A stretch of DNA of 64,000 nucleotides from Piscinibacter sp. HJYY11 (GTDB taxonomy: Bacteria; Pseudomonadota; Gammaproteobacteria; Burkholderiales; Burkholderiaceae_C), in assembly GCF_016735515.1 (NCBI RefSeq), contig NZ_JAERQZ010000001.1:2158746-2222745 (forward strand). Direction: 5' to 3'. A program made the position numbers and the translations under genes. The notes below the pieces were generated by a model. That model searched no databases. It worked only from the letters and a program-made list of their open reading frames with translations, and was not told the DNA's origin. Position 1 is the first letter of the stretch. Each line of letters opens with the position of its first letter. This document shows positions 1 to 64,000 of this stretch, one piece after another.

Positions 1-161
1 GGGTGCTGCCGCGCCACACCGGGCCGGCACAGCTGGCGCACCTGCTGTATGCGACGCGCCGCCACCAGCCGCTGCGCGTGCGCGTGCTGGTCGACTTCCT
101 CAGCGAGCGCCTGGCCACCCTGCCGGGCGGCGAGAAGGCGCCGCGCGCTCAGCCGCGGTAG
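1..161 (+). CDS. LysR-type regulator, C-terminal fragment
   Basis: The window opens inside an open frame (codons starting at base 3) that runs to a TAG at 159-161. The visible ~52 residues include a hydrophobic/arginine-rich stretch reading [13 protein letters not shown]. This resembles the last helix of the substrate-binding domain of LysR-family regulators, where a 'V..F.D.L...L' ending is usual. The DNA-binding part lies outside the window, so the target cannot be named. Its last 13 bases overlap the end of the convergent gmhA gene. The family call is inference from the C-terminal motif only. Confidence 0.55.
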
Positions 162-754
162 TTGTCGGGGAAGAGCTGGCGCTCCACCGCTTCGATCAGG
201 ATGTGGATCACCTTGATGTGCAGCTCCTGCGAGCGGTCGGCAAACTTGCCGCCGGGGGTGCAGATCTCGATGTCGGCCAGCGTGCCGAGCGTGGCGCCGG
301 GCTTGCCGGTGAGCGCGATCACCTTCATGCCCTTCTTCTTCGCCATCTCGGCGGCGGCCACCACGTTGCGGCTTGTGCCGCTGGTGCTGATGCCCAGCAG
401 CACGTCACCGCTGCGGCCGTGGCCTTCCAGGTAGCGCGAGAAGATGTGCTCGTAGCCGTAGTCGTTGCCGACGCAGCTGATGTGCGAGGGGTCGCTGATG
501 GAGGCGGCGCCGAGCGCGGGGCGGTCCTGCCGGTAGCGGCCGGAGAGTTCCTCGGCGAAGTGCATCGCATCGCACATCGAGCCGCCGTTGCCGCAGCTGA
601 AGACGCGGCCTTCGCGCTTGAAGGTGTCGGCGAGCAAGGTGCCCGCCGCGTCGATGGACTGGAGGGTCGCCTCGTTGGCGATGAGGGCGTCGAGCGCGGC
701 GCGCGCGTCGATCAGGGTCTGCTGGATATGAGGGCTCATGGTCGTCACTTTCAA
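149..754 (-). CDS. gmhA: Phosphoheptose isomerase (SIS domain)
   Basis: This enzyme converts sedoheptulose 7-phosphate to D-glycero-D-manno-heptose 7-phosphate, the first step of ADP-heptose supply for lipopolysaccharide inner core. It acts in the cytosol. The 201-aa product is colinear with E. coli GmhA as I recall it. It has the SIS phosphate loop SCGNGGS (residues 53-59), the serine-rich STSGTS loop (123-128) and the C-terminal helix [11 protein letters not shown]. His65, Glu69, Gln176 and His184 line up with the zinc ligands known for GmhA. Met6 is an alternative start. The gene follows the NnrU gene by 4 bases and probably shares its transcript. Its 3' end overlaps the convergent regulator gene. 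Identification is firm, although related paralogs such as DiaA share the fold. Confidence 0.9.
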
Positions 755-758
755 AACT

Positions 759-1337
759 TCAAAGCGCCTTGCCGAACGGCGACACGCCGATCAGCCAGGC
801 ATGGGCGCGCCACACGAAGAGGCCGTAGAGCGCGAGGCCGCCGACGACCGCGATGAGGTCGTTGGCCGCGCTCGGCGGCGCGCCGAGGGTCGGGCGCTGC
901 ACGCGCCGCTTGAGCGAGATGCGGTCGGCCACCGCCCACACGAGGAAGCCGCCGAAGAGCAGCACGTCGGCCAAGGTGCCGTTGGCGAGCAGGTGCGCCA
1001 GCGCCCAAAGCTTGGTGGCGGCGAGCATCGGGTGCTTGGCGGCGGTCTTGATGCGCCCGGGCAGGTAGGCGGCCAGCAAAAGCGGGAACACCGGCAGCAG
1101 CAAGAGCATGGACAGGTGCCGCATCCAGGTGGGCGGTGCGTATAGCAGCGGCGCGGTGAGGCGTGCTTCGCCGTAGCCATAGACGATGAGCACGAAGCCC
1201 ACGATGGCGACCACGGTGTACACGCCCTTCCAGCCCAGCGCGTTGCTCGCGGCCTGCGCGTCACGCCAGGCTGGCGCGACGATCGACACCGAGTGGATGC
1301 CGAGGAAGAGGACGAGTCCGAGAATCAGCAGGGTCAT
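759..1337 (-). CDS. NnrU-family membrane protein
   Basis: The product is a 192-aa integral membrane protein with about five or six hydrophobic segments, roughly at residues 1-20, 36-55, 72-92, 105-120, 122-137 and 157-182. The N-terminus [16 protein letters not shown] and the later [20 protein letters not shown] stretch are typical of the NnrU family. That family was first noted beside nitrite/nitric oxide reductase genes and is related to isoprenylcysteine methyltransferase-like membrane proteins. Its biochemical role is not settled. Here it sits between a DsrE-like gene and gmhA, with no denitrification gene in view, so a link to nitrogen oxides is not supported by context. The start at 1337 is the first methionine of a hydrophobic N-terminus. 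Confidence 0.8.
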
Positions 1338-1392
1338 GGGGCGCTCCGGAGAGGCGAAGTCGCGCAGTCTAGGGCCTCTTCGGCACCTGCGA

Positions 1393-1785
1393 TCAGAACA
1401 CCAGCGTGCGCCAGCGCAGGTCGGCCGCGCGGGCCATGAACTGCACCGCGCCGCCTCGGCGTGTGCATTCGGGGATCAGCGTGGCGCCGGCGAGGCCGTG
1501 TGCCTGCAGGGCATCGCTGCAGGCGAAGAAGACGGCGCCGTGCGCGACGGCTTCGCGCATCGCGTCGTACACCGACTTGGGGTGCTCCGACGCAAAAAGC
1601 GCCGCCGCCACCCCCGGCTCCAGCAGCCGCACGCTGCGCGCGGTGAAGTAGACCTCGACCGGCATGTCGAGCGCTGCCGCCGCCGCGGCGTGGAAGAACG
1701 GCGTGGCCAGGCGATGCGGCGCCTCGGGCTCGCTGGCCCAGAGCAGGATCGCGATGCCCGCGGCGGTGTGGTCGGCGTCGCTCAT
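1393..1785 (-). CDS. DsrE-like small protein
   Basis: The product is a 130-aa soluble protein with the alternating hydrophobic strand/helix pattern of the DsrE/YchN fold: an N-terminal strand near AGIAILLWAS, a VEVYFTA strand near residue 44 and an AVFFACSDAL strand-turn near residue 84. Cys89 falls where many DsrE-type proteins carry their sulfur-handling cysteine, and Cys107 is a second candidate. Family members carry sulfur as a persulfide or have unknown roles. The start codon overlaps the end of the lipoyl-carrier-like gene by four bases (ATGA), so the two are translationally coupled. Family assignment is moderately sure; function is inferred. Confidence 0.65.
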   Translation of the reverse strand: MSDADHTAAGIAILLWASEPEAPHRLATPFFHAAAAAALDMPVEVYFTARSVRLLEPGVAAALFASEHPKSVYDAMREAVAHGAVFFACSDALQAHGLAGATLIPECTRRGGAVQFMARAADLRWRTLVF

Positions 1786-2213
1786 GGATTCGCCTCGTAT
1801 GAAGCCGCATGGTGCGCCATCGCCGCCTGCACCGCCTCGCCCTGCACGAGCTGCGCACGGTCACGCTCGAAATCCGCCAGCGCCAGGCGCGCGATCCAGC
1901 CTTCGCCATAGGGATCGGTGTGCACCAGGTGCGGCGCCTCCTCCAACCGAGGGTTCACCGCCAGCACCGTGCCCGAGACCGCGCACTTCACCGACACGAT
2001 GGCCTTGGCCAGCTCCACCACCGCGACCGACCGCCCCTGCTCCACGACCGTGCCCACCGGCTTGGCCCGGCACATGTAGATCTCGCCCGAGAGCTTGATG
2101 CCCAGCGCGGTGATGCCGACGGTGGCGCTGCCGTCCGCTTCGAGCCGCGCCCACACGTCGTGCTCGACGAGGTAGTGCAGATCAGGAGGAAAGACCAAGT
2201 CCTGCAGGTTCAT
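1782..2213 (-). CDS. Glycine cleavage H-like lipoyl carrier protein
   Basis: The 143-aa protein has the GcvH/biotinyl-lipoyl hammerhead fold. The segment VVELAKAIVSVK (residues 65-76) aligns with the lipoylation loop of GcvH. Lys70 is in the position of the lipoyl lysine, followed by the AVSGTVLAVNP strand. The usual ES-VKAAS motif is altered to EL-AKAIV, so this is a divergent paralog rather than the housekeeping GcvH. No gcvT or gcvP is nearby. It is instead coupled by ATGA overlap to a DsrE-like gene and begins 17 bases after the selC tRNA. A lipoyl carrier next to a DsrE protein recalls the lbpA/dsrE pairing of sHdr sulfur-oxidation clusters, but no hdr genes are visible. Its role here is unknown. 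Confidence 0.75.
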   Translation of the reverse strand: MNLQDLVFPPDLHYLVEHDVWARLEADGSATVGITALGIKLSGEIYMCRAKPVGTVVEQGRSVAVVELAKAIVSVKCAVSGTVLAVNPRLEEAPHLVHTDPYGEGWIARLALADFERDRAQLVQGEAVQAAMAHHAASYEANP

Positions 2214-2230
2214 ACACGCTCAGCAGACGG

Positions 2231-2323
2231 CGGAGGGGTGTGGGAGTCGAACCCACCCGGCGACGCGTGGCGCCACCCACCGGGTTTGAAGCCCGGCCGT
2301 CCCACCGGGGACGTTTCCCCTCC
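2231..2323 (-). tRNA. selC: tRNA-Sec (anticodon UCA)
   Basis: The reverse strand from 2323 to 2231 folds as a selenocysteine tRNA. It begins GGAGGGG, pairing with CCCCTCC at its 3' end, and has an anticodon arm with loop CTTCAAA (anticodon TCA at 2289-2287). It also has a long variable arm and a T arm GTGGG-TTCGACT-CCCAC. The total of about 93 nt and the overall order closely follow E. coli selC. The eighth acceptor pair looks like an A-A mismatch, and the terminal CCA is not fully encoded. It lies 12 bases after the selB stop and is probably transcribed with the sel operon. It decodes the UGA inside fdnG. Confidence 0.95.
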
Positions 2324-2335
2324 ATGGAGATGGCC

Positions 2336-4276
2336 TCAAGCTGCCTCCTCCTTGAACAACATCGAATCGATGCGCAAACGATGGACATCACCCACCCTTC
2401 GCAGCAGGCCAATGTGATCGAAATACTCCAATAGCTGGATGGCCCGCTTGCGGCCCAGGCCAGTGGCATCGCGATAAGCAGCGGCCGTGACCTCGCCTCC
2501 ATGCACCGCCGCCACGTTTCGCGCCAGCGCCGCAAGCTTGCTCATGCACGCGGTCGAATAGAACAGATCCTTCACCACCTGGTGCAACTCGCCACCGCTC
2601 GCCAGCCGCGCGAGCGTCGTGCGCATCAGCGCTTCGCTCTCACCGCCGTCGCGCGCCAGATCCCGCGCCCAGCTGCCCTCGAAGCCGGCGGCGGCCAGCA
2701 TGGGCGCAATCTTCTGCGCGATGCGCTGGTCGGCGCTCGACAGACGCAGCCCGTGCTCCGGCAAGTGCACGAAGGCGCCGCGCACAGCCACCGCGCCCTC
2801 GGTCACCAGGCTCGCCAGCAGCGCACGCCACAGCGGCTCGGGCAGACGTGGCGCCGCGAGGCGGCGCAGGCGGCCGCTGTCGGGGCCGAGTTCGTCCGGC
2901 CGCTGGGTGTGGAAGGTGCGCAGGGCGCTCAACACGGCGTCGCGCGCGGCCGCGCGGTGCTCGGCGCCGAGCGCCCATTCACCCGTGCCGGCATCGACCG
3001 CGCGCAGGCTGCCCTCGGGCATAGTCGGCAGCGCGGCCGGGTCGCGCCCCTCGGCGCCGGCCCAGCGCTGCAGCGACAGCCCGTGAGCCGAAGCCGCCAG
3101 CAAGGCCGCGAGCCGCGACGGCGCGTCGGATTGCGACCACGCGTCGAGTTCGCGCAAGCGCTGCGGCGTGCGGCGGTAGCGCACCGGTGCCTGCGGGTCC
3201 AGCACCTCGCCGCCGGCGAGCGTGCGGCTGGCGGAGTTGTCGCGCAGCACCACCCTGTCCCCACGCCAGGCCGCGATGGGCTGGGCCAGCACGATCTGCA
3301 CGCGCCCACGCGCGCCGGGTGCGAGTGCGTCCTGCGTGTCGCTGCGGTCGAGCACGGCCACCGTGCCCATCACGTCGCACGCCCCGAGGTGCACGTGCAC
3401 CGGCGTGCCCGAGCGCAGCGGCCGCGCCTCGTCGTGCCACAACGTGAGATCCGCATCGAGCCGCTGCGTGTCGAGCGCGCCATGGGGTGCGGTGAGCCAT
3501 TGGCCGCGCGCGATGTCGTCCTTTGCCACGCCGACCAGCGCCACTGCACACCGCTGGCCCGCATGCGCCTGCGTGACCACCTGGTTCTGCGCATGCAGGC
3601 TGCGCACACGCGCGCGCAGCCCCTTGGCCGAGGGCAGGATCAGCAGTTCGTCGCCCACCTGCACCTGGCCTGCATGCACGGTGCCGGTGACGACCGTGCC
3701 CACACCGGCCAGCGTGAACACGCGGTCGATCGCCAGGCGGAACGAAGCTCCCGCCATGTCGCGCTGCGCCGTCTGGCGCGCGGCGTCGAAGAGCAGCCCG
3801 CGCAGGTCGGCGAGCCCCGCGCCGGTGTGTGCCGACACCGGCAGCACCGGCGCACCGGCGAGCGAGCTGTCGGCCAGCAGTGCGGCCACCTCCTCCTGCA
3901 CCGCGGCCACACGCGTGCCCTCAGCGCGGTCGATCTTGGTCACCGCCACCGCGCCGCGCGACACCCCCAGCAGCGACAGCACCGCCAGGTGTTCGCGCGT
4001 CTGCGGCATCACGCCATCGTCGGCGGCCACCAGCAGCAGGCCGTAGTCGATGCCGGTGGCGCCGGCGAGCATGGTGTGCACCAGGCGCTCGTGACCGGGG
4101 ACGTCGATGAAGCCGATGCGTTCATCGGTGTCGGGCGTGTCGAGAAACGCATAGCCGAGTTCGATCGAGATGCCGCGCCGTTTCTCTTCGGGCAGCCGAT
4201 CGGTGTCGACGCCGGTGAGCGCCCGCACCAGCGTGGTCTTGCCGTGGTCGATGTGACCGGCGGTGCCGACGATCAT
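2336..4276 (-). CDS. selB: Selenocysteine-specific elongation factor SelB
   Basis: SelB is a GTPase that carries Sec-tRNA to ribosomes stalled at UGA codons followed by a SECIS hairpin. The 646-aa protein (E. coli about 614) has G1 GHIDHGKT at its N-terminus, G3 DVPGH and G4 TKID. These are followed by EF-Tu-like beta-barrel domains, and the last third should hold the winged-helix repeats that bind SECIS RNA. The ending [14 protein letters not shown] is a winged-helix-like tail. The start overlaps the end of selA by four bases. With selA, selC and a UGA-containing fdnG in one run of genes, the function is certain. Confidence 0.96.
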
Positions 4277-5739
4277 GCGCTCAGGCCCTCGCGCAGCTGC
4301 GGCAGTTGCGCGACGAAGGGCCGCGCGTCTTCGAGGCAGCGCAGGTCGAGCAGCAGGCGGTCGTCGGCGATGCGGCCGATCACCGGCACCGGCAGGCTGC
4401 GCAGCGCCAGCGCCAGGCGGTCGAGCGCCGTGCCCAGGCCCTTCTTGCGGGTGCCCGTGGGCGCGAGCGCGAGGCCGGCCGAGGGCAGCCGCTCCACCGG
4501 CAGCGAGCCCGAGCCGATCTGCCCTTGCAGCGCCACCACCTCCACGCCGAACTGCGGCGCCACCGCGGAGGCGACCATCGGTTGCAGCTCGTGCGCCAGC
4601 GCACGGATCGCATCGGCCGGCCGGGTGAGCAGGCGCAGCGTCGGCAGGTCATGCGCCAGCCGCTCGGGCCGCAGGTAGAGCAAGAGCGTCGCTTCGAGCG
4701 CCGCCAGCGGCAGCTTGCTCATGCGCAGCGCACGCTTCATCGGGAACTTGCGGATGCGTGCCACCGCCTCCTTGCGGCCGACGATCAGCCCGGCCTGCGG
4801 GCCGCCGAGCAGCTTGTCGCCGCTGAAGGTGACGACGTCGCACCCGGCCGCGAGCATCTCCTGCGGCGTGGGCTCGCGCGGCAGGCCGTACTGCGCCAGG
4901 TCGATGAGCGAGCCGCTGCCGAGGTCGGTGGCCAGCGGCACGCCGCGCGCATGGGCGATGCCGGCGAGCGTCGCTTCGTCCACCGCCGAGGTGAAGCCCT
5001 GCACCGCGTAGTTGCTGGTGTGCACCTTCATCACGAGCGCGGTGCGTTCGTTGATCGCCGCCTCGTAGTCGCGCGGGTGGGTGCGGTTGGTGGTGCCCAC
5101 CTCCACCAACGTCGCGCCCGCACTGGCCATCACGTCGGGCATGCGGAAGGCACCGCCGATCTCGACCAGCTCGCCGCGCGAGACGATGACCTCGCGACCA
5201 CCGGGATGGTGGGACGCCATCGCCGCGATGGTGAGCAGCACCGCTGCCGCGTTGTTGTTGACGACGGTCGCGGCCTCGGCACCGGTGATGCGGCACAGCA
5301 GCTCCTCGACGAGGCTGTCGCGATCGCCGCGCCCGCCCGAGGCAATGTCGTACTCGAGGTTGTTGGGGCCGGCCATCATGGCCAGCAGGTGCTGCAGCGC
5401 GCTGTCGGCCAGCAGCGCGCGGCCGAGGTTGGTGTGGATCACCGTGCCGGTGAGGTTGAACACGCGGCGCATGCGCGGGGCGAGCCGCTGTTCGATGCGA
5501 TCGGCGAGCGACGTGGCCAGCGCTTCGGGCTGCACGGCGGTCGCATCGAGCACGCCCGCAAGCGCATGGGTACGCAGGGACTCAAGCAGCCCCCGCGCTT
5601 CCTCCGTCACCAGGGTGTGGCCGTGCTCGGCCACGAGCGCCGTCACGGCGGGCAGGCGCAGCAGGCGGTCAACGGAGGGGAGGTCCTTCGCGCTGGCCTT
5701 GGAACCGTGAACCACGGATTCGGCGGGCCGGGCGGTCAT
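4273..5739 (-). CDS. selA: L-seryl-tRNA(Sec) selenium transferase SelA
   Basis: SelA is a PLP enzyme that converts seryl-tRNA(Sec) to selenocysteyl-tRNA(Sec) using selenophosphate. The 488-aa product has the SelA landmarks: an N-terminal VDRLLRLPAV helix, VFNLTGTVIHTNLGRALL around residues 93-110, the glycine-rich NNNAAAVLLT loop, and the PLP-binding lysine in FSGDKLLGGPQAG. The E. coli protein is about 463 aa, so the N-terminus here is slightly longer. It overlaps fdhE upstream and selB downstream by four bases each. The selenophosphate synthetase gene selD is not in this window and must lie elsewhere. Confidence 0.97.
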   Translation of the reverse strand: MTARPAESVVHGSKASAKDLPSVDRLLRLPAVTALVAEHGHTLVTEEARGLLESLRTHALAGVLDATAVQPEALATSLADRIEQRLAPRMRRVFNLTGTVIHTNLGRALLADSALQHLLAMMAGPNNLEYDIASGGRGDRDSLVEELLCRITGAEAATVVNNNAAAVLLTIAAMASHHPGGREVIVSRGELVEIGGAFRMPDVMASAGATLVEVGTTNRTHPRDYEAAINERTALVMKVHTSNYAVQGFTSAVDEATLAGIAHARGVPLATDLGSGSLIDLAQYGLPREPTPQEMLAAGCDVVTFSGDKLLGGPQAGLIVGRKEAVARIRKFPMKRALRMSKLPLAALEATLLLYLRPERLAHDLPTLRLLTRPADAIRALAHELQPMVASAVAPQFGVEVVALQGQIGSGSLPVERLPSAGLALAPTGTRKKGLGTALDRLALALRSLPVPVIGRIADDRLLLDLRCLEDARPFVAQLPQLREGLSA

Positions 5740-6752
5740 GGCGCCCCCGGAGGGGGTGGTTCGGGCTCGCCGAAGAGCAGCATCAGGTTGACGCCATGCC
5801 GCTTGAGGCCGGTGTCGGACACCAGCAGGTCCAGCGTGAGCGTCGCCAGGTCATCGGCCACCGGCTCCACGAAGGGCTCGCGGTCGCTGTGCACGATCTT
5901 GAGGTAGTGGCCGCAGTCCTCGCAGGTCTCGGCCTGCACCGCGGCACCGGCGGCGCGGCTCGCGCTGTCGTCGTCGGCGCCGGCCAGGTCGAGCGACTGG
6001 TAAGCCACATGCTTGTTGCTCAGGCAGTGGGTGCACTGGATGCGCAGCATGTGCCACTGCGCGCTGCACAACGAGCAGTGCAGGTAGCGCTGGCCCATCA
6101 GCTCGCCGCCGCTGCGCGTGATGCTCGCCACCGGCCGGCTGCCGCAGCAGGGGCAGGCGGTCGCGTCGTCGATGCGGCCGAAGGCCTGGCCGCCTTGCGG
6201 ATGCCGCGACTGCCGCTGCACGACGGCGGCGACCATGTGCACCCAGTAGACCTGCAGGGCCGCCGCGACGAGCGGCGCGGTGGCGAGGTCCAGCCCTTCC
6301 ATCACGCAGGTGAGCAGGCAGTCGGCCTGGCGCTCCAGCCATTCGCCATCGGCGCTTTCAAGACGCGCGAGCGTGGGCTGCGTCGCCGCCGGAGCCTTCT
6401 CGCGCAGCTCGGCCACAAGCGCGCGCAGCACGCCGTGCCACGCTGCATCGCGCGGCCACTCCGACGCCGGCAGCGGCGGCACGCCACGCTCGGCGGCGCG
6501 GTCGAGCGCCTGGGCATCGGGCAGCGGCACCTCGGGGAACTGGGCGAGCCGCGTCTGCTGCGCCTGCGCGAGATCCGCCATGAAGACCAGGAAGTCTTCC
6601 ATCGCGTGGCCCCGCGCGAGCTGGCGCAGCCGCATCGCGCGCTCGGCGAACAGGGTCGCGCGCTGCGGCATCTGCAGGAAGGGCGTCTCGCCGCCCGCCT
6701 TGGCCGCAATCTCTTCCGCGGACATCACCCGCACGGTGGCCGTCACCGCCAT
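5736..6752 (-). CDS. fdhE: Formate dehydrogenase accessory protein FdhE
   Basis: FdhE is a cytosolic rubredoxin-like maturation factor needed for active membrane-bound formate dehydrogenase. The 338-aa protein (E. coli about 309) carries the family's four CxxC pairs in its C-terminal half: CPCC, CSLC, CTHC and CEDC, with HCSLCSAQWHMLRIQC typical of the family. These cysteines bind iron. The gene lies 64 bases after fdnI and overlaps selA, so catalytic subunits, maturation and selenocysteine insertion are arranged in one transcription unit. The start at 6752 gives MAVTATVRVMSAEE; Met10 is a possible alternative. Confidence 0.93.
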   Translation of the reverse strand: MAVTATVRVMSAEEIAAKAGGETPFLQMPQRATLFAERAMRLRQLARGHAMEDFLVFMADLAQAQQTRLAQFPEVPLPDAQALDRAAERGVPPLPASEWPRDAAWHGVLRALVAELREKAPAATQPTLARLESADGEWLERQADCLLTCVMEGLDLATAPLVAAALQVYWVHMVAAVVQRQSRHPQGGQAFGRIDDATACPCCGSRPVASITRSGGELMGQRYLHCSLCSAQWHMLRIQCTHCLSNKHVAYQSLDLAGADDDSASRAAGAAVQAETCEDCGHYLKIVHSDREPFVEPVADDLATLTLDLLVSDTGLKRHGVNLMLLFGEPEPPPPGAP

Positions 6753-6816
6753 GGCCGTTTCACTCCTTGCCTGAAGCGCGGGCCCCCGATCAAGCCCGCC
6801 GGCCGATGATGCACCG

Positions 6817-7437
6817 TCAACGGCCCTCCGTCATCTTGCGGTGCCACAGCGCATGGTTCTGCCGCGCCCAGCTTTCGGTGACGGTGCCGCGCGTCATCGC
6901 CCGCACGGTGCCCTTGACCCAGATCGCGGCGTACACGTGCACGATGACTGCGAGGATCAACACCACCGCCGCCGCCGCGTGCAGCAGCAACGCAAGCCTC
7001 TGCAGCACGATGGGGAAGAAGCCGGTGAACCACGGCGACCAGAACATGAACCCGGTGACGAGGATGACGAGCAGGCTCGCGGCCATCAGCCAGAAGACGA
7101 TCTTCTGCCCGGCGTTGTACTTGCCCGCGGGCGGCATCTTCGACTTGTCGCCGCGCAGCATCTCGCCCGCATGCTGGCGCCACACGCGGTCGTCGTCGTT
7201 GAGCACGTTGTCGCGCCACAGGCGGAAGAAGAGGCCGAGGAAGCACACGAACATCAGCAGCCCGAGGAAGGGGTGCAGGATGCGCGCCCACTGCCCGCCA
7301 CCGAAGAGGTAGCTGAAGAAGTAGAACGCCGGATGGAAGAAGGTCAGGCCCGAAAGCCCGGCCAGCACGAAGAGCAGCGCGATCGCCCAGTGGTTCATGC
7401 GCTCGCTTGCGTTGTAGCGCAGCAGCAGTCGGCTCAT
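6817..7437 (-). CDS. fdnI: Formate dehydrogenase-N gamma subunit (cytochrome b556)
   Basis: This 206-aa integral membrane di-heme cytochrome b passes electrons from the FdnGH subunits to quinone. Four hydrophobic segments are visible. Histidines typical of the family occur in [11 protein letters not shown] (first helix), [19 protein letters not shown] and [10 protein letters not shown], consistent with heme b and quinone-site ligands. The first start, ATG at 7437, overlaps the fdnH stop by four bases. It is chosen over the much longer open frame because it begins the conserved [16 protein letters not shown] sequence. The product would sit in the inner membrane as part of the heterotrimer. Confidence 0.94.
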
Positions 7438-8321
7438 GACGGCTCCTTCTCGTCTTCCGGTTTCTCTTCCGGCTTCTCTTCGATCGGCCCCACCTTCATG
7501 TAGTGGAAGAAGCCGGCCAGCACCGCGCCGATCATGCCGGCCACGGCCAGCGGCTTGGCCACACCCTTCCACAGCGAGACCAGCGGGCTGATGCTCGGGT
7601 CTTTCGGCAGGTCTTCCAGCTCGGGGCGGTCGGCGTGCTTGAGCACGTACATCACGTGCGTGCCGCCCACGCCCTGCGGGTTGTAGAGGCCCGCGTTCTT
7701 GAAGCCGCGCTCCTGCAGCTCGACCGCGCGCTTCTCGCCGTAGGCCACCATGTCTTCCTTCGTGCCGAAGCCGATGGCGCCGGTCGGGCAGGTCTTCACG
7801 CACGCCGGCTCCAGGCCCACGCCCACCCGGTCGGAACACAAGGTGCACTTGTAGGCCTTGTTGTCCTTCTGGCTGATGCGCGGCACGTCGAAGGGGCAGC
7901 CCTTCACGCAGTAGCCGCAGCCGATGCAGTTCTCGCTGATGAAGTCGACGATGCCGTTGGCGTACTTCACGATCGCGCCCGGCGCCGGGCAGGCCTTGAG
8001 ACAGCCCGGGTCCTCGCAGTGCATGCAGCCGTCTTTCCGGATCAGCCACTCGAGGTTGCCCTTCTCGGGCTCGACCTCGAAGAACTTCATCACCGTCCAG
8101 GAGCTGGGCGTGAGGTCGCTCGGGTTGTCGTAGACGCCGATGTTGGTGCCGATGTCGTCGCGCAGGTCGTTCCAGTTCATGCACGCGACCTGGCAGGCCT
8201 TGCAGCCGATGCACTTGGACTCGTCGATGAGCTTGGCGACCTGTGGCACGGCGCTGCGCACCTGCGGGGATGGCGTGGTCGTGGCGGAGCGCGCGACGAC
8301 GTCTTGGGATTGCATGGCCAT
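7434..8321 (-). CDS. fdnH: Formate dehydrogenase-N beta subunit, 4x[4Fe-4S]
   Basis: This is the electron-transfer subunit of the quinone-linked formate dehydrogenase. The 295-aa protein shows four ferredoxin-like cysteine clusters in order: [35 protein letters not shown] and CTLC with CVKTCP. A C-terminal hydrophobic helix ([14 protein letters not shown]) should anchor it to the membrane, as in E. coli FdnH. The tail is very acidic and lysine-rich with a repeated [13 protein letters not shown] pattern. It starts two bases after the fdnG stop. The N-terminus is longer than strictly needed and may start at Met3. Confidence 0.95.
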
Positions 8322-8323
8322 GG

Positions 8324-11300
8324 CTACGCCTTTTCAATGTTGACGAGAAACGCCTTGAACTCCGGCGTCTGCGAGTTCGCATCGCCGACGAACGGGGTCA
8401 GTGCGTTGGCCAGGTAGCCGTTCTGCGTCACACCCTTGAAGCCCCAGTGGATGGGGATGCCGACGTGGTGCACCTTCTTGCCGTTCACGTCGAGCGCCTT
8501 CATCCGCTTGGTGACCACGCAGGCCGCGATCACTTCGCCGCGGTTGCTGCGCACCTTCACGCGGTCGCCCTGCTGGATGCCTTTCTCGCGCGCCAGCTCC
8601 TCGCCGATCTCGACGAAGGGCGCGGGCTGCACGATTGCATTGCTGCGCGCGTGCTTGGTCCAGTAGTGCAGGTGCTCGGTGAGGCGGTAGGTCGTCGCCG
8701 CGTAGGGGAACTCCTCCTTCTTGCCGAAGGCCTCGAGGTCGCCCTTGTAGACACGCGCGGCAGGGTTGCTCACGGCCTTGGGGTTGCCCGGGCACATGAG
8801 GTTCACGCCCACCGGCGTCTCGAAGGGCTCATAGTGCTCGGGGAACGGGCCCTCGTTCATGCCCACCGCGTGCAGCCGCGCCACACCCTCGGGGTTCATG
8901 ATGAAGGCGCCCACACCCTGCTCGGGCGCGGCGTCGGGCCGCATGTCGGGCACGTCGGCACCACCCGCCCAGCTGGTGCCGTTCCAGGCCATGTAGCGGC
9001 GTGTCGGGTCCCAGGGCTTGCCGTCCTTGTCGGCGCTGGCGCGGTTGTAGAGGATGCGCCGGTTGGCCGGCCACGCGTAGCCCCAGTTGGGGAACACGCC
9101 GAGGCCGGTCGGGTCGCTGGTGTCGCGCCGCGCGGTGAGGTTGCCGGCCTGGCTCCAGCAGCCGGCGTAGATCCAGTTGCCGCAGCTCGTGGTGCCGTCG
9201 TCGCGCAGCACCGCGAAGCCCGGCAACTGCTCGCCGGCCTTGAGGATGGGCGGCGCCGTGGGCGTGGTGACGATCGGCGGGCCGCTCGGCCCGGCGGGGC
9301 CGCGTGCTGGGGCACCGCTGGGCGCGGTGCTCGCGGTCGTGGTGGCGGCACCGGGCTTGACGGCAGCCGACGGGCTGCGCGACGCCATGGCCGCCGCAGC
9401 ACCCGCGCCCACCGCCTGTGCTGCGGCCTTGCTGTCGCCAGCGCCGGCGGTCGGTGCCTCGGCCGCTTGCGTCGCCGCAGTCTGCTTCGACTGCGGATAC
9501 GGCGGCACGGGCGGTGCGGGCGGCGGCGCGTACAGGTCGGCCAGCGCCTTGCCGCTGATCTCACGCAGCAGCTCCTGCGGCGAGGGCATGTTCGGCACCA
9601 CGTACGGCCAGGCCAGCGCCTGGATCGGCTCGGGCAGCGTGCCGCCGTCCTTGGCGTACATCTCGCGCAGCTTCACGAAGAGGCGCGCCATGATCTCCGA
9701 GTCGGTCTTGGCTTCGCCCGGTGGGTCGACCGCCTTCTCCTTCCAGCTGATGACGCGGCTCGAGTTGGTGAACGTGCCCGTCTCTTCCGCAAAGCAGCTC
9801 GCCGGGAAGCGGAACACCTCGGTCTTGATCTCCTCGGGCTTGACGTCGTTGAGCGCGCCGAAGTTCTTCCAGAACTCGCTCGTCTCGGTCTCCAGGGGGT
9901 CCATCACGACCAGGTACTTCAGCTTGGCCAGTCCCGCCGACAGCTTCTTCTTGTTGGGCACCGCGGCGAGCGGGTTGAAGCCCTGCACGATGAAGCCGTT
10001 GACCTTGCCCTGGTGCATGCGCTCGAAGATCGCGAGGATGTCGTAGGCGGTGTCGCGCTTGGGGATCCAGTGGTAGCCGAAGTCGTTTTCCTTCGTCGCC
10101 GCGTTCCCGAAGTAGGCCTTCATCAGGCTCGTGTGCCACTTCGGGAAGTTCTGCGTGAACGTCATCTGGTTCGGGCGCAGCGGCTTGCCGGTGCGCGCGG
10201 CCAGGTAGGTCGCACGGTCAACGTCGGCATCGGTGGGCGCCGAGAGGTAGCCCGAGAGCACCTCCGAGTAGGCGCACATGTCGGTGATGCCCTGCACGTT
10301 GGCGTGGCCGCGCAGCGCGTTGATGCCGCCGCCCGGCCGGCCCATGTTGCCCAGCAGCAGCTGGATCATCGCCATCGCGCGGATGTTCTGCGAGCCCACG
10401 CTGTGCTGCGTCCAGCCGAGCGCGTAGCAGATGGTCATCACCTTGTCGGGCGTCGAGGTGGCGGCCAGCATGTCGGCGATCTTCAGGAACTGGTCCTTCG
10501 GCGTGCCGGTGATCTGGCTCACGAGCTCGGGCGTGTACCGGGCATAGTGCTTCTTCATCTGCTGGAACACGCACAGCGGGTCCTGCAGGGTTTCGTCGAC
10601 CAACACGTAGCCGTCAGGGCCGACCTGGTAGCCCCAGCTCGACTTGTCGTAGCTGCGCTTGGCCTCGTCGTAGCCGCTGAAGTTGCCGTTGTCGAACTTG
10701 TACGCGGGCTTGGTCAGGAACGACGCGTCGGTGTTCAGCTTGACGTAGTCGAGGTGGATCTTGTTGGTCGACAGCAGGTGGTTGATGACGCCGCCCAGGA
10801 AGGCGATGTCGGTGCCCACGCGAATGGGCGCGTAGACGTCGGCCACCGCCGCGCTGCGCGTGAAGCGCGGGTCGACGACGATCAGCCGCGCCTTGCGGTG
10901 CTGCATCGCCTCGGTCACCCACTTGAACCCGCAGGGGTGCGCTTCGGCGGCATTGCCGCCCATGATCAACACCAAGTCCGTGTTCTTGATGTCGGTCCAC
11001 GAGTTGGTCATCGCTCCGCGACCGAAAGTCGGGCCCAGACTGGACACCGTCGGCGCGTGTCAGATACGTGCTTGCGTATCGAGTGCGACCATCCCCAGGC
11101 CGCGTGCGACCTTGACGGACAGATAACCGGATTCGTTCGACGACGCCGAGCTGACCAGGAAGCCGGTGGTGTTCCAGCGGTTCACCGTGATCTGCTTGCC
11201 GTCTTTCTCGATCGTCTTGACGAGGTTGGCGTCGCGGTCGGCCTTCATGTGCTTGGCCACGCGGGTGAGCGCCTCGTCCCACGAGATGCGCTTCCATTCG

Positions 11301-11656
11301 TTGGCGCCGGCCTCGCGCACCTGCGGGTACTTCACCCGGTTGGGCGACTGGATCATGTCGATCACGCCCGCGCCCTTGGGGCACAGCGTGCCACGGTTGA
11401 CCGGGTGATCGGGGTCGCCTTCAACGTGCACGATGGTCGACTTGACGTTCTTCGCCCGGTCGCCGAGCGTGTACATCACGAGTCCGCAGCTCACCGAGCA
11501 GTAAGGGCAGGTGCTTCGGGTTTCTGTCGTCCTGGCCAGTTTGAAGCTGCGCGTGTCGGCGAGCGCCGCGGTGGGCGAGAAGCCCAGTGCGACGAGGCTC
11601 GACCCGACCAACCCTGCTCCGCTGACCCGGAAGAAGTCCCTCCGGTTCATGTCCAT
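8324..11656 (-). CDS. fdnG: Selenocysteine formate dehydrogenase-N alpha subunit
   Basis: This is the catalytic molybdenum/bis-MGD subunit that oxidises formate to CO2 in the periplasm. The gene reads through an in-frame TGA at 11062-11060, which is Sec199. The context ARI-Sec-HAPTV matches E. coli FdnG, where Sec196 is the active-site residue. The product is 1110 aa. A twin-arginine signal (RRDFFRV at residues 5-11, likely cut after ALA33) is followed by the [4Fe-4S] cysteines Cys50, Cys53, Cys57 and Cys92. Compared with E. coli (about 1015 aa) it has an extra Ala/Pro/Thr-rich stretch at roughly residues 708-803. GAGGAG lies eight bases before the ATG at 11656. Ordinary gene callers would split this gene at the UGA. 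Confidence 0.95.
11022..11062 (-). promoter_or_regulatory. UGA-Sec codon and SECIS-like hairpin
   Basis: Directly after the UGA the mRNA can fold into a hairpin. Counting from the base after UGA, a small apical stem CCA/UGG closes the loop GUC at positions 20-22, with a U just before the stem. This matches the layout of the E. coli fdhF mini-SECIS, whose loop GGUC and bulged U lie at the same distance. Longer pairing at the base is weaker. Distance and shape agree with a SelB recognition element. The fold was done by eye. Confidence 0.7.
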
Positions 11657-11817
11657 GGTTCGATCTCCTCAGAGCGCCAGACCCGCAAGGCAACCGATTG
11701 CCCGCCGGCAGGTGCGGGCCTATTTGACAGGTCGAACCGCGGCCCCTGACTAGGACGATCCCTTAGCGGGTTCGCCACGGAATAGCACGCAGGTGCCGAT
11801 CGCTCCGGCCTGCGCCG

Positions 11818-12468
11818 TCAGGGCAAGTCCGCGAGCCTCGCCGTCCACCCCACGATGCCGCCCTGCGCGCGGATCATCTCGATCGCCGCCTGCTTGAACT
11901 CGGGGAAGTAGGAGCCGGTCGCCTCTTCGATCAGCAGGCATTCGTACCCGCGGTCGTTGGCCTCGCGCATGGTGGTCTGCACGCAGACCTCGGTGGTCAC
12001 GCCGCCGAAGATGAGGTGGGTGATGCCGCGCTGCTGAAGTTCGTCACCGAGCTCGGTGCCGTAGAAGGCGCCCTTGCCGGGCTTGGCGATCACAAGGTCG
12101 CCGTCCTGTGGCAGCAGCTCGGGCACGAAGCCGGCACCGGGCTCACCGAGGATCAGGATGCGACCCATCGGCCCCGGGTCGCCGATACGCAGGCTGGGCT
12201 TGCCGCGCAGGCGTTTCGCAGGTGGGCAGTCCGAGAGATCGGGCTGGTGGCACTCCTGCGTGTGGATCACGAGCACGCCATGCTCGCGGCACCACGCGAT
12301 GAGGTCGGCCGCCGCCGGCACCACCGGCTTCAGCAGCGAGACATCGTTGCCGAGCGTGGCGCCGAAACCGCCGGGCTCGATGAAGTCGCGCTGCATGTCG
12401 ATCATCACGAGCGCGGTGTGCGCCGGGTCGAAGCTGAACGGGCCCGGCTGCGCGGCGACGGTGAGCAT
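11818..12468 (-). CDS. Isochorismatase-family cysteine hydrolase 1
   Basis: The 216-aa protein has the isochorismatase/nicotinamidase fold. The catalytic triad is visible: Asp in VMIDMQRDF (Asp24), Lys in AKPGKGAF, and the nucleophile Cys in TTEVCVQTT, preceded by the usual cis-peptide region. Family members hydrolyse carbamoyl or amide bonds (biuret, ureidoacrylate, N-carbamoylsarcosine). It is the last gene of the operon and starts with a one-base TGATG junction after the ABC ATPase. A second relative lies two genes upstream. Substrate unknown; an amide or carbamoyl compound imported by the linked ABC transporter is the natural inference. Confidence 0.85.
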
Positions 12469-14024
12469 CAGTGCGCGCTCCCGCCCATGAAGGCGCCGAG
12501 GCGGTTGCGGTCGGCTTGCCGTGCGTCGGTCTCGTGCACCACCTGGCCACCGCTCATCACGGCGATGCGGTCCGACAGGGCCAGCAACTCATCGAGGTCT
12601 TCGCTGATCAGCAACACGGCGCCGCCGCGGTTGCGCACGTCCATCAGGCGCTGATGGATCTCGGCGACGGCGGCGAAGTCGAGGCCGAAGACGGGGTTGG
12701 AGACGATGAGCACCTCGGCGTCGTCGCTCAGCTCGCGTGCCAGCACGGCACGTTGCACGTTGCCACCCGAGAGCGAACGGATCTGCGCCAGCTCGCCGCG
12801 GGTCTTCACGCCGAACTCGCCGATGAGCTTGCGCGCACGCTCGCGCAGCGTGCGGCCGCGCATCCAGCCGAGGCGCGAGGCGGGTGCTACGTCGAAGGAC
12901 CGCAGGCCGATGTTGTCGGACACGCTCATGTCGCCCACGCACGCATTGCGCAGCGGCTCTTCGGGCAGGCTTCGCACCTTCAGGCGCCGGTTCTGCGCGC
13001 GCGTGGCAGCGAAGCGCTCGGCCCCGACCCACACCTCGCCCGACACCCGCCGGCGCTGGCCGACGAGCGCTTCGGCGAACTCACGCTGACCATTGCCCGA
13101 GACCCCGGCGATGCCGACGATCTCGCCGGCGTGCACGTTCACCGACAAGCCCGCCACCGCGACCTGCCCACGGTCGCCGTCGACCACCAGCGACTTGACC
13201 TGCAGCATCGCTTCGCCCCGCTCGCGCTCGCTGCGCTGCGGCGCGGCGAACTCGCGCTTGGCGTCGCCTTCGCTCCCCACCATCTCAGCCGCCAGTTGCT
13301 GCGGCGTGGTCTCGTCGACCCGGTGCGCCGCGACGAGCTTGCCTTTGCGCAGCACGCTCACGTCGTCGGCATAGGCCGTGACCTCGCGGAACTTGTGGGT
13401 GATGAGGATGATGCTGCACTCGCCCGCATGCGCGCGGTCGCGCAGCAGGCCCAGCACCTCGTCGGCTTCCTGCGGCGTGAGCACCGAGGTGGGTTCGTCG
13501 AGGATCAGCAGGCGCGGCTTGAGCAAGAGCTGCTTCAGGATCTCGAGCTTCTGCTTCTGCCCGGCCGACAGCTCCTGCGGCGTGGCGTCGAGGTCGAGCT
13601 TGAAGGGCGTGGTCTTCATGAACTCGGCGAGCGCCGCCCGCTCCTTCTTCCAGTCGATCACAGCTGGGAGGTGGCCACGCGCCAGCAGCAGGTTCTCGGC
13701 GACCGTCATGCCGGGCACCACGGTGAAGTGCTGGTAGACCATGCCGATGCCGAGCTCGCGCGCGACCACGGGTGTGGCGATGTCGTGCTCCTTGCCATCG
13801 AGCAGCACCGCGCCCTCTTCCGCACGCTGGTAGCCGACGACGCATTTCACGAGCGTGCTCTTGCCGGCGCCGTTTTCACCGAGCAGCGCGTGCACGGTGC
13901 CGGGCCGCACCTTGAGCGAGCAGTGGTCGAGCGCGGTGAAGGCGCCGAAGCGCTTGGTGAGGTCGAAGGTGTCGAGCGCCAACGCACCGGTCGGGCGCGG
14001 CACCGGGTCGAGCGGCGCGGTCAT
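12468..14024 (-). CDS. BMP-type ABC transporter, duplicated ATPase
   Basis: The 518-aa product contains two ATP-binding cassettes in tandem, as in sugar and nucleoside (NupA/YufO-like) importers. The first half has Walker [10 protein letters not shown], a signature-like [12 protein letters not shown] and Walker [10 protein letters not shown]. The second half has an altered Walker A (GVSGNGQRE), signature [14 protein letters not shown] and a degenerate Walker B ([12 protein letters not shown]). One cassette being degenerate is normal for this family. ATG at 14024 is chosen because it overlaps the preceding hydrolase gene by four bases; a longer frame upstream is a shadow of that gene. Partners are the two permeases and binding protein of the same operon. 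Confidence 0.9.
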
Positions 14025-14716
14025 GCGGTCACCGCCTCGATCACCGCCTTCGAATCGGAAACGGCGCCGAACACACCGCCCTGCATCGTCACCATCTTGA
14101 GCGCGGCGTGGTGGTTGCCGAGGTCGGTGGCGCCGGTGCAGTCCGACAGGATCAGGCACTCGTAGCCGCGGTCGTTGGCGTCGCGCATGGTCGTGTGCAC
14201 GCAGACGTCGGTGGTGATGCCGGTGAGGATCAGGTTGCGGATGCCGCGCGTGTGCAGGATGAGGTCGAAGTTGGTGGCGTAGAACGAGCCCTTGCCGGGT
14301 TTGTCGATCACCGGCTCGCCGGGCAGCGGGGCCAGCTCGGGAATGATTTCCCAACCGGGCTCGCCGATGGTGAGGATGCGGCCGCACGGGCCCACGTCGC
14401 CGATGCCGATGCCGTTGGTGCCGGCCTGGCGCGAGCGCCAGAGCTTGTTGGCCGGCAGATCCGAGAGATCGGGCTTGTGGCCTTCGCGGGTGTGGATCAG
14501 CGTGTAGCCGGCCTCGCGCATCACCTTGAAGAGCTTCTTCAGGGGCTCGATGGGCGCACGGGTCATCGAGATGTCGTAGCCCATCTTGTCGACGTAGCCG
14601 CCCGGGCCGCAGAAGTCGACCTGCATGTCGATCACGACGAGCGCGGTGTTGTCGGGCCGCAGGTCGCCGTTATACGGCCAGCGGTAGGGGTCGGCGGCGA
14701 CGTAGCGCTCTTTCAT
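14021..14716 (-). CDS. Isochorismatase-family cysteine hydrolase 2
   Basis: The 231-aa protein is a second isochorismatase-fold amidohydrolase. It has catalytic Asp in [17 protein letters not shown], Lys in DKPGKGSF and nucleophile Cys in TTDVCVHTT. The N-terminal [11 protein letters not shown] segment resembles biuret hydrolase and RutB-type enzymes, which cleave ureido bonds. Its sequence differs enough from the 11818-12468 relative that the two probably act on different substrates or on successive steps. It begins one base after the formamidase stop, so the genes are tightly co-translated. Biuret or ureido amidohydrolase is a reasonable guess only. Confidence 0.85.
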
Positions 14717-14717
14717 G

Positions 14718-15740
14718 TCAGGCCACCTTCTTCAAGGGAGGGATCTCGGGGCCGGCATAGCTGCGGGTGGGCGCCTCGAAGCCACAGCTCGTGCCATCGG
14801 TCACCTGCACGCTGGCTTCCCACGGCAGCACGTAGCGGCCGGCGGCCATGTCGTGCATGTAGGTGTAGGGGCAGTCCTGCGCGCCGCCCTTCACCGCCAC
14901 GTAGCCGCGGTGGTAGAGCTGGTAGATGTTGTTCTCGACGCCCCAGGTGGCGCGCGCCTCGCGCACGAGGTCGGGCCGCAGCTCGCAGGTGATGATCTCG
15001 TCGGGGCGGCCACTGCCTTCCACCATCACGGTGCCGTCGAAGTTGCAAAACATGCCTTCGCCCATCGAGTCGAAGGTGCCGTCGCTGCCGCACATGCAGA
15101 CGTTGGCGGTGTAGACGAGGTTGCAAAACGCGTTGGCCTGGTTGGTGATCTTCCACGCGTGGCGGATCGGCGCCGTGTAGCCCGCTGTGCGGATCACGAT
15201 CTCGGCGCCCTTGTAGGTCGCCTCGCGCGCCATCTCGGGGAACATGCCGTCGTGGCAGATGATGAGCGCGAGCTTGCTGCCGTTGGGACCGTCGCAGACG
15301 GGGATGCCGAGGTTGCCCGGCTCCCATGGCTCCACCGGCACCCAGGGGTGGAGCTTCCGGTAGTAGAGCTTGATCTCACCGGTGTCGTCGATGACGATGC
15401 CGCTGTTGTACGGGTTGCCGTGCGGGTTGGCTTCCATGATGGAGAAGCAGCCCCAGATCTTGTTGGCAACGCAGGCGGCCTTGAAGGCAGCGACCTCGGG
15501 GCCGTCGAGCGTGCACATGATCTCGGGGTTGGTGTCCATCGAGAGGCCGTGCAGCGAGTACTCGGGGAACACGACGAGGTCCATCGTGCCCTGGTTGCGG
15601 CGTGCCTTGCCGACCAGCTCGACGATGCGCGCCGTCTGCGCCGCCAGATCGGCCTTCGTCTTCACGACCGGCAACTGCAGCTGCACCAGGCCCATCACCA
15701 CGCCATTCGGCGATTTGTTCAAACCACCCAATCCACTCAT
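14718..15740 (-). CDS. amiF: Formamidase (nitrilase superfamily)
   Basis: This enzyme hydrolyses formamide to formate and ammonia. The 340-aa product matches the AmiF branch: Glu of the triad in [10 protein letters not shown], Lys in LYYRKLHPW, and the nucleophile Cys in [10 protein letters not shown]. The CHDGM form is typical of formamidase, whereas aliphatic amidase AmiE has CDDGN. The C-terminal [10 protein letters not shown] and PWEASVQV stretch also follows AmiF. AAGGAG lies just upstream of the ATG at 15740, which is preferred to the longer frame running into the permease gene. Its products would feed the adjacent formate dehydrogenase and nitrogen assimilation. Confidence 0.88.
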
Positions 15741-15751
15741 TGACGACTCCT

Positions 15752-16675
15752 TCAGCGTGTGACGCCCAGCTCCATCGGCGCGCCTTTCAGGCTGCGGGTG
15801 GGCGAGCAGGTCCAGATCAGAATCGCGAGCGTCAGCACATAGGGCACGGCGTTGAAGAGGTAGTAGCCGCTGCTGATGCCCACCGATTGCAGTGCGGGGC
15901 CGAGCGCACCCGCTCCGCCGAAGAGCAGCGCCGCACCCAGGCAGCGCCACGGGCTCCAGCGCGCGAAGATGACCAGCGCGACGGCGATCAGGCCCTGGCC
16001 GCTGGACAGGCCTTCGTTCCAGCTGCCGGGGTAGTAGAGCGAGAGCGAGGCGCCGCCAAGGCCGGCGATGAAGCCGCCGGCACAAGTGGCGGCAATCCGG
16101 ATGCCGTTGACCGAATAGCCGAGTGCACGTGCCGCATCGCTCGAATCACCCGCCATGCGCAGCACCAGCCCGAAACGGGTCGCCTTGAAGCCCCAGGCGA
16201 GCAGCGCCGCGAGCGCCACGCCGATGGGGAAGAGCATGTTGATCTGGAGCGCCGACTTGATCTGCGGCGAGCTGCTCCAGGCCCCGAGGTCGAGCGACGG
16301 AATCTGCGGCGCCTGGGGCTGGATCAGCGGCTTGCCGAGGTAGAACGCGAGGCCGCTGCCGAGCAGCATCAGCGCGATGCCGGTGGCGATGTCGTTCACC
16401 CGCGGCAACGAGCACACGAGGCCGTGCAGCAGCGAGAGCAAGGCACCGCAGCCGCCTGCGAGCAGCACGCCGACCCACACGTTGCCGCTGAGGTAGGCGC
16501 CACCGAAGCCTGCCATGGCGCTGAAGACCAGCACGCCTTCGAGACCGAGGTTGATGCGGCCCGACTTCTCGGTGATGCACTCGCCCAGGCTCACCAGCAG
16601 GAAGGGTGTGCCCACGCGGATGGCCCCGCCGAGCACGGCGATGAGGACGTTGAGGACGATCTCCGACGTGCTCAT
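15752..16675 (-). CDS. BMP-type ABC transporter permease 2
   Basis: This 307-aa inner-membrane permease of the BPD_transp_2/branched-chain-like family has about eight to ten hydrophobic helices. The typical GECITEKSGRINLGLEGVL motif near the N-terminus and a GGFIAGLGGA segment are seen in nucleoside/nucleobase (NupQ-like) permeases. ATG at 16675 overlaps the upstream permease stop by four bases. It forms a heterodimer with the 16672-17772 product. Confidence 0.9.
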   Translation of the reverse strand: MSTSEIVLNVLIAVLGGAIRVGTPFLLVSLGECITEKSGRINLGLEGVLVFSAMAGFGGAYLSGNVWVGVLLAGGCGALLSLLHGLVCSLPRVNDIATGIALMLLGSGLAFYLGKPLIQPQAPQIPSLDLGAWSSSPQIKSALQINMLFPIGVALAALLAWGFKATRFGLVLRMAGDSSDAARALGYSVNGIRIAATCAGGFIAGLGGASLSLYYPGSWNEGLSSGQGLIAVALVIFARWSPWRCLGAALLFGGAGALGPALQSVGISSGYYLFNAVPYVLTLAILIWTCSPTRSLKGAPMELGVTR

Positions 16676-17772
16676 GTCGCCGCCTCCGCCACCGCCGGCA
16701 CGGGTTGCGGCGCCGGTGCCGGCTTGGGCACGCGCGGCGCGAAGAGCTTGCCGCGCAGCGCCTCGCTGGCCAGGATCAGCAGGAAGGCAAAACCCTGCAG
16801 CACCATCACCGAGGCGTCGGGCACGTCCATGCGCCGTTGCAACAAGCTGCCCGCCGCGCCGAAGCCACCGAAGAGCACGGCCACCGGGATCACGGCCCAC
16901 GGGTTGTGCCGCGCGACGAACGACACCAGGATGCCGGTGTAGCCGAGGCCCGCGATCAGGGACGCGTTGGCGTTGGTGTGCACCGCGGCGACTTCGATCC
17001 CGCCGGCCAGGCCCGCACAGGCGCCACCGATGGCGCACGCACCGACCATCAGGCGAGCCCCCGGCAAGCCCACCAGCAACGCGGCGCGGTTGTTGCCGCC
17101 GACGATGCGCGTCGCAAAACCCGAGGTGGTGAAGAAGAGCCAGAGGCCGAGTGCCACGCACGCCACCACGCCGAAGACGAGGCCCCAATGGATGTCGGTG
17201 CCGGCGATGCCGCCGATGAGCAGGCCGTCGCCGAGCGTGCGGGTCGACGGCTTGTTCAAGCTCGCCGGGTCGCGCATCGGCCCTTCGACGAAATGCTTGA
17301 AGAGGGCAATTGCGGTGTAGGCCAGCAGCAGGCTGCTGATGGTCTCGTTGACGCCACGCCACTGGCGCAGCACGCCGACGAGCGCGATCCACACCGCGCC
17401 GGTCAGCGCGGCCGCCAGCAGCAGCATCGCCGTGCCGACGGCATTCGCCGGCGGCGCAAAGAGATAAGGAAGCCCGGCGCAGGCCAAGCCACCGAGCACC
17501 AGCGCCCCTTCCCCGCCGATGACGATGAGCCCTGCCCGCGCCGGGATCGCGACACACAACGCCGTCAACATCAACGGCGCCGCTCGCTGCAGCGAGTTCT
17601 GCCATGAGAACCAGTCGCCGAAGGCGCCCTTGAAGAGCAGCGTCCATGCGTCGACCGGGCTCTTGCCACCCGCCCAGATGAAGGCGCCAAACAACAACAG
17701 CGCGCCGGTCATCGCGAGCACCGGAAGCGCAATCGCCTCCAGTGCTTCGCTGGTGCGGGTGGACAAGGTCAT
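16672..17772 (-). CDS. BMP-type ABC transporter permease 1
   Basis: This 366-aa inner-membrane permease is homologous to NupP/YufP-type nucleoside permeases. It has an N-terminal helix LPVLAMTGALLLFGAF, AARAGLIVIGGEGAL-like central motif (residues about 77-92), and a GLAGGIEVAAVHTNAN loop seen in this family. The C-terminus ends in a Pro/Ala-rich tail. It lies 39 bases after the binding protein gene and overlaps the second permease by four bases. Family members import nucleosides or other small N-containing compounds. The substrate is not evident from sequence. Confidence 0.9.
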   Translation of the reverse strand: MTLSTRTSEALEAIALPVLAMTGALLLFGAFIWAGGKSPVDAWTLLFKGAFGDWFSWQNSLQRAAPLMLTALCVAIPARAGLIVIGGEGALVLGGLACAGLPYLFAPPANAVGTAMLLLAAALTGAVWIALVGVLRQWRGVNETISSLLLAYTAIALFKHFVEGPMRDPASLNKPSTRTLGDGLLIGGIAGTDIHWGLVFGVVACVALGLWLFFTTSGFATRIVGGNNRAALLVGLPGARLMVGACAIGGACAGLAGGIEVAAVHTNANASLIAGLGYTGILVSFVARHNPWAVIPVAVLFGGFGAAGSLLQRRMDVPDASVMVLQGFAFLLILASEALRGKLFAPRVPKPAPAPQPVPAVAEAAT

Positions 17773-17811
17773 GGTGGGTTCCCTCCTCCTCGCCTTGCAG
17801 TCTTCGTGTGA

Positions 17812-18930
17812 TCAGGCCTTGCCGACCACACCTTCAACCAGGTAGTTCATGCCTTCTAGCGTCACGTCGGTCTGTGCGAAGGCCTTGCCGGCGGCGATCA
17901 CTTCCTTGCCGGTGTTGTCCTTCAGCGGGCCCTTGAAGATGTCGAACTTGCCCGCCACCATCGCGGCCTTCACGTCGTCGGCTTTCTTCTTGGCGGCGGC
18001 GGTGACCATCGAGCCGTAAGGCGAGGTCTTCACGAAGCCGTCTTTCAGGCCGCCGCGCACGAAATTGGGGTGCGGCTTGCCGCTGCGCGCCGCTTCGATG
18101 ATGGTCTTGTAGGCGGTGATCCAGTTCCACTCGGCGCCGGTGAGGTAGGCGTTCGGTGCGAGCTTGGCCTGGCTGGCGTGGTAGCCGCAGACGAACTTGC
18201 CGCGCTTGGCCGCGGTCTCGACGATTACCTTGGGGCTGTCGACGTGCATGGTGAAGACATCGATGCCCTGGTCGGCGAGGCTGTTGGTGGCCTCGGCTTC
18301 CTTGACGGGCATCGACCAGTCGCCAGTGAAGATCACGGTCGTCGTGATGCTCGGGTCGACCGAGCGTGCACCGAGCGTGTACGCATTGATGTTGCGCAGC
18401 ACTTGCGGGATCGGCTTGGCGGCGATGAACCCGAGCTTCTTGCTCTTGGTCATGTGGCCGGCGATCACGCCGTTGAGGTACTGGCCTTCGTCGATGTAGC
18501 CGAAGAAGCTGCCGGTGTTCTTCGGGTGCTTGGCCTCGCTCCAGAGGCCACCGCAATGCGCGAAGCGGGCCTTGGGGTTCTTGCCGGCGACGGCCAGCAT
18601 GTGGGGGTCGAAGTAGCCGAAGGACGTGGGGAACAGCAGCGCCGCACCGTCCTGGGCGATCATGCCCTGCATCGTCTTCTGCACGGCGGTGGTCTCGGGC
18701 ACGTTTTCTTCTTCGACCACCTTGACGCCGGGCAGCTTCTTCACTTCGGCGGCCGCTTCGGCCTGCGCCTGGTTGTAGCCGTAGTCGTCACGCGGGCCGA
18801 CGTAGATCACGCCGACGGTGATGGGCGCCTGCCCTTGCACCAGCCCGCTCAAGCCGCCGAGCGCCGCCGTAGCGCCCACAGCCCCCACCCCCTTCAGAAC
18901 TCCGCGACGGTTGATTTCCGTTCCAGACAT
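17812..18930 (-). CDS. BMP-family ABC substrate-binding protein
   Basis: This 372-aa periplasmic binding protein belongs to the BmpA/Med family (nucleoside-type). The N-terminus MSGTEINRRGVLKGVG is a twin-arginine signal, cut before the mature ITVGVIYVGPRDDYGYNQ segment. That segment carries the conserved 'VG...DxGYN' opening of the family. ATG at 18930 is chosen because it begins this signal and is preceded by AGGAG. It is the first gene of the operon running to 11818 and defines an import system whose cargo is probably an amide, purine-like or ureido compound. That last step is inference. Confidence 0.9.
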   Translation of the reverse strand: MSGTEINRRGVLKGVGAVGATAALGGLSGLVQGQAPITVGVIYVGPRDDYGYNQAQAEAAAEVKKLPGVKVVEEENVPETTAVQKTMQGMIAQDGAALLFPTSFGYFDPHMLAVAGKNPKARFAHCGGLWSEAKHPKNTGSFFGYIDEGQYLNGVIAGHMTKSKKLGFIAAKPIPQVLRNINAYTLGARSVDPSITTTVIFTGDWSMPVKEAEATNSLADQGIDVFTMHVDSPKVIVETAAKRGKFVCGYHASQAKLAPNAYLTGAEWNWITAYKTIIEAARSGKPHPNFVRGGLKDGFVKTSPYGSMVTAAAKKKADDVKAAMVAGKFDIFKGPLKDNTGKEVIAAGKAFAQTDVTLEGMNYLVEGVVGKA

Positions 18931-19027
18931 GCTGCGCTCCTGTGCACGTTGCAAGTGGTTGAAGAAGCCTTCGCAGGAGCCGTGCCCACGGGCATGCACC
19001 GAGACGAGGCCGGTTTGAACACCTTCT

Positions 19028-19035
19028 TGTATACA
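19028..19035. promoter_or_regulatory. TGTATACA palindrome, possible operator
   Basis: A perfect 8-bp palindrome TGTATACA in the context TTGTATACATGCAA lies about 95 bases upstream of the binding protein gene. NTGTATACAN-type cores are common operators of GntR-family regulators. No such regulator is encoded in the window, so this is a weak motif call. Confidence 0.3.
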
Positions 19036-19079
19036 TGCAATGGGTATGCCAGCTTCGTTTCCTGCTGCTGGAGCGGCGA

Positions 19080-19184
19080 TGAGGGCTTGGGGTTGCGGAT
19101 TACTCCGTGTCCCCCGCCTGGTGGTCGCTCCCGCGATCACCAGGCTCCTCCTTTACCTGCGTAATCCGCAACCCCAAGCCCTCA
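19080..19184. repeat. Nested palindromic repeat, copy 1
   Basis: Two outer arms, 19080-19103 and 19161-19184, are perfect inverted repeats of 24 bp. Inside is a second hairpin, arms 19117-19128 and 19133-19144 (12 bp with one G-T pair) around a TCCC loop. The unpaired strands between the stems are CTCCGTGTCCCCCG on the left and CTCCTCCTTTACCTGC on the right. These two strands recur almost unchanged in copy 2, in inverted orientation, whereas both stems differ in sequence but remain fully paired. No open frame or transposase is associated. Confidence 0.9.
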
Positions 19185-19234
19185 CCGCGAGACGCACTGC
19201 CTTTACTTCGCCCGAGGAACAGCGCGGTGTGTCG

Positions 19235-19347
19235 CGCCGAGGGGATGGGGTGGGTGAATCCCGCAGGTAAAGGAGGAGCCCTGTCACCACGGCAGTGGTG
19301 ACAGGGCGGGGGACACGGAGGGATTCACCCACCCCATCCCCTCGGCG
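19235..19347. repeat. Nested palindromic repeat, copy 2 (inverted)
   Basis: Outer arms 19235-19262 and 19320-19347 are perfect inverted repeats of 28 bp. The inner hairpin arms 19278-19290 and 19295-19307 are perfect over 13 bp around a GGCA loop. Read on the minus strand, the internal strands are the same CTCCGTGTCCCCCGCC and GGCTCCTCCTTTACCTGC as in copy 1. The arms differ from copy 1 at several positions, and every change is compensated on the partner arm. The copies face each other, 50 bases apart, between two genes that are both on the minus strand. Confidence 0.9.
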
Positions 19348-19380
19348 CCGCCGAAAGCAACAGCACAAATAGAAAGGCAG

Positions 19381-19401
19381 AAAGGCGGCCCACAGGCCGC
19401 C
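19381..19401 (-). terminator. Putative terminator of amt
   Basis: Just past the amt stop the minus strand reads GGCGGCC-TGTG-GGCCGCC followed by TTTCT. This 7-bp GC stem with a short T-rich tail fits an intrinsic terminator, though the T run is weak. Confidence 0.6.
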
Positions 19402-19421
19402 CTCATTCCAGATTCAGCGAC

Positions 19422-20624
19422 TCACCAGTTCGCTTCACGCTCCGGCGTCGCCGTGATCCGGTGGATCGACAAGTCAGCGCCTTCGAATTCCTCTTCCTGG
19501 CTGAGCCGCAGCCCCATCACGAGCTTGATCAGCCCGTAGACCACGAAGCCGCCGACCAGCGCCCACGCCACCCCCATCAACGTGCCGATCAGCTGGGCCG
19601 AGAAGGTCACGCCACCCCGACCGCCGAGCGACGTGAGACCGAAGATGCCGCAGGCAATGCCGCCCCAGGCGCCGCACAGGCCGTGCAGCGGCCACACGCC
19701 GAGCACGTCGTCAATCTTCCAGCGGTTCTGCGTGAGGGTGAACATCACGACGAAGATCGCACCCGCGATGCCGCCGGTCAGCAGCGCGCCGACCGGGTGC
19801 ATCACGTCAGACCCGGCGCACACCGCCACCAGCCCGGCCAACGGTCCGTTGTGCACGAAGCCCGGGTCGTTCTTGCCGACGATCACGGCGACCAGCGTGC
19901 CGCCCACCATCGCCATCAGCGAATTCACGGCCACGAGCCCGGAGATCTTGTCGACGGTCTGGGCGCTCATCACGTTGAAGCCGAACCAGCCGACCGTCAG
20001 CACCCAGGCGCCCAGCGCCAGGAAGGGGATGCTCGAGGGCGGGTGGGCTGAGATGCCGCCGTCTTTCTTGTAGCGGTTGCTGCGCGCGCCCAGCAGCAGC
20101 ACCGCCGGCAGCGCCAGCCAGCCGCCCACCGCATGCACGACGATGGAGCCGGCGAAGTCGTGCAGCTCGGCACCGGCCACGCCCTTCAGCCAGGCCTGGA
20201 TGCCGAAGTTGCCGTTCCACACCACGCCCTCGAAAAGCGGGTACACCACGCCCACGATCACCGCCGTGGCGAGCAGTTGCGGATAGAAGCGCGCCCGCTC
20301 GGCAATGCCGCCGGAGATGATGGCCGGGATGGCCGCGGCGAAGGTGAGCAGGAAGAAGAACTTGACGAGGTCGTAGCCGTTCTTCTGCGCGAGCGTCTCG
20401 GCGCCGGCCCAGAACTGCACCCCGTACGCAACGAGGTAGCCGACGAAGAAGTACGCGATGGTCGAGACGCTGAAGTCGACCAGGATCTTCACCAGCGCAT
20501 TGACCTGGTTCTTCTTGCGCACGGTGCCCAGCTCTAGAAAGGCGAAGCCGGCATGCATGGCGAGCACCATGATGGCGCCCAGGAGGATGAAGAGCGCATC
20601 GGCGCCCTGCTTGAGTTGCTCCAT
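19422..20624 (-). CDS. amt: Ammonium transporter Amt
   Basis: This is a 400-aa inner-membrane ammonium channel of the Amt/Mep/Rh family, with about eleven hydrophobic helices. Landmarks include the N-terminal GADALFILLGAIMVLAMHAGFAFLE region (residues 6 onward), the FAGSIVVHAVGGWLAL helix with the first pore histidine, and DVLGVWPLHGLCGAWGG carrying the second. The start at 20624 begins MEQLKQGADALF and excludes a longer frame through the promoter region. No glnK is adjacent. A sigma-54 promoter and an NtrC-like site lie upstream, consistent with induction by nitrogen limitation. The neighbouring amide-hydrolase operon produces ammonia. Confidence 0.95.
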   Translation of the reverse strand: MEQLKQGADALFILLGAIMVLAMHAGFAFLELGTVRKKNQVNALVKILVDFSVSTIAYFFVGYLVAYGVQFWAGAETLAQKNGYDLVKFFFLLTFAAAIPAIISGGIAERARFYPQLLATAVIVGVVYPLFEGVVWNGNFGIQAWLKGVAGAELHDFAGSIVVHAVGGWLALPAVLLLGARSNRYKKDGGISAHPPSSIPFLALGAWVLTVGWFGFNVMSAQTVDKISGLVAVNSLMAMVGGTLVAVIVGKNDPGFVHNGPLAGLVAVCAGSDVMHPVGALLTGGIAGAIFVVMFTLTQNRWKIDDVLGVWPLHGLCGAWGGIACGIFGLTSLGGRGGVTFSAQLIGTLMGVAWALVGGFVVYGLIKLVMGLRLSQEEEFEGADLSIHRITATPEREANW

Positions 20625-20716
20625 GTGATCGTTCCGAGTTGAGAGGCGTCGCACCCCCAAACCGCACCCAGTTGGCGCGATTTCCCTCGAAAGGTGCGAT
20701 CGAGCACCAATGGCAC

Positions 20717-20731
20717 GCAATTTCTGTGCCT
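20717..20731 (-). promoter_or_regulatory. Sigma-54 promoter of amt
   Basis: On the minus strand the sequence AGGCACAGAAATTGC matches the -24/-12 consensus TGGCAC-N5-TTGC, with the invariant GG and GC separated by exactly ten bases. It lies about 95 bases before the amt start codon and predicts a transcription start near 20705. Confidence 0.8.
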
Positions 20732-20791
20732 TTTTGGGGCGGCTCCAACCGCGGTTTCGGCACGACCTTGGGGCGTTCTGACGCCGCCAGC

Positions 20792-20806
20792 GCACCGACC
20801 TTGTGC
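20792..20806. promoter_or_regulatory. NtrC-like enhancer site
   Basis: The sequence GCACCGACCTTGTGC has the GCAC-N7-GTGC arrangement of NtrC binding sites. It lies about 60-90 bases upstream of the amt -24 element, a usual enhancer distance, and immediately after the end of the GGDEF gene. Confidence 0.5.
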
Positions 20807-20808
20807 GA

Positions 20809-23145
20809 TCAGAACGCCGCCAGGCAGTAGGTGTTCCGCTCGGCCTTGGCCTGGTAGAGCGCCTTGTCGGCCGCCGACAGCAGCTGCTCGGGCAGCGCCG
20901 TGCCTTCGGCGTGGAAGGCGATGCCGATGCTGGTGCTGACGTTCAGCTCGTGCCCTTGCACGGCAAACGGCCGGTTGATGGCGGTGAGGATCTTGCGGGC
21001 CACGAACTGGGGTTCGGCCTCGGTGTGCAGGTCTTCGAGGATGACGACGAACTCGTCGCCGGCCAGACGCGCCACCGTGTCCGTCTCGCGCACGCTGGCC
21101 GAGAGCCGCGCGGCAAACACCTTCAGCACCTCGTCGCCGGCCGCATGGCCCAGCGTGTCGTTGATGCTCTTGAACTTGTCGACGTCGAGGAACAGCAGCG
21201 CGATCGGCTGGCGGCGGCGACGGCTGCGCGCGAGCGCCTCGGCGAGCTTCTCGTTGAAGCGCAGGCGGTTGGGCAGGCCGGTCAGCGTGTCGGTGCGGGC
21301 CATCGTCATCAGCTGCTCTTCGGCGGCCTTCATCGCCGACACGTCGACCGCCAGCGCGTACACGCCCTCCACCGTGCCGTCTCTCGACACGTCGGGCAGG
21401 TAGATGGTGTGCAGATGGCGCGTCACGCCCAGGCGGGTGATCGAGGTGTCGAAGTCGCAGCGCTGGCCGGCCAGGGCACGGTCGAGCAGCGGCTTGCGTT
21501 GTGCGTACAGCTCGTTGCCGAGGGCCTCGCGCAAGGGCTGGCCGATCACCGAGGCCGGGTCCAGCCCCAGCCAAGGCCCATAGGTCGCGTTGCAGAACTG
21601 GAAGCGCTCGTGGCGGTCGACGTAGCTGATGAGCGCCGGCGTGTTGTCGGCAATCGTGCGCAGGCGACGCTCGGCGGCCTTGAGCGCCGACTGGTCGTAC
21701 GACAGCACATACAGGCCGCGCACCTTGCCGTCGGCGCCGATGTCGGGCACGAAGTGGGTCTCGAAATCGACGACGCGGCCGGCGATCTCGACCTGCCCTT
21801 CGAAGCGCGCACGACGGCCGGCCAGCGCCTGCTCGATGTGTGGTCGGTGCTCGTCATAGCGATGGCCCAGCCCTTCGCGCAAGCTCACCTCGTGCACGCG
21901 GTCGGCGGCCACGCCGTGGATCTTGCGCGCACTGGAGTTGGCGAACTGGAAACGCTCGTCGGCGCCCACGTAGGCGATGAGCGCCGGCATGTTGTCGGCG
22001 ATGTCGCGCAGGCGCTGTTCGCTGGCCGCGAGCGCCTCGGTGCGCTCGGCCACCCGCTGCTGCAGCGAGTCGTTGATCTGTTGCAGGCGCGCGGCGTCGT
22101 CGGCCTGGCGCTCGGCATAGGCCCGCAGCGCCTGGCCCAGCACTTCGGCCTCGCGGTACACCGGGTCGCGCGAGGGCTTCGGCGGCTGGCGCGACTCGAG
22201 CGCCGCGGTGAGCTCCAGCAGCGGGACCGAGAAGCGGCGTGCGAGCAGCCACACCAGCGGCGCAAGCAGCATGCAAAGGAAGAACGCCGCCCACATGATG
22301 CGGCGCTCCAGCTCGCGGAAGCTCGCCAGCGCCACCGCCTCGGGCTGGCGCAGCACCACCTTCCAGCCGAGGCCGGGGTAGCGGCCGGCGCCACGGGTCT
22401 TCGACTCGGCCAGCAGGTGGCCGGCCGCCGCCTCGAGCTTGCGGCCCTGCAGCGCCGGGGGGCCCAGCAGCACGGTGCCGTCGGTCGAGAGCACGAGGGC
22501 CTCGGCCTGATGGCGCTCGATGGCCTGGTCGACCAGCTCGCGCTTGATCGTGCCAGCCCAGGTCCAACTCAGGTGCGTGCCCAGCACGCCCTGCAGCTCG
22601 CCCTGCGCGTTGAAGATCGGCACGGCGATGTCGACGAAGCGCCAGGGCTCCGACTGCCTGGGCAGCAGCTTCTCGAGCAGCACCGCGGCGTGCACGTCGC
22701 CGACGAAGCTCGCCTGCGTCGCACCCTTGAACCAGGGCCGGGCCGCGACGTTCTTGCCCTCCAGCAGGCCATCGGCGGACGCGATGACGTTGCCCTGCGC
22801 ATCGGTGAGGCCGATCCAGGTGAAGAGCGGGAAGCTCGCGCGCACGCTCTCGAGCACGCGGCGTGCCTGTGCCGGGTCGCGATGGCGCGCCACCTGATCG
22901 AGCCGCGCGATCACGTGCACTTCCTCGTAGTGCTGAGCCATGCCGCGGTCGAGCGCATCACGCAAGGCATCCGCGTTGATCTGAAGGTAGCGCGTGGCCT
23001 GCTCGCGTGCTTCTTCGCGCGTGAAGCGGTCGATCAGCACCGCGCAGGTGAGCACGGCCGCCACCAGCGCCACCATGACGCAGACGAACAGCCAGCTCGC
23101 CAGCGCGGGGCGAGACGAGACCAGTGGCTTGGCACTCAGGGGCAT
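20809..23145 (-). CDS. Membrane sensor with PAS domains and GGDEF domain
   Basis: This 778-aa probable diguanylate cyclase makes cyclic di-GMP. An N-terminal helix (LASWLFVCVMVALVAAVL, about residues 15-32) and a second near residue 285-305 frame a periplasmic sensor that looks like a dCache-type domain. Two PAS-like repeats follow, each opening with 'LR.IADN.PALI.YV', then the catalytic domain. The signature is AGDEF instead of GGDEF. The inhibitory RxxD site (RETD) stands five residues before it, as in product-inhibited cyclases. AGDEF variants can still be active, so catalysis is likely but not certain. Met at 23145 is the first start. The gene is 22 bases after the carbonic anhydrase gene. 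Confidence 0.88.
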   Translation of the reverse strand: MPLSAKPLVSSRPALASWLFVCVMVALVAAVLTCAVLIDRFTREEAREQATRYLQINADALRDALDRGMAQHYEEVHVIARLDQVARHRDPAQARRVLESVRASFPLFTWIGLTDAQGNVIASADGLLEGKNVAARPWFKGATQASFVGDVHAAVLLEKLLPRQSEPWRFVDIAVPIFNAQGELQGVLGTHLSWTWAGTIKRELVDQAIERHQAEALVLSTDGTVLLGPPALQGRKLEAAAGHLLAESKTRGAGRYPGLGWKVVLRQPEAVALASFRELERRIMWAAFFLCMLLAPLVWLLARRFSVPLLELTAALESRQPPKPSRDPVYREAEVLGQALRAYAERQADDAARLQQINDSLQQRVAERTEALAASEQRLRDIADNMPALIAYVGADERFQFANSSARKIHGVAADRVHEVSLREGLGHRYDEHRPHIEQALAGRRARFEGQVEIAGRVVDFETHFVPDIGADGKVRGLYVLSYDQSALKAAERRLRTIADNTPALISYVDRHERFQFCNATYGPWLGLDPASVIGQPLREALGNELYAQRKPLLDRALAGQRCDFDTSITRLGVTRHLHTIYLPDVSRDGTVEGVYALAVDVSAMKAAEEQLMTMARTDTLTGLPNRLRFNEKLAEALARSRRRRQPIALLFLDVDKFKSINDTLGHAAGDEVLKVFAARLSASVRETDTVARLAGDEFVVILEDLHTEAEPQFVARKILTAINRPFAVQGHELNVSTSIGIAFHAEGTALPEQLLSAADKALYQAKAERNTYCLAAF

Positions 23146-23167
23146 GGGTGGCGTGCGCCGGTGAGGC

Positions 23168-24304
23168 TCAGTTCGAGCCCTTGATCATGCGGCCGGCCGC
23201 CGACTGCACGGGCCGTGCGTTCATCGGGTAGAGGCGCGAGAAGATGTCGATCTGGTTGGCGGCGATCGAGACCGGGTTCTTCATCACCATCCACAGCACG
23301 CCTTCGCTGCACGGCGGCGTGGTGAGCGAGCCCATGTAGGTGAAGTAGCCGCGGTCGGCGGGCAGGAGGCCGTTGAGGTCGAGCGTCGACTTGGCGGCGA
23401 GCTCCTCGTTCTTCTCGAGCGGCAGGTTGTTCCACACCTGCTGCACCACCGGCTGCACGCTGCCGCGGTCGAGCAGCACGGCCACGACGGCGAGCTTGCC
23501 TTCGAGGTCCTTGTGCACGAGGTGGGCGACCATGTCGAACTGGCGGCCGTTGATGCGCTCTTCCGACGGGCGATGGAAGTGGAACTGCTGCAGCTCGTAG
23601 CGGCGGCCCATCACCTCGATGCTGTTGCCCGGCGACACGTTGACCTGCACCGTGTGGCCGTTGTCGATCACGCGGAAGTTGCTCGGCTTGTAGTCGAACT
23701 GCACCGGGTCGAGCTGCACCGAGATCTGGTCGCGGATGTCGATCGGGCTCTGGCGCTTGCCGCTGCTGCACAGCGAGTACTCCGACTTCATGCTGCCCCA
23801 GTGCTCGGGGCCGCCCTCGCCGTGGTACGACCAATGGTCGGGCTTCTTCTTCGGCGCAGCGGCCTTGGCCGGCGCCACCGCACCGGCGGCCGCCGCACGG
23901 CGCGGCTCGCTCCAGTGGATGCCGGGTGCGGGCTCGCCACCGGGCGACACCGCCAGCGCACCCGCCGCCTTGGCCGGCGCGGCAACCGGCGCCGCAGGGC
24001 GGGCCACCACGCGCAGCACACCGGGCTCGGGCTTCTCGGCCGCACGCTCGCTCGCAGCCTGCGCACCGAGCTTGCGGGCCAGGCGCTCGCGCAGGGCATC
24101 GATGGATTCGCTGTCGTCCTCGGCCTTGGCGAGCGGTTTCTTCACCGGCTTGCCGTCGACCTCGGTCGGCGCGCTGTCACGCATCAGTGCGGGGCGGCCG
24201 GGCGAGGTGCGAATGACCGGGTCGGCCGCGAATGCCGGCAGCGCCCAGGCCAGGAAGCCCAGGGCAGACAAGGCCGCTCCAAGGGTGCGAGGCGGGGTGA
24301 GCAT
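23168..24304 (-). CDS. Alpha-type carbonic anhydrase, exported
   Basis: This zinc enzyme hydrates CO2, probably in the periplasm. The 378-aa product has a signal peptide (MLTPPRTLGAALSALGFL to about residue 26), then a long charged and Ala/Pro-rich linker (about 30-155). The alpha-CA domain follows from WSYHGEGGPEHWG. It shows the family marker SGKRQSPIDI, zinc histidines in FHFHRPSE and in MVAHLVH, and YMGSLTTPPCSEGV. Alpha-CAs usually lack such a linker, so the domain is held at a distance from the N-terminus. ATG at 24304 is chosen because it begins the signal peptide; a GTG eleven codons upstream is possible. Confidence 0.9.
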   Translation of the reverse strand: MLTPPRTLGAALSALGFLAWALPAFAADPVIRTSPGRPALMRDSAPTEVDGKPVKKPLAKAEDDSESIDALRERLARKLGAQAASERAAEKPEPGVLRVVARPAAPVAAPAKAAGALAVSPGGEPAPGIHWSEPRRAAAAGAVAPAKAAAPKKKPDHWSYHGEGGPEHWGSMKSEYSLCSSGKRQSPIDIRDQISVQLDPVQFDYKPSNFRVIDNGHTVQVNVSPGNSIEVMGRRYELQQFHFHRPSEERINGRQFDMVAHLVHKDLEGKLAVVAVLLDRGSVQPVVQQVWNNLPLEKNEELAAKSTLDLNGLLPADRGYFTYMGSLTTPPCSEGVLWMVMKNPVSIAANQIDIFSRLYPMNARPVQSAAGRMIKGSN

Positions 24305-24401
24305 GATGATCTTTTCTCCAGCGCATGGCCCTGACACAGGGCGTCTGCTCCGTATATCGGCCTGAGGCCACGCTGCTTGAGCGCTCCGAACCGTCGAAAA
24401 G

Positions 24402-25607
24402 CTAGGTCACCCTCGGCTTGACCCAGATCCAGGCCACGATGCCGATGCTCATCATCAGGAGCGAGGCCACCGCCAGGCCGATCGTGGAATGCATCACGAA
24501 TGGCGCGATCACCCCGGCCACCACGCCGTTGGCCAGGCTGCCGACGAAGGCCTGGAACGACGAGGCCATGCCGCGGCGCTCGGGCACGAGGTCCAGCACC
24601 AGCAGCGTGACCACCGGCACCATCAGCGCCCAGCCGAAGGAGAACACCGCGATCGGGAACAGCGCCCACGACACATGCGGTGTGAAGACGAGATTGAGCG
24701 CCAGGTTGAGCAGCGACACCGCCAGCATGATCACGAAGCCATGGCGGATCTGGTGCTGCGGCTTGATCTTGCCCGCCAGCCGCCCCGACAGGAACGCACC
24801 GCCCATGATCCCAGCGATGGTGAGCAGGAAGAACCAGAAGAACTGCTCCGGCCTGAGCGCCAGGTGCTCGCCCAGGAAGACGGGCGCCGACATCACGTAG
24901 AGGAACATGCCGTTGAACGGGATGCCGCTGGCGAGCGCGAGCGCGAGGAAGCGCGGGTTGGCGCCGAGCGCCCAGTAGCCGCTCATCAGGTTGCGCAGGT
25001 TGAAGGGCTGCCTGTGCGTGGTGTGCAGCGTCTCGGGCAGCAGCTGGAAGTTGGCGATCCACATGGCCACGCCGATCGCGGTGAGGAACCAGAAGATCGC
25101 GTGCCAGTCGATGTGCACGAAGAGGAAGCCTCCGACCATCGGCGCGATGGCCGGTGCGATGCCGAAGTAGATGGTGACCTGCGACATCACGCGTTGCGCA
25201 TCGGCGGGCGGGAACATGTCGCGGATCACCGCACGCGAGACCACGATGCCGGCGCCGGCCGACATGCCCTGCACCGCACGCCAGAAGACCAGCGTGCCGA
25301 TGTGGTCGGCCAGCGCACAGCCGGCCGAGGCGATGGTGAAGACCGCGATGCCCCACAGCACCACCGGGCGGCGGCCGAGGCTGTCGGACAGCGCGCCGTG
25401 GAAGAGGTTCATCACCGCGAAGCCGAAGAGATAGGCCGACAGCGTCTGCTGCATCTCGACCGGCGTGGCGCCCACCGACTGCGCGATGCCGGTGAAGGCC
25501 GGCAGGTAGGTGTCGATCGAGAAGGGCCCGAGCATCCCCAGGCAGGCCAGCAAGAACGCAAGGGCCCAGCGCGGTGCGCGCCAGAGGGAAGCGGCGTCGG
25601 GATTCAT
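24402..25607 (-). CDS. Bcr/CflA-family MFS drug exporter
   Basis: This 401-aa inner-membrane transporter has twelve hydrophobic segments. The N-terminal LGMLGPFSIDTYLPAF motif is diagnostic of Bcr/CflA multidrug exporters. The GALSDSLGRRPVVLWG loop is the MFS motif between helices 2 and 3. Family members export bicyclomycin, chloramphenicol or other compounds; the substrate cannot be read from sequence. It stands alone, divergent from the anchored Ala/Pro-rich protein gene. Confidence 0.9.
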   Translation of the reverse strand: MNPDAASLWRAPRWALAFLLACLGMLGPFSIDTYLPAFTGIAQSVGATPVEMQQTLSAYLFGFAVMNLFHGALSDSLGRRPVVLWGIAVFTIASAGCALADHIGTLVFWRAVQGMSAGAGIVVSRAVIRDMFPPADAQRVMSQVTIYFGIAPAIAPMVGGFLFVHIDWHAIFWFLTAIGVAMWIANFQLLPETLHTTHRQPFNLRNLMSGYWALGANPRFLALALASGIPFNGMFLYVMSAPVFLGEHLALRPEQFFWFFLLTIAGIMGGAFLSGRLAGKIKPQHQIRHGFVIMLAVSLLNLALNLVFTPHVSWALFPIAVFSFGWALMVPVVTLLVLDLVPERRGMASSFQAFVGSLANGVVAGVIAPFVMHSTIGLAVASLLMMSIGIVAWIWVKPRVT

Positions 25608-25702
25608 GGAAGCGAGCGAGTGTAGCGACGGGCATTTGCCCCGCTTTTCCAGGGACTAAGGCGCGCCCATCGCTGCTGCAATGGGCTGCCGTGAATGCTC
25701 AA

Positions 25703-26449
25703 ATGCCCCCTCGCCTGCCTGCGCATCGACTGCAGCGTGCCGCCCTGCCGAGCGCGCTGGTGCTGTCGCTCCTGGCGCATGCGGTGGTGGCCGGGTGGGT
25801 GTTCAAGGCCTGGCAGGAGGCCCGGCCCGCGGCCTCGGTCGGCCGTCAGAAAGGCGCCTTGCAGGTGACGCTGCGGCGCGATGCAGCCGTGCCGGCGAAG
25901 GCGGCCACACCACCACCCGAACGCAGCACCGCGGCACCCGCGCCCCGCAAGCAGCGGGCTCGCGCCGAGCGACCGGCGGCGACGCCCAAGCCGGCACCGG
26001 CGACCGTCGCGGAGGCCACGCCACCGTCGTCGCCCACCGAACCGCCCGGCGCCCGCTTCGCGAGCCTCTTCGCGCCCATCGTGCACGCGCCGATCGGATC
26101 GGGCCGCTGGACCTCGCGCCGCTCGAACCTGCCGGCCACCCTGCCGCCCGAACAACAGCGCGAGCAGGCGCTGGTGAACCTGCGCGTGGCCCTGGCCGCA
26201 CGATTCGCGTCCCTGGCCGACCAGCTGCGTGTGGCGCAGGCGCAGGTGGCCTGCGACCTCGTGATCGACGTCGAGCGCCACATCGGCCAGATCGAGTGTG
26301 AGGATGGCCAGCAGCAGGCGCTCGCGTGGGGCCACCTGCACGGCACGCTGGTGGCGGGCCTCGTGTCGGACGCTGCACAGCGCCTGTGCCTGCGACTGGC
26401 GGGCCAGCAGGTGCAGGACGCCGACTGCGCCACGCCTGCGGCGCCCTGA
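25703..26449 (+). CDS. Membrane-anchored Ala/Pro-rich protein, unknown
   Basis: I do not recognise a specific family. The 248-aa frame begins MPPRLPAHRLQRAALPSALV, with one hydrophobic helix (about residues 15-32, SALVLSLLAHAVVAGWVF) oriented like the N-terminus of TonB. A Pro/Ala/Arg-rich linker (about 55-125) and a compact C-terminal part (about 150-240) with three cysteines follow. Topology suggests a periplasmic domain tethered to the inner membrane. No clear ribosome-binding site is seen, and GTG at 25691 or the longer frame from 25574 are alternatives. Codon use is like that of neighbours. Confidence 0.55.
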   Translation: MPPRLPAHRLQRAALPSALVLSLLAHAVVAGWVFKAWQEARPAASVGRQKGALQVTLRRDAAVPAKAATPPPERSTAAPAPRKQRARAERPAATPKPAPATVAEATPPSSPTEPPGARFASLFAPIVHAPIGSGRWTSRRSNLPATLPPEQQREQALVNLRVALAARFASLADQLRVAQAQVACDLVIDVERHIGQIECEDGQQQALAWGHLHGTLVAGLVSDAAQRLCLRLAGQQVQDADCATPAAP

Positions 26450-26457
26450 CGTGTCAT

Positions 26458-26473
26458 CCCCGCGAAGGCGGGG
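26458..26473. repeat. Short REP-like palindrome CCCCGC-GAAG-GCGGGG
   Basis: Between two convergent stop codons the sequence GTCATCCCCGCGAAGGCGGG forms a six-bp GC hairpin. This string is, from memory, a common intergenic repeat in beta- and gammaproteobacteria. It could also help terminate transcription from both sides. Only one copy was noticed in the window. Confidence 0.5.
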
Positions 26474-26480
26474 AGGAGCC

Positions 26481-28706
26481 TTACTGCACGATGCCGTCGA
26501 TCACCTTCGGCTTGGAGCTGGCCGGGGTCGGCTCGGTGCCGATGGTGGTCATCGGATTCACGTCGTAGGCCGTCGAGTCGGGCAACGTGAGCGCCGATGC
26601 CGCCACGAGCGACGGTGCACTGGCGCACGAGGTGCGGCCCAGGCGCAGCTCGCGCTGGAGGTACTTCACATGGAAGTGCGTGGCGCCGTCAGACACCGAC
26701 GAGCCGTCGCGGATGTCGAAGGCCGGCACCCAGCGGGTGTTGGGGCCGCAGCTCACCGGCTGGTTGGTGTCGGGGTTCACGCAGCTGCCCGGAATGCCTT
26801 GCAGCTGGCCGAAGCCGTTGTACTGCAGCTGCACGGTGTTGCCGTCGAACTTGCTCACGTCGGGCGCGCTGATGTTGGCCGGGCTCGCGGTCGCGGTGAA
26901 GCTCAGGGGCTTCGGCGGATCGATGGTCACGCCTTGCGCGCCGAAGTAGCGGTTCCACTGGTTCGGGCCGGTCTCCCACTGGTAGATCACCGAGGCCTGG
27001 TCGACGAGGTGCGGGCAGTAGTAGGCACCGGAGGGGTTGGCCTGGCCGTTCATGTCGCAGCGGATGGACGGCAGGTCGCTGTCGGTCACCATCGAGCCGC
27101 TGGTGAGGCCCCACTGGTTCATGCCCATGCTGTCCTTGCTGGCGCCCGAGGCGTCGGCGTTGCCGCCACCGTCGGAGAGCATGCCGTTCTGCCAGGTGTA
27201 GGCGTAGCGCGTGCCGGTCGGCCCCCAGGAGCTGGCGTCCTGGTATGGCGAGGCCGCGAGGTTGCCGCCGCTCACGAGGTTGGTGCCGGTCTTCGGGCAC
27301 ATGCCGATGCAGTTGAGCGCCACGTCGGGTGCGCCCGGCTCCACGACTTCACGGGTGCGGTAGGTCACCGCGTCGGTGGCCGAGAAGTTGCCGCTGGCCG
27401 GCACGAGCACCGAGCCGTTGCCGCCGCCCGAGGGGAAGAAGATGGGCAGCGCGCGGATCTGCAAGGCCGAGAGCGTGGCGGCGTTCAGGGCGACCGGCGT
27501 GCCGAAGGCGGTGCTGGAGCACGGGTTGCCCGGCGAGCACTGCTGGTAGCCGATCGCGTTGAGGGCGCTGCCGTCCCACTGCAGCTCGTAGTTGGTGTTG
27601 GCCGGGCCGCTGCCGATGGCGTTGGGCGACCAGTACATCATCGAGACGTTCTTGAAGGCACCGAGCGTCGACTGGTGCTTGGTCAGCTTCCACAGCTTGC
27701 CGCCGCGGCGCACGACCGTGAGCGGCACGTCGACCCCCGACACCTGGCGCGTGAGCGTGCCCGAGCTGCCGACGGTGGCGAGCGCCGAGTCGGGCAGCCA
27801 CAGGCCCCAGAAGCTCCAGAAGCCGTAGTAGGTGTTGGCACCCGACACGTACTTCACCGCGAAGCCGGGGTTGCTCACGTCGAGGCGCGAGCCGTCGTCG
27901 TTGTAGACGCCGTAGCTCCAGGTCGAGGTGTCGGCCAGCGTGCGGTCGCGGGCGAAGCATTCGTCGCTGCCGGCGCCATCGTTGCGGTGGAAGGTGGTGC
28001 CGTCGAAGGCGAAGGTGTAGGCGTAGGGGTTGCCGCCCTCGGTGCCCTGCACGCGGCCCATGCCGCTGTCGGTGGTGGGGTTCGACTGCAGCTTGAGGTT
28101 GGTCTCCGACGAACCGCCGCCACCGCCCGACTCGGCCTGGTAGAAGCTCAGGCCGGTGCCGTCGGACTTCAGCGTGCCGCGGAACATGCAGGTGGAGAGG
28201 CCATCGGGCGTGCCGCAGAAGTACATGCGGAAGAGGCCGTTGGGGTTGCTGTCCGACTTGCCTTCGGTGGCCACGATGTAGACGTAGATCGTCATCTTCT
28301 CGGGGCCGTTGCCGTGGTCTTCTTCCTCGTGCAGCCAGATCTTGACCGTGAGCGGGTCGGCATTCGTGGCCTGCTCGGAGACGACGGTGGCCGACATGTA
28401 GTCGGTCGCGTTCGACGCACCGGCGTTGGTGCTGGTGGACTTGGCAGCGTCGCCGCGGCCGGCGCACTTGTTCTGGTCGACCAGCGCGACGTAGGCGCCC
28501 TGGTTCACCATCGCGTCGGGGCGCAGGCTGCTCATGATGCACATGATCATGTTGACCGTGCTGATGCGGTCGCCCACGCGGTCTTGCACCCAGGTGTTCT
28601 GCGGGTCGGTGACGTAGGCGCCCGAGGTGGGCGTGGTGGCCATGGCGGGCGCGGCCAGCGCGCCGGCGAGCGCCAGCGCGACGCCCAGTCGAGACAAGAG
28701 TTTCAT
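26481..28706 (-). CDS. Large secreted protein of unknown function
   Basis: I do not recognise this 741-aa protein. It has a clear Sec signal peptide (MKLLSRLGVALALAGALAAP, cut near ALA-23/TTP). The mature part is rich in Gly, Ser, Asn, Thr and aromatic residues, with scattered cysteines that may pair (for example CIM, CAG, CGTPDG, CMFRG, CSPGNPC, CIGMCPK, CDMNG, CPH). Such composition suits a beta-rich extracellular or outer-surface protein. Histidine and acidic runs such as HEEEDHGNG could bind metal. It ends 16 bases downstream of a small lipoprotein gene and is very likely co-expressed with it. The start at 28706 is fixed by the signal peptide. Confidence 0.75.
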   Translation of the reverse strand: MKLLSRLGVALALAGALAAPAMATTPTSGAYVTDPQNTWVQDRVGDRISTVNMIMCIMSSLRPDAMVNQGAYVALVDQNKCAGRGDAAKSTSTNAGASNATDYMSATVVSEQATNADPLTVKIWLHEEEDHGNGPEKMTIYVYIVATEGKSDSNPNGLFRMYFCGTPDGLSTCMFRGTLKSDGTGLSFYQAESGGGGGSSETNLKLQSNPTTDSGMGRVQGTEGGNPYAYTFAFDGTTFHRNDGAGSDECFARDRTLADTSTWSYGVYNDDGSRLDVSNPGFAVKYVSGANTYYGFWSFWGLWLPDSALATVGSSGTLTRQVSGVDVPLTVVRRGGKLWKLTKHQSTLGAFKNVSMMYWSPNAIGSGPANTNYELQWDGSALNAIGYQQCSPGNPCSSTAFGTPVALNAATLSALQIRALPIFFPSGGGNGSVLVPASGNFSATDAVTYRTREVVEPGAPDVALNCIGMCPKTGTNLVSGGNLAASPYQDASSWGPTGTRYAYTWQNGMLSDGGGNADASGASKDSMGMNQWGLTSGSMVTDSDLPSIRCDMNGQANPSGAYYCPHLVDQASVIYQWETGPNQWNRYFGAQGVTIDPPKPLSFTATASPANISAPDVSKFDGNTVQLQYNGFGQLQGIPGSCVNPDTNQPVSCGPNTRWVPAFDIRDGSSVSDGATHFHVKYLQRELRLGRTSCASAPSLVAASALTLPDSTAYDVNPMTTIGTEPTPASSKPKVIDGIVQ

Positions 28707-28722
28707 GTTGCGCCCTCCCGGC

Positions 28723-28887
28723 TTACTTCGCGCTCACGACCTGCACCGACGACGGCAGGGTGATGGTCGACTGGGTGACGGGCGTCTGCGCGGCGGGGGC
28801 CGACGAACCGCCGCTGCCACCGGAACAGGCCGCAAGGCCGAGCATCAACACGAGTGCGGCAGAGAGTGCCGAGAGACGATGGAACAT
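28723..28887 (-). CDS. Small lipoprotein (54 aa)
   Basis: This is a short exported lipoprotein precursor. Residues 1-20 form a lipoprotein signal (MFHRLSALSAALVLMLGLAAC) ending in the lipobox LAAC, so the mature protein would be only about 34 residues, starting Cys-Ser-Gly-Gly. The mature part is Ser/Thr/Val-rich and unlike anything I can name. GGAGG lies seven bases before ATG 28887, inside one arm of a hairpin. It precedes the 741-aa secreted protein by 16 bases and may be its partner or anchor. Confidence 0.75.
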   Translation of the reverse strand: MFHRLSALSAALVLMLGLAACSGGSGGSSAPAAQTPVTQSTITLPSSVQVVSAK

Positions 28888-28894
28888 GAAGAAG

Positions 28895-28934
28895 CCTCCG
28901 AAGAAGGAACGAAGCGACAACGGTGCTTCGGAGG
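28895..28934 (-). promoter_or_regulatory. 5' leader hairpin covering the Shine-Dalgarno site
   Basis: In the leader of the small lipoprotein gene the mRNA segment CCTCCGAAG (28934-28926) is fully complementary to CTTCGGAGG (28903-28895), which contains the GGAGG ribosome-binding site. The 22-base loop also contains GCTTCG, which can pair with CGAAGC of the left arm. Two mutually exclusive folds therefore exist, one masking and one freeing the site. Confidence 0.55.
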
Positions 28935-29028
28935 TTTGTGCAGTGCGCTTGAGCGGCCGGCGATGGCGGCCCGTGATGCTTTGCACGCTGGCGATGACGT
29001 GCACCCGCGTGCACTGCAGGTTAAAAGT

Positions 29029-29357
29029 GTGAAGCGGGCCGATAGGCCGGATTCTGTGCACCCGTCACTTCCGAAGAAGCGCCGAGCGTGACCGCCATTC
29101 CTCTGGGCCATGCATCGCTGCATGGCTCGATGCCACCTACCCGCCAGCTCCGCGGAGCCACATCAACGCTGGCCTATTTGGTGTTGCTGCGCGTAGAGAT
29201 TGCCCGTTTCACCCGAACTGAATCGGCTCGTCTCTGTTGCTCTGATCCTCACCTCACGGTGGACAGCCGTTAGCTGCTACGCCGCCCTGTGCAGTCCGGA
29301 CCTTCCTCCAGTGCCTCGTTTCCGAGATCGCACCAGCGGCGGTCTGGCCCGCTTCAC
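29029..29357 (-). ncRNA. rnpB: RNase P RNA, bacterial type A
   Basis: This is the catalytic RNA of RNase P, which matures tRNA 5' ends. Read on the minus strand it begins GTGAAGCGGGCCAGACCGCC and contains the conserved run AGGAAGGTCCGGACTGCACA. It then reads CAGCTAACGGCTGTCC and ends ACAGAATCCGGCCTATCGG before CCCGCTTCAC. The last segment pairs with the 5' end to close P1. Length of about 329 nt fits the proteobacterial A type. A GATAAT -10-like box lies seven bases upstream of the 5' end (29370-29365). The exact ends are estimated to within a few bases. Confidence 0.95.
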
Positions 29358-29487
29358 GGGCGGCATTATCGACGGGCCGGGGTTTCCATGAGGCGGCATG
29401 GCAACTCGGTACAAGACGCCCCCTGAGGCGCGCACTATGGTCGGGCGCAGGCGTGCTGGGAGGAGCGCCTTCACACGAAAGGCGACC

Positions 29488-30336
29488 ATGGCGCGTTCCG
29501 ACTCTTCATTTCCCTCCGACACCGGGCTGCCCGTCGGCCAGGACCTGCTCGACAACTCCTACGTCCTGGGCCACCACGGTTTCATCTACACCAGCGTGCA
29601 CCTCGCGAGTGGTTCCACCGTGCGCCACCCGGCCGTGGTGCTGCTGAGCATGGACGGCCGCCCGTTCCGCATCCCCATGCCCGACGGCCGCGTGCTCGAG
29701 GCCCCGGCCGCGATGGTGCCGCCCCGCGTAGAGCGCGGCCTCGACGCCGTCGGCGTCCCGCTGCTGAGCCTCAACATCATGCCGGCGCACGGGGCGTACC
29801 ACGTGTTCCGCGCGATGCAGCACGGCGGTGTGCGCGAGCTCGACCGCCATTTGTTCAACGACCTCAACGACAGCTTCGCCGCGCTGGTGGAGGGCCGTGC
29901 CTCCATCGTCGAGGCCGAGCTGGTCTTCTCGCGTGTGGTCACCGAGGTGCAGCGTGTGCTGCCGCCCGCGCCGGCACCCGACCCGCGCGCGCTCGCGCTC
30001 ATCCGCATGCTCGACGCCCACCCCGAGCTCAGCCTGGACGCGCTCGCGCGCAAGCTCGGCTATTCGCACCAGGTGATGTCGCGCATGTTCTCGTCGGCGG
30101 TCGGCATGTCGCTGCGCGACTACCAGAACTGGCTCAAGCAACGCCGCGTGTACGACGTGCTCTACACCCGCCGCTCGCTCACGCAGGTGGCCTACATCGC
30201 GGGCTTTGCCGATTCACCGCAGTTCACGCGCACCTTCCAGCGCTGGTACGGCGTGACGCCGTCGACGGCACGCGACCCGAAGAACGTGCGCGTGTTCATC
30301 CACGGCGGCAGCAACCAGCGGGCTGCGCCGACCTGA
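29488..30336 (+). CDS. AraC-family regulator, paralog A
   Basis: This 282-aa transcription regulator carries the two-helix AraC DNA-binding module in its C-terminal third: LSLDALARKLGYSHQVMSRM, then LTQVAYIAGFADSPQFTRTF and the closing RWYGVTP. The N-terminal ~170 residues (VLGHHGFIYTSVHLASGS) form a sensor part not typical of sugar regulators. The same layout and phrases recur in the 33496-34317 protein, so the two are paralogs, each near a PETase-family gene. This one is 7 bases from the convergent chaperone-like gene. ATG at 29488 is chosen as the start of the conserved part; a ribosome-binding site is not obvious. Confidence 0.88.
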   Translation: MARSDSSFPSDTGLPVGQDLLDNSYVLGHHGFIYTSVHLASGSTVRHPAVVLLSMDGRPFRIPMPDGRVLEAPAAMVPPRVERGLDAVGVPLLSLNIMPAHGAYHVFRAMQHGGVRELDRHLFNDLNDSFAALVEGRASIVEAELVFSRVVTEVQRVLPPAPAPDPRALALIRMLDAHPELSLDALARKLGYSHQVMSRMFSSAVGMSLRDYQNWLKQRRVYDVLYTRRSLTQVAYIAGFADSPQFTRTFQRWYGVTPSTARDPKNVRVFIHGGSNQRAAPT

Positions 30337-30343
30337 GGAAGCC

Positions 30344-31105
30344 TCAGGACGCGGGCTGCGCCGGCGGCTGCGACGCGAGGGTGCCGTCCGGCTGCGGGAT
30401 CAGTGACTGCTGGTCGGGCGGCAGCTGCGCACGGATGGCGTCGAGCTGCTCCTTCTTCTGCTCGGGCGTGAGCGAAGCGTCCTGCACGATGAACGAGGCC
30501 GTCATCGTGGCGCGCGCATAGGCGTCGTAGGGGCCGAAGAGTGCGCTCGCGGTCGATTCGTCGAAATGGCGGCGGCGGATGCTCTCCATCTGGTCGAAGA
30601 AGGCATTGGCCTCCTGCAGGGTGCGCGGGATGCCCTGGGGCTGCATCTGCGTGGCGATGTCGCGGGTGTAGGCGCGGTAGTCGGTGAAGAGCTTCAGGGC
30701 CTTTTCGGCGTCTTCACGGGGCAGGCCCTGGCGCAGCGTGCGCTCGAGGCGCTGCAGGTCCTGGTCGGAGGGGTTCTCGGGCATCGAGTTCAGCACCGCC
30801 TCGATGGCGGAGCGGGTGTCGCGGTCGATCACGAGGCCGCCGGCAAAGCCCAGCTCGAAGAGGCGCGAGGCGTCGAGGTTGCCGAGGACGGCGTCGGAGA
30901 CCGTCACGGTCTCCTCGCCAGGCCGCGGCGCGCCGCCCGATGCACCGGCCGCGCGTCCTCCCGCCACCGGCGGCGCGCCGGCCACCCCGGCAGCAGGCGC
31001 AGTGGAGACGTCGGCCGCCGGGGTCCAGTTGGCATAGACGATGGCTGCGACCACCAGGACGACACCGATGGTCAGCGCGATGGGAAAGGGCTTGAAGGCA
31101 GGCAT
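30344..31105 (-). CDS. Lipase-chaperone-like membrane-anchored protein
   Basis: The 253-aa protein has one N-terminal membrane helix (residues 8-25), then an Ala/Pro/Gly linker (28-65) and a helical periplasmic part. The phrase [20 protein letters not shown] resembles the start of lipase-specific foldase (LifO/LimK) domains. [20 protein letters not shown] resembles their later 'LFG' block. Known foldases are about 340 aa, so this is a short version. Foldases help a cognate secreted lipase fold in the periplasm. The divergent neighbour is the PETase-like gene (start 31399), which suggests a partnership, but IsPETase itself needs no foldase as far as I know. Family call is moderate; function is inferred. 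Confidence 0.65.
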
Positions 31106-31263
31106 GGGGCCAATGTTGCACGCACATCCAGAAGTTGACATCAGCATTGCCCCGCCCCAGATCGGGGCCAAACCCCGATCACCCTGCCCAAAAGCAAGAT
31201 TTCCCAGGAGAAGCGGCACCAGACGCGCGCGTAGCACAAAAGGCGGGTCGCTGGATTGATGGA

Positions 31264-31278
31264 ATGCGTACATCGCAT
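31264..31278. promoter_or_regulatory. Inverted repeat in PETase-like gene leader
   Basis: ATGCG-TACAT-CGCAT is a perfect 5-bp inverted repeat about 120 bases before the hydrolase start codon. It directly follows TTGATGGAA, a nonamer that also occurs upstream of the second hydrolase gene (34498-34506). It is a possible regulator-binding site in the divergent intergenic region 31106-31398. Confidence 0.35.
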
Positions 31279-31398
31279 GTTCGGATGAAAAAGGACGGAC
31301 GTGCACCCAAGATGCGATCAGCCCGGCGTCACAAGTCGGCCGTGCCCTTGGGGCCGCCATGCAGCGGCCACCCCGGTTCCACCTACAAAGGAGACAAC

Positions 31399-32274
31399 AT
31401 GCAATTCAAAGCACGCACCTTGCGTCTGCTGCAAGCCGCCGCCCTGGGCGGCCTGATGGCCGTCTCGGCCGCCGCCACCGCACAGACCAACCCCTATGCC
31501 CGCGGCCCGAACCCGACCGATTCCCTGCTGGAAGCGAGCCGCGGCCCGTTCTCGATCAGCTCGTTCACCGTGAGCCGCCCGAGCGGCTACGGCGCCGGCA
31601 CCGTCTACTACCCGACCAACGCCGGCGGCACCGTGGGCGCCATCGCCATCGTGCCGGGCTACACCGCACGCCAGTCGAGCATCAACTGGTGGGGCCCGCG
31701 CCTGGCCTCACACGGCTTCGTGGTCATCACCATCGACACCAACTCCACGCTCGACCAGCCGTCGAGCCGCTCGCGCCAGCAGATGGCCGCGCTGAGCCAG
31801 GTCGTGTCGCTCAGCCGCACCAGCACCAGCCCGATCTACAACAAGGTCGACGCGTCGCGCCTGGGCGTGATGGGCTGGTCGATGGGTGGCGGCGGCTCGC
31901 TGATCTCTGCACGCGACAACCCCTCCATCAAGGCCGCGGCACCGCAAGCCCCCTGGAACACCTCGAGCAACTTCTCCTCGATGACCGTGCCGACGCTGAT
32001 CTTCGCGTGCGAGAACGACAGCATCGCGTCGACCAGCTCGCACGCATCGCCGATGTACAACAGCATGCGGCTCAACCCACGCCAGTACTTCGAGATCAAC
32101 AACGGCTCGCACTCGTGCGCGAACAGCGGCAACAGCAACCAGGCGCTCATCGGCAAGCGCGGCGTGGCCTGGATGAAGCGCTTCATGGACAACGACACGC
32201 GCTACACCTCGTTCGCCTGCTCGAACCCGAACACGTTCTCCGTGTCGGAGTTCCGCACCGCGAACTGCAGCTGA
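31399..32274 (+). CDS. PET hydrolase (PETase-like), secreted
   Basis: This 291-aa secreted alpha/beta hydrolase is almost colinear with Ideonella sakaiensis PETase (290 aa). From memory, most positions are identical, including [14 protein letters not shown] after the signal peptide. Catalytic Ser161 (GWSMGG), Asp207 and His238 are present, as are Trp160, Trp186 and Ser239, the small residue that opens the PETase cleft. Cys204-Cys240 and Cys274-Cys290 match the two disulfides. Differences at the mobile-tryptophan pocket are His215 and Met219 (Ser214 and Ile218 in IsPETase). AAAGGAGA precedes the ATG. It is likely the enzyme reported as RgPETase from Rhizobacter gummiphilus, a recollection I could not check. 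Confidence 0.93.
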
Positions 32275-32309
32275 GGACCCGAGCCCTCCGGGGCGTGATG
32301 CCTTGACGG

Positions 32310-32340
32310 CCGCGACTCGCAAGGGTCGCGGTCCTTTTGC
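32310..32340 (+). terminator. Terminator after PETase-like gene 1
   Basis: CCGCGAC (32310-32316) pairs with GTCGCGG (32325-32331), followed by TCCTTTTGCGTTT. It lies 35 bases after the hydrolase stop and just before the convergent pyrC end. Confidence 0.7.
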
Positions 32341-32367
32341 GTTTCACGCGCCTGGCGCGCGGTCAGG

Positions 32368-33429
32368 TCAGGCCTGCTTCCAGGCGAGCGTTTCACCGCC
32401 GCGCAAGGGCTTGAGCTGGGCATCGCCGAAGGGCAAGGCCTCGGGCAAGGTCCAGGTCTCCTTCTTCAAGGTGACCGTGCCGCTGTTGCGAGGCAGGCCG
32501 TAGAAAGCCGGGCCATTGAAGCTCGCGAAGGCTTCCAGCTTGTCGAGGGCGCCTGCGGCATCGAAGGCTTCGGCATAGAGCTCGAGTGCACTCAGCGCCG
32601 TGTAGCAGCCGGCACAGCCGGTCGCGTGCTCCTTCAGGTGCGCCGGGTGCGGCGCGCTGTCGGTGCCGAGGAAGAAGCGGTCGCTGCCCGAGGTGGCGGC
32701 GGCCACGAGCGCGCGGCGGTGCTCTTCGCGCTTCAACACCGGGAGACAGTAATAGTGCGGACGCACACCCCCCAGGAAGATGGCGTTTCGGTTGTAGAGC
32801 AGGTGGTGCGCGGTGATGGTGGCCGCGGTGTGCGGGCCGGCTTCGGGCACGTACTGCGCCGCTTCGCGCGTGGTGATGTGCTCGAACACGATCTTCAACT
32901 CCGGGAAGTCGCGGCGCAGCGGGATGAGCTGCGTGTCGATGAAGGCCTTCTCGCGGTCGAAGAGGTCGATGTCGGGGCTGGTCACTTCGCCGTGCACGAG
33001 AAGCTTCAGGCCTTCACGCTGCATCGCCTCGAGCGTGGCGTAGGTCTTTCTGATGTCGGTGACGCCGGCATCGCTGTTGGTGGTGGCACCGGCGGGGTAG
33101 AGCTTGAGGGCGACCACGTCGGCGTCCTTGGCGCGGCGGATCTCGTCGGGCGGCAGGTTGTCGGTGAGGTAGAGCGTCATCAGCGGCTCGAAGCCCAGGC
33201 CCTGTTCTTTCAGCGAGGCAGGCACCGCGGCCAGGATGCGCTCGCGATAGGCCACCGCCTGCGCCGCGGTGGTCACCGGCGGCTTGAGGTTGGGCATGAT
33301 GATCGCGCGGCCGAACTGGCGCGCGGTGTCCGGCACGACCGCCTGGAGGGCGGCGCCGTCGCGCACGTGGAGGTGCCAGTCGTCGGGCCGGGTGAGGGTG
33401 ATCGAGAGGGAGGGTGCTGCGGAAGTCAT
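32368..33429 (-). CDS. pyrC: Dihydroorotase, class II
   Basis: This pyrimidine biosynthesis enzyme cyclises carbamoyl aspartate to dihydroorotate. The 353-aa protein is the E. coli-type dihydroorotase. It has metal ligands His in [10 protein letters not shown] near the N-terminus, the carboxylated lysine in the [19 protein letters not shown] segment, His in LLVHGEV and VFEHITT, and Asp in FLGTDSAPH. Its housekeeping role contrasts with the neighbours. It sits between the two regulator/hydrolase modules and faces the first hydrolase gene. The start at 33429 gives [20 protein letters not shown], with extra residues before the usual start. Confidence 0.96.
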
Positions 33430-33495
33430 GCGGAATTGTCACCCACCCCACCGTCGTCGGCCTCGGGGCGCCGCCGCTCGAGCTGAGGGCACGGC

Positions 33496-34317
33496 ATGCG
33501 CACTGCGTCCTTCTCCATTCCGCATGCCGCCGCGCTCCGGCCGCGCGAGACCGCCTATGTGCTCGGCCACGACGGCTTCATCTACGCCGGACACGACCTC
33601 TCCAGCGGCGTGACCTCGCGCCACTCGGCCGCCATCCTCCTCAGCGCCGACCACCGTGCGGTGACGGTCACCTCGCCCGACGGCACGCGCTTCAGCGGGC
33701 CGGCGCTGCTCGTGCCACCGCTCGTGCCCCGCCGGCTCGACGCTGCCGGCGTGGCACTGCTGAGCATCAACGTGATGCCGTCGCACCGCGCTTTCCACGT
33801 CTTTGCTGCACGGCAGCACGCCGGCGTGCAGCCACTCCACCGCGAGCTCTACTTCGCGTGGGACGCAGATCTGCGGGGACTGGTGAAGGGCGAACTCGAC
33901 CTGGACACTGCCGGCACGCTCTTCGAGCACCTGGTCGACCTCGCCTGCTCGCAACTGCCCCCGGCGCCCCCGCAGGACCCTGCGGCGGGCTTGCTGATCC
34001 AGCTGCTCGACGACAACCCCTGCTGCACGATCGACGAACTCGCCCGCAAGCTGGGGCGGCCACCGCGGGCGGTGTCGCGGCTGTTCCCGCTGGCGCTGGG
34101 CATGTCGGCGCGCGACTACCAGGGCTGGCTCCGGATGCGTCGCATGATGGAGCTGATGGACAGCGCGCGCTCGCTCACCGACGTCGCACTCGACGCGGGC
34201 TTTTCCGATTCGCCGCAGTTCTCGCGCACCTACCTGCGCTGGTACGGCCGCCCGCCATCGACGACACGCGACCCGTCGCGGGTGCGTGTGCTCGTGCGTC
34301 GGCCGCCCAAGCCTTGA
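33496..34317 (+). CDS. AraC-family regulator, paralog B
   Basis: The 273-aa regulator is paralogous to the 29488-30336 protein. Both share VLGHDGFIYA/VLGHHGFIYT near the N-terminus, a LLSxNxMPxH...FHVF stretch in the middle, and an HTH pair: CTIDELARKLGRPPRAVSRL, then LTDVALDAGFSDSPQFSRTY and RWYGRPPST at the end. It lies upstream of, and in the same direction as, the second PETase-family gene, separated by a probable terminator. It is divergent from pyrC by 66 bases. A role in controlling the neighbouring hydrolase is inferred from position and duplication. Confidence 0.87.
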   Translation: MRTASFSIPHAAALRPRETAYVLGHDGFIYAGHDLSSGVTSRHSAAILLSADHRAVTVTSPDGTRFSGPALLVPPLVPRRLDAAGVALLSINVMPSHRAFHVFAARQHAGVQPLHRELYFAWDADLRGLVKGELDLDTAGTLFEHLVDLACSQLPPAPPQDPAAGLLIQLLDDNPCCTIDELARKLGRPPRAVSRLFPLALGMSARDYQGWLRMRRMMELMDSARSLTDVALDAGFSDSPQFSRTYLRWYGRPPSTTRDPSRVRVLVRRPPKP

Positions 34318-34393
34318 GCGACAAAATCACTCAATTCCGGACGGTGATTCAAAAAACCATCAAGCGTAGACGGAAGCTGGCTTGCGAAGCGGG

Positions 34394-34435
34394 CTTGCAG
34401 ATTTCGGGTATTCCCGCCTGCAAGTGCGGTTTTTC
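34394..34435 (+). terminator. Terminator after AraC paralog B
   Basis: CTTGCAG (34394-34400) pairs with CTGCAAG (34418-34424). An inner CGGG-TATT-CCCG hairpin lies between them, and TGCGGTTTTTC follows. It lies about 77 bases after the regulator stop and 190 before the hydrolase start, implying that the two genes use separate promoters. Confidence 0.6.
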
Positions 34436-34612
34436 ATAGGCAAATCAAGCACCTGGAGCAGCTAACACAAACCGCCAGTTTTGTCTTGATGCCGCGCTTG
34501 ATGGAAACCGTCAATGCAAAAAATGCGTGGCCGTCCAAAAATCAAGGCGTCGCACTTCGAGGCGACGCCCACCCGCCCCCGCAGGCGGAGCATCACAAAA
34601 CCGGAGACATCG

Positions 34613-35482
34613 ATGTTTGGAACTACCCGTTTGATGAAGGCCGCGCTCGCGGTCACCGCCCTCGTGGCCGCCACCGCGGCTTCCGCCCAGACCAACCCCT
34701 TCCAGCGCGGCCCGGCCCCGACCGAAGCGACCCTCGAGGCCACCCGCGGCCCGATGGCCACGAGCCAGTTCACCGTCAGCCGCCCGAGCGGCTACCGTGC
34801 GGGCACGGTGTACTACCCCACCAATGCCGGCGGCACCGTCGGCGGCATCGTGGTGGTGCCGGGCTACACCGCCTACCAGTCCGACATCAACTGGTGGGGG
34901 CCGCGCCTGGCGTCGTGGGGCTTCATCGTCATGACGATCGACACCAACTCCACCCTGGACCAGCCGGCTTCGCGCTCACGCCAGCAGCTCGCCGCGCTCG
35001 ACCAGCTCGCCACGCTGTCGCGCACCAGCAGCAGCCCGATCTACAACAAGCTCGACACCAACCGCATGGGCGTGATGGGCTGGTCGATGGGCGGTGGCGG
35101 CTCGCTGATCTCGACGGAGAACCGCCCGTCGCTCAAGGCCTCGATCCCGTTCGCGCCCTGGAACAGCACCGAGAACTTCTCGTCGGTGACCGTGCCCACG
35201 CTGATCATCGCCTGCCAGGACGACTCCATCGCGCCGGTCTATTCGCACGCCTCGCCGTTCTACAACAGCATGACGCGCAACCCGAAGCAGTTCCTGGAAG
35301 TGCGCGGCGAAGGCCACTACTGCGCCAACTCCAGCAACAGCGACAAGGACTTCCTGGGCAAGAAGGGCGTGGCGTGGATGAAGCGCTTCATGGACAACGA
35401 CACCCGCTTCACTACCTTCGCCTGCACCAACCAGGAAAGCAGCCTGGACGTGTCGGACTTCCGCACCGCTCGCTGCTCGTGA
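34613..35482 (+). CDS. PETase-family polyester hydrolase 2, secreted
   Basis: This 289-aa paralog of the 31399-32274 enzyme has signal peptide [20 protein letters not shown], cut before QTNPF. Catalytic Ser158, Asp204 and His235 and the disulfide pairs Cys201-Cys237 and Cys271-Cys288 are all present, so it is a type II PETase-like protein. Positions that set IsPETase apart are changed. Tyr236 replaces Ser238, and His212/Phe216 replace Ser214/Ile218, the combination found in ordinary cutinase-like relatives where the active-site tryptophan (Trp183) is held rigid. It should still cleave polyesters but with a narrower cleft. CGGAGA precedes ATG 34613. The upstream intergenic region holds a terminator and the shared TTGATGGAA motif. 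Confidence 0.9.
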
Positions 35483-35520
35483 TGGGCTGAGCCACCTTGC
35501 GGCGCCAGTCGCCGCAACGA

Positions 35521-35553
35521 AAAAGGGCGCCACACCGTGGCGCCCTTTTTCTT
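35521..35553. terminator. Bidirectional terminator
   Basis: GGGCGCCAC (35526-35534) and GTGGCGCCC (35538-35546) form a 9-bp stem with a 3-base loop, preceded by AAAAA and followed by TTTTTCTTT. It ends transcription of hydrolase gene 2 on the plus strand and of the amino acid transporter operon on the minus strand. Confidence 0.92.
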
Positions 35554-35571
35554 TGGCCGGAGGCCTTTGGC

Positions 35572-36306
35572 TCAGTGCTGGAGGATCTTCGAGAGGAAGT
35601 CCTTGGCCCGCGGCGAGCGCGCCTCGGGGTTGCCGAAGAAGTCGGCCTTGGCGCAGTCTTCGACGATCTTGCCGGCGTCCATGAAGATCACGCGGTGGCT
35701 CACCTTCTTGGCGAAGCCCATTTCGTGCGTCACGCACATCATGGTCATGCCTTCGTGCGCGAGCTGCACCATCACGTCGAGCACCTCGCCCACCATCTCG
35801 GGGTCGAGCGCCGAAGTCGGCTCGTCGAAGAGCATCACGATCGGGTCCATGCTCAGCGCGCGCGCGATGGCCACACGCTGCTGCTGGCCGCCGGAGAGCT
35901 GGCCGGGGAACTTGTCCTTGTGCGCCATCAGGCCCACGCGGTCGAGCATCTTGAGGCCGCGGGTCTTGGCTTCGTCGGCACTGCGGCCCAGCACCTTGAT
36001 CTGCGCCAGGGTGAGGTTCTCCGTCACGCTCAGGTGGGGGAAGAGCTCGAAGTGCTGGAACACCATGCCCACGCGTGAGCGCAGCTTGGGCAGGTTGGTC
36101 TTGGGGTCGGAGATGGAGATGCCGTCGACCACGATGTCGCCCTTCTGGAAGGGCTCGAGCGCGTTGACGGTCTTGATGAGGGTCGACTTGCCAGAGCCCG
36201 ACGGGCCGCAGACCACGACCACTTCACCCTTCTGGATGCTGGTGGTGCAGTCGGTCAGCACCTGGAAGGAGCCGTACCACTTGGAGACGTTCTTGATGTC
36301 GATCAT
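35572..36306 (-). CDS. gltL: Glutamate/aspartate ABC transporter ATPase
   Basis: This 244-aa ATP-binding subunit of a polar amino acid importer has Walker [11 protein letters not shown]-loop, signature [15 protein letters not shown] and Walker [13 protein letters not shown]. Sequence such as [20 protein letters not shown] closely follows E. coli GltL. It is the last gene of an operon with two permeases (gap 12 bases) and a binding protein, and the next genes encode a second binding protein and aspartase. Aspartate/glutamate specificity is therefore well supported by context. Confidence 0.9.
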
Positions 36307-36318
36307 GATGGGATGACC

Positions 36319-36990
36319 TCAGCGGATGATCTGGATCTTCTTCTGCAGCCGGCGAACCAGCATGGACAGGCTGAAGCAGATGACGAAATAGACGACGGCG
36401 GCGACGAGGTAGGTCTCGACCGGCCGGTTGAAGTTCTTGCCCGCGACCTCGAAGCCCTTGAGCAGGTCGTAGGCGCCGATCGCGTACACGAGCGAGGTGT
36501 CCTGGAACAGGATGATGGTCTGCGTGAGCAGCACCGGCAGCATGTTGCGGAAGGCCTGCGGCAGCACGATGAGCTGCATGGTCTGGCGGTAGTTCATGCC
36601 CACCGCGTAGCCGGCATGCACCTGCCCGCGCGGCACGCTCTGGATGCCCGCCCGCATGATCTCGGAGTAGTAGGCCGCCTCGAACACCGTGAAGGTGATG
36701 ATGGCCGACAGTTCCGCGCCCATGGGCCGACCGATCAGCAGCGGGATCAGCAGGAAGAACCACAGGATCACCATCACCAGCGGGATGGAGCGCAGCGTGT
36801 TGACATAGGCCGCGGCGGGGATCTCCAGCCACTTCTTGCCCGACAGGCGCATCAGCGCGAGCACGGTGCCGAGGATGATGCCGCCCACCATCGCGATCAG
36901 CGTGAGCTGGATCGAGTAGATGAAGCCCTTGACCACGAAACTGGAGATGACGCTCCAGTTGAGGAAGCTGAAATCGAGGGCGCTGATCAT
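36319..36990 (-). CDS. gltK: Glutamate/aspartate ABC transporter permease
   Basis: This 223-aa inner-membrane permease of the HisM/GltK family has about five hydrophobic helices and the amino acid permease EAA-type loop, seen as MNYRQTMQLIVLPQAFRNMLP. Overlap by four bases with the upstream permease and close spacing to the ATPase gene show co-translation. The N-terminus MISALDFSFLNWSVI is typical of GltK. Confidence 0.9.
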   Translation of the reverse strand: MISALDFSFLNWSVISSFVVKGFIYSIQLTLIAMVGGIILGTVLALMRLSGKKWLEIPAAAYVNTLRSIPLVMVILWFFLLIPLLIGRPMGAELSAIITFTVFEAAYYSEIMRAGIQSVPRGQVHAGYAVGMNYRQTMQLIVLPQAFRNMLPVLLTQTIILFQDTSLVYAIGAYDLLKGFEVAGKNFNRPVETYLVAAVVYFVICFSLSMLVRRLQKKIQIIR

Positions 36991-37697
36991 CTTCCAGCTC
37001 CCAGCGTGCCGGGGATCTGCACCTTGTGTTCGATGAAGAGCGCGATGCGGTTGATCGCGAACGCGGAGATGAAGTACAGGCCCGTCACGGCGAGGTAGAC
37101 CTCCACACCGCGCGAGGTTTCTTCCTGCGCCTGCATCGCAAACATCGTCATCTCGGCCACGCTGACGGCGAAGGCCACCGACGAGTTCTTGATGATGTTC
37201 ATGCTTTCGCTTGTGAGCGGCGGGATGACGATGCGAAACGCCATCGGCAGGATGACGTAGCGGTAGGTCTGCGGCAGCGTGAGGCCCATGGCGAGGCCGG
37301 CATAGCGCTGGCCCTTGGGCAGGGCCTGGATGCCGGCCTTCACCTGCTCGGACACCCGCGCCGAAGTGAAGAAGCCAAGCGCGAATACCACGAGGATGAA
37401 GCTCGGCACGTCACGCAGGCCGAGGAAGATGCCCGGGATCACGTGGTACCAGAGAAAGATCTGCACCAGCAGCGGAATGTTGCGGAAGAGCTCCGTCCAG
37501 GCTTCACCGAAGGTGGCCACGGCCTTGTTCGGCACCGTGCGCAGCACGCCGATCAGCGAGCCCACCACCAGCGCCACGACCAGCGCCAGCAGCGCCACCG
37601 AGAGCGTCCAGCCCCAGGCGGACATCAACCACTCGAGGTAGGTTCGCCCCCCTCCGTCATCTCGCAGGAAGACCTGCCAGTCCCATGTCTGCCCCAC
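36987..37697 (-). CDS. gltJ: Glutamate/aspartate ABC transporter permease
   Basis: This 236-aa permease partners GltK. The sequence opens with WDWQVFLRDDGGGRTYLEWL, like E. coli GltJ, and has the EAA-type loop MGLTLPQTYRYVILPMAFRI followed by PPLTSESMNIIKNSS. It starts 147 bases after the binding protein gene, and a hairpin with a T run lies in that gap. Binding protein mRNA is therefore probably in excess over permease mRNA, as usual for these systems. Confidence 0.9.
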   Translation of the reverse strand: MGQTWDWQVFLRDDGGGRTYLEWLMSAWGWTLSVALLALVVALVVGSLIGVLRTVPNKAVATFGEAWTELFRNIPLLVQIFLWYHVIPGIFLGLRDVPSFILVVFALGFFTSARVSEQVKAGIQALPKGQRYAGLAMGLTLPQTYRYVILPMAFRIVIPPLTSESMNIIKNSSVAFAVSVAEMTMFAMQAQEETSRGVEVYLAVTGLYFISAFAINRIALFIEHKVQIPGTLGAGR

Positions 37698-37750
37698 GGC
37701 GCGCTCCTCTTGTCATGTGCCGGGCCTGAGGGGCTTCGTGAGCCCCAAGG

Positions 37751-37787
37751 AAAAAGCGCGGCCGGTTTTGATGACCCGCGCCGCGCT
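37751..37787 (-). terminator. Partial terminator between gltI and gltJ
   Basis: On the minus strand GCGCGGC (37786-37780) pairs with GCCGCGC (37762-37756), and TTTTTCC follows at once. The loop is 17 bases. Located between the binding protein and permease genes, it would reduce but not abolish read-through. Confidence 0.6.
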
Positions 37788-37844
37788 CGGAATGTAAGCA
37801 AGCCCTGCGCCACTGGGCGCTAGGGCTCGCCCCGATGCGCCTTC

Positions 37845-38735
37845 TTACTTCTTGACGAAGTCTTCCATCGGTTTGTCGTTCGGGTTCGCCCAGGCGTCCT
37901 TGGTCGCCTGCGACAGCGCCAGGCCCACCTTGGTGTTGCTCGGCGGGATGGGCTGCATGAACCACTTGTCGTAGATCTTCGCGAGTTCGCCGCTCTTGAT
38001 CATGCCCTTGATGCTGTCGTCGACCGCCTTCTTGAAGGCCGGGTCGTCCTTGCGCATCATGCAGGCGATCGGCTCGACCGACAGCACTTCGCCGACGATC
38101 TTGAAGTCGGCCGGGTTCTTCGCCTTGCTGATGTTGCCGGCGAGGATCTGGCCGTCCATCACGAAGGCATCGGCGCGGCCCGATTCGAGCAGCAGGAAGC
38201 TGTCGGCGTGGTCCTTGCCGAAGACTTCCTTGAAGTCGACGCCGGTGGCGCGCTCGTGCTTGCGCAGGGTCTGCACCGAGGTCGTGCCGGTCGTGGTGGC
38301 GATCGTCTTGCCGGTCAGGTCCTTGATGGAGTTGATGCCCGAGTTCGCCTTGGTGGCGATGCGCACTTCTTCCATGTAGGTCGTCACGGCGAAGGCGACG
38401 TCCTTCTGGCGCGTGGCGTTGTTGGTGGTGGAGCCGCACTCGAGGTCGACGGTGCCGTTCTGCACGAGCGGGATGCGGTTCTGCGAGGTGACGACCTGGA
38501 ACTTCACGTCGAGCTTGGGCAGGGCGAGCTGCTTCTGCAGGTCGGCGGCGATGCGCTGGGCCATCTCGGTGTGGAAGCCGACGTACTTGCCGTCACCCAG
38601 GGTGTACGCGAGGGCACCCGAGGATTCACGAGCGCCCAGCGTGATCGAACCGCTGTCCTTGATCTTCTTGAGCGTGTCGGCCTGGGCCACGCCCATCGCG
38701 AGAACGGCAGCCAAAGCGAACATGGTCTTCTTCAT
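37845..38735 (-). CDS. gltI: Glutamate/aspartate-binding periplasmic protein
   Basis: This 296-aa solute-binding protein has signal peptide MKKTMFALAAVLAMGVAQA. The mature sequence has the family's LKKIKDSGSITLGARESSGA start, the VDLECGSTTNNATRQKDVAF signature of GltI-type proteins, and TKANSGINSIKDLTGKTIAT. It delivers glutamate or aspartate to GltJKL. A TGTACG-N8-CGTACA inverted repeat (38791-38810) lies about 55 bases upstream and could be an operator. A second homologous binding protein follows on the same strand upstream. Confidence 0.9.
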   Translation of the reverse strand: MKKTMFALAAVLAMGVAQADTLKKIKDSGSITLGARESSGALAYTLGDGKYVGFHTEMAQRIAADLQKQLALPKLDVKFQVVTSQNRIPLVQNGTVDLECGSTTNNATRQKDVAFAVTTYMEEVRIATKANSGINSIKDLTGKTIATTTGTTSVQTLRKHERATGVDFKEVFGKDHADSFLLLESGRADAFVMDGQILAGNISKAKNPADFKIVGEVLSVEPIACMMRKDDPAFKKAVDDSIKGMIKSGELAKIYDKWFMQPIPPSNTKVGLALSQATKDAWANPNDKPMEDFVKK

Positions 38736-38845
38736 AAAAACTCCTTCGGGGGTGTAGGAAGTGCAGTAACGAAATTCTAGGGAGGTGGGTTGTACGCGAA
38801 ACCACGTACATGCCCTACGAAATCACGCGCGGCGGTGCACCTTCA

Positions 38846-39763
38846 TCAATAAGGCACCTGGTCGGTGGGGTACTTCCAGAAGTCTTTCAGCAGGTAGTTC
38901 ATCGGCAGGTTGAGCGAGGTGTTCATGGGAGCCACCGGCTTCATGAACCACTTGTCGAAGATCGCATGGGCCTCGCGGCTCTTGATGAGCTGCTTCATCT
39001 CATCATCGACGATCTTCTTGAACTCGGGGTCGTTCTTGGACAGCATGATGGCCAGCGGCTCGATGGTCAGGAACTTCCCCACCACCTTCAGCCGGGCCGG
39101 GTCGGGGCGCCCGGCGATCAGGCCGTAGAGCAGCACGTCGTCCATCGCGAAGCCGTCGGCCTCGCCCTTCTCCACCATGGCCACCGCCGCGGCGTGGTCC
39201 GGGGCTTCGACGAGCTTGATGCCGATCAGGCGCTCCTTGTTGGCCGCGTTGACGGCCTTCAGGGGCGTGGTGCCCTTGGTCGACACGAGGGTCTTGCCGC
39301 CGAAATTGGCGAGGTCGTCGATGGCGCTGTCGGCCCGGACCATGTAGCGCGCGCCGGTGATGTAGTGCGGCACGGTGAAGGCCACCTTCTCGCGCCGCTC
39401 GGCATTGTTGGTGGTCGAACCGCACTCCAGGTCGGCGCGCCCCTCGGCGATGGCGGCGATGCGGTTGGACGGCGTCACCAGCAGGTACTCGGGCTGCAGG
39501 CTGGCCAGACCGAGCTTCTTGCGCACGCCCTCGGCGATGCGAAGGCACAGCTCGACCGCGTAGCCCACGGGCTTCTTGTCGGGCAACACGTACGAGAAGG
39601 GCACCGACGACTCGCGGTGCGCGATGATGATCTTGCCCGTCTGCTTGATGCGATCGATCGAGGGGCCCTTGGGCGGGGCCTCGGCGGCGAGGGCGAAACC
39701 GCAAAGCGCCGTCCACACGGCAGCCCCGGTCAGCCAGGGGGAGAGAAAGGACCCAATGGTCAT
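38846..39763 (-). CDS. Second GltI-like amino acid binding protein
   Basis: This 305-aa periplasmic binding protein is homologous to the 37845-38735 product. It shares the STTNNAERREKVAF block (ADLECGSTTNN in both) and the SIDRIKQTGKIIIAHRESSV opening after a signal peptide (MTIGSFLSPWLTGAAVWTAL). It has no permease of its own and could feed the same GltJKL complex with a different acidic amino acid. It lies between aspartase and the transporter operon. ATG at 39763 is preferred because the signal peptide begins there; 17 further codons upstream are open. Confidence 0.85.
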   Translation of the reverse strand: MTIGSFLSPWLTGAAVWTALCGFALAAEAPPKGPSIDRIKQTGKIIIAHRESSVPFSYVLPDKKPVGYAVELCLRIAEGVRKKLGLASLQPEYLLVTPSNRIAAIAEGRADLECGSTTNNAERREKVAFTVPHYITGARYMVRADSAIDDLANFGGKTLVSTKGTTPLKAVNAANKERLIGIKLVEAPDHAAAVAMVEKGEADGFAMDDVLLYGLIAGRPDPARLKVVGKFLTIEPLAIMLSKNDPEFKKIVDDEMKQLIKSREAHAIFDKWFMKPVAPMNTSLNLPMNYLLKDFWKYPTDQVPY

Positions 39764-39817
39764 CGTGCGACTCCGAACAGGTGCAAAAGAAAAGAAGAGC
39801 GCAACCCTATGCACTGC

Positions 39818-41233
<1,416 letters not shown>

Positions 41234-41362
41234 GACGGCGCGGACTGTAGGGTCGCCCGTCACGCGCGGTCCAATGCTGAATGTCGAGGGGGTGCATGCG
41301 TTTGCTGCATGCGCCCCTAGGGTTTACCCAGAATGTCTCCGCGCCAAGCCCCGCTCAGGCGA

Positions 41363-42280
41363 TCAGGCGGAATCCCGCAGGAAGTCCCACAAAGCCTGCG
41401 CGCCGGGCTTCAGGTGGCGCGACACTTCCGGCCGCTCGCGGTAAATGCGAACTTCCATGGAAAGCTCGCAGGCGCCTGGGGCCGAGGCCCGCACCAGGCG
41501 TTTGCTCTTGAGCTCTTTCTTCACCGAGCTGCCGGGCAGGAAGGCCAGGCCGTGGCCCTCCAGCGCCATGGCCTTCAAGCCCTCGGCCATGTCGGTCTCG
41601 TAGATGGGCTCGAGGTTGAGCGGCACCGAGGAAAGCTTCACGATCAGGTCGACCAGCCGCCCGAGGTAGGCCCCCGAGCCGTAGCTCAGGAACGGCACCC
41701 GGCTGCCCGGGGCAGTGGGAATGCGGAACAGCGGCAGGCCGTTGTCGTCGGCCTTTGCATAGGGCGCGATCGTCTCGTGGCCGAGGCTCAGCATCTCGTA
41801 GCGGTCGGGGCTGAGCTGTAGCGGCGCCGAGGGGTGGTGGTAGGCGATCAGCAGGTCGCAACTGCCTTCGGTGAGCAGCATCACCGCATCGTGCACGTTG
41901 AGCGCGATGAGCCGGCTCTTCACCGCGCCGAAGCGGTTGCGCAGGTCCATCACCCAGTGCGGGAAGAAGGTGAAGGCCAGCGAGTGCGGCACCGCGAACT
42001 CGATCATGTCCTGGCTGGCCACCTGGTGGCCGCGCATCATGTTGCGTGTGGCCTGCAGGCTGCCGAGGATCTCGAGCGCCTGCGAGTGGAAGGTCTCGCC
42101 GGCCGGCGTGAGCCGCGTCGGGTAGGAGGAACGGTCCACCAGATCGAGCCCCGCCCAGGCCTCCAGCGCCTGGATGCGCCGCGAGAAGGCCGGCTGCGTG
42201 ACGTGCCGCAACTGGGCCGAACGAGAAAAGCTCCGGGTCTCAGCCAAGCTGACGAAGTCTTCGAGCCACTTGGTTTCCAT
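41363..42280 (-). CDS. LysR-family regulator, HypT-like
   Basis: This 305-aa LysR regulator has its HTH in residues 1-60. The N-terminus METKWLEDFVSLAETRSFSR and VTQPAFSRRIQALE match the opening of E. coli HypT/YjiE (ETKWLYDFL, SQPAFSRRIRALE), a regulator reported to respond to hypochlorite by methionine oxidation. The effector domain includes FLSYGSGAYLGRLVD, also HypT-like. ATG at 42280 is chosen at that conserved start. Position just before aspA on the same strand makes aspartate metabolism a plausible target. True oxidant sensing is not shown by sequence alone. Confidence 0.85.
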   Translation of the reverse strand: METKWLEDFVSLAETRSFSRSAQLRHVTQPAFSRRIQALEAWAGLDLVDRSSYPTRLTPAGETFHSQALEILGSLQATRNMMRGHQVASQDMIEFAVPHSLAFTFFPHWVMDLRNRFGAVKSRLIALNVHDAVMLLTEGSCDLLIAYHHPSAPLQLSPDRYEMLSLGHETIAPYAKADDNGLPLFRIPTAPGSRVPFLSYGSGAYLGRLVDLIVKLSSVPLNLEPIYETDMAEGLKAMALEGHGLAFLPGSSVKKELKSKRLVRASAPGACELSMEVRIYRERPEVSRHLKPGAQALWDFLRDSA

Positions 42281-42299
42281 GGTGTGTCTTGTGATCTCT

Positions 42300-44120
42300 T
42301 CAGGCGGCCTCTTCCCCCGCCGCCTGCTGCATGCGCCACATTTCAGCATAGCGCCCGTCACGCGCCAGCAGCTCGGCGTGCGTGCCGCGTTCGACGATCC
42401 GCCCCAACTCCATCACGAGAATCTGGTGCGCCTCGACCACCGTCGACAGGCGGTGCGCGATCACGAGCGCCGTCTTGTTGCGCGCCACACCCTGCAGTTC
42501 GGCCTGGATCGCACGCTCGTTCGCTGAATCGAGCGCCGAGGTCGCCTCGTCGAAGATCATGATCGGCGGATTCTTCAGCAGCGTGCGGGCGATGGCCACG
42601 CGCTGCTTCTCGCCGCCGGACAGCTTCAGCCCCCGCTCGCCCACCGCCGTCTCGTAACCCTTGGGTGTGGAGACGATGAAGTCGTGGATGCGTGCCGCCT
42701 TCGCGGCCGCTTCGATCTGCTCGCGCGTGGCGCCGGTGTGGCCGTAGGCGATGTTGTAGGCGACCGTGTCGTTGAAGAGCACGGTGTCCTGCGGCACGAT
42801 GCCGATGGCCCGGCGCACGCTGCCCTGCGTGACCTGGCGGATGTCCTGTCCGTCGATGCTGATGGTGCCCGCGTTCACGTCGTAGAAGCGGTAGAGCAGC
42901 CGCGCCAGCGTGCTCTTGCCGGAGCCCGAGGGTCCGACCACTGCCACCGTCTTGCCCGCCGGGATCTCGAAGCTCACGTCGTGCAGGATGGGCCGTGCCG
43001 GCTCGTAGGAGAAGTTCACGTCGCTGAACTTCACATGGCCCGCGCTGACCTGCAGCGGCTGCGCGCCGGGCGCGTCGTCGACCTCGCGCTCGCGCGCCAT
43101 CAGCGTGAACATCTTGTCGAGGTCGGTCAGCGCCTGCTTGATCTCGCGGTAGATCACGCCCAGGAAGTTGAGCGGGATGTAGAGCTGGATCATGAAGGCA
43201 TTGACCATCACCAGGTCGCCGAGCGTCATGGTGCCGTCGACCACGCCGCGCGTGGCCAGCCATAGCATCGCCACGAGGCCGGTGGCGATGATGAGCTGCT
43301 GGCCGGTGTTGAGGATCGACAGCGTGGTCTGCGCCTTGAGCTGCGCGCGGCGCAGGCGCTCCAGGCTCTCGTCGTAGCGCTTCGCTTCGAAGTCTTCGTT
43401 GTTGAAGTACTTGACGGTCTCGTAGTTGAGCAGCGAGTCGATCGCGCGGGTGTGGCTGGTCGAGTCGAGCTCGTTGACCTGCTTGCGGAACTGCGTGCGC
43501 CAGTTGGTGACGGTGACGGTGAAGGCGATGTAGACCACGAGCGCCGCGATCGTGATCCACGCGAACCATGCATCGAACTTCACGCCCAGCAGCGTGAGCA
43601 CCATGACCACTTCGATGAGCGTCGGCACGATGCTGTAGAGCGAATACGAGATCAGCGAGTGCACGGCACGGGTGCCGCGCTCGATGTCGCGCGTCATGCC
43701 GCCGGTCTGGCGCTCCAGGTGGAAGCGCAGGCTCAGCGAGTGCAGGTGGCGAAAGACGTTCAGCGAGATGCTGCGCGCCGTGCCCTCGGTCGCCTTGGCG
43801 AAGACCAGCTCGCGCAGCTCGGTGAAAAGCGAAGTCGACAGGCGCAACGCGCCATACGCGATCAGGAGGCCCACCGGCACCACGAGCAGCGCACCCGCAT
43901 CGCCGGGCTTGAGCGACATGCTGTCGACCAGTTCCTTGAGCAGGAGCGGCACGCCCACGTTGGCCAGCTTCGCCCCCACCATGAAGGCCAGCGCCAGCGC
44001 CACTCGCCAGCGGTATTGCCAGAGGTAGGGCAGCAGCTTGCGCAAGGTGGCCCAGTCGGAGCGGGGGGCCTTGCTCGCTGGTGCGGGCGGCATGGAAGAC
44101 AACACGGAATCTCGACGCAT
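42300..44120 (-). CDS. Atm1/HMT1-type ABC exporter
   Basis: This 606-aa half-transporter has an N-terminal six-helix exporter domain (about residues 40-340) fused to an ATP-binding domain. The latter has Walker [10 protein letters not shown], signature LSGGEKQRVAIARTL and Walker B IMIFDEATSALD. The sequence RDIERGTRAVHSLISY and LNYETVKYFNNEDFEAKRYD is characteristic of the mitochondrial Atm1/bacterial heavy-metal-tolerance branch. That branch exports glutathione-linked sulfur or metal compounds. ATG at 44120 is assumed; Met at 44093 is an alternative. It lies 19 bases before the LysR gene and divergent from yciA. Confidence 0.88.
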   Translation of the reverse strand: MRRDSVLSSMPPAPASKAPRSDWATLRKLLPYLWQYRWRVALALAFMVGAKLANVGVPLLLKELVDSMSLKPGDAGALLVVPVGLLIAYGALRLSTSLFTELRELVFAKATEGTARSISLNVFRHLHSLSLRFHLERQTGGMTRDIERGTRAVHSLISYSLYSIVPTLIEVVMVLTLLGVKFDAWFAWITIAALVVYIAFTVTVTNWRTQFRKQVNELDSTSHTRAIDSLLNYETVKYFNNEDFEAKRYDESLERLRRAQLKAQTTLSILNTGQQLIIATGLVAMLWLATRGVVDGTMTLGDLVMVNAFMIQLYIPLNFLGVIYREIKQALTDLDKMFTLMAREREVDDAPGAQPLQVSAGHVKFSDVNFSYEPARPILHDVSFEIPAGKTVAVVGPSGSGKSTLARLLYRFYDVNAGTISIDGQDIRQVTQGSVRRAIGIVPQDTVLFNDTVAYNIAYGHTGATREQIEAAAKAARIHDFIVSTPKGYETAVGERGLKLSGGEKQRVAIARTLLKNPPIMIFDEATSALDSANERAIQAELQGVARNKTALVIAHRLSTVVEAHQILVMELGRIVERGTHAELLARDGRYAEMWRMQQAAGEEAA

Positions 44121-44161
44121 CGCCTCAGTGTGCCAGCGCAAAGCGCTCCACAATGTGGCCC

Positions 44162-44575
44162 ATGACTTCTGCTGCCAACACCCTGCCCGTCACCCTGCCC
44201 ACCGACATGGACCTGGTCATGCGCGTCATGCCGATGCCGTCCGATGCCAACGGCAACGGCGACATCTTCGGCGGCTGGATCATGGCCCAGGTCGACCTGG
44301 CCGGCTCGGTGCTGCCCAACCGCATCGCCAAGGGCCGCATCGCCACCGTGGCGGTCAACCAGTTCATCTTCAAGCAGCCCGTCTCCATGGGCGACCTGCT
44401 GAGCCTGTATGCCCGCGTCGAACGCATCGGCCGCACCTCGGTGACGGTGCATGTGGAGGTCTACGCCGAGCGCAACCCGGCCAAGCTGGAGGTCGTGAAG
44501 GTGACCGAGGCCAGCCTCACCTACGTGGCTATCGACGACGAAGGCAAGCCGCGGCCTCTGCCGCCGCAAGACTGA
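44162..44575 (+). CDS. yciA: Acyl-CoA thioesterase, YciA type
   Basis: This 137-aa hotdog-fold enzyme hydrolyses acyl-CoA esters. It has the YciA phrase MPMPSDANGNGDIFGGWIMAQVD, in which the Asp of GDIFGGW is the expected catalytic residue, and VNQFIFKQPVSMGDLL. Length is right for the family (E. coli 132 aa). ATG at 44162 starts just before the conserved region. It is convergent with the SGNH hydrolase gene, only one base between stops. Confidence 0.9.
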   Translation: MTSAANTLPVTLPTDMDLVMRVMPMPSDANGNGDIFGGWIMAQVDLAGSVLPNRIAKGRIATVAVNQFIFKQPVSMGDLLSLYARVERIGRTSVTVHVEVYAERNPAKLEVVKVTEASLTYVAIDDEGKPRPLPPQD

Positions 44576-44576
44576 A

Positions 44577-45398
44577 TCAAAGGTCGAGCGGCTGCGTGTC
44601 GACGGCGAGGCCTTGGCGCCGCCGCCGCGTGGGCACGGTCGCCGGCAGGCGCGGCACGATCTCGCGGGCGATGGTCCCCGCCAGTTGCTCGGCCCACATC
44701 GCATAGGCCGCCGGGCCGGGGTGGAACCCGTCTTCGGCCATCAGCACGCTGCTGTCGTTGCCCGGCACCGGGATCTCGGGCTCGATGGGCACCGGCAGCC
44801 ACCAACGGTCGGACGAACGCCCGACCCACGCGCTCAAGGCCTGGTTGTAGGCCTGCGCGTCGGTGCCCAGCACCCAGCGCAGCGGGTTGGGCAGCAAGGG
44901 GAACGTGTGGACCGGCGGGATGCCGGTGTGCACCACGTGCTTGATGCCCGCGCGGCGTGCCGCGGCGCGATTGAGCTTCTCGAGCTGGTGGAGCCAGGTG
45001 TTCACCGGCACCTGCGCGATCACGTCGTTGAGGCCGAGCGCCGTCACCATCACGTCGGCCGGGTGCAGCGAGAGCTTGCGCACCGCGGCCAGCGAACTGC
45101 GCGTCGTGTCGCCGCTGCGCGCGATGAGCTGCCACACCACCGCGCCGTGCAGGCGCTGAGACAGCGCCTCGCTCAGGCGGCCGGCCAGGGCCTGGATCTG
45201 GTTCTTGGCGCCCACGCCCGCGGCCGACGAGTCGCCGACGATGAGGATGCGCAAGCGCACCTTGCCCGTGCCGGCCACCCCTTCGCGTGGGCCTTCGGCC
45301 TCGGGCAGCCGAAGCGCCGCGCGGCGCACCTGCCGGCCCTGCCACAGCAGCACCGGCACCAGCAGGAACTTGATGGCCTTGAAGAGCCCAGGATTCAT
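44577..45398 (-). CDS. SGNH/GDSL-family hydrolase
   Basis: This 273-aa protein has an uncleaved or weak N-terminal hydrophobic helix (KAIKFLLVPVLLW). The SGNH blocks follow: Ser in VGDSSAAGVG (block I), Gly in SGDTTRSS, Asn in ALGLNDV and the Asp-His pair in AEDGFHPG. Such enzymes are esterases acting on lipids or acylated sugars. The membrane anchor suggests action at the inner membrane or periplasmic face. The substrate is unknown. It ends one base from yciA on the other strand. Confidence 0.87.
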   Translation of the reverse strand: MNPGLFKAIKFLLVPVLLWQGRQVRRAALRLPEAEGPREGVAGTGKVRLRILIVGDSSAAGVGAKNQIQALAGRLSEALSQRLHGAVVWQLIARSGDTTRSSLAAVRKLSLHPADVMVTALGLNDVIAQVPVNTWLHQLEKLNRAAARRAGIKHVVHTGIPPVHTFPLLPNPLRWVLGTDAQAYNQALSAWVGRSSDRWWLPVPIEPEIPVPGNDSSVLMAEDGFHPGPAAYAMWAEQLAGTIAREIVPRLPATVPTRRRRQGLAVDTQPLDL

Positions 45399-45462
45399 GC
45401 GCGCGACGATACCCGCACGCCGCCCCTCCCGGCACCGCCCGACTGCACGGGGTCAGCGCGGA

Positions 45463-46230
45463 TCAGGAAAACTGACTGAAATCCGGCTTGCGCTTCTGGA
45501 AGAAGGCGCTGAACGCTTCCTTCGCCTCGGGGCTCTGCAGCTGTGCGGCGAAGACCGCGTTTTCGGCATCGATCGTCTTGAAGAAGTCGTCGGCCAGGCG
45601 GCCGCGCATCAGCTTCTTGGTGGCGCGGATCGCACCCGGCGGCAGCGTGTTGAAACGCTCGGCCACGCGGCGGGCGTGAGGCGCCACTTCGCCCGCGGGC
45701 AGCACCGCGTTGGCGATGCCGCACTCCACCGCTTCGCTGCCGGTGAAGGGGTCGCCCAGCATCAGCTTCTCGGCCGCCTTGCGCTGGCCCATGAGCTGCG
45801 GGATGAGCTGGCTCGAGGCGAACTCGGGCACGAGGCCCAGGCTCACGAACGGCATCACCAGGCGCGCCTCGTCGGACACGTAGACGAAGTCGCAGTGCAG
45901 CAGCAGCGTGGTGCCGATGCCGATGGCCGCACCGGTGACGGCGGCGATCACCGGCTTGTCGCAACCGATCAGCGCTTCCATGAAGGTGCGGGCCGGCGAC
46001 ACGGCCGAGGCCGCGGCCGAGCGCTTGGCGAAGTCCTCGATGTCGTTGCCCGAGGTGAAGATGCCCGGCTGGCCGGTGATGAGCACGCTGCGCACGGCGC
46101 CGTCGGCCTTGGCGTCGTTCAGGCCCTTGGCCATCGCCAGGTACATGTCGCTCGTCAGCGCGTTCTTCTTCTCGGGGCGGGCGATCTCGATGGTGTAGAC
46201 GCCGTTCAGCAGCGCGGTCTTGATGCTCAT
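45463..46230 (-). CDS. Enoyl-CoA hydratase/isomerase family protein
   Basis: This 255-aa crotonase-fold enzyme has the oxyanion-hole loops FTSGNDIEDF and AAVTGAAIGIGTTLLLHCD. It has Glu in LVPEFASS as a candidate catalytic acid, and only one of the two usual hydratase glutamates is clear, so an isomerase role is possible. ATG at 46230 is chosen at MSIKTALLNG; the upstream open extension has no support. It stands at the end of the beta-oxidation gene run. Confidence 0.87.
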   Translation of the reverse strand: MSIKTALLNGVYTIEIARPEKKNALTSDMYLAMAKGLNDAKADGAVRSVLITGQPGIFTSGNDIEDFAKRSAAASAVSPARTFMEALIGCDKPVIAAVTGAAIGIGTTLLLHCDFVYVSDEARLVMPFVSLGLVPEFASSQLIPQLMGQRKAAEKLMLGDPFTGSEAVECGIANAVLPAGEVAPHARRVAERFNTLPPGAIRATKKLMRGRLADDFFKTIDAENAVFAAQLQSPEAKEAFSAFFQKRKPDFSQFS

Positions 46231-46265
46231 GGAATGTGTCTCCGGAGGGGGTGGGGGATTCTGCG

Positions 46266-47138
46266 TCAGCGCGCCGTGGCGAGCGTCAACCAACGTGACA
46301 CCTGCGGCCACAGGCTGTCGGCAAAGCGCTCGCGGAAGAAGCCGAAATGGCCGATGCGCTTGGCACCGATGTCTTGCGGTGCGATGCGGCGCATCTCGCG
46401 CGGTGCGCTGGCGTAGAAGGCGTGCATGTCGGCGGTGTTGCGGGCCGACATGTACTCGTCGTCGGTGAACGAGAGCGAGAGGATGGGCGTGCGCACGGCG
46501 GCGTAGTCAGAGCGCATCTTCTCTCCGCCCACACCGATGATGTAGTCGCGGTTCAGGCAGGCACGCCGCCACTGCTGCATCACGCCCAGTGGCAGGTCGC
46601 CCACCTTCTTCAGCCGCTTGCCGGGGAAGTAGCCGTAGAGCTTCATCGCCAGCGGCGCAGCGACGAACCACAGCCACCACACGTAGGCACGCGCCTTCGC
46701 GGCATTGCGCAGCCAGTAGCCGGTGCCCACACCGATGGTGACGACGCTCGCCGCGCGCTCGCGGTTGGGCACCATGCCGAAGATCTGGCCGCCGAGGCTG
46801 TGGCCCAACCAGTGGATCGGCACCTCCTTGGCCACCTGGGCGTCCAGCCAGGCCAGCGCAGCCGACGCATCCTGCTGTGCCCAGGTGTCGATGGTGGCTT
46901 CGAGGCCGCGCAGCGAATGCCTCATCTGCGCGGGGCGAGATTCGCCCATGCCGCGGTAGTCGAAGGTCACCACCGCATGGCCCTCTCCGGCGAGCCACTC
47001 GGCGAAGTCGGCGTAGAAGCGCTGCGGCACGCCCATCGCCGGGGCGATCAGCACCGCCGACCGGCACGTGGCCGGGTTGCCGTAGACGCGGCCTTGAAGC
47101 GCAAAACCGTCTGCTGCCTTGAACTCGAATGCTTCCAT
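46266..47138 (-). CDS. Alpha/beta hydrolase
   Basis: This 290-aa alpha/beta-fold hydrolase has nucleophile motif GHSLGG (HWLGHSLGGQIFG) and opening FKAADGFALQGRVYGN. A C-terminal FGFFRERFADSLWPQV holds no obvious acid. It resembles cytosolic esterase-like proteins often found with fatty-acid genes in Burkholderiales. Substrate unknown. It lies 12 bases after the DUF1569-type gene. Confidence 0.8.
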   Translation of the reverse strand: MEAFEFKAADGFALQGRVYGNPATCRSAVLIAPAMGVPQRFYADFAEWLAGEGHAVVTFDYRGMGESRPAQMRHSLRGLEATIDTWAQQDASAALAWLDAQVAKEVPIHWLGHSLGGQIFGMVPNRERAASVVTIGVGTGYWLRNAAKARAYVWWLWFVAAPLAMKLYGYFPGKRLKKVGDLPLGVMQQWRRACLNRDYIIGVGGEKMRSDYAAVRTPILSLSFTDDEYMSARNTADMHAFYASAPREMRRIAPQDIGAKRIGHFGFFRERFADSLWPQVSRWLTLATAR

Positions 47139-47150
47139 CTGTGGGTCTCC

Positions 47151-47687
47151 TCAGGTCACGACTTCCTGCCAATGGTTGGCGAAATGCATGAGGTGGGCAC
47201 GGCGGTAGTCGTCCTTGGACAACTCGCCGTACGCGAAGTGAGGGTGCAAGGCGCCGGTGTGGCCTTCGAAGGCTTGCAGTGCCGCCATGGCGCGGTCGAC
47301 GGCAGGAATCAGTGGCTGACCCTGCGCGATGTCGGGGGCGCCGGGAATGGGCTCGGTCAGCGAGTGGCTCATGCGGCCGCGCGCCGAGAACACGGTGGCC
47401 GCGGCCGGGCCGACGCTCGCGCGGAACCAAGCCGGCTTCAGCTCGGGAAAGCCCTGCAGCGAATACTCGACGCTTTGTGCCGCGTGGTGCAGCACGTGCG
47501 CCAGGTCCCATGCGCCACCCATGCGCACGGGTTGCGTCTTCAACGCAGCGAGGGTGCGCAAGGCACCCTCGGTCGATCCAAACGCCGGCGACTGCAAGGC
47601 CGCCGGCCGGGAGGCCGCGTACAACGCGGGAGCCCCGACCGCCACGGCCCCGAGGCCGAGGAAAGCGATGCGGCGCCCGCGTTGCAT
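47151..47687 (-). CDS. DUF1569-type exported or anchored protein
   Basis: This 178-aa protein begins with a basic N-terminus and one hydrophobic segment (MQRGRRIAFLGLGAVAVGAP). The remainder is a helical domain with DLAHVLHHAAQSVEYSLQGF and a final RRAHLMHFANHWQE. Histidines placed this way are typical of DinB/DUF1569-like four-helix proteins. Function is unknown. ATG 47687 is chosen at the hydrophobic start. It lies between fadA (gap 19) and an alpha/beta hydrolase gene. Confidence 0.65.
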   Translation of the reverse strand: MQRGRRIAFLGLGAVAVGAPALYAASRPAALQSPAFGSTEGALRTLAALKTQPVRMGGAWDLAHVLHHAAQSVEYSLQGFPELKPAWFRASVGPAAATVFSARGRMSHSLTEPIPGAPDIAQGQPLIPAVDRAMAALQAFEGHTGALHPHFAYGELSKDDYRRAHLMHFANHWQEVVT

Positions 47688-47706
47688 GGGCTTGCGCGTC
47701 AACAGA

Positions 47707-48903
47707 TCAGACGCGCTCGAAGATGCCGGCCGCACCCTGGCCGGTGCCCACGCACATCGTGACCATGCCGTACTTCAGGTTGTGGCGACGCAGCGCGTGC
47801 ACGACCGTGGCGGCACGGATCGCGCCGGTGGCGCCCAGCGGGTGCCCCAGCGCAATCGCGCCACCCATGGGGTTCACCTTGGCCGGGTCGAGGCCGATGG
47901 TGTTGACGACCGCGAGCGACTGGGCCGCGAAGGCTTCGTTGAGCTCGATCCAGTCGATCTGGTCCTTCGTCAGGCCGGCGTACTTCAGGGCGGCGGGAAT
48001 CGCCTCGATCGGGCCGATGCCCATGATCTCGGGCGGCACGCCGCGCGCGGCGAAGCTCACGAAGCGGGCCAGCGGCTTGAGGCCGAACTGCTTGACCGCC
48101 TTTTCGCTGGCGAGGATCAGCGCACCGGCGCCGTCGCTCGTCTGCGAGCTGTTGCCGGCGGTCACGCTGCCCTTGGCGGCGAACACCGGCTTCAGCTTGG
48201 CCAGGCCTTCGAGCGAGGTGTCGGGGCGCGGGCCTTCGTCGATGCTGACGGTGCGCTTCTTCGCGATCTGCTCGCCGGTCGCGAGATCGGGCGTGCGCGA
48301 GATGACGTCGATTGGCGTGATCTCGTCCTTGAACTCGCCCTTCTCGATGGCCTTGAGCGCGCGCATGTGCGACTCGTAGGCGAAGGCGTCTTGCGCTTCG
48401 CGCGAGACCTTCCACTGCGCCGCGACCTTCTCGGCGGTCAGGCCCATGCCGTAGGCGATGCCGATGTTCTCGTCCTTGGCGAAGATCTCGGGGTTGAACG
48501 AGGGCTTGTTGCCGCCCATGGGCACGAGGCTCATGGACTCGGCGCCGCCGGCGATCAGGATGTCGGCCTCGCCGACACGGATGCGGTCAGCAGCCATCTG
48601 GATCGCGGTCACGCCCGAAGCGCAGAAGCGGTTGACGGTCACGCCACCCACCGGCTTCGGCAGTGCCAGGCCGGCGGCGATGCGCGCCATGTTCATGCCC
48701 TGCTCACCTTCCGGGAACGAGCAGCCGATGATCGCGTCTTCGATCGCGGCCGGGTCCAGGCCGGGGGCCTGGGCCAGCGCGCTGCGAATGGCGGCGATCA
48801 GCAGATCGTCCGGGCGGGTGTTCTTGAAATAGCCACGGCCCGAACGGCCGATGGGCGTGCGGGTGGCGGCGACGATGTAGGCGTCTTGAACTTGCTTGCT
48901 CAT
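47707..48903 (-). CDS. fadA: Acetyl-CoA C-acyltransferase (thiolase)
   Basis: This beta-ketothiolase carries out the final cleavage of beta-oxidation. The 398-aa product has the active Cys in NRFCASGVTAIQ, the GHPLGATGA histidine loop and the C-terminal CVGTGQG cysteine loop. It starts 27 bases after the multifunctional enzyme gene on the same strand. The two will form the beta-oxidation complex. Confidence 0.93.
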   Translation of the reverse strand: MSKQVQDAYIVAATRTPIGRSGRGYFKNTRPDDLLIAAIRSALAQAPGLDPAAIEDAIIGCSFPEGEQGMNMARIAAGLALPKPVGGVTVNRFCASGVTAIQMAADRIRVGEADILIAGGAESMSLVPMGGNKPSFNPEIFAKDENIGIAYGMGLTAEKVAAQWKVSREAQDAFAYESHMRALKAIEKGEFKDEITPIDVISRTPDLATGEQIAKKRTVSIDEGPRPDTSLEGLAKLKPVFAAKGSVTAGNSSQTSDGAGALILASEKAVKQFGLKPLARFVSFAARGVPPEIMGIGPIEAIPAALKYAGLTKDQIDWIELNEAFAAQSLAVVNTIGLDPAKVNPMGGAIALGHPLGATGAIRAATVVHALRRHNLKYGMVTMCVGTGQGAAGIFERV

Positions 48904-48930
48904 GATGTGGTTTCCTTGTGAGGCCGCTGT

Positions 48931-51327
48931 TTAGTTGCGCACCGGCTTGCCGGTCGAGAGCATGCCCATGGCACGCTCCTGCGACTTCGGGTGCTCCAGC
49001 AGCGTGCAGAAGTGCTTGCGCTCCAGCGTCATCAGGTATTCCTCGTTGACCAGCGAGCCGGCGTCGACATCACCGCCGCAGACCACGTCGGCGATCAGCG
49101 AGCCGATGTAGAAGTCGTGCTGGCTGATGAAGCCGCCGTCGCGCATGTTGACCAGCTGCGCCTTGATGGTGGCGATGCCGTTGCGGCCGGCGACCGGGAA
49201 CACGGCCTTGGCCGGGGCGCGGTAGCCGCTCTCGAACATGGCCTTGGCCTGTTGCGAGGCGACGTAGAGCAGCTCGTCCTTGTTCGGCACGACGACGTCG
49301 CTCCACAGCATGTAGCCGTTCTTGCGGTTCTCGATCGCGCTCGTGCCCACCTTGGCCATCGCGGCGGCGGTGAAGCCCTCGGTCAGGAACTTGAGGATGT
49401 CGGCGTTGGCGTTCGCAGCGCTGGCCATCTCGGCCGCACGGCGGGCGATGTAGGTCAGGCCGCCGCCGCCCGGGATCAGGCCCACGCCCACTTCCACCAG
49501 GCCCATGTAGCTCTCCATCGCGGCCACACGCTTGGTGGTGTAGACGGCGATCTCGCAGCCACCGCCGAGTGCGATGCCACGCACCGCGGCGATCACCGGC
49601 ACGGTCGAGTAGCGCATGCGCAGCATGGTGTCCTGCAGCTTCTTGATCATCGGGGCGATGCCCTTGGCGCCGCTCTTCATGAAGACCGGCAGCATCGACT
49701 CGAGGTTGGCACCGGCCGAGAACACATCGTCCGGCGACCAGATCACGAGGCCCTTGTACTTGGCCTCGGCCACGTCCACGGCCTTCGCCAGCCCATCGAT
49801 CACGCCTTCGCCGATCAGGTGCAGCTTGGAGGTGATGCTGAGGATCAGCACCTCGCCATCGAGCGTCCAGGCGCGCACTTCGTCGTTCTTGAACTCTTCG
49901 GTGCCCGACTTGAGCGGGTCGACCGCGCCGGAGCCGAACAGCGCTTCGGGGAAGTGCTGGCGCTGGTAGACGGGCAGGTTGCTCTTGGGCAGGTACTTGT
50001 TCTGCGACGCGCTCCACGAGCCTTCAGGCGTGTGCACGCCCGCGTTTGTGGCGACAGGGCCGTCGAACACCCACGCGGGCAGCGGCGCCTTGGAGAGCGC
50101 CTTGCCGGCGTCGATGTCGGCCTTGACCCATTCGGCGACCTGCTTCCAGCCGGCCTGTTGCCACAGCTCGAACGGGCCCTGGTTCATGCCAAAGCCCCAG
50201 CGCAGCGCGAGGTCGATCTCGCGGGCCGAGTCGGCGATGTCGGCCAGGTGCACCGCGGCGTAGTGGAAGCCGTTGCGCAGGATGGCCCACAGGAACTGCG
50301 CCTGCGGGTTGGTCGACTCGCGCAGCAGCTTCAGGCGCTCGGCCGGGGCCTTCTTGAGCATGCGGGCGACGATCTCGTCGGCCTTGCCGCCGGCGGGCAC
50401 GTAGTCACCCTTGGCCGGGTCGAGGCGCAGGATGTCCTTGCCGACCTTCTTGTAGAAGCCGGCGCCGGTCTTCTGGCCGAGCGCGCCCTTCTCGATCAGC
50501 GCGGCCACGGCCTTGGGCGTCTGATACACGGGGTAGAAGGGATCGTCCTTCAGGTTGTCCTGCATCGTCTTCATGACGTGGGCCATCGTGTCGAGGCCCA
50601 CCACGTCGGCGGTGCGGAAGGTGCCGCTCGACGCACGGCCGAGCTTCTTGCCGGTCAGGTCGTCGACCACGTCGTAGGAGAGGCCGTAGTTGTCGGCTTC
50701 CTTCATCGTCGAGAGCATGTTGGCGATGCCCACGCGGTTGGCCACGAAGTTGGGCGTGTCCTTGGCGCGCACCACGCCCTTGCCGAGCGCGGTGGTGACA
50801 AAGCTTTCGAGCTGGTCGAGGATCTCCGGGCGCGTGGTCGGGGTGGGGATCAGCTCCACCAGGTACATGTAGCGCGGCGGGTTGAAGAAGTGGATGCCGC
50901 AGAAGCGCGGCTTGATCTCGGCCGGCAGCACTTCGCTGAGCTTGGTGATGGAGAGACCCGAGGTGTTCGACGCGACGATGGCGTGCGGGGCGATGAACGG
51001 GGCGACCTTGGTGTAGAGGTCCAGCTTCCAGTCCATGCGCTCGGCGATGGCCTCGATGATGAGGTCGCAGTCCTTGAGCAGTTCAAGATGCTCTTCGTAG
51101 TTGGCCTGCTGGATCAGCGCGGCGTCTTCGGGAATGCCCAGCGGCGAGGGTTTGATCTTCTTCAGGCCCTCGACGGCCTTGGTGACGATCCCGTTCTTCG
51201 GGCCTTCCTTCGCCGGCAGGTCGAACAGCACGACCGGCACCTTCACGTTGACGAGGTGGGCGGCGATCTGCGCGCCCATCACGCCGGCGCCGAGCACGGC
51301 GACCTTGCGGACATTGAATCGACTCAC
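48931..51327 (-). CDS. 3-hydroxyacyl-CoA dehydrogenase/enoyl-CoA hydratase fusion
   Basis: This 798-aa bifunctional beta-oxidation enzyme has the dehydrogenase first (NAD loop VAVLGAGVMGAQIAAHLVN, residues 8-26; HFFNPP motif). The crotonase domain is at the C-terminus (GLVIWSPDDVFSAGANL, RGIALGGGCEIAV). The order is that of B. subtilis FadN rather than E. coli FadB, which has the hydratase first. It pairs with the fadA thiolase gene downstream. The hydratase has Glu in the GGGCEIA loop and in VEVGVGLIPGGGG. Confidence 0.93.
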   Translation of the reverse strand: MSRFNVRKVAVLGAGVMGAQIAAHLVNVKVPVVLFDLPAKEGPKNGIVTKAVEGLKKIKPSPLGIPEDAALIQQANYEEHLELLKDCDLIIEAIAERMDWKLDLYTKVAPFIAPHAIVASNTSGLSITKLSEVLPAEIKPRFCGIHFFNPPRYMYLVELIPTPTTRPEILDQLESFVTTALGKGVVRAKDTPNFVANRVGIANMLSTMKEADNYGLSYDVVDDLTGKKLGRASSGTFRTADVVGLDTMAHVMKTMQDNLKDDPFYPVYQTPKAVAALIEKGALGQKTGAGFYKKVGKDILRLDPAKGDYVPAGGKADEIVARMLKKAPAERLKLLRESTNPQAQFLWAILRNGFHYAAVHLADIADSAREIDLALRWGFGMNQGPFELWQQAGWKQVAEWVKADIDAGKALSKAPLPAWVFDGPVATNAGVHTPEGSWSASQNKYLPKSNLPVYQRQHFPEALFGSGAVDPLKSGTEEFKNDEVRAWTLDGEVLILSITSKLHLIGEGVIDGLAKAVDVAEAKYKGLVIWSPDDVFSAGANLESMLPVFMKSGAKGIAPMIKKLQDTMLRMRYSTVPVIAAVRGIALGGGCEIAVYTTKRVAAMESYMGLVEVGVGLIPGGGGLTYIARRAAEMASAANANADILKFLTEGFTAAAMAKVGTSAIENRKNGYMLWSDVVVPNKDELLYVASQQAKAMFESGYRAPAKAVFPVAGRNGIATIKAQLVNMRDGGFISQHDFYIGSLIADVVCGGDVDAGSLVNEEYLMTLERKHFCTLLEHPKSQERAMGMLSTGKPVRN

Positions 51328-51394
51328 GGTCTTCTCCTTGGAACGGGTTTTCTAAGCGGTTGAGAGAGAAAGGTTGTTCTTGTCTTGGCGTGGC

Positions 51395-52255
51395 TCAGTC
51401 GGTGGCGAGGAACTCGCGCACCGCAGGCCAGTAGGTGTCGGCCTCGTCGCGCAGGCCGTGGGTGTGCTCGGCGCGTTCGAGGGTCAGGCGGGTGAACTGC
51501 GCCCCGCGGGGTGCCGCGGCTTGCAGACGATCTCCGTGGAACACCGGCGTCCAGGTGTCGCCACGGCTGTGGATGAGCAGCAGCCGCGAAGACGGCTTCA
51601 GGTGCTGGATGTTCCATTCGGCGCGCAGGCCACGCTCCATCGTCGGGGCGAAGAAGCGGCCGACCTGCAGCACGGTGTGGGCGAAGGGATAGGACTTCCA
51701 GAACAGGGGCAAGGTGGCGGCGCAGGACTCGGCGACGATCCGATCGAACGGGAAGTCGGCACGCGGCATCGCATTGAGCGCGTGCATTGCCCCGAAAGAC
51801 GCGCCCATCGCATGCACCGGCAGGCCGGGGAAGCGGCGGCGCGCCCAAAGGCCCGCGGCCACGATGTCGGCGGGCCAGTCGAAGTTGGTCGACGGGCTTT
51901 CGCCAAAGCCGTTGAAGTCGAACAGCACGACGTGGAAGCCCTCGTCGAGCAGCTTCTGCGCATGGCCGTTGCGCAGCCAGAAGCCCTTGCTCGCCAAGCC
52001 CATCGGGTGGGCGCAGACGACCACGCCACGCGCCGTCGCCATCGGGGTCTCGGCGACGACCGCCGCGAGATCGGCATGGCTGCCGCTTGGGATCGTCACG
52101 CGCTGCCAACCCTCGGCGGGCACCCCTTGCGGCCAACGCCAGGGCTTCATGAAGCGGCCGAAGAACGGCTTCTTCAGCTGGCGATGCCACCACCAGCGCG
52201 CGCCGGGGTTGCCCTTCGTCATGCCGCGCCAGGCGGCGCCTGCGTACTCACCCAT
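51395..52255 (-). CDS. Alpha/beta hydrolase (esterase-like)
   Basis: The 286-aa protein has the nucleophile elbow MGASFGAMHA and an N-terminal region without a signal. The acid and histidine come late (SRGDTWTPVFHGDRL and AEHTHGLRDEAD). It lies between the fusion enzyme gene and a DUF2147 gene in the same direction and may release fatty acids or act on acyl-CoA side products. Exact substrate unknown. Confidence 0.8.
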   Translation of the reverse strand: MGEYAGAAWRGMTKGNPGARWWWHRQLKKPFFGRFMKPWRWPQGVPAEGWQRVTIPSGSHADLAAVVAETPMATARGVVVCAHPMGLASKGFWLRNGHAQKLLDEGFHVVLFDFNGFGESPSTNFDWPADIVAAGLWARRRFPGLPVHAMGASFGAMHALNAMPRADFPFDRIVAESCAATLPLFWKSYPFAHTVLQVGRFFAPTMERGLRAEWNIQHLKPSSRLLLIHSRGDTWTPVFHGDRLQAAAPRGAQFTRLTLERAEHTHGLRDEADTYWPAVREFLATD

Positions 52256-52279
52256 GGTGGGGCCTCCGGTGCCGTCGCG

Positions 52280-52726
52280 TTATTCCACGCGCACCCAGGT
52301 CTGCGAGCGGCCGATCATCGGCGTGCCGACGTAGCCCCGCACTTCGAGCTTCTTGTTGTCGGCCGAAGGCCGCAGGCGCAGCTTGTAGGTCTTGCCGTTG
52401 GCCGGGTCGAGCACGGTGCCGCCATCCCACTGGGCGGACTCGTCGGGGTTCTTCTTGGCGCCGCTGATGATGGTGAGGCCGACGACGGGCTTGCCCTTGA
52501 GCTCGCCGCTGCATTCGTCGCACACCGCGTCGGGCTTGACCGCCGGGTCGAGCAGCTTCTCGATCTTGCCGCTGATGACACCACCGGTCTCGGTGATGCG
52601 CACCAGCGATTTCTCGACCTTGCTCTTCTCGTCGATGCTCTTCCACAGGCCCACGGGAGTCGCGTTCTGTGCGAACGCCACGCCCGAGACCATCAGCGCG
52701 GCCGCAGCCGCCAGCAGCTTCTTCAT
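52280..52726 (-). CDS. DUF2147 exported protein
   Basis: The 148-aa protein has signal peptide MKKLLAAAAALMVSGVAFA and the DUF2147 core: VGLWKSIDEKSKVEKSLVRI, CDECSGELKGKPVVGL and GGTVLDPANGKTYKLRL. It is a small periplasmic beta-barrel-like protein of unknown function, often near lipid metabolism genes. The CDEC pair is unusual enough to suggest a disulfide or metal site. Confidence 0.85.
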   Translation of the reverse strand: MKKLLAAAAALMVSGVAFAQNATPVGLWKSIDEKSKVEKSLVRITETGGVISGKIEKLLDPAVKPDAVCDECSGELKGKPVVGLTIISGAKKNPDESAQWDGGTVLDPANGKTYKLRLRPSADNKKLEVRGYVGTPMIGRSQTWVRVE

Positions 52727-52774
52727 CGTTTGTCTCTCCTGGCTTCTTGTGGGTGGGGGTGGATGCGGGCCAGC

Positions 52775-54565
52775 TTAGAACAAAGCCTCGTCCATCTCCA
52801 TCAGCGGCTTCAAGCCCGCGCGTGCGGTGCGGATGAGGCTCGCGGTCTCGGGGAAGAGCTTGGCGAAGTAGAAGCGCGCGGTGGCGAGCTTGGCGGTGTA
52901 GAACGGGTCGCCGGAGCCCTGCTTCTCGAGCGCGACCTTGGCCATGCGGGCCCAGAAGTAGCCCATCACCAGGTGGCCGGCCACACGCAGATAGTCGACG
53001 GCAGCGGCGCCCACTTCGTCCTGGTTGCCGAAGGCCTTCATGCCGATCTCGGTGGTGAGCTTGACCAGCTTCTCGCCCAGGTCGGCCAGCGGGTTCACGA
53101 ACTCCTGCATGGCTTCGTTGGTGCCTTCCTCTTCAACGAATGCCTGCACGATCTTGCCGAACTTCTTCAGCTTGGCGCCGTTGTCGCCCAGCACCTTGCG
53201 GCCCAGCAGGTCCAGCGACTGGATGGTGTTGGTGCCCTCGTAGATCATGTTGATGCGGGCATCGCGCACGTACTGCTCCATGCCCCATTCCTTTATGAAG
53301 CCGTGGCCGCCGTAGACCTGCATGCAGTGCGAGGTGGAGATCCAGGCGTTGTCGGTCAGGAAGGCCTTGACGATGGGCGTGATCAGCGCCACGTGGTCGG
53401 CGCATTCCTTGCGCACATCGTCGTCGTCGGTGGCCAGTTCCTTGTCGAGCTGCAGCGCCGTCCACATGCCGAGCGCACGGCCGCCTTCGGCATAGGCGCG
53501 GGCGGTGAGCAGCATCTTGCGCACGTCGGGGTGCACGATGATGGGGTCGGCCGGCTTGTCAGCGGCCTTGGGGCCCGAGAGGGCGCGCATCTGGATGCGG
53601 TCCTTCGCGTAGGCGACGGCGTTCTGGTAGGCCACTTCGGTCAGGCCCAGGCCCTGGTTGCCGACGCCCAGGCGGGCGGCGTTCATCATCACGAACATGG
53701 CGGCGAGGCCCTTGTTGGGCTGGCCGACCAGCGTGCCGACGGCGTTTTCCAGCACCAGCTGGGCGGTGGCGTTGCCGTGGATGCCCATCTTTTCTTCCAG
53801 GCCGGCGCAGAAGATGCCGTTGCGGGCGCCGAGGCTGCCATCGGCATTCACCAGGAACTTCGGCACGACGAAGAGCGAGATGCCCTTCGAGCCGGCCGGT
53901 GCATCGGGCAGGCGGGCCAGCACCAGGTGAACGATGTTCGGCGCCATGTTGTGCTCGCCGGCCGAGATGAAGATCTTCTGGCCGGTGATTCTGTAGGTGC
54001 CGTCGGCTTGCGGCTCGGCCTTGGTGCGCAGCAGGCCGAGGTCGGTGCCGCAGTGCGGCTCGGTCAGGCACATGGTGCCGGTCCACTCGCCGCTGGTCAG
54101 CTTGGGCAGGTAGGTCTTCTTCTGCTCGTCGGTGCCGTGGGCGTGCAGCGCTTCATACGCGCCGTGCGACAGGCCGGGGTACATCGTCCACGCCTGGTTG
54201 GCCGAGTTGAGCATTTCGTAGAAGCACTGGTTCACCACGTGCGGCAGGCCCTGGCCGCCATAGGCCGGGTCGCAGCTCAGCGCGGGCCAGCCGCCCTCCA
54301 CGTACTGCTGGTAGGCCTCCTTGAAGCCCTTGGGCGGGGTGACCTCGTGCGTTTGCTTGTTCAGCGTGCAGCCCTCTTCGTCGCCGCTCTGGTTGAGCGG
54401 GAAGATGACCTGAGACGCGAACTTGCCGCCCTCTTCCAGCACTGCGTTGATGGTGTCGGCGTCGATGTCCTTGTGCGCCGGCAGCGCCTGCAGCTCGCCC
54501 GGCACGTTGAACACTTCGTGCATGAGGAACTGCATGTCACGCAGAGGAGGGTTGTACTGGGCCAT
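52775..54565 (-). CDS. Acyl-CoA dehydrogenase (long, 596 aa)
   Basis: This FAD enzyme performs the first step of beta-oxidation. The 596-aa length and opening MAQYNPPLRDMQFLMHEVFN mark the branch with extra N- and C-terminal domains found in Pseudomonas and Burkholderiales. Core signatures are GTMCLTEPHCGTDLG and QVYGGHGFIKEWGMEQYVRD with the catalytic base region IYEGTNTIQSLDL. The C-terminus carries the extra domain of this branch. It is 60 bases after the TetR gene and heads the beta-oxidation run. Confidence 0.93.
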   Translation of the reverse strand: MAQYNPPLRDMQFLMHEVFNVPGELQALPAHKDIDADTINAVLEEGGKFASQVIFPLNQSGDEEGCTLNKQTHEVTPPKGFKEAYQQYVEGGWPALSCDPAYGGQGLPHVVNQCFYEMLNSANQAWTMYPGLSHGAYEALHAHGTDEQKKTYLPKLTSGEWTGTMCLTEPHCGTDLGLLRTKAEPQADGTYRITGQKIFISAGEHNMAPNIVHLVLARLPDAPAGSKGISLFVVPKFLVNADGSLGARNGIFCAGLEEKMGIHGNATAQLVLENAVGTLVGQPNKGLAAMFVMMNAARLGVGNQGLGLTEVAYQNAVAYAKDRIQMRALSGPKAADKPADPIIVHPDVRKMLLTARAYAEGGRALGMWTALQLDKELATDDDDVRKECADHVALITPIVKAFLTDNAWISTSHCMQVYGGHGFIKEWGMEQYVRDARINMIYEGTNTIQSLDLLGRKVLGDNGAKLKKFGKIVQAFVEEEGTNEAMQEFVNPLADLGEKLVKLTTEIGMKAFGNQDEVGAAAVDYLRVAGHLVMGYFWARMAKVALEKQGSGDPFYTAKLATARFYFAKLFPETASLIRTARAGLKPLMEMDEALF

Positions 54566-54625
54566 GGTGAAGCTCCTTGAATGTTGGAATCGAAAGAGAG
54601 GTGGAAAGAAAACAGGCTGATCGGG

Positions 54626-55288
54626 TTATCGGCGTGACGTGCGTGCGGGTTGACGCGGCGCGGTGGCGTAATAGCTCACCACCCGCTCGAAGCCGATGCG
54701 CGCCCGGTCGAGCGCGCCCGGCATCCGCAGGAAACGGGCGTCGTGGTGCACGGCCAGGATGTGGCCGTGGATCTCGAACAGCATCTGCTGGGCATCGGTG
54801 TCTTCGCGCAGGTGGCCTTCTTCGATGGCCATGCGGATCGCGCGTTCCAGCGCGAGGTGCCAGGTGCGCACCATCTCGACCAGCGCATCGCGCACAGGGC
54901 CCGGGCGGTCGTCGAACTCGACGGCACCGCTGATGTAGATGCAGCCGGAATCCAGCTCGACCGACACGCGCTTGATCCAGCGCTCGAAGAGGGCCGCAAG
55001 GCGGGGCATGCCGCGCGCTTCGCGCAGCGCGGGGAAGAACACTTCCTCTTCGAACTTGGCGTGGTACTCGCGGATGACGGAGATCTGCAGCTCCTCGCGG
55101 GAGCCGAAATGGGCGAACACGCCCGACTTGCTCATCTGCATCACGTCGGCCAGCGCCCCGATCGACAGGCCTTCCAGGCCCATGTGGGACGCTAGGCCCA
55201 GCGCGGCCTCCAGAATGGCGGCGCGTGTCTGCTGGCCCTTCTGCAGTTGGCGGGGGGTTTCGCGCAGGGTCCGGGGATTGGCGCTCAT
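54626..55288 (-). CDS. TetR/AcrR-family repressor
   Basis: This 220-aa regulator has an N-terminal HTH, TRAAILEAALGLASHMGLEG then SIGALADVMQMSKSGVFAHF, as in TetR proteins. The C-terminal ligand domain is unrelated to known sugar or drug binders by eye. It lies just upstream of the acyl-CoA dehydrogenase on the same strand and has a 12-bp palindrome in its promoter, so a FadR-like control by acyl-CoA is plausible. A fatty-acid link is inference from position. Confidence 0.88.
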   Translation of the reverse strand: MSANPRTLRETPRQLQKGQQTRAAILEAALGLASHMGLEGLSIGALADVMQMSKSGVFAHFGSREELQISVIREYHAKFEEEVFFPALREARGMPRLAALFERWIKRVSVELDSGCIYISGAVEFDDRPGPVRDALVEMVRTWHLALERAIRMAIEEGHLREDTDAQQMLFEIHGHILAVHHDARFLRMPGALDRARIGFERVVSYYATAPRQPARTSRR

Positions 55289-55313
55289 GGTCGTCGTGCA
55301 ACAGAAATGAAAC

Positions 55314-55325
55314 GAACGATCGTTC
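55314..55325. promoter_or_regulatory. Palindrome GAACGATCGTTC, probable TetR operator
   Basis: A perfect 12-bp palindrome lies 26 bases before the TetR gene start, in the context AAACGAACGATCGTTCTAT. TetR repressors usually bind such sites over their own promoters. No second copy was noticed upstream of the dehydrogenase. Confidence 0.55.
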
Positions 55326-55467
55326 TATTCTTACCGACCTCCCCCGTGGAAAGCGAGCCCCTCATGCGCTCTTTGTCACCTTTTTCTAGGGCTTGTCGCC
55401 TAAGAGACCACGGGCCGCTCCGCCCCCCAAGGGTTAACCCTCGGTTTCTGGTCGCTACGATGGGCCG

Positions 55468-56466
55468 ATGAAGATCACAGTGGCAGGACTCGGGGCCGTC
55501 GGCGGCCTCATCGCGGCGAAGCTGGCGCTCGCCGGGCACGAGGTGAGCGCCGTGGCGCGCGGGCGCACGCTGCAGGCGGTGCGCGACCACGGGCTGGTGC
55601 TGCGCATGGGGGGGCAGGAACAACGGGCCGCCGTTCGCGCGAGCGACAATGCTGGAGCGCTCGGGCCGCAGGACGTGCTCGTCATCGCGCTCAAGGGCCA
55701 GTCCTTGCCCGACGCCGCCGCGTCCTTCGCACCCCTGATCGCCCCGCACACGCTGGTCGTGCCGGCCATGAACGGCGTGCCGTGGTGGTTCCTGCAGACA
55801 CCAGCGCTGCAGCAACGCCTGTCGAGCGCAGAGCGGCAGCTCAGGAGCGTCGACCCGCACGGCACGCTCGGCGCCGCCCTGCCCGTGGAACAGGTGCTCG
55901 GCTGCGTGGTGCACCTCACCTGTTCGCAGCCCGAGCCGGGCGTGGTGCAGCATGGGTTCGGCGACCGGCTCATCTTCGGCGAGCCGGCTGGCGGCACGAG
56001 CGACCGGTTGGATCGCCTGGCCGGTGCCTTCGGCGCTGCCGGTTTCAAGGTCGAGGCCAGCACCGACATCCGCCGCGAGATCTGGTTCAAGCTCTGGGGC
56101 AACATGACCACCAACCCGGTCTCTGCCCTCACCGGTGCGACGGCAGACCGGATCCTCGACGACCCGCTGGTGCGCAGCTTCATGCTGCGGGCGATGGCCG
56201 AAGCCGCCGAGGTCGGCGCGCAGATCGGCTGCCCGATCGCGCAGTCGGGAGAAGAGCGCCTCACCGTCACGCGCCAGCTCGGCGCGTTCAAGACCTCGAT
56301 GCTGCAGGACAGCGAAGCCAACCGGCCGCTGGAGATCGACGCCATCGTCACCGCGGTGCACGAGATCGGCCAGAAACTCGGCATTGCGACGCCGCACATC
56401 GACACCGTGCTCGGGCTGGTGCGGCTGATGGCACGTTCACGCGGTCTTTATCCGCCGGCAGCGTGA
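55468..56466 (+). CDS. 2-dehydropantoate 2-reductase (PanE/ApbA family)
   Basis: This NADPH reductase belongs to the ketopantoate reductase family (pantothenate pathway). The 332-aa protein has the N-terminal nucleotide loop AGLGAVGGLIAAKLA (GxGxxG), the catalytic Lys region LVIALKGQSL, and KLWGNMTTNPVSALTG. Many genomes have several PanE-like paralogs with other oxo-acid substrates, so panE is not assigned as a name. Confidence 0.85.
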   Translation: MKITVAGLGAVGGLIAAKLALAGHEVSAVARGRTLQAVRDHGLVLRMGGQEQRAAVRASDNAGALGPQDVLVIALKGQSLPDAAASFAPLIAPHTLVVPAMNGVPWWFLQTPALQQRLSSAERQLRSVDPHGTLGAALPVEQVLGCVVHLTCSQPEPGVVQHGFGDRLIFGEPAGGTSDRLDRLAGAFGAAGFKVEASTDIRREIWFKLWGNMTTNPVSALTGATADRILDDPLVRSFMLRAMAEAAEVGAQIGCPIAQSGEERLTVTRQLGAFKTSMLQDSEANRPLEIDAIVTAVHEIGQKLGIATPHIDTVLGLVRLMARSRGLYPPAA

Positions 56467-56575
56467 TCGATTGATGACATTGCGACCGTGTGTGGCAATG
56501 GCACCGCGCCGCAGTCCGCACCGCTATTGAGCAAAAGGCGTTGGATGGATTACTCTCCGGCAAGGAGATTGATCC

Positions 56576-57133
56576 GTGGAAGTGCTGCAACTCGATGTAT
56601 CCGGCCGCCCGCAATCGTGGATCTCGGCCAAGGAAGCGGCGGTCATCTATGCCAGCGACGGCATCGCATGGACCCTCGGCGACGCCTTCTATGTGCTGCG
56701 TGGCGGCATGCAACGGCGCACCGGCCTGCAATCGCGCATCGAGGTGCACCCGATCATCGCGGTGCGCGGGGCCATCCCCAGCCGCGCGTGGCGGCAGACA
56801 CCGGCGCTCTCCAACCCCAAGCTCTTCGCCCGCGATCGCCAGGTCTGCGCCTACTGCGGCGGGCGTTTCCACACCGACGACCTGACGCGCGAACACATCG
56901 TGCCCACCTCGCGCGGCGGCCACGACACGTGGATGAACTGCATCACCGCCTGCCGCGCCTGCAACGGCCACAAGGGCAACCGCCTGCCCGAAGAGGCCAA
57001 CATGGCGCTGATGTACCTGCCTTACGTGCCCAGCCTGCACGAAGACATGATCCTGCGCGGGAGGCGCATCCTCGCGGACCAGATGGAGTTCCTGCTGGCG
57101 AGCGTGCCGCGGCACTCGCGCCTGCGCAGCTAG
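56576..57133 (+). CDS. HNH endonuclease
   Basis: This 185-aa nuclease has a C-terminal HNH/zinc module: CAYCG, LTREHIVPTSRGG with the catalytic His, WMNCITACRACNGHKGNR with the second cysteine pair. The N-terminal ~70 residues are unlike other proteins I can name. It starts at GTG, with AAGGAG nine bases upstream. Similar lone HNH proteins are common in Burkholderiales chromosomes and are not clearly mobile-element genes. Confidence 0.88.
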   Translation: MEVLQLDVSGRPQSWISAKEAAVIYASDGIAWTLGDAFYVLRGGMQRRTGLQSRIEVHPIIAVRGAIPSRAWRQTPALSNPKLFARDRQVCAYCGGRFHTDDLTREHIVPTSRGGHDTWMNCITACRACNGHKGNRLPEEANMALMYLPYVPSLHEDMILRGRRILADQMEFLLASVPRHSRLRS

Positions 57134-57137
57134 GCCA

Positions 57138-57752
57138 CTAGGCCAGCGCCTCCAGGTCGGCTTCGACCTGCTTCGCAGTGATGAACTGGATCGCGTGCCA
57201 GCCGTGGGCGCGGGCGATCTCCACGTTCTTCGCCACGTCGTCGATGAACACCGTCTGCGCGGGCTCGATGCCGAAGCGTTTTGTCGCGAGCTCGAAGATC
57301 TCGGGCTCGGGCTTGATCAGCTTCACGCGTGACGAGAACACCCCGTCGGTGAAGCGCGAGAAGAACTCGTGCGTGCTCTCGAGGTGCACCGCATAGGGCT
57401 CGGGCATGTTGGAGAGGAAGTAGAGCCGGTGGCCGTTGTCGTGCAGGCGGTGCAGCAGGTCGACCGTCTCCTTCTGCGCTTCCAGCTCGCCGGGCACCGC
57501 ATCGATGACGGCCTGCACCTCGCCCAGCTCGAAGCCCAGGCGCTCGGCGATCAGCGGCGCCAGCTCGGGGATCTCGATCGTGCCGCGGTCGAAGCGGCCC
57601 CAGTCACCCTGGTAGTTCTGGAAGAAGTCGAGCACCAACTGCTGGGCCGCCGCTTCGTCGACGGCGCGGTGCGGCAGCGTGCGCTTGAGCAGCTCCGACG
57701 GGCGCCACTGGAAGACGACGCCGCCGAAGTCGAATACCACATGCTTCTTCAT
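57138..57752 (-). CDS. HAD-superfamily phosphatase (subfamily IA)
   Basis: This 204-aa haloacid-dehalogenase-type hydrolase has motif I VVFDFGGVVF, motif II FLSNMPEP, and motifs III/IV in KLIKPEPEIFE and FIDDVAKNVE. The DFGGV form lacks the second Asp of classical phosphatases, as in the YihX-like group. The stop-start overlap of four bases with pgi implies co-expression, so a sugar phosphate is a plausible substrate. The stop lies four bases from the convergent HNH gene. Confidence 0.85.
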   Translation of the reverse strand: MKKHVVFDFGGVVFQWRPSELLKRTLPHRAVDEAAAQQLVLDFFQNYQGDWGRFDRGTIEIPELAPLIAERLGFELGEVQAVIDAVPGELEAQKETVDLLHRLHDNGHRLYFLSNMPEPYAVHLESTHEFFSRFTDGVFSSRVKLIKPEPEIFELATKRFGIEPAQTVFIDDVAKNVEIARAHGWHAIQFITAKQVEADLEALA

Positions 57753-59350
57753 GCGCGCAACCTCGCCAGCAGGCCGGCCGTCGACGCATCGAGGCCCGCC
57801 GTGTCACCCGAAGCGAGACGCGGCAGCAGGTCGTTGCACAAGGCCTTGCCCAGCTCCACGCCCCACTGATCGAAGCTGTTGATGCCCCACAGCACGCCGG
57901 CGGTGAACACCCGGTGCTCGTACATCGCGATCAAGGCGCCCAGGCTGCGCGGCGTCAGCTCGTCCAGCATCAGCGTGGTGCTGGGCCGGTTGCCAGGGAA
58001 AGTGCGGTGGCGCGCGATGGTCTCGGCGTCGAGTTCGCGCGAGGCGGTGGGCGCTTTTTCGCCCAGGGCCTGCTCGGTGCTCTTGCCGAGCATCAGCGCC
58101 TGGCTCTGCGCGAGGCCGTTGGCCAGCAGCTTGGTGTGCAGGTCGGCGAGGCCGTGCGTCGGGCGTTTGACGAGGATGAACTCGACCGGCACGACGTCGG
58201 TGCCCTGGTGCAGCATCTGGAAATACGCATGCTGCCCGTTGGTGCCCGGCTCGCCCCAGACCACCGGGCTCGTGCCGTAGGGCAGGCGCGCACCGGCGAG
58301 GTCGACGCACTTGCCGTTGCTTTCCATCTCGAGCTGCTGCAGGTAGGCCGGCAGGCGGCGCAGGCCCTGGTGATAGGGCGCGACGCTGCGACTCGTGAAG
58401 CCGTGGAAGTTGCGGTACCAGACGTCGACGAGGCCCAGCAGCGCCGGCAGGTTCTGCGCGAGCGGTGTCTCGGCGAAATGGCGGTCCATCGCATGCGCCC
58501 CGGCCAGCAGGGCACGGAAGTGGTCGGCCCCGATGGCGAGCGCGATCGGCAGGCCGATCGCCGACCACATCGAGTAGCGGCCGCCCACCCAGTCCCAGAA
58601 GCCGAAAGTGGTGCTGACGCCGAACTCGGCCGCGGCTTTCACGTTCGTGGTGGTGGCGACGAAATGCTTCTGCGTGTCGGTGCCGCCGTTCTCGAGGAAC
58701 CAGGCCTTGGCGGCCTGCGCGTTGGCCATCGTCTCCTGCGTCGTGAAGGTCTTGCTCGCGATGATGAAGAGCGTCTCGGCCGGCTTCAGCTGGCGCAGCA
58801 CCGGCGTGATGTCATGGCCGTCGACGTTGGACACGAAGTGGAAGCTGAGCCCGCGGTGGCAGAAGGCATCGAGCGCCGGCACCACCATCTGGGGCCCGAG
58901 GTCGCTGCCGCCGATGCCGATGTTGACGATGTGCTGGATGCCGCTCCTGGCGGTGTCGCGCACGGTCTCGACATACGCGAGCATGCGGTCCAGCACCTCG
59001 TGCACCTCGGCGTTGAACGGCGAGCGGCCTCGCGGCGCACGCAGCGCGGTGTGCAGGACGGCGCGGCCTTCGGTGAGGTTGGCCACGTCGCCGCGCAGCA
59101 TGGCGTCGCGCCGCGCCTCGAGCTGGCATTCCGTCGCCAGGTCGAGCAGGAAGCGCTGGGTCGCCACGTCGATCAGGTTCTTCGACAGGTCGGCAAAGAC
59201 TTCGGGCGCTTCGACCTTGAAGGTGTCGAAACGGCCCGGGTCGCGGGCGAAGGCTTCGCGCAGGTCGAAGTCGCGGCCGTGGGCTTCGTAGTGCCCTGCC
59301 AGTGCGGCCCAGGCTTCGGTCTTGTCGCAGCGGGGAGCGGAGGTCGTCAC
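57749..59350 (-). CDS. pgi: Glucose-6-phosphate isomerase
   Basis: This enzyme interconverts glucose 6-phosphate and fructose 6-phosphate. The 533-aa protein has [13 protein letters not shown], the [12 protein letters not shown] signature and [13 protein letters not shown] near the C-terminus. The start is a GTG at 59350 whose GTGA overlaps the tal stop, the only start that keeps the full N-terminal region. Length is near E. coli Pgi (549). Confidence 0.94.
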
Positions 59351-60297
59351 TTCAGTCCTTCGATCATCTTGTCGAGCTTGATCGCATCGGCGGCAAACGC
59401 GCGGATGCCTTCGGCGAGCTTCTCGGTGGCCATCGCGTCTTCGTTGAGGGCGTAGCGGAAGCTGGTCTCGTTGTAGGTCACGGCGTGGATGGCCGCCTGG
59501 CGGGCGCTCTCGGGGTCGAGGCGGCGCACGATGGGTGCGTCGCTCGACTGCAACTGCGCGAGCAGCTCGGGGCTGATGGTGAGCAGGTCGCACCCCGCCA
59601 GCGCCACGATCTGGCCCACGTTGCGGAAGCTCGCACCCATCACCTCGGTGTCGATGTCGAACTTCTTGTAGTAGGTGTAGATCTGGGTCACCGACTTGAC
59701 GCCCGGGTCGTTCACGCCCGCGTTGGCCGCTTCGTCCCAGCTGCTGCCGGCCGACTTCTTGTACCAGTCGTAGATGCGGCCGACGAAGGGGGAGATGAGG
59801 CGCACGCCGGCGTCACCGCAGGCCACGGCCTGGCAGAACGAGAAAAGCAGCGTGAGGTTGCAGTGGATGCCCTCGTGCTCGAGGATGCGCGCGGCCTGGA
59901 TGCCTTCCCAGGTGGCGGCGATCTTGATCAGCACGCGCTCGCGGCCGATGCCCGCGGCCTCGTACATGGCCATGATGCGGCGCGCACGCTGCACGGTGCA
60001 GGCGGTGTCGAAACTGAGGCGCGCATCGACCTCGGTCGACACCCGGCCCGGCACCACTTTCAGGATCTCGAGCCCGAAGCGCACCAGCACCTCGTCGACC
60101 ACTTCGTCCATCGGCCGGACCTTGTGCGCGGCGACGGTCTCGGCCAGCAGCGGCGCGTAGTCGGGCTGCTGCACGGCCTTGAGGATGAGCGAGGGATTGG
60201 TGGTCGCATCACGCGGCGCAAAGGCCCCGAGCTGCTTGAAATTGCCGGTGTCGGCGACGACGGTGGTGTATTGCTTGAGCTGGTCGAGTTGGTTCAT
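59347..60297 (-). CDS. tal: Transaldolase
   Basis: This pentose-phosphate enzyme transfers dihydroxyacetone units. The 316-aa product has the Schiff-base Lys in [15 protein letters not shown] and the [20 protein letters not shown] block, with [13 protein letters not shown] near the N-terminus. ATG at 60297 gives [19 protein letters not shown], the normal E. coli-type start; the much longer open frame upstream is the shadow of zwf. It is divergent from zwf, with a HexR-like site between. Confidence 0.95.
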
Positions 60298-60405
60298 GGT
60301 CTGAGCCCGTGCTGCGCGATGTTTCATTAGAACCCGAGCTTGCGGCGTGGTTCGTGAAGGCCCTGAAGGTTTGACGTTGCGACGAAACAGCGGCATCATC
60401 CGGGA

Positions 60406-60420
60406 TGAAACAAAGTTACA
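60406..60420. promoter_or_regulatory. Possible HexR operator
   Basis: On the minus strand TGTAACTTTGTTTCA resembles the HexR consensus TGTARTWWWTNYACA, with one half TGTAA exact and about three mismatches overall. It lies between tal-pgi and zwf-hexR, the usual place for HexR control. Confidence 0.4.
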
Positions 60421-60456
60421 TCCTAGCGCATCCCTGAGTACTTGAGGCCCCTGCAG

Positions 60457-61902
60457 ATGTCCTTCGATCTCGTTTTCTTTGGTGGCACCGGCGACCTCAC
60501 ATGGCGCAAGCTGATGCCGGCCCTGTTCCAAGCCTTCCGTCACGGCAAATTGCCTGCCGGCGGGCGCATCCTCGCCGTCGCCCGTGACGAGCAGAGCGAC
60601 GAGAAGTACCGCGCCTGGCTCAAGGAGCGTTTCCAGGACGTGGAAGGCGCCAAGCGCCCGAGCGACGAGGAGTTCGCCCGCTTCGCCGAGCTGGTGCACT
60701 ACCTGCGCATGGACCTGTCGCAACCGGCCGACTACGGCAAGCTGAAGACCTGGCTGCAGGCCCGCAACGCCGACACGGCGGTGCTCTACCTGGCCACCAG
60801 CCCGCATCTTTTTCCGCAAATCTGCGAGCAGCTCGGCGCCGCCGGCCTGAACGCGCCGCACATCCGCGTGGTGCTCGAAAAGCCGCTCGGCCACGACCTC
60901 GCCAGCGCCCAGGAGATCAACCGCGTCGTGCGCTCGGTGTTCAGCGAGACGCAGGCCTTCCGCATCGACCACTACCTCGGCAAGCCCTCGGTGCAGAACC
61001 TGATGGCCCTGCGCTTCGGCAACGTGCTCTTCGAGCCGCTGTGGCGCCGCGAGAGCATCGCCAACATCCAGATCACGCTGGCCGAAGGGATCGGCGTCGG
61101 CACCCGCGGCGACTTCTACAACCGCACCGGCGCCCTGCGCGACATGATCCAGAACCATGCGCTGCAGCTGCTCACCATGGTGGCGATGGAGCCGCCGTCG
61201 AGCAGCGATGCCGATGCGATCCGCGACGAGAAGCTCAAGGTGCTGAAGTCGCTGAAGCCCTTCACCGAAGAGTCGGTCGCGCGCGACGTGGTGCGCGGGC
61301 AATACCGGGCCGGCACCGCGGGCGGCCACTCGGTGCCGGGTTACCAGCAGGAGCAGAAGGTGCCGGCCGGCAGCACCTGCGAGACCTTCGTGGCGCTGCG
61401 CACCGAAATCCAGAACTGGCGCTGGGCGGGCGTGCCCTTCTACCTGCGCACGGGCAAGCGGCTGGCGGCGCGCGATGCGCAGATCGTCGTCAACTTCCGC
61501 CCGACGCCGCACAACATCTTCCCCGGCGTGAGCCAGCCCAACAAGCTCGTGATCAAGCTGCAGCCGGAAGACGGCCTGGAGCTGCACCTGCTCGCCGCCA
61601 AGGGCACGGGGCAGCAGGAGATGCTGGCGCCGGTGTCGCTCGACCTCGACTTCGACAAGGCCTTTGCCGAGAACCGCGTGGGCGCCTACGAGCGCCTGCT
61701 GCTCGACGCGATCGCCGGCCGGCTCAACCTGTTCGTGCGCAGTGACGAGCAGGAGCAGGCCTGGCGCTGGGTCGAGCCCATCCTGCAGGCCTGGACGAAA
61801 GACGCCACCGGGCCGCGCCCCTATGCCGCGGGCACCTGGGGCCCGGCCGCCGCAAGTGCGCTCGTGGCGCGCGATGGCTTCGCCTGGTCCGAAGAACAAT
61901 GA
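60457..61902 (+). CDS. zwf: Glucose-6-phosphate 1-dehydrogenase
   Basis: This is the first oxidative enzyme of the pentose phosphate and Entner-Doudoroff routes. The 481-aa protein has the nucleotide loop [12 protein letters not shown], the substrate signature [13 protein letters not shown], and [17 protein letters not shown] at 60457 ([10 protein letters not shown]) is preferred to an in-frame TTG five codons upstream. hexR follows after 28 bases in the same operon. Confidence 0.95.
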
Positions 61903-61930
61903 TGGCCGGCCGACGCCCCGCCACCCTCAG

Positions 61931-62806
61931 ATGAGCATGCTCGACCGCATCCGCGCTTCCCTGCCCGCCCTGCCCCCGGCCGAGCAGCGCGTGGCCAAGC
62001 TGCTGCTGAACGATTCGCGCAGCTTTGCCACCCTGCCCGTCAGCGAGCTGGCCAAGCGGGCGCACGTGAGCAAGCCGACGGTGGTGCGCTTCTGCCGCAG
62101 CGTGGGCTACGACGGGCTGGCCGACTTCAAGCGCAAGCTGGCCGGCAGCGTCAACGAAGGCGTGCCCTTCGTGCACCGGGCGGTGGATGAAGACGACAAG
62201 GTCGACGACGTCATCGTCAAGGTGATCGACAACGCGGTGAGCGCCTTGCTCAAGTACCGCAACGACGCGGCCGGGCTCGCGTTCGACCGCGCGGTGGCGG
62301 CCCTCGTCGCCGCCGGCAAGGGCGGCCGGCGCATCGAGTTCTACGGTGTGGGCAACTCGGGCATCGTGGCCCAGGACGCGCAGCACAAGTTCTTCCGCCT
62401 GGGCGTGAACGCCGCGGCCATCAGCGACAGCCACGTGCAGGTGATGAGCGCCACCATGCTGCAGCCGGGCGACTGCGCGGTGATCATCTCCAACTCGGGC
62501 CGCACCCGCGACCTGATCGACGTGGCCGACATCGCGCGCAAGAAGGGTGCAACCACCATCTTCATCACCACCAGCGGCTCGCCGCTCGCGGCCATGGGGC
62601 AGTCGGGCACGCAGCAGGTGCTGCTGCCGGTCGACCACCCGGAAGACTTCGACCGCTACAGCCCGATGGTGTCGCGGCTCCTGCACCTGCTGGTGGTGGA
62701 CATCCTCACCACCGGCGTGGCGCTCAAGCTCGGCAAGGAGCTTCGCCCGATGCTGCAGGACATCAAGCGCAATCTGCGTAGCAAGCGCTACGCCACGCCG
62801 ACCTGA
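61931..62806 (+). CDS. hexR: HexR-type regulator (HTH_6 + SIS)
   Basis: This 291-aa RpiR-family regulator has an N-terminal HTH (LPVSELAKRAHVSKPTVVRF) and a C-terminal SIS sugar-phosphate domain with FYGVGNSGIVAQD and IISNSGRTRDLID. Position directly after zwf is the classical HexR arrangement; HexR responds to 2-keto-3-deoxy-6-phosphogluconate in Pseudomonas and Shewanella. It probably represses its own operon and the divergent tal-pgi. A GC hairpin at 62819-62834 may mark the end of the transcript. Confidence 0.9.
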   Translation: MSMLDRIRASLPALPPAEQRVAKLLLNDSRSFATLPVSELAKRAHVSKPTVVRFCRSVGYDGLADFKRKLAGSVNEGVPFVHRAVDEDDKVDDVIVKVIDNAVSALLKYRNDAAGLAFDRAVAALVAAGKGGRRIEFYGVGNSGIVAQDAQHKFFRLGVNAAAISDSHVQVMSATMLQPGDCAVIISNSGRTRDLIDVADIARKKGATTIFITTSGSPLAAMGQSGTQQVLLPVDHPEDFDRYSPMVSRLLHLLVVDILTTGVALKLGKELRPMLQDIKRNLRSKRYATPT

Positions 62807-62824
62807 GGCCGGCCTCGTGGCGGC

Positions 62825-63124
62825 TCAGGCCGCCTTGTCTTCGGGCGGCATCAGGAGCACGTCGACGCCATAGAGGCGCGCCAGCTCCGCGAGCTTCTGC
62901 GGCGCATGGCGCACCGCGAAGCCCTTGCCCCAGGCCGAGGCGAGTCGCTGGCACTCGAGCAACACCGCCAGGGCCGAGGAATCGAACTGCCTCAGCCCCG
63001 AGGCATCCACCATCACCACGGGCTGCTCGGCCTGGGCCTTGGCCTCTTGCTGCAGGGCCTGCGACAGCATGCGCTGGGCATTGCGGGCCTCCTGCAGGGT
63101 GATCGTGGCGGGCAGGACGAGCAT
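62825..63124 (-). CDS. mlaB: STAS-domain protein, MlaB-like
   Basis: This 99-aa cytosolic STAS protein has the phosphorylation-type loop FDSSALAVLLECQRLA. It lies six bases after mlaC on the same strand. In lipid-asymmetry maintenance operons MlaB binds the MlaF ATPase and stabilises it. Name is by context. Confidence 0.8.
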   Translation of the reverse strand: MLVLPATITLQEARNAQRMLSQALQQEAKAQAEQPVVMVDASGLRQFDSSALAVLLECQRLASAWGKGFAVRHAPQKLAELARLYGVDVLLMPPEDKAA

Positions 63125-63130
63125 CGTGCT

Positions 63131-63760
63131 TCAGCTCTTGGTGCCGGCCGCGGCCTTGTTGCGCTCGGCCAGCTTGGCGATGAGGCCGTCGATGCCACCG
63201 GCGCTGATTTCCTGCGCGAAGGTGTTGCGGTAGTTCTCGACCAGCCAGATGCCCATCACGTTGACGTCGTAGATCTTCCAGGTGTCGGCCGCCTTCTCGA
63301 GGCGGTAGTCGAGCTGGATCGGGTCGCCCTTGCCGCGGATCTCGGTGCGTACCAGCACTTCGGCATCGCCGGCGGCGGCGCGCAGCGGCTTCAGCTGCAC
63401 GGTCTGGTCGCGCACCTGGGCCAGGGCGCCGGAATAGGTGCGCACCAGCAGCACCTTGAATTCGTCCTGCAGGCGCTTCTGCTGCTCGGGCGTGGCCTGG
63501 CGCCAATAGCGACCCACGGCCGAGGAGGTCATGCGCTGGAAGTTCACATGCGGCATGACCTTTGTCTCGACCAGGGCCATCACCTTGTTGACGTCACCGG
63601 CCTGGATGGACTTGTCAGCGCGCGCGGCTTCGAGCACTTCGTTGGAGACCCGCTTGACGAGCTCATCGGGCGCCTGCTGGGCAAACGCCGTGCCCGAGGC
63701 ACCCACCACGACGGCGAGCGCCGAACACCAGGTCATGAAACGTCGACGAAGAAACAGCAT
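63131..63760 (-). CDS. mlaC: Phospholipid-binding protein MlaC
   Basis: This periplasmic carrier ferries phospholipid between the MlaA outer-membrane complex and the inner-membrane MlaFEDB transporter. The 209-aa precursor has a signal peptide (MLFLRRRFMTWCSALAVVVG to about QAQ). It also has the family's VMPHVNFQRMTSSAVGRYWR, ATPEQQKRLQDEFKVLLVRT and YDVNVMGIWLVENYR blocks. AAAGGA precedes ATG 63760; five codons upstream there is another start, less likely. Confidence 0.92.
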   Translation of the reverse strand: MLFLRRRFMTWCSALAVVVGASGTAFAQQAPDELVKRVSNEVLEAARADKSIQAGDVNKVMALVETKVMPHVNFQRMTSSAVGRYWRQATPEQQKRLQDEFKVLLVRTYSGALAQVRDQTVQLKPLRAAAGDAEVLVRTEIRGKGDPIQLDYRLEKAADTWKIYDVNVMGIWLVENYRNTFAQEISAGGIDGLIAKLAERNKAAAGTKS

Positions 63761-63896
63761 TGGTAATCCTTTCAAGACTCGGGCCTTGAGCCCACGGCCG
63801 TTGGAGGCCCGTCTAGTGCCCGAGTTCAGTGATCAACGCGGCAGGTGCCGCGGCGGTTGGCAGCATTACACAACAGCAACATGCGGCCGGTTCGCC

Positions 63897-64000
63897 TCAA
63901 CGGCCCGCGTCCGACGCAGCCGCTGCGGGCGCAGGTGCGGAAGCGGCAGGACCAACCGACGCCGGAGCACTGGCACCCGCCGCGGGGGCCTTGGGCGCGG
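63897..64000 (-). CDS. C-terminal fragment, possibly MlaA
   Basis: An open frame enters from the right edge and ends with TGA at 63899-63897. The ~34 residues seen are almost only Ala, Pro, Gly and Ser with a final AASDAGR. Mla-operon order and the low-complexity tail suggest MlaA/VacJ lipoprotein, but nothing diagnostic is visible. Between it and mlaC (63761-63896) no other gene is seen. Confidence 0.4.
   Translation of the reverse strand, partial: APKAPAAGASAPASVGPAASAPAPAAAASDAGR

Follow-up and report, generated by a model that had tools for sequence, protein, structure and literature searches.

A putative polyester-hydrolase locus of repeated three-gene cassettes around pyrC in Piscinibacter and its probable relation to the Ideonella sakaiensis PETase

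The S214/I218 residue pair is described as unique to IsPETase, the PETase of Ideonella sakaiensis, and the Lif motif of lipase foldases is RxxFDY(F/C)LSALGE. Lif lipase foldases (LifO/LimK/LipB, PF03280; PDB 2es4, 9g8u) adjoin class I lipases, whereas the short Lif-like protein described below adjoins PETases and is without the C-terminal part. In the literature searched (subscription papers being mostly outside it), we found no regulator of PETase genes, no account of the origin of IsPETase and no report linking a PETase with a lipase chaperone.

We analyzed a 64,000-nucleotide stretch (the window) of the chromosome of the soil bacterium Piscinibacter sp. HJYY11, in which two sets, each with a regulator and a PETase-family gene, are separated by pyrC (Table 1). 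We consider it probable that this is a chromosomal polyester-hydrolase locus composed of repeated three-gene cassettes around pyrC (AraC-type regulator, Lif-like foldase and PETase), that R1 and R2 activate P1 and P2 via a common box, and that the I. sakaiensis PETase was mobilized from such a locus.

Organization of the locus

Pfam matches placed every gene of the original prediction where it had been proposed, that is, two AraC-type regulators each near a PETase-family secreted enzyme, a chaperone-like gene in the first set and pyrC between the sets. The unit had been described as regulator plus enzyme. Both are indeed repeated, but the unit contains a third gene, a short lipase-chaperone-like gene on the opposite strand. 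A second copy of this gene was present in three relatives of the same genus (G212, G251 and G256, in which both sets have one) and absent in HJYY11.

Table 1. Features of the two sets and their surroundings (window positions)
Feature	Position	Strand	Basis
R1, AraC-type regulator, set 1	29488..30336	+	PF12833, 61.7 bits; AF2 model; tree
Short lipase-chaperone-like gene, set 1, 253 aa	30344..31105	-	PF03280; NF002334; Lif-like fold
Candidate operator of P1, TANCACAAA-N15-TTGA	31232..31259	+	Box comparison
P1, secreted PETase-family enzyme	31399..32274	+	PF12740, 424 bits; key residues
pyrC (dihydroorotase)	32368..33429	-	Amidohydro_1; sole copy in the HJYY11 genome
R2, AraC-type regulator, set 2	33496..34317	+	PF12833, 66.1 bits; trees
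R2-P2 gap, 295 bp; site of second short chaperone in G212, G251, G256	34318..34612		
Candidate operator of P2, TANCACAAA-N14-TTGA	34463..34489	+	Box comparison
P2, secreted PETase-family enzyme	34613..35482	+	PF12740, 404 bits; key residues
ABC transporter ATPase gene, right edge of insertion	35572..36306	-	PF00005; empty site

P1 and P2, which scored far above the curated PF12740 cut-off of 28 bits, were 67% identical to each other and 81.7% and 69.8% identical, respectively, to IsPETase. Both retain the catalytic triad of IsPETase (S160, D206 and H237), W159, W185 and both cysteine pairs. The S214/I218 pair was found in neither: residue 214 is H in both, and residue 218 is M in P1 and F in P2. 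Five PETase-family genes in the genome exceeded the Pfam cut-off, only P1 and P2 having an R1/R2-type regulator nearby. In an order-wide sample, PF12740 was detected at E <= 1e-40 in one of 399 genomes, that of HJYY11. The possibility that other PETases represent further copies of this regulated unit was rejected, as the box described below was present at 0/25 of them and no main-clade regulator was near them.

Regulators and repeated duplication of the cassette

The C-terminal double HTH domain (PF12833) was detected above cut-off in both R1 and R2, which were 48% identical in a global alignment (50% in the genome search). The next four full-length paralogs in the genome were 27–31% identical to them, and the remaining matches spanned barely more than the HTH part (identity at most 39%). 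A contig search with both regulators revealed one distant locus. The sensor domain had been left unassigned in the original prediction. An AF2 model of R1 (pLDDT 89.7) consists of an N-terminal beta barrel, helices and two HTH, with pLDDT >90 across residues 22–97 of the barrel; the fold is thus now predicted to be a beta barrel of the AraC kind, while it still holds that no ligand was read from sequence. The best full-length fold matches were the AraC-family activators ToxT and Rns (TM about 0.4–0.5), which have the predicted barrel and two HTH in common with R1 but only 10–12% identity. Because few full-length AraC structures exist, fatty acids as a regulator ligand are only a lead, even though ToxT and Rns, which bind them, ranked at the top.

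In the tree, the 15 regulators from main loci fell into one clade (support 100/100), and each is located no more than about 1.3 kb from a PETase. Neither outcome named as contrary to the original prediction (closest relatives without hydrolases everywhere, or trees showing independent origins) occurred for the close relatives: those found in genomes all adjoin PETases. Among remoter regulators (about 27–36% identity), three were beside PETases and others were away from them. A different AraC protein, 29–33% identical, was observed near three other PETases (G250b, G250 near 1160 kb and G218).

Duplication of regulator and enzyme, with divergence of both, agreed with the single regulator clade and with co-divergence of the two genes (pairing by position ranked first of 64 within-genome swaps), but not as a single event. 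Set 1 grouped together across four genomes in the regulator tree. The second-set regulators of these genomes fell apart, the window and G256 versus G212 and G251, and holding them as one clade was rejected (p-AU 0.008), which rules out, for the regulators, one duplication ancestral to all second sets. The second sets are not orthologous between species, and duplication therefore happened more than once. Longer arrays of sets were found in two MAGs. The split of the second-set regulators is also what would be expected if sets had been acquired or replaced separately rather than duplicated within the locus, and mobile copies do exist. However, in the genomes examined, the single main-locus clade was confined to the surroundings of pyrC and the ABC genes or to mobile copies of this segment, and the parts of the sets co-diverged; we regard separate acquisition as rather unlikely.

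Candidate operator and short chaperone

A 9-mer, TANCACAAA, was identified upstream of both P1 and P2, with TTGA 14–15 bp further on; when the window was shuffled 100 times, at least two 9-mers also appeared in 3 cases. It was present at 17/17 regulator-linked PETases, whose promoters are mutually related and represent about eight types, and at 0/25 other PETases. No box was found upstream of the R genes themselves, and a sigma-70 scan of 30300–35600 found no consensus promoter. We consider TANCACAAA-N14/15-TTGA a candidate operator of R1/R2-type regulators. Since TTGA may belong to a -35 element and the R genes are without a box of their own, the box might instead serve as a core promoter or be recognized by some other regulator, with R1 and R2 controlling, for example, the chaperone or the ABC transporter. 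This is unlikely in view of the strict distribution of the box with R-type regulators and its absence at G250b, a PETase of the same clade beside a different AraC protein. With the box as operator, R1 and R2 would bind close to the -35 regions of the two PETase genes, and binding of a polyester breakdown product by the N-terminal barrel may lead them to activate P1 and P2. Cutin or another plant polyester is the probable natural substrate.

The chaperone ORF as listed extends to 31360, but a start at 31105 was favored by relatives and codon use. The protein has a predicted N-terminal membrane helix and a Lif-like fold. Its PF03280 match (65 bits, cut-off 25.7) covered only profile positions 1–96 of 192. 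A full-length Lif was not found, as the NF002334 match was limited to profile positions 8–230 of 336 (83.7 bits versus the NCBIfam cut-off of 285) and the C-terminal part is absent. When aligned at the place of the Lif motif in 2es4, the window protein has the R and is without FDY. This short membrane-anchored protein may aid folding of the enzyme or its exit from the periplasm. Such a foldase is not strictly needed, because 12/42 PETases, including P2 of HJYY11, had no short chaperone nearby and, according to PMC10546322, IsPETase has been made in E. coli without it.

The missing C-terminal part, the poor alignment at the Lif motif and the PETases without a chaperone could all suggest a decaying lipase-foldase remnant that is simply carried along with PETase genes and has no effect on them. 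We find this quite unlikely, as 23 of the 24 short chaperones counted, from several genera, were beside a PETase (longer chaperones, 0/30), nearly all of the 84 database relatives had a length of about 240–260 aa, and the chaperone tree tracked the enzyme tree (best of 8 pairings, r 0.93). At the level of sequence comparison, the following can be regarded as established: the cassette, repeated duplications of it in which the parts diverged together, the missing second foldase of HJYY11 and the restriction of the box to PETases linked to an R-type regulator.

Empty site, mobile copies and IsPETase

The site was empty in three PETase-free relatives, in which the ABC transporter ATPase gene adjoins pyrC. 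The I. sakaiensis PETase contig was 98.4% identical to the chromosome of a relative and carried the pyrC of the donor. Vertical inheritance of the I. sakaiensis cassette that merely resembles a transfer, although compatible with membership in the same family (Sphaerotilaceae), is highly improbable given that this organism has pyrC twice (at 94% and 75% identity to the window pyrC), a native pyrC-ABC locus without PETase, and a cassette with 98.4–99.4% DNA identity to replicons of other genera and a common 21-bp flank. These data identify the I. sakaiensis PETase, for the most part firmly, as a mobilized copy of set 1 from the locus of a Piscinibacter/Rhizobacter-type relative.

Nearly the same piece was found on a plasmid of Piscinibacter gummiphilus SBD 7-3 (NZ_CP136337.1). 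The order is that of the window (AraC fragment, chaperone, PETase, pyrC, regulator and second chaperone), but the piece begins at an ISPps1 (IS91-like) remnant, has IS1071-derived sequence on both sides, and P2 is cut off. IS1071 was not mentioned among the matches listed for literature on I. sakaiensis, PETase and horizontal gene transfer. S214/I218 and a 13-bp operator deletion were common to both mobile copies and present in neither of the two closest chromosomal copies. We tentatively propose, while thinking it somewhat less than probable as a whole, that the PETase-family enzymes of this lineage are served by a half-length foldase of their own and controlled by an AraC switch, and that the PET enzyme of I. 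sakaiensis arose when an IS91-like element took a cassette from a Piscinibacter-type chromosome; the mobile lineage would have lost the sensor half of the regulator and 13 bp of the operator and gained S214/I218, looser control and better PET activity thus coming together.

The locus offers a concrete candidate regulator-operator pair and, for an enzyme that is hard to produce, a candidate folding helper. With a natural series that runs from chromosomal H214/F218 under intact control to mobile S214/I218 under altered control, it also opens the recent evolution of plastic degradation to direct testing. The neighbors of IsPETase (NCBI Pseudideonella; PDB 6eqd/6qgc), namely a partial R1, the chaperone, pyrC and a partial R2, match the window in kind and order. 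However, the IsPETase copy is a mobilized fragment with a truncated R1 and an operator short of 13 bp, unlike the window copy, and IsPETase has S214/I218, whereas P1 and P2 have H214.

Gene content and order of the PETase locus

The original prediction proposed a duplicated regulator-plus-enzyme unit, and its gene positions were confirmed for R1 and R2, the AraC-type regulators of the first and second sets, and for P1 and P2, the corresponding PETase-family enzymes. R1 and R2 are 48% identical by global alignment (50% by genome search), and their four next full-length paralogs in the genome are only 27–31% identical. P1 and P2 share 67% identity, and the catalytic triad, W159 and W185 are intact in both. 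Contig 1 carries three additional PETase-family genes, at 35, 888.5 and 889.7 kb. The start of the chaperone-like gene of set 1 is best placed at 31105.

Coordinates of the genes and loci discussed (L, other DNA stretches)
Feature	Stretch	Position	Description
R1	window	29488-30336	AraC-type regulator
R2	window	33496-34317	AraC-type regulator
P1	window	31399-32274	PETase-family enzyme
P2	window	34613-35482	PETase-family enzyme
Flanking protein	window	26481-28706 (-)	741 aa
Plasmid PETase	L095	8405-9277	compared with L103
I. sakaiensis PETase	L103	1351-2223	compared with L095
Orphan PETase promoter	L095	12167	plasmid piece
Second PETase locus	L106	7479-10501	this genome, contig 1 near 888 kb
AraC paralog and hydrolases	L169	6161-12714	this genome, contig 1 near 4.34 Mb
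Secreted proteins	L163	9413-11443	~290-300 aa
Secreted proteins	L164	8762-10430	~290-300 aa
Secreted protein	L170	8663-9568	~290-300 aa

We compared the locus with relatives found by genome searches. In G212, G251 and G256 (same-genus relatives taken as a Rhizobacter MAG, P. gummiphilus SBD 7-3 and Rhizobacter sp. J219), the order was R1-chaperone-P1-pyrC-R2-chaperone-P2-ABC genes, and the chaperone thus belongs to both sets there. The proposed unit is indeed present twice, but it has to be extended to a cassette of regulator, chaperone and PETase. In the window, the second chaperone is absent, and R2 is followed by P2 after only 295 bp. Compact arrays were found in two MAGs: pyrC-R-P-R-chaperone in G254, with a further P preceding the ABC gene on another contig, and pyrC-R-P-R-chaperone-P-P-ABC in G255. 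G250 has a single set without chaperone (pyrC-R-P-ABC). Three PETase-free genomes have pyrC and the ABC ATPase gene 44–54 bp apart; in G252, these two genes flank a DUF4394 gene.

Several neighboring or related loci were also observed. The flanking protein begins with a signal-peptide-like segment, lacks any Pfam match and is ~89–90% identical at the equivalent place in G212 and G256. The second PETase locus, a short chaperone with two tandem PETase genes but no regulator or box (see below), is conserved in G212, G251, G256 and G255. A further AraC paralog (~30%), whose nearest kin in other genomes adjoin PETases, lies amid four alpha/beta-hydrolase genes (Hydrolase_4, Abhydrolase_1, Abhydrolase_10 and COesterase). 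Finally, a family of secreted proteins, hydrolase-like by eye and without Pfam match, adjoins an N-terminal-half chaperone in G251 and, in this genome, a C-terminal-half chaperone in one stretch and an AraC paralog in another.

Co-occurrence and joint divergence of cassette parts

Among 11 same-genus genomes (E ≤ 1e-30 for both proteins), regulator and PETase were present in the same seven and missing from the same four. In a family sample of 250 genomes (regulator E ≤ 1e-30, PETase E ≤ 1e-50), the regulator was detected in four, the PETase in seven and both in three. Four had a PETase without regulator, and one, G177, had no PETase match in the genome search, its regulator-like gene (36% identity) neighboring one for a penicillin amidase. 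These counts indicate that the regulator tracks the PETase clade of this locus, not the whole PETase family. In the protein database, we compared relatives of R1 (71), chaperone (83) and P1 (109) for equal length of the longest contig, which suggests, without proving, a common contig; the query's own rows and four rows without contig were excluded. A length was shared with a PETase by 25 of the 71 regulators and with a chaperone by 23, while jitter controls averaged ~0.7.

The closest regulators are not found apart from hydrolases: all 15 main-locus regulators, which form a single clade (100/100), lie within ~1.3 kb of a PETase. Likewise, a single clade (100/99) unites 18 PETases, of which G250b alone is located elsewhere. 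Each set 1 gene of this genome grouped with its counterparts in G256, G212 and G251 (R1, 100/100; P1, 100/99; first chaperone, 89/92). Pairing of regulator and enzyme by position (r 0.83) ranked first of 64 within-genome swaps, and the regulator-chaperone and chaperone-enzyme pairings each ranked first of 8. In the four genomes with both sets, set 1 to set 2 distances were 0.80–0.90 for regulators and 0.36–0.43 for enzymes, an approximately twofold greater divergence of regulators. A single clade of second-set regulators (this genome and G256 with G212 and G251) was rejected (p-AU 0.008), unlike the second-set enzymes, which do group (97/92). For the regulators, one duplication ancestral to all second sets is therefore rejected. 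The deep branching order is unsure because of long branches; our reading is that the cassette was probably duplicated repeatedly, its parts diverging jointly.

Origin of IsPETase and changes in the mobile form

The PETase encoded by a 4023-bp contig (C74) of G053 is identical to PDB IsPETase over 290 residues, and we therefore took this genome as I. sakaiensis (Pseudideonella in NCBI). Its order is R1 fragment-chaperone-PETase-pyrC-R2 fragment, R2 being cut by the contig end. The contig is 98.4% identical to the G212 chromosome over 4016 bp and 99.4% identical to a P. gummiphilus plasmid piece (NZ_CP136337.1) over 3810 bp. pyrC is single-copy in 15 of 17 genomes, the exceptions being G251 (plasmid copy) and I. 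sakaiensis, whose donor-type and native copies are 94% and 75% identical to the window pyrC; the native pyrC locus lacks a PETase. The plasmid piece begins exactly where a repeated 3' segment of ISPps1 (IS91-like) ends and has IS1071-derived sequence on both sides. At its start, the I. sakaiensis contig carries 21 bp that are the reverse complement of plasmid sequence just beyond the other border. R1 is truncated in both mobile copies (from about residues 167 and 231). Judged by sequence, the cassette was evidently transferred to I. sakaiensis.

The two mobile PETases share S214, I218, D220 and E274, which are H, F, N and Q in the G212 and G251 chromosomes; among the aligned PETases, S214 occurs only in these two. 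PMC10080609 describes S214 and I218 as residues that only IsPETase has. Between I. sakaiensis and G212, the PETase has six non-synonymous and four synonymous codon changes and pyrC two and 14 (Fisher p 0.026); the chaperone has three and four, so the PETase is not alone in its raised non-synonymous share, and numbers are small. The I. sakaiensis and plasmid sequences (3810 bp) show 23 differences, all confined to PETase codons 74–205 and none in pyrC or the chaperone gene; this pattern suggests recombination with another PETase allele.

Candidate operator box and proposed mechanism

Sequences upstream of PETases (n=16) aligned well at only three places: the 9-mer TANCACAAA (designated box), TTGA 14–15 bp downstream of it, and a GGAGAC preceding the start codon. 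The window contains two boxes (0.20 expected), at 31232 and 34463, one ahead of each PETase; since three of 100 window shuffles had at least two copies, the weight of evidence rests on comparison between loci. In 712 kb of partly overlapping loci, not counting duplicates and gene fragments, the box preceded 17/17 regulator-linked PETases (about eight promoter types, hence non-independent) and otherwise occurred only at an orphan second-set promoter on the plasmid. For the 25 PETases located at other loci, no box was found within 400 bp, nor did any regulator gene in the loci compared have one upstream. Of the 17, 15 have TTGA at a spacing of N14 or N15; the other two, the mobile copies, lack it and have a 13-bp deletion in the stretch from box to TTGA. 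At the orphan promoter, the second box is intact and the chaperone of the second set is retained, but the plasmid piece stops a few bases into P2.

The cassette, the box, the co-divergence of parts, the foldase-like model and the transfer are established from sequence. In the proposed mechanism, R1 and R2 would be activators working at the candidate box, the chaperone may help in folding or export, and the natural inducer would derive from a plant polyester. The nearest full-length folds to the regulator are ToxT and Rns, which, according to their entry titles, bind fatty acids; by this likeness, fatty acids may offer a weak lead to the inducer of R1 and R2.
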